From: a virus
Reading direction: 5' to 3' (one strand)
DNA: 25,759 nucleotides
Virus record (IMG/VR): IMGVR_UViG_3300011113_000267
Location: 1 to 25,759 of that record
Part shown: piece after piece, positions 1 through 25,759 of the stretch
How the letters are laid out: each line of letters starts with the position of its first letter
Position numbering within the stretch: position 1 is the stretch's first letter
Notes under the pieces: model-generated
Told to the model about the DNA's origin: nothing
Database searches by the model: none
Seen by the model: the letters and a program-made list of their open reading frames with translations, nothing else
Made by a program: the position numbers and the translations under genes

Positions 1-1234
1 AAGTACCACCGAGGCTAATTACTGTAGATCCAACAGTTAATGAGCTATTTGTCAACGCGTTATTCGGTATATTTGTAAGCGTATTCGTGGCACCGCTAAT
101 TGACTTGTTAGTTAGTGTTTTAGTATTACTCTCGGTTAGAACAGTGCTATCAATAGCGATAGTCACAGGTGTAGAGCCGTTATAGCTCGTTCCAGACAAG
201 CCAGTACCTATGGTCAACGCGTTCGTAGCCACCGCTGTTACGGTAACAGAACCGCCTAAACTTACAGCAGAACCATTGATCGTAATTGCGCTGTTAGCCA
301 GCTGAGCATTAGAAATCGTTCCGCTCAGATCAGTAGTAGGTATTGTAGCGCTAGCTGTCATAGCCGACGTTCCGTTACCGATTACATAACCTGTCAGAGT
401 TCCGACTCCTGTTCCACCATTAGCAACATTCAAAATACCTGCTAACGTAACCGCGCCTGTTGAAGCAACGCTAGGTGTAAACCCTGTTGTTCCCGCGCTG
501 AAAGAAGTGACCCCGCCTGTAACGGAGAACGTATTCCAACCTGTATTTGTATATCCTTCGAACACTTCAGTTTGAGTGTTGTAGCGAATCATACCTGTAG
601 TCGGAACGGCTACTCTTTGAGAAGTGATTCCTCTTGGCAATAACGCAGCAGAAGTTCCAGGAAGAGTTGGATTGTCAGCAATACTGAATGTTGGGTTACT
701 ACCACCATTCGGATTCAAAATGCTAATTTGATCTGCAGTTCCTGTGAGAGTGACGTTCTGAAAATATGAGCCACCGACCAAGCTCACCATACCATTACCT
801 GATAGAGTAGCTGCTGATAGAGCTAATCCAGTCAAAGAAAGGGTTGGATTACCGCTAACACCTGAGCCGTCTGCAACGCTTAAACCAGCTGTTCCAACTG
901 CGATCGAACGATTCACTACCGTATTCACAGCCGACTTGACAATGATCCCTGTGAAGGCATTCTCTAGGCTTGCAGACGTTCCGTTCAAGAATAAACTATA
1001 TACCCCTTGAGCACCGCCATCCGAAGTACCAATACCTAAACCACCGCCAATATAACGTGAGTTAGGTAATGACGCTTGTGCACCGACAGTTAAAAATGTT
1101 TGTGTTTGTACAGGGCTGTTAGTGATGTTTGTAATAGTCGTTTGAACAGTTTGACCATTCTGTACGATAGGAACAAGTTCAGCACCTGTGATAGCTGAAG
1201 GAGCTGTCGGGAGTTGGCTTATGCGCACATTCAT
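1..1234 (-). CDS. Tail fibre / receptor-binding structural protein (3' end outside the window)
   Basis: The ORF starts at the ATG read leftward from 1234 and stays open to base 1, so at least 411 residues are present and the C-terminus is missing. The N-terminus reads MNVRISQLPTAPSAITGAEL, an opening often seen in phage tail-fibre proteins. The rest is rich in Gly, Ser, Thr and Asn with short beta-type repeats, including TLTNKSISGATNTLTNI near the cut end, a common signature of trimeric phage fibres. It probably sits at the distal end of the tail and contacts the host surface. The start codon overlaps the stop of the homing endonuclease gene (ATGA), so translation should be coupled. The assignment as fibre is by composition and repeat style; a baseplate or spike protein is possible. 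Confidence 0.7.
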   Translation of the reverse strand, partial: MNVRISQLPTAPSAITGAELVPIVQNGQTVQTTITNITNSPVQTQTFLTVGAQASLPNSRYIGGGLGIGTSDGGAQGVYSLFLNGTSASLENAFTGIIVKSAVNTVVNRSIAVGTAGLSVADGSGVSGNPTLSLTGLALSAATLSGNGMVSLVGGSYFQNVTLTGTADQISILNPNGGSNPTFSIADNPTLPGTSAALLPRGITSQRVAVPTTGMIRYNTQTEVFEGYTNTGWNTFSVTGGVTSFSAGTTGFTPSVASTGAVTLAGILNVANGGTGVGTLTGYVIGNGTSAMTASATIPTTDLSGTISNAQLANSAITINGSAVSLGGSVTVTAVATNALTIGTGLSGTSYNGSTPVTIAIDSTVLTESNTKTLTNKSISGATNTLTNIPNNALTNSSLTVGSTVISLGGT

Positions 1235-1875
1235 AGAATACCTTTAATCTTTTTCTCTCTAGCTTCTGCTCGTACTTTAATTTGCATTGCTCGATACTCA
1301 GGGTCTTTCCACAAATTTTTAATAGTTTCTTTAATTTTATTTCTGTGTGACAAAGACTTTGGACCTTTATTTATTCCTTTTAAAGCTAATGAACGAATAG
1401 CAATTGTTTCAGATGAATCTTTTCTGCCTTTGTGTGCTTTGCTAAGTGCTTCGCGGTGTGCTTTCGTTAAAGGTTTTCCCTTTTTTGCTTTTGAAATATT
1501 TTTACCCCTCTCAGGAGGAGCACTTCTACCTTTTAACGCGATAGACACTTTTCGACCTGTCTCTTTTATAGTTTCAATATCATTAACAATAGCGGGAAAA
1601 GCATGTTTATTATAAGTCGTATTTAAATTTTTTATTAATTGTTGATTTATTTTATGCTCTAAAACTCTACAGTCTTTCCAATCCCCTTTCGCTAAAATTT
1701 GACGAGTGAAATCATTAGGGCGTTTTTTATATTCAAGTTTTAAATATTTAGAACTGAACATATAACCATCATTTTCAGTTCCTTTATGAGAACCACAATA
1801 AACTTTTCCTGTCAGGTGATCTGACCAAGTGTAAACTATTGCAGGAGAAGATAAACGTTGAGTTAAATTGTTCAT
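1231..1875 (-). CDS. Putative free-standing homing endonuclease, GIY-YIG-like with NUMOD3 repeats
   Basis: The 214-residue protein opens with a degenerate GIY-YIG arrangement: VYTW at about residues 14-17, then KVYCGSHKG, then SSKYLKLEYKK and the FTRQIL segment typical of phage GIY-YIG nucleases. Residues about 115-152 hold NUMOD3-like basic repeats (GRSAPPERGKNISKAKKGK, then LTKAHREALSKAHKGRK), which bind DNA. The C-terminus contains a helix-turn-helix-like LWKDPEYRAM. Such enzymes cut an allele lacking the gene so that it is copied in. The gene is far more AT-rich than its neighbours (12 G+C in the 60 bases from 1621), which supports recent transfer. It overlaps the upstream zinc-ribbon gene and the downstream fibre gene by ATGA each, so the operon is intact. 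The family call is fairly secure; the exact nuclease class is less so because the GIY and YIG residues are diverged. Confidence 0.75.
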   Translation of the reverse strand: MNNLTQRLSSPAIVYTWSDHLTGKVYCGSHKGTENDGYMFSSKYLKLEYKKRPNDFTRQILAKGDWKDCRVLEHKINQQLIKNLNTTYNKHAFPAIVNDIETIKETGRKVSIALKGRSAPPERGKNISKAKKGKPLTKAHREALSKAHKGRKDSSETIAIRSLALKGINKGPKSLSHRNKIKETIKNLWKDPEYRAMQIKVRAEAREKKIKGIL

Positions 1876-2243
1876 GGTGATAAAGAATCTAAATTACCAT
1901 CAATATCGTCCTGAGAAGTCTCAGGCGCGATACCAGACTCACCAGCCGTAGGTGTTAAATCAAATACGTTAGGATCGTTGACGATATTAGGATCGGTCGT
2001 GATTGCATCTTGTTGCTCAGCCACGTCTGCGTCTGGGCGCGGGAAACGAATAGAAATCTTCTCAGATTGCCTAGCTGGTAAACGATACGGGTCAAATTGA
2101 TCAGAGCATCCGTTTCCGCAAACGCGGATTCCAGGAATATTACCATCGGGTCTGATCTCAGAATAGGCGCGTTTCATCTTGCATCGGTCGCATATCGCGA
2201 TGCTCAAAACTGTTTCACCCATTGTATCTAACCAGACGCTCAT
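1872..2243 (-). CDS. Small zinc-ribbon protein in the tail gene cluster, function unknown
   Basis: This 123-residue protein has a likely four-cysteine metal site in its first half: CDRC at about residues 18-21 and CGNGC at about 42-46, separated by 20 residues. That spacing is usual for a zinc ribbon. The second half is acidic and low in complexity (many Asp, Pro and Thr) and probably disordered. A later methionine (MGETVLSIAI) could also be the start, but the ATG at 2243 overlaps the connector stop as ATGA and is preferred. It sits between the connector and the fibre, so a virion-assembly or minor structural role is plausible. I do not recognise the family by name, and no enzymatic motif is visible. 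Confidence 0.7.
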   Translation of the reverse strand: MSVWLDTMGETVLSIAICDRCKMKRAYSEIRPDGNIPGIRVCGNGCSDQFDPYRLPARQSEKISIRFPRPDADVAEQQDAITTDPNIVNDPNVFDLTPTAGESGIAPETSQDDIDGNLDSLSP

Positions 2244-3298
2244 CTTGTATAGTAACTTATGTTAGGTGCAAAATAGATTGGTGACTTGTCTCGCTCTTCT
2301 TGCTCAGCTTGACTCCAGTATTTCTCAGCTTGCTGTTCGCAGTACGCGATTCTAGCAGGCTCAATATTAGGTAATTCCATTGCCATCTGATGGGCAAGCA
2401 TGTTTTGAATGGCTAAATACCACCGCTGAGGGATCTCAATCTCACCATTCAACGCGCCTACGTCTTCAATTTGACGATGCAACCAGAGCTCGAGCTGAGG
2501 TTGAATACTGTTAGGCACTGGCCAAAGTTCCATATTTGGCTGTGGAATCGTTCTATTGAACCAATATTGAAGTGGGCGAAGAGCCTGAAAGCTACGATTC
2601 GGCAGACTTGAATAGTCGTCACGATTCATACGCGCCATGTTGATTGACAAAGGTGAAGTCCCGAATACGACTTGATAGAACCCCATATTTACGCCTGCAG
2701 TCTGAAGTATTCTCCAGTACGGCTGGGTCTGAGACGCTTCTAAATCATAATAAATCCACTGGTTAGCTGTCCAAGTTGTCGCTCCAGGACTTTCAAGAGT
2801 AACCCAAGTAGAGTTGTCAGTAGAATATTGAATCTGAATCGTTACAGAGCCTGATACTGCTGGTAGAATACCTACAGTAGTGATGAAAACAGGGTTTCCA
2901 GAGCCTGTATTGATGCCGATATTGCCTGTATTATTAGTCAGCTGGCAGATGCTATCACCGATACCATCAAATGCTGCAGCCGTGTTACCTGAAGAACTAT
3001 ACGCTCCAGTTGAAATATTTGTTAGGGTTCTGTAGTTAGCATTGAGGACGTCAACAGTGCCTACGGGAAGGTAATAAAAAGTCTGCTCGGGGATCAATCC
3101 AACGATGACTTTATTGATGCACCAATACTGAATGCCTCGGTTGGCAAGGTTTGAAAGCAAGTAGTACAAGCTCTGTTTAGAGGCTTGTATCTGTTCTACG
3201 GTCAGCTCTTCGGCAAGTTTACCTGCGCGACGAGCACCGCTATCTATCAAATTTTGAACAGTGATGACTGTTTGCCCGACTGTGCCACTCGTGCTCAT
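2240..3298 (-). CDS. Head-tail connector / tail-adaptor-like protein with a beta-domain insertion
   Basis: The 352-residue protein has two conserved outer parts. The N-terminal helical part (about 10-80) includes LIDSGARRAGKLAEELT and LLSNLANRGIQYW. The C-terminal part (about 220-352) includes RPLQYWFNRTIPQPNMELWPVP, LELWLHRQIEDVG and IPQRWYLAIQNMLAHQMAMEL. This arrangement (helices, a Trp-Pro-x-Pro strand, then the xPxxWxxAIxxxLA helix) resembles the podovirus adaptor group that includes P22 gp4 and T7 gp11, which joins the portal to the tail. Residues about 85-215 form a separate Ser/Thr-rich beta region with QIQYSTDNSTWVTL and PYWRIL, resembling a discoidin/galactose-binding fold. Assignment to the adaptor group rests on sequence pattern and location after the head genes. 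It overlaps the next gene by ATGA. Confidence 0.6.
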   Translation of the reverse strand: MSTSGTVGQTVITVQNLIDSGARRAGKLAEELTVEQIQASKQSLYYLLSNLANRGIQYWCINKVIVGLIPEQTFYYLPVGTVDVLNANYRTLTNISTGAYSSSGNTAAAFDGIGDSICQLTNNTGNIGINTGSGNPVFITTVGILPAVSGSVTIQIQYSTDNSTWVTLESPGATTWTANQWIYYDLEASQTQPYWRILQTAGVNMGFYQVVFGTSPLSINMARMNRDDYSSLPNRSFQALRPLQYWFNRTIPQPNMELWPVPNSIQPQLELWLHRQIEDVGALNGEIEIPQRWYLAIQNMLAHQMAMELPNIEPARIAYCEQQAEKYWSQAEQEERDKSPIYFAPNISYYTR

Positions 3299-3308
3299 TT
3301 ACCACCCT

Positions 3309-3863
3309 TTAATAGTTTTTCTTAACTTGCCCACCATCTTTGCAATTCCAACGACGTAGAGAGGCTTTAGCTCTCGGTGCATCGCCTTTTGCGTTTTTTA
3401 CTACTCCCGACATTCTAGCACAGAATGATTTTTTACGACCTTTTTCTTTCTCAGTCTTAGGATTAGGAGCAGGCGCTTTTAAGTTACTTCCCGTAGCTCT
3501 ATTCGCTTTTGCTCTACCTTTCGCTGTGAGTCCTGCACCTTGACTGGTTGGCAGTTTTTCACCTCGCCCCACTGTTAGCGACAAACCGCCATCTTTTTTC
3601 TTCGCGGTTTTTGCTGAATTAATAAAATCTTGTTTACTTGGAGCGCCTTCTGCTCCTGGCTTACGCATACGCTCACCTGAGCCAGCTTTAATTCGCTCAC
3701 GTTTTGCGTGAATATTAGCGTAGAGTCCACCACCATCTTTCATAGCTGCTCGCTTAGTCGCGTAAGCAATTGCTACCGCTTGTTTTTGCGGTTTCCCAGC
3801 TTTTATTTCCGTAGAAATATTTTTGCTAAATGCCTTATCAGATTTTGATTTGATTAGTGGCAT
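3309..3863 (-). CDS. Basic small phage protein with DUF6496-like N-terminus and DUF6321-like C-terminus
   Basis: This 184-residue, very basic protein appears to join two small phage domains. Residues 1-42 (AFSKNISTEIKAGKPQKQAV, then AIAYATKRA) match the DUF6496 pattern as I remember it. Residues about 108-175 (GLTAKGRAKANRATGSNLKA, then RRKSFCARMSG in family form, and ASLRRWNC at the end) match the DUF6321 pattern. Between and after them are KDGG motifs (MKDGGGLY, KKDGGL and CKDGGQVKK at the end). The domain functions are unknown; both are common in the structural regions of aquatic phages. High Lys/Arg content suggests nucleic-acid contact inside the virion, which is inference. It is one of four KGG-type proteins in the window. 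Confidence 0.7.
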   Translation of the reverse strand: MPLIKSKSDKAFSKNISTEIKAGKPQKQAVAIAYATKRAAMKDGGGLYANIHAKRERIKAGSGERMRKPGAEGAPSKQDFINSAKTAKKKDGGLSLTVGRGEKLPTSQGAGLTAKGRAKANRATGSNLKAPAPNPKTEKEKGRKKSFCARMSGVVKNAKGDAPRAKASLRRWNCKDGGQVKKNY

Positions 3864-3866
3864 TGT

Positions 3867-4151
3867 TTACCCGCAAAAAATTGTAACTGCCGCTGCAGTT
3901 GGCAAAGTCACATGAATGTTTGTGCTAAAGCGGATACCATTTCCTGGTAGCAAAGTTGAAAACGGATTAGTCGGTGAAGCAGAAATGTTTACTCGCATAA
4001 GCACAGTGCCGGATGACCCGCCATCACGAAATACAATCTCACCAGCAGTTCCACCTGTCAATAGTTGATAACCAGCAAGGTTCGTTGCGCCAGCGTAAAT
4101 TACTCCTGTTGTATCCCTATGCGCCGAAAATACGTTTGTTAAGGTGCTCAT
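3867..4151 (-). CDS. Small beta-rich virion-type protein, function unknown
   Basis: The 94-residue protein is almost wholly predicted beta strand. It has the pattern AGYQLLTGGTAGEIVFRDGG, then a GTVLMRVNISA strand, LLPGNGIRF and a final hydrophobic strand ending IFCG. This pattern (gain of a tissue-like jelly-roll strand set with DGGSSGTVL and LPGxGIRF) is one I associate with a widespread phage hypothetical family found near capsid and tail genes. A decoration or fibre-accessory role is possible but not shown. The gene lies 3 bases upstream of the DUF6321-like gene in transcription order and follows the hairpin terminator of the KGG-repeat gene, so it may depend on readthrough or on its own promoter, which I could not find. 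Confidence 0.65.
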   Translation of the reverse strand: MSTLTNVFSAHRDTTGVIYAGATNLAGYQLLTGGTAGEIVFRDGGSSGTVLMRVNISASPTNPFSTLLPGNGIRFSTNIHVTLPTAAAVTIFCG

Positions 4152-4172
4152 AATTTATCCTATTTAAAAGGT

Positions 4173-4188
4173 GGGAGCCGAAGCTCCC
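4173..4188 (-). terminator. Hairpin terminator with TTCG loop after the KGG-repeat gene
   Basis: Read on the minus strand the sequence is GGGAGC-TTCG-GCTCCC, a perfect 6-bp GC-rich stem closed by the very stable UUCG tetraloop, followed by ACCTTTTAAAT. It begins 8 bases after the stop codon at 4196. The T tract is short, so termination is probably partial and may tune expression of the tail genes downstream. Confidence 0.6.
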
Positions 4189-4195
4189 GACCAGT

Positions 4196-4927
4196 TTAAT
4201 ACTTGCACATTTTTCCGCCAGATTTGAAGCCACTCATACCACCACTCTTCATAGCAGTATGACCGCCATCTTTGTAGCCAGCTGGTTGCTGTTTGATCTG
4301 ACCAGTTTTCTTTGGAGCCTGTTTTGGATGGTCACCACTGCTCATATTTGAAATGAACTTTGCTGCACCGCCATTTTTATATCCAGCAGGAGGACCATTC
4401 TTAACTTTACCGCTTTTCGTGTTGAAAGACTTGGTCTGTTTTGCAGTAGACATATTGTTCAAAAATTTAGCTGCACCACCATTTTTGTAGCCACCAGCGT
4501 TGCTATTACGAACACCGCCTGTGGTTTTCTTAGGATTGACGCGAGTTGCTTCCAATCCACCAGCTAGACCGCCCATCGTATCTGGACCAGCTTTGGGTGC
4601 ACCACCATTTTTGAGACCACGATGAGCTTTAGAAGCAGGTTTGCCCTCATGTTGCTTGAGCTCCTTCTCTACTTTACCCATCTTTTTCATTTCAGCTTTA
4701 TGCATAGCTGGGGTTTCCATTTCGCCACCTTTTTTACGCATCATTGGGCGAGCCATTGGAGCAACTGCTGGGCGAGCCATACGACGACGTGGAGCAGGCA
4801 TTTCTGCTGCGGGAGCTACTGGTAAAGAACCACCCATTTGCATCTTAACCTTACCGCCTTTTTTGAGTTTTAGCTCAACAGATGGCTCGGTTGTTTTCAT
4901 TTTAGGCATTGGTTTGTATTGTCCCAT
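4196..4927 (-). CDS. Lysine/glycine-rich KGG-repeat protein
   Basis: The 243-residue protein is low in complexity and strongly basic. KGG or NGG motifs recur along its length: LKKGGKVK at 21-28, RKKGGE at 64-69, LKNGGA at 105-110, two near-identical blocks GYKNGGAAKF (146-155 and 182-191) each followed by a xxNMS sequence, and GYKDGG, MKSGG and FKSGG near the C-terminus. There is no catalytic motif, signal peptide or membrane segment. It is encoded just after the 324-aa structural gene and before two small virion-type genes, and is followed by a terminator hairpin. Basic Gly-rich repeats suit DNA binding or packing within the capsid; this is inference. It shares its core motif with three other late proteins here. 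Confidence 0.75.
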   Translation of the reverse strand: MGQYKPMPKMKTTEPSVELKLKKGGKVKMQMGGSLPVAPAAEMPAPRRRMARPAVAPMARPMMRKKGGEMETPAMHKAEMKKMGKVEKELKQHEGKPASKAHRGLKNGGAPKAGPDTMGGLAGGLEATRVNPKKTTGGVRNSNAGGYKNGGAAKFLNNMSTAKQTKSFNTKSGKVKNGPPAGYKNGGAAKFISNMSSGDHPKQAPKKTGQIKQQPAGYKDGGHTAMKSGGMSGFKSGGKMCKY

Positions 4928-4939
4928 TTCGCTCTCCTA

Positions 4940-5914
4940 TTAGGCTTGGGTTACACCGAGTGCACCAACACGAGTAGCGTTTGGTCCAACTGCGATTGCA
5001 GGTAGCAGGATGCCCATAACTAGACGCTTGATACCGTCAGTTGCTGCAGACGGAACATAAGTGCCACGAACATCACCTGTGGTTGTTGTTGCGGTAGCAG
5101 TTGCGGCAGCTGCAAAAGTTCCTGCGTCTGCTGCTAAAGTGTTGTTATATCCAGCGCGAGCAATATAACCAGCATCAGTCACACGAACAGGAATACCGAG
5201 AATGTCAGTAGTTCCGATAGTGATAGCTACTACAGTTCCACCTGAAACAGTAATACCGCTAATTTGGTAGAATGCTTTTTTACCATTTACAGCTGTAGAA
5301 GCCGATCCGCTAGAAGCGATCACTTCGCTCATTGCTTGACCATAATAGTCATAGCCAGAAACAGTGAAGTTACGAGTCGTTGGGCTACCAGCGCCAGTCG
5401 TTACGCTGACTGCGCGAGGAACATCTAATTGCAATACTGTGCCGTTTAGAGTAACAACAGATTTAACTGAAGTTCCAGCGGTCAAAGTGATTGCACCAGC
5501 AGCTGCAGGAGTTTGGGTAGCAGCAATGTTATTTGCTACTAACGCTTGAGGAACAGTGTCCCAAACATAGATACGTCCTAGAGGACCAACACCGAGATCC
5601 ATTTGAGTAGGATCGTTTAATAGCGCGTTGCCGTTAGCAATCATTGTCGTGCTAGCAGCAGTTTGAGAAGTATTTACAGTGTAAGTTCCAGTTCTACCTG
5701 TACCAGTGCCGAAGGCAGTGATATAAGTACCATTGGTTACACCAGAGCCGTCAATATATTGACCAACGACTAGTGAGTCGCCAGAAAGCATCGCGGTTAC
5801 AGTAAGAGTTGTGGTTGCAATAGAACCAGTAAACGAAGCAGACGCGTTAGCGTTGCCAGTTCCCATATAAGTTACAGCTGGACCTAGGAATAGATCATCA
5901 GAATATTGAGGCAT
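4940..5914 (-). CDS. Structural protein with inserted phage beta-domain, probable head or tail decoration
   Basis: The 324-residue protein begins [20 protein letters not shown]. Residues about 25-94 form a compact Thr/Gly-rich unit ([17 protein letters not shown], then [19 protein letters not shown], then [19 protein letters not shown]). This unit recurs as a mobile insertion in many unrelated phage structural proteins. The remainder has alternating Ala/Thr/Val strands, including [14 protein letters not shown] and [19 protein letters not shown], and ends with [20 protein letters not shown]. It is transcribed immediately after the major capsid protein and its terminator, a place often used by decoration or neck proteins. 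No enzyme motif is present. Role as a virion protein is likely; which part of the particle is uncertain. Confidence 0.65.
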
Positions 5915-5954
5915 TGTCTTTCTCCTTGAAAAGCATAGACATTGTTAATTAAAG

Positions 5955-5980
5955 AAGGGTCAGATTTTAACCTGACCCTT
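5955..5980 (-). terminator. Intrinsic terminator following the major capsid gene
   Basis: A perfect 9-bp inverted repeat (AAGGGTCAG with CTGACCCTT) flanks an 8-base loop, 7 bases beyond the capsid stop codon. On the minus strand it is followed by CTTTAATTAA, a weak T tract. It probably terminates part of the transcription leaving the capsid gene and would keep capsid mRNA more abundant than that of the tail genes. Confidence 0.7.
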
Positions 5981-5987
5981 TACAACA

Positions 5988-6902
5988 TTAAACTCCAGGT
6001 GTACCGAACATCGCACGTGGGTCAGTGAAGCCCACTTGATAACGCTCAGTTGCCTTATAACGCATAGAGTCGGTTTCGAAATCGCCTTCCATGGTTTTCT
6101 CGAGCGCGCGACGCATGAGTAACTTCATGCCTTCAGGCGCATCGGTCTGTACCCACCAGTTAGTAGCAGAAGTCAAACGGCTAATTACTGAAGCGCCTTC
6201 TGGCAACAATCCAATCGATTTGATTGGGTTGATGTCGTTGTTGGCGGTACCAGTACGCAGTACGGACTTGAGCAACACTTCGGCTTGGAATACGTTTCCA
6301 GGAGCAACAACTAGCTTCAGAGGTTGCAAACGGATTTTCTTGCCGTTGTTATCTACAGCTTGACGCACTTGAATCAACATCTGCTCAAGCGAGGTCTGTG
6401 ACAAGTTAGCAGCAGTATTCAACAAGTTGCTGAATGTGCCGTTAACGATTGGGTGTGATGCACTGTTAAGAGCAACACCGTCACCACCTGCATAAGAGCT
6501 ATTGAAAGCGCGGTTCAATACGTTAGCGCAGAGCAATTCTTTAGTTTCAACCAAAGATTGAGCTAAGTGCTTCGCATATACTTGACCAATACGGATGTGG
6601 TCACCGTCTTCAACCAAAACTTTGGTCAAAGCAAATGCCAAACCGAACACTTGGTAAACATAGCGTTGTAAGAACAGCACGCCACCTTGTTGATAGGTTA
6701 CTGGTGAGCCATCAGGCAACTGAGGCGCTGCACCAAAACCATACAACACTGGTTCTTCGTGGTAGTTACGTGGGATACCAGATTGCTCACGGAATACAGT
6801 ACTCCATTCGTCAGCACGCTGGTCATAAACGCCATCAAAGGCTTCGTTAAGGATTGGTTCTACAATTGAACGGAAATCCGTACTTCTCATCGGAGCTGCC
6901 AT
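5988..6902 (-). CDS. Major capsid protein
   Basis: The 304-residue protein fits an HK97-fold coat protein. It has a helical N-terminal part (FRSIVEPILNEAFDGVYDQR), a long spine-helix region (HIRIGQVYAKHLAQSLVETK), the central VLNRAFNSSYAGGDGVALNS segment, a strand reading LKLVVAPGNVFQAEVLLKS, and the C-terminal ATNWWVQTDAPEGMKLLMRR followed by RYQVGFTDPRAMFG. The residues at the end (Y-Q-V-G-F-x-D-P-R) are common to this coat family. No long N-terminal scaffold domain is present, consistent with a separate scaffold gene nearby. The gene has a good ribosome site (GGAGAG 7 bases upstream), follows the decoration-like gene by 12 bases, and is followed by a terminator. This assignment is supported by sequence, length and position. 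Confidence 0.85.
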   Translation of the reverse strand: MAAPMRSTDFRSIVEPILNEAFDGVYDQRADEWSTVFREQSGIPRNYHEEPVLYGFGAAPQLPDGSPVTYQQGGVLFLQRYVYQVFGLAFALTKVLVEDGDHIRIGQVYAKHLAQSLVETKELLCANVLNRAFNSSYAGGDGVALNSASHPIVNGTFSNLLNTAANLSQTSLEQMLIQVRQAVDNNGKKIRLQPLKLVVAPGNVFQAEVLLKSVLRTGTANNDINPIKSIGLLPEGASVISRLTSATNWWVQTDAPEGMKLLMRRALEKTMEGDFETDSMRYKATERYQVGFTDPRAMFGTPGV

Positions 6903-6914
6903 GTTCTACTCTCC

Positions 6915-7478
6915 TTATGCTATGGCTGCAACGTTAGCAGTAAACTGCTGTTGCGAGATTTGAACACGTACGATCACATAAGGATCGCCCCAGTTATTAT
7001 CAGGATATGGCGCAATATCAATCACACGCAAGGTGTTGTTACCGCTGGTTGTTCCTGAAGCAGACATAGTCGCTGCGGAAAGACCTGTGGTAGTAGAACC
7101 TGCATATGGGTTCGTGATATCGAACTGACTGCCGATAGCCGTTTGGCTAACAGGACCATCAGATTGAATCTCGTATACGATTTGCTGATCTTGATAAAAG
7201 TAAGCAATGATATCGGTACCAGAAGTACTAGCTGGCCAATAGTTGCTTACACGACGACGTCCAGTGGTGTCAGTAAATTCAACGCCAGCGAATGCGCCTT
7301 GAATTGTATCTGTACCGTCTGAACGAATTAGAACACCACCAGATAATTCTACTGGTTGTCCTTTTAACAGGTTTTGGTTATAACCTGACGTAATACCGTT
7401 GGCTAGCGCTATAGCACGATCCAACCCAGTTGGATGATAAGCTGGGCGCAAACCAAACGGAGCTGATGTTGCTGACAT
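6915..7478 (-). CDS. Capsid decoration / minor head-like protein
   Basis: The 187-residue protein starts MSATSAPFGLRPAYHPTGLD, continues with TSGYNQNLLKGQPVELSGG, GAFAGVEFTDTTGRRRVSNY and YEIQSDGP, and ends NNWGDPYVIVRVQISQQQF. This pattern occurs next to the coat protein in many uncultivated phages and is probably a beta-barrel decoration or cement protein that binds the capsid outside. It sits directly upstream of the coat gene in the transcript, with only 12 bases between them, so the two are co-translated. No enzyme motif or signal peptide is visible. The family pattern is recognised, but its role is inferred from location. Confidence 0.65.
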   Translation of the reverse strand: MSATSAPFGLRPAYHPTGLDRAIALANGITSGYNQNLLKGQPVELSGGVLIRSDGTDTIQGAFAGVEFTDTTGRRRVSNYWPASTSGTDIIAYFYQDQQIVYEIQSDGPVSQTAIGSQFDITNPYAGSTTTGLSAATMSASGTTSGNNTLRVIDIAPYPDNNWGDPYVIVRVQISQQQFTANVAAIA

Positions 7479-7502
7479 AAAAATCTCCTTTGTAAAAAAG
7501 CC

Positions 7503-8039
7503 CTATTCGAAAACAGGTGCTTTCACAGTTTGGTCAAAATTCATGCCGTCACCTTCAACAGTACCAAGACGTTTTCCGTTACTATCTTTTGCACCTAGCA
7601 ATTGATCTTGTTGAACTTTGATCTTCTCCTGTTCATCTAACGGAGCATTATGATGCATTTCCATCATGATGTCCTGATAAATTTCCATCGGAAGTTTGTA
7701 AAGCAACATTTCATTGCAAGCTACAAAACCTTCATGCTCTCCAGCTTTTACCTTCAGGTGTTCAAAGCCAGGAAGTTCGTCGGCTTTCACTGGGGTATAG
7801 CCCATGCGCATGCGTTTGTGTATTGGATCGTATTGGTTGTTTGAAGACAGCCAGCACAAGTGGAAGCCTGGAATCTCAGGCGGGGTCGGAAGCGCTTCTT
7901 GAAGCCACTCCGAGCGGAACATCCTACGACGCTCCTCGGAAGAAACAAATTTTTCTTCAGGTGCTGCACGTTTCTGATCGTCTACTGCGCGACTCTCACG
8001 TCCAGCATTGTTGTTTTTCTTTAATCTGTTGTCCATCAT
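7503..8039 (-). CDS. Conserved head-region protein, function unknown
   Basis: This 178-residue protein has a charged, probably disordered N-terminus (residues 1-40, with many Lys, Arg and Glu). The conserved core is PGFHLCWLSSNNQYDPIHKR followed by MRMGYTPVKADELPGF, and the C-terminal half has amphipathic helices (MLLYKLPMEIYQDIMMEMHH). I know similar sequences between scaffold and capsid genes in phages, without a known function. Two in-frame ATG codons lie next to each other (8039 and 8036). The first overlaps the scaffold stop as TAATG, so re-initiation is likely. It could be a scaffold cofactor or a minor head protein. Confidence 0.65.
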   Translation of the reverse strand: MMDNRLKKNNNAGRESRAVDDQKRAAPEEKFVSSEERRRMFRSEWLQEALPTPPEIPGFHLCWLSSNNQYDPIHKRMRMGYTPVKADELPGFEHLKVKAGEHEGFVACNEMLLYKLPMEIYQDIMMEMHHNAPLDEQEKIKVQQDQLLGAKDSNGKRLGTVEGDGMNFDQTVKAPVFE

Positions 8040-9016
8040 TAACCTCGATTCTTGTTAGTACGATCCCATTCAGCATACTTGCGAATGGCTTTTTGGCGAA
8101 GCTCTGGGTCTGACCACATTCCAGCCTCTTTCATCGCAGCAACGCGATCGGGACTGAGTCTAAATTCATTAGACTTTGTTGTTGCAGTCGTTTCTCTACC
8201 TGAACTCGTCATTACTGACCTTGGTCGTTGATGTTTAACACTAGAGGCATTATAACTGGAATTATATTGTTGGGGCAAATATTTTTTCAATCTGTCATCC
8301 AATTCATCCCAATAATCTTCCGTAGTAGGGTCATAACCCTCAGCGGTTAGCTTCTTATCAATGACCTGAGCGATTTCTGATTCTTCGTTTCGCCCATGTG
8401 GATCGTACCAAGTATTGCGCTCCATCCAATCTGCTGCATAGCGTTGCACCATTGGATCGGGCACTTGGATATTCTGTTGGGGCTGGCTCATCTGCTTCGA
8501 AGCCTGATGTTTCAGGTTTTGAAGCGATTCAAGTTTGCGCTTGGAGTCATACCAGAGCTCTTGAGCTTTGGCTACACCTTCGCCATCTTGAGTTTGAACG
8601 GCTTCTGTGAGCTTCATTTTGGCGTATTCGACCTGAACTCCAGCGTCTTCAATAGCTTTGTCTACCCTAGCCAGCTCGGCTCCAGAGGTTTTTTGCTCTA
8701 CTTTAGCTAATCTCTCAGCTAATTCAGAGTTTTTCTTCTGTAGCGCATTAATAAGATGACTGGACTCACGAGCTTTCTCACGATGGATCTGCTTTTTGAG
8801 CTTTCTCTCTTCGCGACGAGCTGCCCGTATGGCTTCTCGGTCATCATCTACATCTTTATTACCATCAGCATCTGATCCAGACTCTTCATCTTGAAAGTCA
8901 TCTTCGTCAGAGTTAGCCTCTATTTGAGGACTTTTTTCGTTCTCAGGTAATTGAACCAAAGCGCTTCCGTCTTGGCTTTCTTCTACCTGCATTTCCATTT
9001 TTTCAGTCGAATTCAT
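8039..9016 (-). CDS. Scaffolding-like protein
   Basis: The 325-residue protein has three zones. Residues 1-60 are very acidic (SDEDDFQDEESGSDADGNKD). Residues about 60-175 are a long charged helical or coiled-coil region (REERKLKKQIHREKARE, then LQKKNSELAERLAKVEQK). Residues about 185-325 include MERNTWYDPHGRNEESEIAQ, KKLTAEGYDPTTEDYWDEL and a basic helical C-terminus ending DPELRQKAIRKYAEWDRTNK. The WY-DP and GYDP-TTEDYWDELD-RL motifs are typical of the scaffold-like proteins located before phage coat genes. A scaffold would direct capsid shell assembly and then leave. The basic C-terminal helix would fit coat binding, by analogy with the P22 scaffold. The function is inferred from composition and order; no protease domain is visible. 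Confidence 0.65.
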   Translation of the reverse strand: MNSTEKMEMQVEESQDGSALVQLPENEKSPQIEANSDEDDFQDEESGSDADGNKDVDDDREAIRAARREERKLKKQIHREKARESSHLINALQKKNSELAERLAKVEQKTSGAELARVDKAIEDAGVQVEYAKMKLTEAVQTQDGEGVAKAQELWYDSKRKLESLQNLKHQASKQMSQPQQNIQVPDPMVQRYAADWMERNTWYDPHGRNEESEIAQVIDKKLTAEGYDPTTEDYWDELDDRLKKYLPQQYNSSYNASSVKHQRPRSVMTSSGRETTATTKSNEFRLSPDRVAAMKEAGMWSDPELRQKAIRKYAEWDRTNKNRG

Positions 9017-9036
9017 ACAGTTTTCCTTTCAAAACT

Positions 9037-9459
9037 TTAGATGAATGCTTTAATTTCACGAGGATCGCCTGTGACTTTGCCGATTAACTCATGGTCGTTA
9101 AAGAAAGTAAATAGAGCCTTTCCTTTAGCGCCTTTGTCATCTTCAAATTCAACTTCCCAGCGGTCACCACCCCATTTGGGTACTCGGACATACTCACCTA
9201 CAGCTGCCCAAGCTCCTTCTGGCCAAGGTTGCATATTTTCTCGCATCCTAAACGCTAAAGGTCCAATGGCGATAACTTTACCGATCATCGTGTTCCATTT
9301 TTCTGTTTCTTTTACTTCTTCTGGTATATACAGCCCTGCTGATGTTACTTTCTCTTTAACAGCTCTCAATTGAACGAGAACTCTAGCACCATAAGGTGCC
9401 ATCAAAGGATCTATTACTGGAAACGCTTCTGCAAGCGTCTGTTCGATATCATTCGACAT
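9037..9459 (-). CDS. GroES-like co-chaperonin (Cpn10)
   Basis: The 140-residue protein contains the GroES fold sequence: PYGARVLVQLRAVKEKV at 22-38, a mobile-loop-like stretch SAGLYIPEEVKETEKW at 40-55, then the strand MIGKVIAIGPLAFRM, and VGEYVRVPKWGGDRWEVEFE. The hydrophobic LYI at 43-45 corresponds to the tripeptide by which GroES binds GroEL. The insert FRMRENMQPWPEGAW is longer than the bacterial loop at that place. The ATG at 9459 has GAGGAG 10-15 bases upstream and is preferred to the TTG at 9477, which would add six residues. The gene overlaps the 62-aa gene by 11 bases. By analogy with T4 gp31, it would replace host GroES so that host GroEL can fold the phage coat protein. Its place beside scaffold and coat genes agrees. 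Confidence 0.85.
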   Translation of the reverse strand: MSNDIEQTLAEAFPVIDPLMAPYGARVLVQLRAVKEKVTSAGLYIPEEVKETEKWNTMIGKVIAIGPLAFRMRENMQPWPEGAWAAVGEYVRVPKWGGDRWEVEFEDDKGAKGKALFTFFNDHELIGKVTGDPREIKAFI

Positions 9460-9637
9460 CTTTTCGTTGCTCCTCAAGTAAATTGTTTAATACTTCTAAG
9501 GCTTTATTCAAGCCTATACTTTGACCGACCAACCGCTGATAACTTTCGAAATTGACACAGTTACCATTGAGCATGGCTTTCGCAATTTCTTGTTTTTCAA
9601 CTTCGATTCGGTTAATAAGTTCGCTAATAAAATTCAT
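9449..9637 (-). CDS. Small helical protein, conserved in phages, function unknown
   Basis: The 62-residue protein is entirely helical by composition: NFISELINRIEVEKQEIAKA, then a turn with NCVNFESYQRLVGQ, then IGLNKALEVLNNLLEEQRK. The central [FY]xxYQRLVGQ..GL..AL pattern is common to small proteins found beside phage portal and GroES-like genes. The ATG overlaps the upstream stop as TAATG, and its end overlaps the co-chaperonin start, so translation is coupled on both sides. No function is known. It is too short for a catalytic domain; it may be a small assembly factor. Confidence 0.6.
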   Translation of the reverse strand: MNFISELINRIEVEKQEIAKAMLNGNCVNFESYQRLVGQSIGLNKALEVLNNLLEEQRKDVE

Positions 9638-9915
9638 TAACGACCCCTTGCTGAACCCTTCTTAGGTATCGCGATTGCGATCATAATTCCAGGTTTCTTT
9701 GCCATACCACCCTTTTTCAAGGTTGCTACTTTAGCTTTACCAGCGTTGAAATCAACTCCAGCATTGCGTTTGTCGCCTCTGGCGGGCAGATTAGCGACTT
9801 TGGACTCAGCGATACCGCCTTTTGCAAACTTCTTGACGCTACCGCCTTTCTTCATTACATTGCCTTCGGTCATGCCCATAGCCATCTTTTTATGAGCGTT
9901 GATTGCTTCAGTCAT
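9637..9915 (-). CDS. Small basic KGG-motif protein
   Basis: This 92-residue protein is basic and probably disordered. It carries KKGGSVKKFAKGG at residues 22-34 and LKKGGMAKK at 66-74, and ends with IPKKGSARGR. A short hydrophobic run, GIMIAIAIP (76-84), is too short to be a membrane helix. The first motif matches, position for position, a segment in the C-terminal region of the giant protein (K-[KR]-G-G-x-V-K-K-x-x-K-G-G). It begins one base after the portal stop codon region and ends overlapping the next start. Position next to the portal suggests an internal head or portal-associated protein; function is unknown. Confidence 0.65.
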   Translation of the reverse strand: MTEAINAHKKMAMGMTEGNVMKKGGSVKKFAKGGIAESKVANLPARGDKRNAGVDFNAGKAKVATLKKGGMAKKPGIMIAIAIPKKGSARGR

Positions 9916-9916
9916 G

Positions 9917-12430
9917 TTAGACTCCTAAGTTAGATTGAATCTTGTTTTGCGCTTCTATAGCAGTTCTTATTTGCTCTTGCTGTAAAGCAGCAGCATCGCG
10001 CGTAAGTTCTGCTGCTTTAATCCTTTCTTCTGTCAAGTTATCTTCAGTGTTCATAAGGACTTTAGCCTGAAGTTCTGCATTTTTCTCCTGACTGATAGCC
10101 ATCATATCTTGACGCTTGATCTCAATATCGGCTTGATCTTTAACGGTCTTACGTTGGGTTTCAGCCATCTGAGTTTGAACAAGAGCCTGAATAGAAGGAT
10201 CAAGAGGTTGTTGAGCCTTCATCTTCTGTAAGGTTTCAAGCGCTTGTTGAATCAATGGAGCCATACCAGACAGCTGTTCGGCAGTATCTTGATGGACGTG
10301 TTGACCTGCAGCAGCGAGGAGCTGTTGGGCTTCCCGAATGATCGGCTCAATCTTATTGATATTGAATGGACGATCCAGAGCAGCCGAGGTATAGCCGTCC
10401 ATCTGGTTTAAGTACCAAAGGGTCAAGTGTTGTTTCAAATGCTCCAAAACGGCTGGTAAGAAGGTTGGAGCCATGATTGGGTTACCACCGTACAGTGGGT
10501 CTTTCAGGTAATCCAGATGGACTTGGAAGTGAGCGAGGTGATCCTGCATCGGGAAAGCACCTACTGGCTTACCGAGAGTCATCGCTACGTTCTCAAGTGC
10601 AGGGTTCATTTCCTTGACATTTTGTGGGTCAGGTAGAACTTCGTTAACATCTGGTAGTTTAATCTGTTTAAGGATTCGCTTTTCAACCGCAAGTCGGTTA
10701 TAAAGGTCTGGATTAGCCTGAGCTCTTGCTGCAAGGGTTTGGATTTGCGCATATCGTTGACTTTCAGCAAAAATATGGGGGTCGGAGACAGGAATTACGT
10801 CTGAATTTGATTTGAAATCAGCAGAAGTAATCTCTAAATCTTCAACAATCTCATTTTTACGCTGTTCGTCTACGTACCAGCGGTTCAAACGCGTCAAAAC
10901 CTTGAAAACTCTACGTTGCGAGTCATGAAGTCGTGCGTGGATTGACGAAAATACGGCTGCACCTTGCTCGATCAACGCTTGAGTCGTTCCTACAGGCGCG
11001 TTCGACGTGACGTCAGCGATTTTTTCTTCGCTAGTAGTGACAACCCCCTTTGCTGCATCGTTTAACCAGCCGAGAAGCTGGAAAAGAACAGGAGAAGGAG
11101 GGTTAAACGGCACTGGCATAGCGATTTTACGTACGTCATCTACTCCTGGAGCGCCTTCGATCTCCGAGACTTGCGTTGGCTCAATAGTGGTGGACTGACC
11201 TGAGATCTTTGCACCCTTGAGTTTGAGCATGGTTGGCGCTGTGTTAATGTGCGCACTATCCAATAGAGCACGCAATGCGCCAGTAAGAGCAGCAGAAAGA
11301 CCACCAATGAGGTGAGGCAGACCAATAGCGTAAGCACCGCGCCATGGAATGAACTTAAATTCAATGATCCAATCCAACTTAGTACAGGTGTCATCTCCAT
11401 CCTCCCAGTTTCTATATAGACCGACGACTGAACTCTCGTTCTCGTCGATCATTAGGATATAAGGAGCTCTGTCGCCTTTTGATTGGGTGTCGTCTTCCAG
11501 CTCTAACCAAGTGAAGATATGGAAAACTCGACGTATTCCGTCTATGTTATCGCTCTTTGAACTACGACCTTCAATCTTGTCGTTAGCCTTTTGAGGCTTC
11601 GTTTCTTCGGGAGTTTGGGAAGCGATATAAGAGTCAACATCCTTGTAGAGATTAGACTTTACACGGATATCAAACTCTTCTTGGGTAATGTCTTGAACTT
11701 CGGTAACTCGCGAAGCGGTGTAGAAATTACCTGATGCAAAGGGTAAATAGACGTTATCAATCGGTACGAACTCAGCGCATGGGCGCTTTTTCTGCTCATC
11801 ATACCAGAGTTTCAAAAATTGTGAGCCACCTAGAGGAAGCTGGGTGAGCATTTGTTCTTGCTCATCGCGATATTCCTCAATCTGCTCAGTCAATTGCCAG
11901 TTCATATAGTCGCGTTTACGTTCAGCGACTTCTACTTTTTGTTCGGTTACTTCCCCGATGATCTTAGTTCTTACGGGTCCATCGGGTGGAAATAGTTCTT
12001 TGATGGCGCGAGCTGCAAAATCAACGCAAGCCTCTGCCATGACTGGGTGAACTACTTTAGAAGCACCCATAAACTGAGCGCCTCCAGGAGCGTCATGACC
12101 TAGACCAGTACGACGCAAGCCTTCTTCGTATTGCTTGTCCCGCTCTTCGCGAGCTTGTTTGTCTTTCTCGATCAGGTCGAGATACTTGAGAGCGATCTTG
12201 TCTAGCTCCCAATCGTCAATCTTTTCAGCTAAGTTTTCGTAGAAATCAGGGTTTTCTTCTGGACCCTTCATATCGTCTAGTTTGACGATCGCGCTACCAT
12301 CGGGTAATTCTTCAACGCCAGAGTCTTCATCAAACATCTCAAATACAGACTCGTTATCTTCTAAGTTCTGATCATTCTCGACAGGTTCTACAAAGCGATT
12401 GTAGTCTTGAGGAATAGGCATTTCTGGCAT
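9917..12430 (-). CDS. Portal protein
   Basis: The 837-residue protein has the features of large podovirus-type portals. After an acidic N-terminus (about 1-75) comes SKVVHPVMAEACVDFAARAI followed by KELFPPDGPV, then MNWQLTEQIEEYRDEQEQML and LPLGGSQFLKLWYDE. PFASGNFYTASRVTEVQDI and the acidic YILMIDENES region follow. The core crown and wing are suggested by WRGAYAIGLPHLIGGLSAAL, TGALRALLDSAHINTAPTML and EKIADVTSNAPVGTTQALIE. Residues about 690-837 are long Gln/Glu/Ala-rich helices that could form the C-terminal barrel extending into the capsid, as in P22. It would form the dodecameric ring through which DNA enters and leaves. It is three bases from the giant-protein gene. Identification is strong by pattern and neighbours. 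Confidence 0.88.
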   Translation of the reverse strand: MPEMPIPQDYNRFVEPVENDQNLEDNESVFEMFDEDSGVEELPDGSAIVKLDDMKGPEENPDFYENLAEKIDDWELDKIALKYLDLIEKDKQAREERDKQYEEGLRRTGLGHDAPGGAQFMGASKVVHPVMAEACVDFAARAIKELFPPDGPVRTKIIGEVTEQKVEVAERKRDYMNWQLTEQIEEYRDEQEQMLTQLPLGGSQFLKLWYDEQKKRPCAEFVPIDNVYLPFASGNFYTASRVTEVQDITQEEFDIRVKSNLYKDVDSYIASQTPEETKPQKANDKIEGRSSKSDNIDGIRRVFHIFTWLELEDDTQSKGDRAPYILMIDENESSVVGLYRNWEDGDDTCTKLDWIIEFKFIPWRGAYAIGLPHLIGGLSAALTGALRALLDSAHINTAPTMLKLKGAKISGQSTTIEPTQVSEIEGAPGVDDVRKIAMPVPFNPPSPVLFQLLGWLNDAAKGVVTTSEEKIADVTSNAPVGTTQALIEQGAAVFSSIHARLHDSQRRVFKVLTRLNRWYVDEQRKNEIVEDLEITSADFKSNSDVIPVSDPHIFAESQRYAQIQTLAARAQANPDLYNRLAVEKRILKQIKLPDVNEVLPDPQNVKEMNPALENVAMTLGKPVGAFPMQDHLAHFQVHLDYLKDPLYGGNPIMAPTFLPAVLEHLKQHLTLWYLNQMDGYTSAALDRPFNINKIEPIIREAQQLLAAAGQHVHQDTAEQLSGMAPLIQQALETLQKMKAQQPLDPSIQALVQTQMAETQRKTVKDQADIEIKRQDMMAISQEKNAELQAKVLMNTEDNLTEERIKAAELTRDAAALQQEQIRTAIEAQNKIQSNLGV

Positions 12431-12432
12431 TA

Positions 12433-15400
12433 TTATTTCCTTAACAGTTCGTAACGCATTTGATCAATGCTCACTTTACCACCAGCATTATAAGTCGGAT
12501 TTCTTGAGCCGAGTCGATTTTTCAATTCAACGTCAGTCAAACCGCCACCACCAGAAGGTCTTGAGGATGACTTTTGGCGTTGTTCAATTTGATATTTCAA
12601 CTCTTCAGCGAATCCTGGATCTGTCAAATTGACAACAGGTTTGACAGGAGGAGTGCGGGGATGCTCGCTAGGGATATTCATCGCAGAGGGAACAGGATTT
12701 ACTTTGCCACCTTTGTTCATCTTTTTAACACGACCGCCTCGTTTAAGATCATCTTGATGTCTGAAGTTTAAGTACTCGTCTGACTTCGGAGCGATGATAT
12801 CTGCTTCTGAGCGCTCAGGATATCGTTTAGGTGATACACCAAGTTGGTCAGACCTTACACCATGGCGCAACTGAAAGTCTAGAGCAGCTTGTCCGTCGTC
12901 ATAAAAGTTTCTATTGAATTTATCGCGTTTTAAATCAGAGTATGAACGAACTCCTGTGGCTTGTTCAATGAATCCACCGCGCTTACGACCTTCTGGGGGT
13001 TCTCTATCAGCGTTGTCAAGTAAATTTTCAAGTTGACGGAAAACTTCAAAATGCCTGTCAATCAAATCTGCAAATCGATTCATCTCAGCAGTTGATGAAA
13101 GATTAAAATATTCAGGTTCATGATCACCGCTCAAAAGCATGTCGTGAATAATACCTAGATGATGCATTGCATTTTGAAGATTCAAGGTATTGACTGCAGG
13201 ATCAATTTCCCTTAATATTTCACGATATTCGTTTTGAACTTCTTCAGAGTAATCGCGCTCAAATTGAGTGATTGGGCGGTTTAATCCGTCGGTAACGATA
13301 TCGATTGGAGCACGAGGCGCTTCACCGTATCTACGCTCTAGTTCATCAATCGGGTTAACGGCTGGAGCGGGAAGCTGAGGCGCTGCATTTCCTGGAGTGT
13401 CAGGTAGCTGTTGATAACTATAGAGCAAACTTGAAGCTAGCTCGTTCATCGCAGTTGCGTACGTAGCATCACCTTCTAAACCTGTTGCGCTAGCTACTGC
13501 TGCTAACTGATTCAAACGCGAAATAAACTCGTCAGGACTTGTATCAAACCTAATACCTTCTGTCATAAGTCTGTCAAGATCTCGTTGCATTACATCAACA
13601 ATATTTTCAGGATAATTATAACTAGAGGTTTCGAGCGCGTCATCAAGAATATCACTTAACGCTTCTTGATTAGTAGCAGCTGGGCGAGGAGGATGGTCAA
13701 ATCCGTTACCTTCCATATATTGACGGAGAGCGTTATTGATTTGAGAGATACCAGCAGGGGCTTGAACATTATAGAACCGCATCACTTCCTCATCATACAT
13801 CGCGCGACCATCAGTCCTACGGATGGCTTCATTGATTGCTCCAGGAGTTATGCGTTCAGCTTGCATGATTTGATCAAATGCTCTTCTTGAACCCATCTCT
13901 TCATTCGTATATTGGTCACGATAACTAGTGATTGTTTGATCAAACTGAGGTGCTGCTTGACCACCAGCAGGTCTATAGTCAGGATCATTGAGTAATCGAC
14001 CTAACAATAAATTGGTAAAATCAACTGCGTGCCCTCTCTGCTCTTCAGTCAGGTCTCTGAACTCACTTTGACGAGCAAAAATACGATCCAAAAGTGAACC
14101 AGCTTGACGAAGCTGACCGAGCTCCATCAGCTCATTCATCTCACGAGTGATTACTCCTCTGATGTGTTCAGGAATCAGAGGTTGTTCTTCAGGCGCTTCA
14201 ATGAGAGCGGGTGCTTGATTACCGAGCCTGTTTTGAATCTGTTGAATCAAATAATTAGAAATAGTTCGCCGATACTCATTCTGAGTTCCTCGAACTGATG
14301 AAGTCGGCAATATCATTTCTATTGAGCCAGGAATATCTAACGGATTACGCTGATATTGCGCTAACGCTTCTTGCAAGGTTTCTCTATCTTCAGGCAGATT
14401 TCTGATCGAGTTGTTGATCGCTTCTGCAACTTCTTGAACAGTTTGGTCTCTGAATGCCTGATTCATAGGAACTACTTGATTAGCGATATCTCTAGGTGCA
14501 GGCATTGCGGTTTGAGCAGGTGCTGTTTCAGGCACGAAGTCTTCGCCTCTTCTGCGTCTGGAAATCTGTCTGAGATAATCTGGAACGTCAGGATGCGCCT
14601 CTTCATATTGACGCTGACCATCTGCTGGATCATCGGGATTCAAATTGTCAATCTGTTGAAGAATGTTCGCCTCAGCATAACGATCAAGTTCGCGGACTAA
14701 CACTTCTCTTTGCATCGGATTGAAGTTTTCAATAGCAATTTGAAATCTTGCTAGACGCTCGCGTATATTGATATCATCGTCAACAGTTGTTAAAGATGTA
14801 ATTAAATTTTCGTTGTTGCGAATAGCATTAGTAAATGTTCTTAGTCTCTCAGGGTAAAACTCAATGTCATCTGCCCAGAAATCTACTAATCCGTCATTGT
14901 TAAGAAGATGAACTGTACGGCTGACTAAATCTAGAACTTCATCAAGTCTGCCTTCTAGTTGCAATCCGTTGGTCAATGCTTCGCTAGACATACGCCTAAA
15001 CACATTGGGGCGATCAGATGGTTGTGTGACCACTTGGCGAGAAATATCTTGAAGCCGTGCTGTCAAGTCTTGAATGTCGTCAGCGATGTCTACCGCTTCA
15101 GGATCATCTTCACCTCGGTCACGGATGATACGATTGTATTCATCGTTGAGTTGATTGCGTCTACGTAAAAGGTCTGCGTGTGTGTCGCCGACAGGCTGTT
15201 CAAGAGCCAGTCTACGAACGTCACTCTCTAAAACGAATCTTGGAAGACCCAGACTAGGAATTGATGATGAATTGATGTTCATCAACGAGGCTATCTTGCG
15301 CTGACCATCGTTATTTGTCGTGTCTAAGATACCCCACTTGTTCAACGCATCGCCTGAACCTTTTATGATATCGGCACGAAGATTCAAATAATCTTTGACG

Positions 15401-17979
15401 TCTTCTGCGTAGTTAGCAACGCTTTCGGGTTCAGCTTTGTTTTGATATCCTGAGACATAACTGAGGTTGTACTTACCTGAGCCTTCTTTCAACATATTGA
15501 TAGTCACGACAGGTAAACCTGTTGCATTGTCGCGCACGTGAGCGGTACGTTGACCACCTTGTAAAACATTTTTCATGAAGCTTGAAGCTAGTTTTCTGTC
15601 ACCGCGATCTTTTCCAGTTGCAGGATCAACAGGGTAAGAATAGTTATAACGCTCACCGCTGAACGGATTGATTCCTGGATGCGGTGCGTCACAACCTGCA
15701 ATGCAGTGGTCAAGCACCATTCCGTCAAAGCTGATCTGGCGACGGATAGCATCTTCGTTAGACTTTTCAGTAAGCTCAAGTACGGAAGAGTTCTTGAAGC
15801 GAAGCTCAGGAGGAATTTTAGACAGAGTCTCTTGAGCGTAATCGTTTATCTTCGCCATTCCTTTGCGCGATTCAGCTTCTTTGATCGTTTCTTCTTTGAT
15901 ACGAGGCTTGGTCAGTTGTTCGATGATCTTGTCAATCGAGGTCATCGGTTTGCCTTTTTCGTTCAGAGGAATACGACCCGACATGATATTCTTAACGATC
16001 ATCTCAGCGAGGAACGGAATGCCGAGTTCACCGAGTTCACGCGACTTGACGTTGAACATCTGTGCGGTGTCAGGAGTCTTCTCAAGATTCGGGAAGAACT
16101 GTTTCTCAGCAAACGGAATAGTTCTCTTGAATTCTTTGGCGAGTGTTGGTGAGTATGCCACGTCGCTGATGGTTTCGTATGCGTTGGCTAACCTGAAGTT
16201 CTCGAGCTGCTTTTTGCTCTGTTCGATCTTGTCGATCAGGGTGTTCATCGGGTTTGTCAGTGCGCGATACTTAGCGCCTGTCTCGGTTGGATTACGAGCG
16301 GGATCTGGTTCGTCAGGCATTTCAACACGATGAAGGTCGCGGAGTTCGCTCTTTTGACGATTGAGATCGTTCAATTGAGTCTGAAGGTCTTTGACTTCGG
16401 TCTCTTTTTGAACGATGAGCGGATACATCTCGCCACGAGGATTGAAACCTGCCTTAGCGCGTTCTTTACCTAGATCGTCAAGTTCACCGCTGAATGCACC
16501 TCGAGATGATTCAAACTTCTTCATCATGTCAAGAAGTTCTTCCTTGGGCGCCATCGTGATACCGCGCTTAGCGAGCTCCATCTGTGGACCTTGTGAGGTG
16601 CCAATGTACTTAGCGATATCCTTTTTGAATGTTCCCTCGAGATAATCCTTTGCTGCCTGAGCACGACGCATGTACTCTTCTTTGGTAGGCGGGGTAATAC
16701 GCTTGATGAATTCATCGCGGGAGAGCTCGGGCATCAGATCTTTCTGTAGAAGTTGAAGCTCGAGTTGTTCAACATTCTCCTCGTGGGCGCGACGCTCTTC
16801 GTCAGTCTTCAGATCTTTACGAGGTTTGTTCTTCTGCGCGTTGTATTCGTTGATCAATTGATCGCGTTCGTTTGCGACGGACTCAATTGCGGACAGCGCT
16901 TCGGGCGAACGAGCGAAGTCAGACAGCATATTGATTTGTTGTAGAGCGAACTCTTTCTGATTGAATCGATTAGTGTAGGCTTCTACCGCAGCACTGCCAT
17001 CTGGCGCGTCGGGGAACATCTCATTGATCTTCTTCTGAGAGAAGGTTCTCCATGCATTTTCCAGCGGTTTGGGCGCGTCTCTGACTGCTGCGTTGTAGTA
17101 CTCGGACGAGGTGTTGTGTGGGTAGTCGGACTCAGTATACGGAACGATATCCTGTATGATGTTCTGAACAGTCCTGACTTTTCTTGGGGTGTCGCCATAC
17201 TTTGCGGTCGGCAGATCGGTTGGGTCGATCATCTGCCCGACGTTGGCTGGGCGAACAGCATACATACGAGTCTGCGGGCTAACGACGTCAGGGATTCCAG
17301 GAATGGGCGACAGACCTTGCATCTCGCGACGTGCCATGACGTCACCGATCTCATCGAAGAGACCTTGCGTACGAGCACCGAGAGTGGGTCCACCGAAGAC
17401 GCTCTCACGACGGAGACCTTCTTGCGCAGCACGGAAGTCTTCAGGAATGTTACGGATCTCACGACCTGATTCGATTGCACGACCACCCATGACTCTTACG
17501 TCATCGGGTGAAAGGAATGGGCGACGCTCAAGACCAAAGGCGCGACGTGGTACGTAGAACTCAGCGAGTGGACCGACTCCCATCTCGGATCCTGTCACGA
17601 CTTGCGGAAGGCGGGAGACTCCCTCGAGAACTTCTTGCCCCATCTTCGACGTGGGTGTGTATTGAATCGCTTCAGCAACTTTGGGGAAGCCTGTCTCTTT
17701 TGCGACGGCTGCTGGGAAAGAACTGATCATGCCAAGTGCAGCTTGCGGTATCGCGCTCAGTCCGAGCCGATCAGCAATCGCTTGCGGCACGTTGGTTGCC
17801 GTGCTGGCTGGCTTTGGTGGAGGCTTGGCGATGTACGTCTGAGGAACTTCGGACGCGACGTAAGGAACGTCAGATCCTCCTGGACGAAGAGGCATGATGC
17901 CTTTCTTGGCGAGCTCGTACTTCATCTCATCAAGAGCTAGATCGTCAGGAATGTATTCACCGAACTCGTTATATGGCAT
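12433..17979 (-). CDS. Giant multidomain protein with PcfJ-like segment and C-terminal KGG motifs; possible polyvalent or ejected virion protein
   Basis: At 1848 residues this is by far the largest protein here and it lies between TerL and portal, where no such gene is usual. Residues 17-26 (DEMKYELAKK) match the last ten residues (DQMRYELLRK). Residues about 55-110 contain Ala/Gly-rich amphipathic segments. Residues about 345-620 are coiled-coil-like and highly charged. Residues about 745-870 resemble the PcfJ family pattern: DHCIAGCDAPHPG (His758, Cys759), a glycine then RTAHVRDNATGLPVVTINM, YNLSYVSGYQNKAEPESVAN. The rest is helical with many short domains. Near the C-terminus are RKRGGF, KRGGRVKKMNKGGK and YNAGGKVS. 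No polymerase, protease or lysozyme motif is evident. Large composite proteins of this sort can travel with phage DNA into the host (polyvalent proteins). Its start overlaps the TerL end by 11 bases. Identity as one gene is secure; function is not. Confidence 0.75.
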   Translation of the reverse strand: MPYNEFGEYIPDDLALDEMKYELAKKGIMPLRPGGSDVPYVASEVPQTYIAKPPPKPASTATNVPQAIADRLGLSAIPQAALGMISSFPAAVAKETGFPKVAEAIQYTPTSKMGQEVLEGVSRLPQVVTGSEMGVGPLAEFYVPRRAFGLERRPFLSPDDVRVMGGRAIESGREIRNIPEDFRAAQEGLRRESVFGGPTLGARTQGLFDEIGDVMARREMQGLSPIPGIPDVVSPQTRMYAVRPANVGQMIDPTDLPTAKYGDTPRKVRTVQNIIQDIVPYTESDYPHNTSSEYYNAAVRDAPKPLENAWRTFSQKKINEMFPDAPDGSAAVEAYTNRFNQKEFALQQINMLSDFARSPEALSAIESVANERDQLINEYNAQKNKPRKDLKTDEERRAHEENVEQLELQLLQKDLMPELSRDEFIKRITPPTKEEYMRRAQAAKDYLEGTFKKDIAKYIGTSQGPQMELAKRGITMAPKEELLDMMKKFESSRGAFSGELDDLGKERAKAGFNPRGEMYPLIVQKETEVKDLQTQLNDLNRQKSELRDLHRVEMPDEPDPARNPTETGAKYRALTNPMNTLIDKIEQSKKQLENFRLANAYETISDVAYSPTLAKEFKRTIPFAEKQFFPNLEKTPDTAQMFNVKSRELGELGIPFLAEMIVKNIMSGRIPLNEKGKPMTSIDKIIEQLTKPRIKEETIKEAESRKGMAKINDYAQETLSKIPPELRFKNSSVLELTEKSNEDAIRRQISFDGMVLDHCIAGCDAPHPGINPFSGERYNYSYPVDPATGKDRGDRKLASSFMKNVLQGGQRTAHVRDNATGLPVVTINMLKEGSGKYNLSYVSGYQNKAEPESVANYAEDVKDYLNLRADIIKGSGDALNKWGILDTTNNDGQRKIASLMNINSSSIPSLGLPRFVLESDVRRLALEQPVGDTHADLLRRRNQLNDEYNRIIRDRGEDDPEAVDIADDIQDLTARLQDISRQVVTQPSDRPNVFRRMSSEALTNGLQLEGRLDEVLDLVSRTVHLLNNDGLVDFWADDIEFYPERLRTFTNAIRNNENLITSLTTVDDDINIRERLARFQIAIENFNPMQREVLVRELDRYAEANILQQIDNLNPDDPADGQRQYEEAHPDVPDYLRQISRRRRGEDFVPETAPAQTAMPAPRDIANQVVPMNQAFRDQTVQEVAEAINNSIRNLPEDRETLQEALAQYQRNPLDIPGSIEMILPTSSVRGTQNEYRRTISNYLIQQIQNRLGNQAPALIEAPEEQPLIPEHIRGVITREMNELMELGQLRQAGSLLDRIFARQSEFRDLTEEQRGHAVDFTNLLLGRLLNDPDYRPAGGQAAPQFDQTITSYRDQYTNEEMGSRRAFDQIMQAERITPGAINEAIRRTDGRAMYDEEVMRFYNVQAPAGISQINNALRQYMEGNGFDHPPRPAATNQEALSDILDDALETSSYNYPENIVDVMQRDLDRLMTEGIRFDTSPDEFISRLNQLAAVASATGLEGDATYATAMNELASSLLYSYQQLPDTPGNAAPQLPAPAVNPIDELERRYGEAPRAPIDIVTDGLNRPITQFERDYSEEVQNEYREILREIDPAVNTLNLQNAMHHLGIIHDMLLSGDHEPEYFNLSSTAEMNRFADLIDRHFEVFRQLENLLDNADREPPEGRKRGGFIEQATGVRSYSDLKRDKFNRNFYDDGQAALDFQLRHGVRSDQLGVSPKRYPERSEADIIAPKSDEYLNFRHQDDLKRGGRVKKMNKGGKVNPVPSAMNIPSEHPRTPPVKPVVNLTDPGFAEELKYQIEQRQKSSSRPSGGGGLTDVELKNRLGSRNPTYNAGGKVSIDQMRYELLRK

Positions 17980-19408
17980 ACGGATTCACTCTGGGTGGTT
18001 TAGTGTCGTCGACATAATCATCTGAGTTGTCAACGATATAGTCGATGACCAAGAAGCCAAGATCCCTCAGGATGCGTAGAGCCTGAGTAGTCGAGTCCAC
18101 AAGGTCGTCGTGACGAACTTCGGGGAAGGCGCAAATTTGATTGATCAATGGATCTACCCAATCTCGTGCGTGTCCTGCGTTGACTGTTGATTCAGGTAAG
18201 TATACGCGACCTCTCTGGATAATGGGGGAAATAATATTGAGTCGCATCATTTTATCTGCTTGACCAGGATTGTACGAGCGCACAGGTAAGCCAGCGCGTT
18301 GTAAGTCCTGAATGAGGGATATCCCTGCCGACTTGTCCTCGATCAGGATCATGTCGACCTTCTTTCCCACACCGAACTCGTTCTCGTCTCCGTAGATGGC
18401 GCTGTACTCCTCGATGACTCGTGGGCGCAGATCAGGGTACTGAAGGTATTCGGTCCAGCAGTCAATGAGCATGACCGACATGGCTTTGTCCTCGTTCGGC
18501 TTGAAGACTCCCCAGACCGTACAAGCGGTCGGGTCGTTCTTCGTCTTGTCCGAGGTCGCGCAGTCATACGACTGAACGATATACTCGAAACGAGGCAGAG
18601 CGCGGTCGGCTGGCCAAAGTTTGAACCAATCGCGCTTGACAACGCCAGACTCTTCTGGGTCGATGATCTCAGCGTAGATCTCCTGCCGACCGATGTTCGT
18701 GCCCTCGTATTGCATGATCTGATCACGAAACGTGGGCGCGAGGTTATTGATGTTGTCAAACGTAGACGCGGTCGTGTAGATGACGTCTTCACCATCGCGG
18801 TCGACGAGGTCAATGATCAATGGTTTGGGCTTCGGTGTCGTGGTACAGATGATCTGTGGGCGCGACCCGAGACGCATGCCGAACTGTAGCATGTCCCACG
18901 CGTCGTCTAGGTAATCCCAAGCAGCGAGCTCGTCACACCAACCTCCGTGGAATTGTGGTCCGCGGAAGCGGGAGGGTTCAGACGCAGCAATGCCTTTGAT
19001 CAGAGAGCCATTGACTAACTTGAGCTCGTGCTGGGATTTGTTATAGCCGTTGTTCTCGACAATGATCTCGCGCGGTATAACGCTGAGTAGTCCCGAGTCC
19101 CCCTCGAAGCAGACGTCCCTGACGTCGCCAGAGGTGGGCGCGGAGACGAGCCAGCGCGTTCCTGGATTGCTCCACGCTTGCCACCAGAGCCATTCTGAAG
19201 CACAGCGCGTCTTGCCTGCACCGCGCCCAGCGAGGAGTAGCCACACAGTCCACCACTCTCCCGCAGGTTCTATCTGATGCTTGCCCGCGGAAGCGAGCCA
19301 CTTGAGGCGAGCCTTCATTGCTGCGCGATGAGACTCAGGGAGAACGCTGAGATCTGGACCAGATTGGATCTTGGTCGCGATCTTTTGCGCGAACTCTTCA
19401 GAGATCAT
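17969..19408 (-). CDS. terL: Terminase large subunit (TerL)
   Basis: The 479-residue protein has both enzyme halves of a large terminase. The ATPase half has Walker A GRGAGKT (61-67), Walker B WCDELAAW (157-164, Asp159 and Glu160) and the coupling motif TTTP (189-192). The nuclease half has a RNase H-type acidic set: Asp282 in QSYDCATSDKTKNDPT, Glu357/Asp358 in MILIEDKSAG, and Asp434/Asp435 in RHDDLVDSTTQAL. It pumps DNA through the portal into the prohead and cuts concatemers. The ATG at 19408 overlaps the TerS stop as ATGA, so translation is coupled. The length is normal for the family. This is the most secure gene in the window. Confidence 0.95.
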   Translation of the reverse strand: MISEEFAQKIATKIQSGPDLSVLPESHRAAMKARLKWLASAGKHQIEPAGEWWTVWLLLAGRGAGKTRCASEWLWWQAWSNPGTRWLVSAPTSGDVRDVCFEGDSGLLSVIPREIIVENNGYNKSQHELKLVNGSLIKGIAASEPSRFRGPQFHGGWCDELAAWDYLDDAWDMLQFGMRLGSRPQIICTTTPKPKPLIIDLVDRDGEDVIYTTASTFDNINNLAPTFRDQIMQYEGTNIGRQEIYAEIIDPEESGVVKRDWFKLWPADRALPRFEYIVQSYDCATSDKTKNDPTACTVWGVFKPNEDKAMSVMLIDCWTEYLQYPDLRPRVIEEYSAIYGDENEFGVGKKVDMILIEDKSAGISLIQDLQRAGLPVRSYNPGQADKMMRLNIISPIIQRGRVYLPESTVNAGHARDWVDPLINQICAFPEVRHDDLVDSTTQALRILRDLGFLVIDYIVDNSDDYVDDTKPPRVNPYAI

Positions 19409-19845
19409 TTAGATTCTTTTTGTCTTGTGGCTAAGATGTCTTTGAGTAATTCTTCGGTGAAGTTTGTTGCGCCACTGACTTCGATAGGCGCGCCATCAAC
19501 ACCCGAGATCTCCTGCGTCATGACGGCTTTGCCATCTAGACGATCGAAGACTTCTTTTGCTGCCCACGCTTCGCCAGCTTCCGCTTCGTCGAGCAATGTG
19601 TCAACGATCTTCTCTAGCTTGCGTGGGTTCTGAATGATCTTGCGTGTGAGCATGTCGCGGAATGGTTTGTTCTTGGTCGCGTTCTTGTTGCCCATCATCT
19701 TTTCAGAGATGGAGCGCAGGGTTTCCTCGGAGAACTTGGACTTTTTCTGCTCTTCAATCTTCTCTGCCACCTGCTCGGGAGTGAGATTCTCTGCACTCGA
19801 GGCGACGGAAGGAAGAGGTGCAGGGTCAAATTCGTGCTTTTCCAT
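19405..19845 (-). CDS. Terminase small subunit-like protein (TerS)
   Basis: The 146-residue protein has a Pro/Ala/Glu-rich N-terminus (1-35) followed by ISEKMMGNKNATKNKPFRDM, LTRKIIQNPRKLEKIVDTLL, DEAEAGEAWAAKEVFDRLDG and KAVMTQEISGVDGAPIEV. The GNKNA.K.KPFRD...L, A..GxxWAxKEVxDRLDGK sequence is a pattern common to small terminase-like proteins encoded directly before TerL. A TerS recognises the packaging site and guides TerL. The ATG at 19845 has AGGAA 9 bases upstream. The gene ends in an ATGA overlap with terL. The identification rests mostly on this pattern and position; the DNA-binding helix-turn-helix is not obvious. The 12-mer array upstream could be its target. Confidence 0.75.
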   Translation of the reverse strand: MEKHEFDPAPLPSVASSAENLTPEQVAEKIEEQKKSKFSEETLRSISEKMMGNKNATKNKPFRDMLTRKIIQNPRKLEKIVDTLLDEAEAGEAWAAKEVFDRLDGKAVMTQEISGVDGAPIEVSGATNFTEELLKDILATRQKESK

Positions 19846-19862
19846 CTGTCTGAGTTCCTAAA

Positions 19863-19877
19863 GTTTTGTTGCAAAAC
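19863..19877. promoter_or_regulatory. Palindrome GTTTTG-TTG-CAAAAC between the terS promoter and terS
   Basis: A perfect 6-bp inverted repeat with a 3-base centre lies just downstream of the candidate -10 box, at about +8 to +22 of the predicted transcript. It is in the right place to be an operator, or it could form a weak hairpin in the leader. No bound protein is known. Confidence 0.35.
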
Positions 19878-19891
19878 GGATTGTGCATCGA

Positions 19892-19921
19892 ATTATGCGG
19901 TAATTTCTCACGATTCGCAAC
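19892..19921 (-). promoter_or_regulatory. Candidate late promoter for terS and the structural operon
   Basis: On the minus strand the sequence reads GTTGCG, 18 bases, then CATAAT (or TTGCGA, 17, CATAAT). The spacing and -10 box match the three rightward promoters in this window. The predicted start is near 19885, giving a leader of about 40 bases before terS. The promoter class is read from the sequence; activity is inferred. Confidence 0.5.
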
Positions 19922-19944
19922 TCCATCTTGCGTCATGGCAAACC

Positions 19945-20217
19945 CAGCGACTTCTCCAGCGACTTCCCTTAGGAAAACAGTAGAAGTTGCTGCTGCTGAA
20001 AAAACCACCAAAACTCGGTAAACACCAATGCCTGCATGGCGCTAGAGGCGCCAATGCTGGACGGCAGGATGTTTTTGGACTGTTCGCCAGCAACTTCCCC
20101 AGCAACTTCTCACACTCTACAGAAGTCGCTGCTTTGCAACTCATTGATTTCATAAGCCTGCCAGCAACTTCTCCAACGACTTCGCAACGACTTCTAACAA
20201 AAGTCCAGCAACTTCTC
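19945..20217. repeat. Array of ten 12-bp motifs (consensus CARCRACTTCYC), candidate packaging site or replication origin
   Basis: Eight direct copies start at 19945, 19957, 20088, 20100, 20162, 20174, 20185 and 20206. Two inverted copies are at 19983-19992 and 20122-20131. The first six direct copies are arranged as head-to-tail pairs with a 12-bp period, and pairs one and two are each followed after 10-14 bases by an inverted copy. The block lies in the 378-bp gap between the primase-helicase and terS. Repeats that small terminases bind in cos or pac sites upstream of terS, and iterons bound by Rep proteins, both have this look. No long ORF in the gap is convincing. Confidence 0.75.
20034..20057. 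other. Stem-loop in the repeat array
   Basis: TGGCGC (20037-20042) and GCGCCA (20048-20053) form a perfect stem around TAGAG. The stem extends to GCA and TGC with one bulged A. The outer CCTGC (20031-20035) and GCAGG (20064-20068) can pair too. There is no T tract on the minus strand, so it is unlikely to be an ordinary terminator for the primase-helicase gene. It sits between the first and second groups of 12-mers. Confidence 0.5.
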
Positions 20218-20223
20218 ACAAAA

Positions 20224-22245
20224 CTATCCCACATACACACCTCGAATCACATAGATCTCTCTCGTCTGAGAATGCATCTTGAATCGTTTCCGATTCTCCT
20301 CTGTATTCTCCACCTTCTCAATCCGACCTCTGTCGATGAGAGTGTTGAGCATCTGCAGAATTTTCGGCTTGTCTGCACCCAGCTTCATCCCCTTCAATGA
20401 GTTCACAGTGGCAAAGTCCTCTAACTGCTGAGAGAAGTGTATCGCTCTGTAGATCTCCTCGAGTAAGTTCTCCTCAGAGTTCTCTTCTCTTTCCTCTGCA
20501 CGCAGTTCTGGGGAAGACTCAAAGTATTCCGTCGTGAAGTATCCAATCTGTGTCTCGTCTCCGTAGGGAGTCACACCTTCTGCCGTGTGGTGCTCGATTG
20601 TGACTCTGACCTCCTTGTGCCGTGCTCCGTCCCTATCCTTGATGTTCGCTAGGATTCTGCCTTCTACGTTAGCCACGTCCACGATTCCCATCGTCCCGTT
20701 GGAGTCTCCCGCAATCGCACCCGCACCCCTCGCTGTCAACTTCTCATAGTCGTCAGAGCTCATGCTAGACTTCGTGATGTGAGTAATGACCCACACAGGG
20801 ATTCGGTTCATCTCCCAGAAGTGTATCTTCAGCTGGCTGATCAACTTTGAGAGCTCAGCATTGTTGTTCTCATCTTCAATGTCAAACGATGCAGCTTGCG
20901 TGTCAAATACGACCAGTGGTGGAATCGACTTGTTGTCTTGTGGTGTGTTAAAGTTCTTGATATGATTCGCTAAGTCCTCGATGTCTCCTGCCTTGTAGCG
21001 CTTGGTCATGTGGACTTTGAAAAAGTTTTCCCATTCTTCATGCGGGTTACTGAACTTTCTTGACTGGTGCTTCTTCATGCCATAGATCATGCGATTGATC
21101 TGGTTGGTGTCCTCAGTAAAGTAAAACACAACTCTGCGGTGCTTGGGTGTCAGGAAGTTCGGCTGAACCAGATGCGCTACGTTGGCGCACAGAGGCGAGA
21201 TGATTGACGTCTTTCCCTTGCCTTGCGCACCTGAGATAGCCCGCACACCCTCACCAATGAAGTCATCAATCACCCAATCAGGCGCAATCATCTTGTCAAT
21301 CCACTGCTTGACTGGAATGAGGAGAGGTTCGTCTGGGTCAGATCGGTTCTTCAACTTGACGTTGGCTGTCCGTACAGAACGCTCAATGTCATCAAAGCGC
21401 TCTTGCCATCTATCCTCATCACCGCGCTCAAGATAGCCAGCCTTTGCTGAGAGCATCACACCTTGAATCATCTCAATGGTGTCCGTCTCCCGCATGCCCT
21501 TTGCGAGCTGGCTCATGGCTAGCCGATTGATGTTGTCGTGCAATGACGTGCCAGAAGTTATCTCTGTGATGGCATGACTGATATCAAACTTGTTGTGCTC
21601 AGTCAAATCAAAATCAATTTCATTCTTTGCCACACTCAAGTCGAGCAGTTCCGCTACCTTCATCAAACTGAAAGAGACTGATGGGTTCCAGCTGATCATC
21701 TTGACTTTGAACGGCACGTTCTTGTTGTTAGTAGAGTTGGGCAACCGCGCTAACCGCACTCGGTTGTTGCCTGACTTGTCCGCGTAGCCAGACTTGTAGA
21801 GAGATTGCATCACTCTGTCGGCTAGTTCAATGTTGTTGCCGTCGCTAATCTTGAACCCGACCTGATATGAAGGCTTGATTGTGCCATCGTTCTGAACCTT
21901 GCGCTCACTGGTCTGTAGGATATACGTCGGGGTTATCTGTAATTCATCGAGCTTCTCAATGGGGTAGTCATCCGCTACGAGCACCCGCATGGCTGGGGAG
22001 TCCTGCTTCTCGTTGCCCTCACCGATGAATGACCCGACGGAGTAGTAACAGTCCAGCTCAGGATTGAACTCAATGTTGTTCGCGGAGATGGTATACCGAG
22101 TCCAGTTCGGCTTCTTACTGATGTGATGACAACACCCGCGTGTTACGTCATCCCCAAAAATTACATGCAAAAACTCCGCTTGACCCAGCTCTGCCGTGGT
22201 GTTGACCACTGGCTCTGAGTCATCCCAATTTATCTTTTTACTCAT
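20224..22245 (-). CDS. Primase-helicase / RepA-like replication protein
   Basis: The 673-residue protein seems to join an N-terminal primase-like domain, a RecA-fold ATPase and a C-terminal winged-helix region. Residues about 60-185 follow the archaeo-eukaryotic primase type found in RepB-like proteins: RVLVADDYP with Asp92/Asp93, PTYILQTSERK, YQVGFKI and RVRLARLPNSTNNK. Residues about 322-560 are AAA_25/RepA-like: Walker A GAQGKGKTS at 339-347, Walker B LVVFDTQ at 444-450 with Asp448, and the sensor-like WVITHITKS with His489. Residues about 590-673 end with a likely winged helix. It would open and prime DNA at the phage origin. It is transcribed leftward with the late genes, facing the early genes across the 22246-22566 gap. 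No strong ribosome site is visible upstream. Confidence 0.8.
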   Translation of the reverse strand: MSKKINWDDSEPVVNTTAELGQAEFLHVIFGDDVTRGCCHHISKKPNWTRYTISANNIEFNPELDCYYSVGSFIGEGNEKQDSPAMRVLVADDYPIEKLDELQITPTYILQTSERKVQNDGTIKPSYQVGFKISDGNNIELADRVMQSLYKSGYADKSGNNRVRLARLPNSTNNKNVPFKVKMISWNPSVSFSLMKVAELLDLSVAKNEIDFDLTEHNKFDISHAITEITSGTSLHDNINRLAMSQLAKGMRETDTIEMIQGVMLSAKAGYLERGDEDRWQERFDDIERSVRTANVKLKNRSDPDEPLLIPVKQWIDKMIAPDWVIDDFIGEGVRAISGAQGKGKTSIISPLCANVAHLVQPNFLTPKHRRVVFYFTEDTNQINRMIYGMKKHQSRKFSNPHEEWENFFKVHMTKRYKAGDIEDLANHIKNFNTPQDNKSIPPLVVFDTQAASFDIEDENNNAELSKLISQLKIHFWEMNRIPVWVITHITKSSMSSDDYEKLTARGAGAIAGDSNGTMGIVDVANVEGRILANIKDRDGARHKEVRVTIEHHTAEGVTPYGDETQIGYFTTEYFESSPELRAEEREENSEENLLEEIYRAIHFSQQLEDFATVNSLKGMKLGADKPKILQMLNTLIDRGRIEKVENTEENRKRFKMHSQTREIYVIRGVYVG

Positions 22246-22281
22246 TCAAATCTCGCAATATATCGTTGTAAAACCTACGTT

Positions 22282-22381
22282 TCCCTTTGGTCTACCCACT
22301 CCAGGTATCTTGGGAATACCTCGGAATGTCAGTTCAGCGCTTGCGAGAGCGGAGTGGGTAGAACAAAAGAAAACGAAGGGA
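22282..22381. other. Large base-paired element in the divergent intergenic region
   Basis: TCTACCCACTCC (22291-22302) and GGAGTGGGTAGA (22351-22362) are a perfect 12-bp inverted repeat 48 bases apart. Inside are AGGTAT/ATACCT (22303-22308, 22316-22321), GAA/TTC and CGCT/AGCG (22338-22341, 22348-22351). Outside are TCCCTT (22282-22287) and AAGGGA (22376-22381). As RNA this would fold as a multi-branched structure. It starts about 37 bases before the primase-helicase ATG on the leftward strand, so it could be its leader RNA. A DNA cruciform or a protein site is equally possible. It is not a tRNA by its arms. Confidence 0.5.
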
Positions 22382-22420
22382 CGCGCTACTGACGAGGTGA
22401 ATTTTGGCGGGTTTTTCGGT

Positions 22421-22470
22421 AGAAAACACGGATTTCTTTGAAACCAAGGGTTTTCACTGGTGTTTTTTCT
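22421..22470. repeat. AT-rich nested inverted repeat upstream of the first rightward promoter
   Basis: AGAAAACAC (22421-22429) pairs with GTGTTTTTTCT (22460-22470) allowing two extra T, and the inner TGAAACC-AAG-GGTTTTCA also pairs with one bulge. It ends 20 bases before the promoter -35 box. It may be an operator or a rightward-acting terminator that insulates the early genes. Only the pairing is seen. Confidence 0.35.
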
Positions 22471-22489
22471 TAAAATATTTGAAAATATC

Positions 22490-22519
22490 CTTGTTTTATG
22501 TAGAACTATATCCCATAAT
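22490..22519 (+). promoter_or_regulatory. Rightward early promoter P1
   Basis: CTTGTT (22490-22495), an 18-bp spacer, and CATAAT (22514-22519) form a sigma70-like promoter. The predicted start near 22526 gives a leader of about 40 bases. The ATG at 22567 has AAGGA at 22556-22560. The CCTTGTTTT block and the spacing recur in P2 and P3. Confidence 0.65.
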
Positions 22520-22566
22520 TCACTCAGCAGCACAGTTTCATTAATAACTTTGATAAAGGAAATAAC

Positions 22567-22881
22567 ATGAACTCAGTAACTTCCAAAATCGTTTCAGATG
22601 CAGTATCCCAGTCCGCTCAGATGAAGGACTTAGATCGTCTTGGCTTGCTTCAGGCTCAGATTGCTGAACTCACTGAACAAGCTGAAATCCTCAAAGACGC
22701 GTTCAAGAATGCTGGTGAAGGCAAGTACGTAGGTGACCTCTACAAAGCGACAGTCACGATGTCTCCTCGCAATGTAGTTGACTACAAAACTCTCATCGCT
22801 GACCTGAACGTATCTGACGACCTGATCGCCAAGTACACCAAGCAGTCTGTCTCAATCGCTATCCGCGTTACCGCTCGTTGA
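22567..22881 (+). CDS. Small early phage protein with coiled-coil N-terminus, function unknown
   Basis: The 104-residue protein has an N-terminal helix with heptad-like leucines (LGLLQAQIAELTEQAEILKD), then EGKYVGDLYKATVTMSPRN, then VVDYKTLIADLNVSDDLIAK followed by VSIAIRVTAR. Helix, then YxGDLYKATV strand, then D-Y-K and a final strand is a pattern I know from many small phage proteins without a named function. The ATG follows a strong AAGGA site and the P1 promoter, and it is first in the rightward early block. The family is widely spread, but its role is not established. Confidence 0.7.
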   Translation: MNSVTSKIVSDAVSQSAQMKDLDRLGLLQAQIAELTEQAEILKDAFKNAGEGKYVGDLYKATVTMSPRNVVDYKTLIADLNVSDDLIAKYTKQSVSIAIRVTAR

Positions 22882-22917
22882 TGTGCATGAGGGTTTTCTC
22901 TGTTTCTGGGGAAAGTC

Positions 22918-22947
22918 CTTGTGTTATAGTTTGTAATGGTTTATAGT
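22918..22947 (+). promoter_or_regulatory. Rightward early promoter P2
   Basis: CTTGTG (22918-22923), an 18-bp spacer, and TATAGT (22942-22947) match the design of P1 and P3. The region shares GGGAAAGTCCTTGT upstream with P3. It lies 45 bases before the ATG at 22993. Confidence 0.6.
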
Positions 22948-22992
22948 TTTAACTGTTGTACCGATAAACGTAATTTTGATAAAGGAAATAGC

Positions 22993-23301
22993 ATGAACTT
23001 CACTAACGATGCAAACGTCAATATGACCTCCTACAAAGGCTCTTTGACCACGACCTATGGTCAGCTCATTCAAGTTTTCGGCGAGCCTGATCTTGGTCCT
23101 AACGACCTCAGCTTGGACAAGACCACGTGTGAGTGGGCGCTTCAGTTTGAAGATGGCACTGTAGCAACCATCTATGACTGGAAGACTGGCTTCACCCCCA
23201 TGGGTCAGTACGAGTGGCACATCGGTGGTCGTAGCTCCGAAGCAGTAGATCGTATTCTTGAAGCATATTACTCTGTATTCCCTCTAACCAGTGCAGCCTA
23301 A
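22993..23301 (+). CDS. Small early phage protein of a conserved family, function unknown
   Basis: The 102-residue protein starts at the ATG at 22993, which follows AAGGA. An upstream in-frame ATG at 22936 lies within the promoter and is not used here. The pattern TTTYGQLIQVFGEPDLGPND, then WALQFEDGTVATIYDWKTG, then YEWHIGGRSSEAVDRILEAY is a widely distributed phage family with conserved W, FEDGTVATIYDWK and WHIGG. No function is known to me. The leader shares about 25 bases with that of the gene before it, so the two may be controlled alike. Confidence 0.75.
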   Translation: MNFTNDANVNMTSYKGSLTTTYGQLIQVFGEPDLGPNDLSLDKTTCEWALQFEDGTVATIYDWKTGFTPMGQYEWHIGGRSSEAVDRILEAYYSVFPLTSAA

Positions 23302-23311
23302 GGAGACCAGC

Positions 23312-23428
23312 ATGACTCTTGTATCTTTCCGTCGTTTTGTATCTAAGCACTACTTCCCATTCTTTTTGATTGCCGACGTAGTAATTTATTCAACCCTCTT
23401 TATTTTGATTGCGAGTGCCCTATCATGA
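23312..23428 (+). CDS. Small membrane peptide of 38 residues
   Basis: This short gene has a strong ribosome site AAGGAG (23300-23305) six bases before ATG, and its stop overlaps the DUF932 gene as ATGA. The peptide begins MTLVSFRRFVSKHYF, basic at the start, followed by FFLIADVVIYSTLFILIASA, a single transmembrane helix. It would lie in the inner membrane with the basic N-terminus probably in the cytoplasm. The function is unknown; tiny phage membrane peptides often act on host envelope processes, but nothing here shows which. The evidence is the ribosome site, the overlap and the hydrophobic composition. Confidence 0.65.
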   Translation: MTLVSFRRFVSKHYFPFFLIADVVIYSTLFILIASALS

Positions 23429-24165
23429 CCGAAGTTTTAGATCTCCCTACCTCAGCTGTTGAAGGTCTCAAGTATGAGAAACTCTCTGCTGCATATCAGC
23501 TCATCGACACAAAAGATGTTATCGACATCATGCGTGAAAATGGTTTCCGTGTAACTCAGACGTTCTCTTTGCGTCCTCGTAAGCGCGACCCACGTGTCGT
23601 CAAGCACGCTCTACGTATGCGCCACGAGTCTTTTATGGACGCTAAGAACGGCACAATCCCTGAGCTCGTCTTGATTAACTCTCACGATGGCTCTACCTCG
23701 TTGCGTATGGACGTAGGTTTGTTCCGTATCGTTTGCTCTAACGGATTGATCGTCAAGTCGAACGACATCTATTCCTCACGTACTCGCCACATCGACGTGA
23801 ACGAAGAGATTGTCATCAATGAGTCGATGAAAGTCATTCAAGCAGCAAAAGAGTCTGCCTTCCGTATCGAGAAGTTCATGGGCAAGATTCTGACCCCTGT
23901 TGATCAGCTTGAGCTCGCCACACGTGCTGCCGAGATCCGCGGTCTCAAAGTCGAACCTACTGAGCTTCTTCAGGTTCGTCGCGATGAAGACAAAGGTGAT
24001 GACCTCTGGCGCGTTTTTAACCGCGTTCAAGAGGCGATCATGAAAGGTGGGGTGAAAGGTGTATCTCCTAACGGAAGACGCGTCACGACCCTTGGAATCA
24101 AGGCGATGGGTTCAACAGTAAAGACCAATACGAAGCTCTGGTCTCTGGCTGAAGAATATTTATAA
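23425..24165 (+). CDS. DUF932 family protein
   Basis: The 246-residue protein fits DUF932, a family of phage and plasmid proteins of unknown activity. The features are SAAYQLIDTKDVIDIMRENG near the N-terminus, PRVVKHALRMRHES, then the diagnostic PELVLINSHDGSTSLRMDVG leading to FRIVCSNGLIV, and EEIVINESMKVIQAAKESAF. The C-terminus carries DDLWRVFNRVQEAIMKGGV followed by KAMGSTVKTNTKLWSLAEEYL, also typical. Relatives are often encoded near early or host-takeover genes. The ATG overlaps the stop of the membrane peptide. The family is recognised with good confidence, but its role is not known. Confidence 0.85.
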   Translation: MTEVLDLPTSAVEGLKYEKLSAAYQLIDTKDVIDIMRENGFRVTQTFSLRPRKRDPRVVKHALRMRHESFMDAKNGTIPELVLINSHDGSTSLRMDVGLFRIVCSNGLIVKSNDIYSSRTRHIDVNEEIVINESMKVIQAAKESAFRIEKFMGKILTPVDQLELATRAAEIRGLKVEPTELLQVRRDEDKGDDLWRVFNRVQEAIMKGGVKGVSPNGRRVTTLGIKAMGSTVKTNTKLWSLAEEYL

Positions 24166-24183
24166 TATTTTATGCGGGAAGTC

Positions 24184-24213
24184 CTTGTTTTCCTCTTGGG
24201 CTTCCCCCATAAT
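24184..24213 (+). promoter_or_regulatory. Rightward early promoter P3 with overlapping inverted repeat
   Basis: CTTGTT (24184-24189), an 18-bp spacer, and CATAAT (24208-24213) match P1. GGGAAG (24176-24181) and CTTCCC (24201-24206) are a perfect inverted repeat around the -35 box and spacer. That could be an operator, or a terminator for the DUF932 gene. Confidence 0.6.
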
Positions 24214-24248
24214 TATTTCATCAATAAACAAATAAAGGTAATAATCAA

Positions 24249-24764
24249 ATGAATATATTCGTTCTACATCGTTCCGCTCCTATATGCGCTCAGATGCACG
24301 CAGATGTTCACGTTGTCAAAATGATCCTTGAGTCGGCTCAGTTGCTTGCTACTACGCATCATCACTACGGCAACGCGGTTACCTACAAGCCTACGCACGC
24401 TAATCATCCTTGCGCTGTTTGGGTTCGTCAGTCTCGTCTTCACTATATGTTCCTCGTTGATCTTGCTCTTGCGCTCTGTCGTGAGTATCGTCTGCGCTTC
24501 AGCAAGACTCATAAGTGCGAAGATATCATCCTCAATGAGTTGCGCTTACCACCTGCTGATCTCAAGATTGCTATCTGGAATGATCCTCCTCTCGCCATGC
24601 CTGACGAGTTCAAGTCTGACGACCTTGTTGAGTCCTATCAGCGCTACTACGCGTCTAAGAATGATAAGATGACTCTGCGCTGGTTCCGCGGTGATCGTCT
24701 TCCTCCTTTCTGGTTTACCCTCAAACTCAATGAGATTGAGCACGCCAAGAAAGTCGCAGCATGA
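24249..24764 (+). CDS. Conserved phage protein, possibly of the pyrimidine-dimer glycosylase (Pyr_excise) family
   Basis: The 171-residue protein has HADVHVVKMILESAQLLATT at about 18-37, then YKPTHANHPCAVWVRQSRLH, CREYRLRFSKTHKCEDIILN, and PLAMPDEFKSDDLVESYQRY with a final KMTLRWF. The HxxKMxLExAQLL and YKPTHxNHPCxxWxRxS motifs recur in small phage proteins, and I believe the set resembles the Pyr_excise family (T4 endonuclease V type), but the active-site Thr/Glu pair is not clear here. If so, it would cut DNA at UV-made pyrimidine dimers. The P3 promoter lies just upstream and its ribosome site is AAAGG, somewhat weak. Otherwise it is a phage protein of unknown function. Confidence 0.55.
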   Translation: MNIFVLHRSAPICAQMHADVHVVKMILESAQLLATTHHHYGNAVTYKPTHANHPCAVWVRQSRLHYMFLVDLALALCREYRLRFSKTHKCEDIILNELRLPPADLKIAIWNDPPLAMPDEFKSDDLVESYQRYYASKNDKMTLRWFRGDRLPPFWFTLKLNEIEHAKKVAA

Positions 24765-24925
24765 AGAAAGGCTGGAAGACTCGCTTTGATGAGCGGGAAT
24801 ATTTTGAACAAAAGAAAGAAGTACGCGAAAATAAACGTGCTTTTATGGAGATGGTAAGACGTAGGATGGAAGAAGATATGGCAGAATACTTAAATGAAAT
24901 GAAAGAACAAAATGCAACCCACTAA
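24761..24925 (+). CDS. Small charged helical protein of 54 residues
   Basis: The ATG at 24761 overlaps the preceding stop as ATGA and the gene ends at a TAA 14 bases inside the methyltransferase-like gene. The protein is one strongly charged helix, MKKGWKTRFDEREYFEQKKE, then AFMEMVRRRMEEDMAEYLNE. Small phage proteins like this often bind host enzymes or nucleic acid, but there is no evidence for either here. Its evidence is the overlap at both ends and the lack of any other reading of the stretch. Confidence 0.6.
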   Translation: MKKGWKTRFDEREYFEQKKEVRENKRAFMEMVRRRMEEDMAEYLNEMKEQNATH

Positions 24926-25649
24926 TTGGCTCATACTCAATAAATATCCGTTTGAATTGATTCCTGGAGAAGGACGGAACATGGAAGGCGGTGGTGTGTC
25001 GTACTACGATTACATCAACAAGCGCCCAACAGAAACAGGAAAGAATGTTCAATGCATTGCGTGGCTCATCAAAGATCTACCGAAAGGTCTCTCAGTCTGG
25101 GAACCATTTGGCGGTGTTGGTGTGTTCGCTACTGCGGTTCAAGAGATACTCAAGCCTAAGGCTCACATCATTCATGAGATTGATGAGACATGCTTACGCC
25201 AGCTTGAGCACTCGCTCTCAAAATACAATGTAGCGATTGACAAGCAAGACGCGACTAAGGTTCTCGGCACTCAGTATGCTGACGTGTTCATGGTGGACTT
25301 CCCTCTGTTCTCCATGCTCAGGTATATGAAAGGTCGCTGGGAACCAGAGTTACGTCGTATGACTCTACAGCGCCCACAAGCAATCATCATGACGGATGGC
25401 TCGTCGTGTCGTTATCATCTTCAATGGAAGAACTACAAGAAGGTTGACTCACGTATCGATGAGACGCGCTCCAGCTACGTATACGCGCTCTCAAGGATGT
25501 TCTATGAGCGGTATGGGTATTCAATCGTTGCTTGCGCGTTTCACGCTAATAGCTTCTATTATCGGCTCGAGAACGTCAAGCCTAATCAAGCGCAGTTTAT
25601 TAATTTCCCTGCAGGTTCTTCAAAAGATGGTCTAAGGAGAGTTGAATGA
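24912..25649 (+). CDS. Methyltransferase-like Rossmann-fold protein
   Basis: The 245-residue protein has the class I SAM-binding motif WEPFGGVGVFATAV at about 63-76 and the next acidic strand IIHEIDETCLRQL (Glu89 and Asp91). QDATKVL follows, as in motif III. Where DNA and RNA N-methyltransferases have NPP[YF] or DPP[YF] it has VDFPLF (128-133). The C-terminal half (about 150-245) has QAIIMTDGSSCRYHL and SYVYALSRMFYERYGYSIV. It could be a DNA adenine methyltransferase-like enzyme acting on phage DNA or a degenerate relative. The catalytic motif is not standard, so activity should not be assumed. The start codon lies inside the 54-aa gene. Confidence 0.6.
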   Translation: MQPTNWLILNKYPFELIPGEGRNMEGGGVSYYDYINKRPTETGKNVQCIAWLIKDLPKGLSVWEPFGGVGVFATAVQEILKPKAHIIHEIDETCLRQLEHSLSKYNVAIDKQDATKVLGTQYADVFMVDFPLFSMLRYMKGRWEPELRRMTLQRPQAIIMTDGSSCRYHLQWKNYKKVDSRIDETRSSYVYALSRMFYERYGYSIVACAFHANSFYYRLENVKPNQAQFINFPAGSSKDGLRRVE

Positions 25650-25759
25650 AACGTAACCGATATATTGATTCACCTTCTATTTACGAGGTGATTGGGTGGG
25701 TGGTGTTGCTCGGGTTCTTTTTCTGGGTAATGTTCTGGGGTCTGAAGTATATCATTCTG
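25646..25759 (+). CDS. Membrane peptide, cut by the window end
   Basis: The ATG at 25646 overlaps the methyltransferase-like stop as ATGA, and AAGGAG lies six bases upstream. The 38 residues seen begin MKRNRYIDSPSIYEVIGW and continue with VVLLGFFFWVMFWGLKYII, a single transmembrane segment. The reading frame remains open at the end. The function is unknown. Confidence 0.6.
   Translation, partial: MKRNRYIDSPSIYEVIGWVVLLGFFFWVMFWGLKYIIL

Follow-up and report, generated by a model that had tools for sequence, protein, structure and literature searches.

Introduction

Phage polyvalent proteins are typically encoded near virion genes, according to Iyer et al. 2017 (PMC5512222). In bacteriophage T4, internal proteins are targeted by propeptides of 10–19 residues, and Alt undergoes processing at its two termini (PMC9026906). 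The N-terminal 30 residues of the 250-kDa DarB protein of P1 suffice for its targeting (PMC9024508). Neither polyvalent proteins nor capsid targeting sequences are new as such.

Here we describe an 1848-residue protein encoded between TerL and portal in a stretch of viral DNA of 25,759 nucleotides (the window). It resembles polyvalent proteins in being large and encoded near virion genes and in its apparent composition from several modules. The proteins that occupy the same interval in related phages (its slot-mates) carry ART-PolyVal and LPD23, which are Pfam families named after the polyvalent class, whereas in the window protein the PcfJ-like module alone is recognisable. Neither a fixed TerL-portal slot nor a shared terminal tag was found in the passages of PMC5512222 that were searched. 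Short terminal peptides common to putative head cargo are shared with the T4 capsid targeting sequences (CTS) and Alt. However, the tag described here differs from the T4 CTS in sequence, stands at both ends, occurs also internally in slot-mates and often comes after a GG motif. The likeness to DarB, an accessory head protein with a targeting signal within its first 30 residues, lies in the very large size and in a putative N-terminal targeting signal, but BLAST gave no N-terminal consensus for the P1 Dar proteins (PMC9024508), whereas here a consensus is common to unrelated cargoes. PcfJ-like proteins (PF14284; WJZ48068 of DSL-LC04, Listeria phage LP-064) share a homologous module of about 500 residues with an HC, RD, G.P and G..N core, which in WJZ48068 lies in the same TerL-portal slot; the core of the window protein has diverged so far that it misses the Pfam cut-off, and the protein also contains additional modules and a long helical insertion. 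In the literature searched, which covered few subscription journals, we found no description of a fixed cargo slot between TerL and portal whose unrelated cargoes share a tag.

Results

A large gene between TerL and portal

The large open reading frame pointed out in a sequence-only reading exists and lies on the minus strand of the TerL-portal interval (Table 1); the plus strand across the same positions is full of stops. TerL, this gene and portal form one operon, with an 11 nt overlap to TerL and a 2 nt gap to portal. The gene is real, since it is covered by homologues at 65–100% identity and has a dN/dS of 0.264 against L001 over 1723 codons and 64 distinct family members. The window is probably a fragment, because open reading frames run off its end and related contigs measure 53–60 kb. 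The protein had no direct match in Pfam, PHROGs or PADLOC and no relative in 50,697 phage records (tblastn); its profiles found no credible relative among PDB sequences, and no RNA family was found in the window. The head operon also contains a GroES-like co-chaperonin gene (9037–9477, minus strand), annotated so in relatives. Among the tail genes, positions 1231–1875 (minus strand) look by eye like a GIY-YIG homing endonuclease.

Table 1. Positions of the gene, its neighbours and the parts of its product in the window.
Feature	Position	Strand	Basis
Slot protein, 1848 aa (PcfJ-family, candidate polyvalent cargo)	12433..17979	-	ORF and relatives
TerL, upstream neighbour	17969..19408	-	Pfam Terminase_6N 1.6e-23
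Portal, downstream neighbour	9917..12430	-	phrog_1216 3.5e-16; 59% to MW202545 head-to-tail connector
N-terminal tag, residues 12-26, DDLALDEMKYELAKK	17902..17946	-	Family count, enrichment, dN/dS
N-terminal module, residues 72-361	16897..17766	-	Iterated profile matches L013, L014, L072, L033; 69 IMG/VR loci
PcfJ-like module, residues 426-930	15190..16704	-	Iterated profile, hhalign, Foldseek
Predicted long helical hairpin, inserted in comparison with canonical PcfJ modules, residues about 519-607	16159..16425	-	Alignment, model
PcfJ core, residues about 754-870 (VLDHCIAG...RD..TGLPVVTI...SGYQN)	15370..15720	-	Alignment; model
Hypervariable middle, residues 931-1660	13000..15189	-	Homologues in closest relatives only; dN/dS mostly 0.25-0.45
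KGG-bearing tail, residues 1661-1822	12514..12999	-	Sequence
C-terminal tag, residues 1831-1848, NAGGKVSIDQMRYELLRK	12436..12489	-	Family ends, synonymous-only differences
Small KGG-rich protein (92 aa), next gene after portal	9637..9915	-	Sequence

Selection was analysed by comparing the window sequence with L001. The dN/dS was 0.054 in codons 1–60, only about four of which overlap TerL, 0.069 in portal and 0.082 in TerL. For the PcfJ module it was 0.199 and for the N-terminal module 0.256, the middle reached 0.446, and most of the gene beyond the first 60 codons lay at 0.20–0.45. The last 18 codons carried three synonymous and no nonsynonymous differences. Low dS near residues 1161–1250 and in the C tail suggests that recombination took place there.

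The TerL-portal interval is variable

The interval was compared in 80 IMG/VR loci and the named portal relatives, which gave 73 contigs with both TerL and portal, a sample skewed toward relatives of the query portal. The gap was below 200 nt in 22 contigs, 200–2000 nt in 14 and at least 2000 nt in 37, with a maximum of 7 kb. The expectation that portal usually comes directly after TerL holds for only part of this lineage. The named portal relatives were MW202545, Caulobacter phage RW, Roseobacter phages CRP-901 and CRP-902, DSL-LC04, 023Pt_psg01 and the Pelagibacter phages HTVC027P and HTVC023P, with zero, one or two large genes in the interval. No large gene was present in CRP-902 and a tRNA gene alone in RW; the slot encodes an 825 aa protein annotated as PcfJ-like in DSL-LC04, an 890 aa protein in MW202545 and two proteins (483 and 892 aa) in HTVC027P. 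HTVC027P is a cultured phage, and its slot proteins gp41 and gp42 are without homology to the family of the window protein.

Pfam detected ART-PolyVal in slot proteins L053 (3e-23), L036 (2e-21) and L034 (1e-20), and also in L028, L022 and L025. LPD23 was found in L059 and L019 (best 6e-9), with L025 just under the cut-off; PcfJ was over the cut-off in L010, L026, L027, L059 and L076 (one at 5e-9), GP88 was found in L048, L038, MW202545 and L034 (best 4e-20) and ASCH in L048 and L034. L025 also showed a metallopeptidase-like DUF6782 under the cut-off, and L013 showed DUF6973. Some slot-mates are multi-domain (ASCH, ART and GP88 in L034; LPD23 and PcfJ in L059). These domains are polyvalent-protein domains by name or, in our own reading, by the company they keep. 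Slot proteins L040, L041, L043, L044 and L084 form a second slot type with N-terminal repeats (LKTPxQxLLEEAG), which may be another tag and may resemble the T4 targeting peptide.

Architecture of the family

The N-terminal module, with which the family was collected, is followed by the PcfJ-like module of about 500 residues and a hypervariable middle, and a short tag lies near both ends. In full-length members, the part behind the PcfJ module measures 260–1471 residues. On contigs that include the neighbours, the gene stands directly after TerL or about 1 kb on, and portal lies a few nucleotides downstream. A scan of bacterial genomes found no relatives of the N-terminal module, and so no host was inferred from it.

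The same core module was observed in another phage lineage, in L134 and L143 (7641 onward), where it comes after a DNA ejection protein gene. The upstream gene in L143 encodes this DNA ejection protein (phrog_4287, 1.7e-7, PHROGs), and the core homologue follows large genes in both records, in which the lineage TerL was not found. These core homologues are without canonical tags and have different ends (RRHPELAEMQY.YGG).

The PcfJ-like module

A PcfJ-like segment had been suspected, and it was borne out by iterated profiles, hhalign, a 27-sequence alignment and AlphaFold/Foldseek. Iterated profiles from residues 420–720 and 720–940 reached each of the five slot proteins with a Pfam PcfJ match (E 1e-20 to 1e-66). 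A reverse profile from these five proteins matched L014 (4.5e-21), L013 (4e-13) and L033 (3e-8), all three related to the window protein by blastp. The hhalign comparison gave 98.85% (E 4e-17), with the aligned part lying upstream of the core. The window protein did not match PF14284 at the gathering score. The 27-sequence alignment of the core gave HC...RD..G.P..TI...G..N with invariant C, R, G, P, G and N; the core His is missing in some family members (DVC). The window protein had no match to an ejection-protein family in PHROGs.

The AlphaFold model of residues 60–975 had a mean pLDDT of 78, with values that mostly exceed 80 beyond about residue 290, and the core was modelled as beta-beta-beta-alpha. 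Foldseek matched the model to viral PcfJ-like proteins (5e-11 and 6e-7) and to an uncharacterised phage homologue (1e-43). The long coiled-coil-like parts noticed earlier correspond to predicted long helices (the insertion listed in Table 1 and residues about 682–705) that are compatible with a coiled-coil hairpin. Against PDB, two AlphaFold models mainly matched GNAT acetyltransferases, with E values of 0.02–0.05 at best and TM scores (target) of about 0.36–0.44. GNATs bind CoA at the loop between the third strand and the next helix, and the invariant G..N of the PcfJ core lies in the modelled loop after the third strand, ahead of the helix. To our knowledge PcfJ has no known activity, and we treat this weak predicted resemblance as a lead.

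The terminal tag and the KGG motifs

A tag of nine residues lies near both ends of the window protein (ALDEMKYEL and SIDQMRYEL). By pattern, the N-terminal tag was present in 58 of the 63 5'-complete family members. The C-terminal tag was present in 30 of the 33 3'-complete members (ends read directly, the TTDQM variant included), the exceptions being L072, L134 and L143.

With a position matrix built from the tags of this family only, we scanned the remaining proteins of the loci and compared the matches with those in shuffles. There were 33 matches in 42 kaa of other slot proteins, compared to 2.65 in shuffles (maximum 6), an enrichment of about 12-fold; these are not 33 independent events, because some slot families share homologous domains. 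Observed and shuffled matches were 3 vs. 4.55 in downstream genes, 4 vs. 2.25 in upstream genes, 2 vs. 2.4 in TerL and 4 vs. 1.65 in the +1 to +3 genes. Portal proteins exceeded the shuffles (19 vs. 8.4); part of this excess comes from a conserved PDLDQMLF-like helix, and other matches are scattered. A separate regular-expression count gave 47 tags in slot proteins vs. 6.2 in shuffles. Many tags come after a GG motif ([K/A]GG.V), and tags also occur between domains of multi-domain slot proteins, for example right behind ART in L034, L036 and L053. By pattern, the tag was found in 48 of the 67 large-slot contigs, and about a quarter were without it. As with the T4 CTS, a short terminal peptide is common to otherwise unrelated slot cargo, and the tag looks like an undescribed loading label.

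Two candidate explanations of the tag were rejected. A membrane-type amphipathic helix had no hydrophobic moment above background. The small KGG/HKR protein after portal, considered as a partner of the tag, was present in 35 of the 49 large-slot but also in 4 of the 17 empty-slot contigs, a distribution confounded by kinship.

The C-terminal KGG motifs described earlier are present, and three other genes of the window carry them too. These KGG-rich genes belong to the structural module on the minus strand (the post-portal gene of Table 1, 4196–4927 and 3309–3863). The 243-aa protein among them starts with MGQYKPMPKMKTTEPSVELKLKKGG, a start common to many relatives. The KGG stress-repeat family PF10685 had no Pfam match in the window protein or in the slot proteins searched.

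Discussion

The 1848-residue protein is probably an accessory polyvalent cargo that is packaged in the head, injected, and equipped with terminal capsid-targeting signals, by analogy with the T4 CTS and P1 DarB. The earlier suggestion of a polyvalent protein is backed by the ART-PolyVal, LPD23, PcfJ and GP88 domains of the slot-mates and by its own PcfJ-like module, which stands beside modules without a recognised family. The assignment to this class is drawn partly from the slot-mates, since the window protein has one recognised module only and no direct Pfam match. The phages that carry the gene have portal-terminase packaging, and it lies between their virion genes. From the operon position, the terminal tags, the purifying selection on the N-terminal tag and the second lineage, we infer that the protein enters the host with the DNA. 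It would be made late, together with TerL and portal, a timing suggested by the shared operon. It might then be loaded into the procapsid through its two end tags and released into the host along with the DNA, where the PcfJ-like module and the hypervariable middle may act on host or defence targets. The TerL-portal interval would be a slot for cargo, where such proteins are exchanged among phages of this lineage and the tag is kept.

Many relatives have the same TerL and portal but not the gene, which makes a purely structural head protein unlikely. An internal protein of the core, conduit or tape-measure kind, needed for building or opening the virion and not acting as an effector, would agree with the large size, the long predicted helices, the position in the head operon and the L143 homologue that comes after DNA-ejection-type genes. 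However, 22 of the 73 relatives whose TerL and portal are related, CRP-902 among them, have neither the gene nor a replacement, the middle is wholly different in length and sequence among members, and slot-mates carry ADP-ribosyltransferase and other enzymatic domains; we therefore regard a structural or ejection role as improbable.

A late cytoplasmic protein that never enters the virion, acting in host takeover, superinfection exclusion or packaging regulation, also seems rather unlikely. Its tag would be a regulatory or chaperone-binding element, for example for the GroES-like protein, whose gene is indeed in the same operon. Against this, the tags are confined to the slot and are not spread over large phage proteins, and phage polyvalent proteins are read as virion cargo from their nearness to virion genes (PMC5512222). 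It is very unlikely that the tags have no role in the protein and are remnants of homologous flanks for recombination of slot genes. They do stand at gene ends beside TerL and portal, where an exchange of cargo must recombine, and dS is low at the two regions named above, but tags are also internal in multi-domain proteins, their DNA differs by synonymous changes, and the tag is conserved as a peptide, with the N-terminal dN/dS of about 0.05.

Beyond the preferred reading of an injected cargo protein, a bolder proposal, which we hold to be a long shot, is that the tag is a general capsid-loading code of this phage lineage, the slot a plug-in site for effectors and the PcfJ core a GNAT-like acyltransferase modifying a host or defence target. 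If such a code were true, any cargo fused to the tag would be packaged and delivered.

The capsid targeting signals known so far belong to a few phages of E. coli, with no consensus across the P1 Dar proteins. The tag of nine residues suggests how large proteins may be selected into the head, a hypothesis that can be tested. With the slot, one odd gene becomes a locatable class, and the TerL-portal interval may be read for host-takeover cargo in this mostly uncultured aquatic phage group. For this lineage, sequence would then suffice to answer which phage proteins enter the host along with the DNA.

Follow-up and report, generated by a model that had tools for sequence, protein, structure and literature searches.

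The window, by which we mean the whole stretch of 25,759 bases of viral DNA that was analysed, carries on its minus strand a gene for a 673-aa primase-helicase, followed by 378 bases, a gene for a 146-aa protein at the TerS position and terL. The array described here follows the helicase stop (20224), in the gap before the TerS-position gene. Motif scanning found ten copies of the core CARCRACTTC between 19945 and 20215 (within an array of 273 nt), eight direct and two inverted, which is the number and orientation that a sequence-only reading had given for the gap between helicase and terS; the starts it gave for the inverted copies, 19983 and 20122, are those of the 10-base core. On the plus strand the 12-mer CARCRACTTCYC was exact at 19945, 19957, 20088, 20100, 20162 and 20206 and had one mismatch at 20174 and 20185, and the inverted copies had one mismatch each (19981-19992 and 20120-20131). 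The head-to-tail pairs with a 12-bp period that had been noticed at 19945/19957 and 20088/20100 were both measured at a spacing of 12, and the remaining distances were 12 and 11 (20162/20174/20185) and 21 (to 20206). The first repeat lies 10 nt past the helicase stop. Outside the array, the sole further exact copy of the core in the window was at 11923-11932. When up to two mismatches were allowed, CARCRACTTCYC had 25 matches in the whole window, whereas shuffles had 13.0 on average (sd 3.1, largest 22). The best 9-mer in the 340 nt past the helicase stop had 10 copies (at most one mismatch); 60 dinucleotide shuffles averaged 2.8 and never exceeded 4. The features are listed in Table 1.

Table 1. 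Features of the array and its flanking genes in the window
Feature	Position	Strand	Basis
TerS-position protein, 146 aa, directly upstream of terL	19405..19845	-	position only
Promoter-like TTGCGA-17-CATAAT before terS, outside the array	19892..19920	-	consensus match only
Iteron CAGCGACTTC	19945..19954	+	motif scan
Iteron CAGCGACTTC	19957..19966	+	motif scan
CCTTAGG element, between inverted iterons	19967..19973	.	
Inverted iteron CAGCAACTTC	19983..19992	-	motif scan
Central hairpin, separating the iteron clusters	20031..20068	.	conserved in alignment of relatives
Iteron CAGCAACTTC	20088..20097	+	motif scan
Iteron CAGCAACTTC	20100..20109	+	motif scan
Inverted iteron CAGCGACTTC	20122..20131	-	motif scan
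Iteron CAGCAACTTC	20162..20171	+	motif scan
Iteron CAACGACTTC	20174..20183	+	motif scan
Iteron CAACGACTTC	20185..20194	+	motif scan
Iteron CAGCAACTTC	20206..20215	+	motif scan
Primase-helicase, proposed origin-binding initiator, 673 aa	20224..22245	-	Pfam AAA_25
Predicted C-terminal winged-helix domain, residues 575-673	20224..20523	-	AlphaFold2, co-variation with iterons

The array of the window thus consists of two iteron clusters with a hairpin between them. Folded as DNA, the hairpin was moderately better than shuffles (z -2.08 in the window, -2.58 in the relative L012). A candidate compensatory pair, TGCC/GGCA in the window versus TGTC/GACA in L012 and L088, was unused in the best predicted fold of L012 and was therefore not counted. 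An element CT(A/T)nAG resembling CCTTAGG was present in 12 of the 14 loci checked, by a pattern composed after those loci had been viewed. When AT content was scanned in stretches of 40 nt, no melting region rich in AT stood out clearly in the window, where the maximum was 0.625; in 13 relatives the maxima ranged from 0.625 to 0.85 and sometimes lay outside the array. Two ORFs cross the array, where relatives carry indels, and the minus-strand one (110 aa) had no Pfam match. Neither Pfam nor PHROG gave a match to the TerS-position protein itself. The string TTGCGA-17-CATAAT also precedes terS in L012 and L013, though the array of L013 differs; it seems to go with terS rather than with the iterons and may be a late promoter. 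Elsewhere in the window, a 1848-aa protein encoded directly after terL (12433-17979, minus strand) had no PHROG match. According to the translations, its end has short KDGG/KKGG-like repeats, which are also found in small basic proteins at 3309-3863, 4196-4927 and 9637-9915 (minus strand). The gene at 9037-9477 (minus strand), beside structural genes, encodes what we take, by likeness, to be a GroES-type co-chaperonin, and such a protein is annotated near terminase or portal genes in two related phage records.

Residues 321-494 of the primase-helicase matched AAA_25, a RecA-fold helicase domain (Pfam E 4.9e-16), and Foldseek gave matches to RecA-fold ATPases, among them Rad51, KaiC and DnaB, at a TM-score by query length of about 0.2; the window's gene has additional N- and C-terminal regions. 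The primase label comes from weak PHROG matches and from PriCT_2 in the relative L013. Relatives have exchanged the N-terminal primase part as well: the window and L097 have one type (73%), and L092 and L091 have another, 15-18% identical to the window's. In the AlphaFold2 model of the full protein, residues 1-234 had pLDDT below 50 and the blocks from residue 571 on had 61-90, with a winged helix predicted at residues 579-667 and its recognition helix at about 626-638. The last 99 residues modelled alone also gave a predicted winged helix (mean pLDDT 80.5), which VIA-align matched to the winged helices of IdeR, MarR and IscR with Z of 9-10. Initiators such as RepC and RepE were not among the 50 VIA-align matches listed, which is uninformative either way. 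Foldseek on the C-terminal domain alone gave no match under E 0.001, and the matches of helicase C-termini to Pfam DnaD_N, FeoC, EAP30 and MarR_2 were below the curated cut-offs and were set aside. A single phage-isolate record matched the helicase of the window (26% identity), and among plasmids no record matched the L091 helicase over 80% of its length.

Our search of helicase relatives (30 loci, 20 of them examined for arrays) revealed that a repeat family beat all 60 shuffles in the 340 nt past the helicase stop at 19 of the 20; at L116, where the iterons are degenerate, the array stayed within the shuffle range (5 copies versus a shuffle maximum of 6). The window's array is found in the same place in L007-L009, L088 and L012 and partly in L011, which reaches its contig end there. 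In these close relatives the copy number and spacing on the helicase side vary, and much of the remainder is conserved, including the central hairpin. Other helicase relatives carry other repeats at the same place, and these differ between groups: a GAACCGATAG-like repeat in L097 and L092, AAACCAGA in L101, AAACGGTTTGA in L091, a AACCGTCTGA-like repeat in L104, L105 and L121, GGAACGnACGG in L013 and L119 and more loosely in L106, GGAAACGACGG in L114 and L116, and CAGGCGAG or CAGGCAAG in L122 and L108. In L116 and L114 the TerS match starts as far as 687 nt and 1643 nt past the helicase stop, respectively, and the array is still near that stop; thus the array stays with the helicase and not with terS. 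A stem with inverted iterons starts 8-16 nt past the helicase stop in L013, L106, L114 and L116 and 162-232 nt past it in the nine other loci that have one, as if, judging from the layout, the module had been inverted in the former four. The stem faces the helicase in these four, a change that an mRNA leader or a terminator would be unlikely to tolerate. Many contigs in the study are fragments. In five larger ones (G001-G005, 43-58 kb, loci L123-L137), 4-8 matches to the own repeat were in the array out of totals of 7-12, and elsewhere the own repeat reached at most 1 per 340 nt. The cumulative GC-skew minimum was located 2.4-5.2 kb upstream of the array (in the direction of the helicase gene) in G001, G002, G003 and G005, a regularity noticed only afterwards, and far from it in G004. 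GC skew was rejected as an origin mark because this minimum is perhaps merely the turning point of gene direction.

Several pairs of relatives amount to natural swaps. L101, L104 and L108 have TerS proteins 96-98% identical, C-termini only 16-19% identical and three unlike repeats (similarity 0.01-0.07), and the window's repeat is also found beside TerS proteins only 46-47% identical to the window's (L012, L088). In L091 and L092 the AAA domains are 92% identical, the C-termini 20% and the repeat similarity is 0.13; the divergence starts at about -280 nt relative to the stop and continues through the array. L092 and L097 have a repeat similarity of 0.71 with identities of 13% in the primase, 67% in AAA, 50% in TerS and 41% in the C-terminus. 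There are also misfits: L092 and L101, whose C-termini are the closest pair of the group (48%), have a repeat similarity of 0.04; L150 and L224 have a C-terminal score of 0.52 and a repeat similarity of 0.00; and L013 and L119 have the repeat in common (0.89) with C-termini only 33% identical. The misfits are included in the partial tests given below.

For a quantitative comparison, repeat similarity was set against the identity of the primase, the AAA domain, the C-terminal ~85 residues and TerS at 16 of the 30 loci, from which near-duplicates had been dropped by hand (Mantel tests; primase identity was not computable for L101 and L106). C-terminal identity was correlated with the repeat both on ranks (rho 0.32, p 0.0008) and on a linear scale (r 0.84, p 0.0002). 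The corresponding values were 0.085 (p 0.17) and 0.49 (p 0.0002) for AAA, and 0.01 (0.011; p 0.46) and 0.16 (p 0.052) for TerS, so that on ranks only the C-terminus, among the three, predicts the repeat. The C-terminal code adjoins the array and linkage alone could yield such a correlation; therefore we masked the iterons and measured the remaining intergenic similarity, which itself correlated with the repeat (linear 0.67). With the masked intergenic DNA held constant (partial Mantel), the C-terminus retained a rank correlation of 0.30 (p 0.0012) and a linear one of 0.68 (p 0.0002), AAA a linear one of 0.30 (p 0.003) and TerS none. A stricter near-duplicate cut left 13 loci, with 0.39 (rank, p 0.0014) and 0.66 (linear) for the C-terminus, 0.04 (rank, p 0.36) and 0.10 (linear) for TerS and 0.37 (linear, p 0.0026) for AAA. 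In 27 further distant loci, which were collected once the idea existed, were picked for at least 6 repeat copies and contain the near-duplicates L190/L192, L201/L203 and L146/L148, the C-terminus given AAA had a rho of 0.21 (p 0.003) and AAA given the C-terminus 0.08 (p 0.15). By these comparisons of sequence, the repeat follows the predicted winged helix at the helicase C-terminus better than it follows TerS.

The sharpest case is the pair L116/L119, in which, as far as the alignments tell, iterons and predicted winged helix have changed together at an unchanged helicase body and hairpin. Primase and AAA are 100% identical (rounded) and TerS 99%, with the C-terminus at 75% and the repeat at 0.32. 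Nucleotide identity is mostly 91-100% upstream of the C-terminal code and 88-100% from about 620 nt past the stop; between these two points L116 is longer than L119 by about 300 nt. The central hairpin is identical and the iterons differ together, being mostly GGAAACGACGG- or GGAAGTGACGG-like in the one versus GGAACGGACGG-like in the other. Changes were enriched in the iteron footprints, which we defined ourselves with up to 3 mismatches (33 of 98 columns versus 12 of 92 outside, p 0.001).

The survey of more distant AAA_25 helicases comprised 58 loci (46 of 78 and 12 of 13), 57 of them evaluable, after contigs already included, near-duplicates by match values and the truncated locus L149 had been omitted. 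At least 6 repeat copies were present within 340 nt past the gene at 27 of the 57, and fewer at 30. The former include loci from the genomes of Halopseudomonas yangmingensis (L144), Pseudomonas indoloxydans (L146) and P. mendocina (L148), which are possible cultivable test objects. These three Pseudomonas-group genomes have GGAACGRC-type arrays, and direct reading of the DNA of L146 and L148 showed the array to be followed by a gene starting MSKFQKGQSGNPSG. Relatives found through TerL, with DUF5906 helicases, have the repeats TGTAACC/TGTAATC/TGTTACC, words picked by eye, at the same place; the two helicases tested, of L016 and L030, were DUF5906/DUF3854. L016 (3800-4056), L022 (3875-4104), L030 (5340-5558) and L051 (4658-4910) are TerL relatives with another TerS type, and their repeats lie between helicase and terS and surround AT-rich DNA, as described for PICI origins. 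Among 18 DUF5906 relatives the repeat correlated with the C-terminus, with the core and, to a weak degree, with TerS (rho 0.17, p 0.041); the C-terminus was inseparable from the core (p 0.096 given core and TerS), and TerS given the C-terminus had no effect (p 0.37). A scan of IMG/VR with a loose pattern for the window's paired iteron gave at least 120 stretches, and 80 loci were examined. Nine of these had at least 4 copies in 400 nt: two belong to the known mixed-orientation group (L009, and L260, the same contig as L011), and in seven the copies all run one way and look like codon repeats. Scanning with a second pattern gave no hits.

Taken together, we think it probable, at roughly 85%, that the array is a phage replication origin (ori) whose iterons serve as binding sites for the winged helix at the C-terminus of the adjacent primase-helicase, a reading drawn from co-variation and structure prediction. 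The sequence-only reading had offered two alternatives, and they fared differently: iterons for a RepA-like protein gain from the co-variation with the C-terminus, and TerS sites of a cos/pac region lose from the dissociations of TerS and repeat. It is known that cosB and pac sites are often near terS and contain repeats; the array adjoins the TerS-position gene in the window and its close relatives, and the weak correlation with TerS among the DUF5906 relatives points the same way. However, that correlation vanished when the C-terminus was held constant, TerS failed to predict the repeat at the 16 loci, and in L114 and L116 TerS is far from the array. Nearly identical TerS proteins are found beside unlike repeats and distant ones beside the window's repeat. 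Loss of the motif beside the same terS had been named in the sequence-only reading as a refutation of its protein-bound site, and where TerS is taken as the protein, L101, L104 and L108 are such cases. We therefore consider a TerS binding site for packaging very unlikely and disfavour the TerS-position protein as the reader of the array.

The array could also be an operator for the helicase or for terS and the late genes, with the helicase winged helix or another regulator as repressor or activator. Its intergenic location and the promoter-like site between array and terS would suit this, and initiators often autoregulate too. However, the array is situated 3' of the helicase gene and does not include the promoter-like site, and the module seems reversed in four relatives; a distant regulator gene would also be unlikely to co-vary with the helicase C-terminus at a constant body, as in L116/L119. 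An operator is thus improbable in our view. That the array is a selfish or structural repeat (a REP-like element or a recombination site), co-varying by physical linkage only, draws on its position next to the C-terminal coding end, with which it was partly exchanged in L091/L092, and on the correlation of masked intergenic similarity with the repeat. The C-terminal association persisted after control for that similarity, the hairpin DNA between the iterons of L116/L119 is unchanged, and the repeat is not clustered elsewhere in the five larger contigs, all of which makes this explanation extremely doubtful.

If the array is an origin read by the helicase, the 10-12 bp iterons would be docking sites for the winged helices of the primase-helicase, and several helicase-primase subunits might bind both iteron clusters. 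The DNA could then be melted or extruded at the hairpin or palindrome, and we would guess that strand opening or the start of priming takes place at this hairpin and at the CTTAAG-like element that inverted iterons enclose. RecA-fold helicase rings would load, and the fused primase domain would start new strands. The end of the initiator adjoins the iterons, and both could therefore be exchanged or evolve as one specificity cassette. At even odds, in our judgement, such phages have a lock-and-key origin cassette, made of the winged-helix end of a RecA-fold primase-helicase and the adjacent iterons, which diversifies while the backbone stays nearly constant, both through exchange of the whole cassette and through concerted iteron change (L116/L119), with some twenty specificities, counted by eye, coexisting among related phages. 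This diversity plausibly keeps origins from use or attack by co-infecting phages, satellites and origin-directed nucleases.

Comparable modules are known. In SaPI/PICI the iteron origin is described as lying immediately 3' of rep, with two iteron sets and a C-terminal reader (PMC7581432, PMC6092414). The window has in common with these descriptions the array immediately 3' of the helicase gene and the two iteron sets. The reader there is the Rep C-terminal domain, whereas here the C-terminus is proposed from co-variation; the iteron sets there flank an AT-rich region, whereas those of the window flank a hairpin, with no clear AT-rich stretch. SaPI Rep relatives are described as being of the DUF927 or Primase_Cterm/D5 types, whereas the window's helicase is AAA_25 with RecA/DnaB-like matches. 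SaPI/PICI are also helper-dependent satellites, whereas the window encodes its own TerL and portal. In the PLE satellites of Vibrio cholerae, the binding domain co-varies with ori, and the nuclease Odn was proposed as the selective pressure (PMC8263062). PLE RepA is described there with an N-terminal binding domain (RepA_N), its iterons as three semi-palindromic ones of ~30 bp and the carrier as a satellite of phage ICP1; in the window the proposed reader is C-terminal, the repeats are 10-12 bp long and the element is a phage.

Iterons are also known from phage P4, and RepA of the plasmid RSF1010 is a RecA-fold hexameric helicase, defined by the AAA_25/RecA-fold domain. In RSF1010 (IncQ), RepA, RepB', RepC and oriV form the module and the iterons are read by RepC (PMC4234260). 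Iterons with initiator, helicase and primase functions are common to that description and to the window, where the AAA_25/RecA-fold helicase domain is also found; three separate polypeptides are described there, with RepC as initiator and RepB' as primase, whereas one chain would do all three jobs here. The same source describes pRN1 ORF904 as a fused primase-helicase whose C-terminus carries a winged helix and whose origin lies downstream of its gene; unlike the window, pRN1 has an SF3 helicase and a 100-nt stem-loop and no iterons. Phage P4 alpha is described there as a fused primase-helicase, as here, but with a Toprim primase (PMC4234260). From the SaPI/PICI and PLE modules, that of the window differs in its RecA-fold helicase, its phage context and its range of specificities. 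Our literature search, with most subscription journals outside its reach, turned up no description of iterons behind a phage primase-helicase of the AAA_25 type.

The finding assigns a probable replication origin and its initiator to a family of uncultured phages. It indicates that phages with a helicase of another fold may have a layout that was described as confined to PICI satellites. In the relatives, nature has provided a series of initiator domains matched to repeats, with one pair whose helicases differ almost only in that domain, and the evolution of initiator-origin specificity is therefore directly testable in them. Such a series could also supply mutually independent origins for plasmid design.
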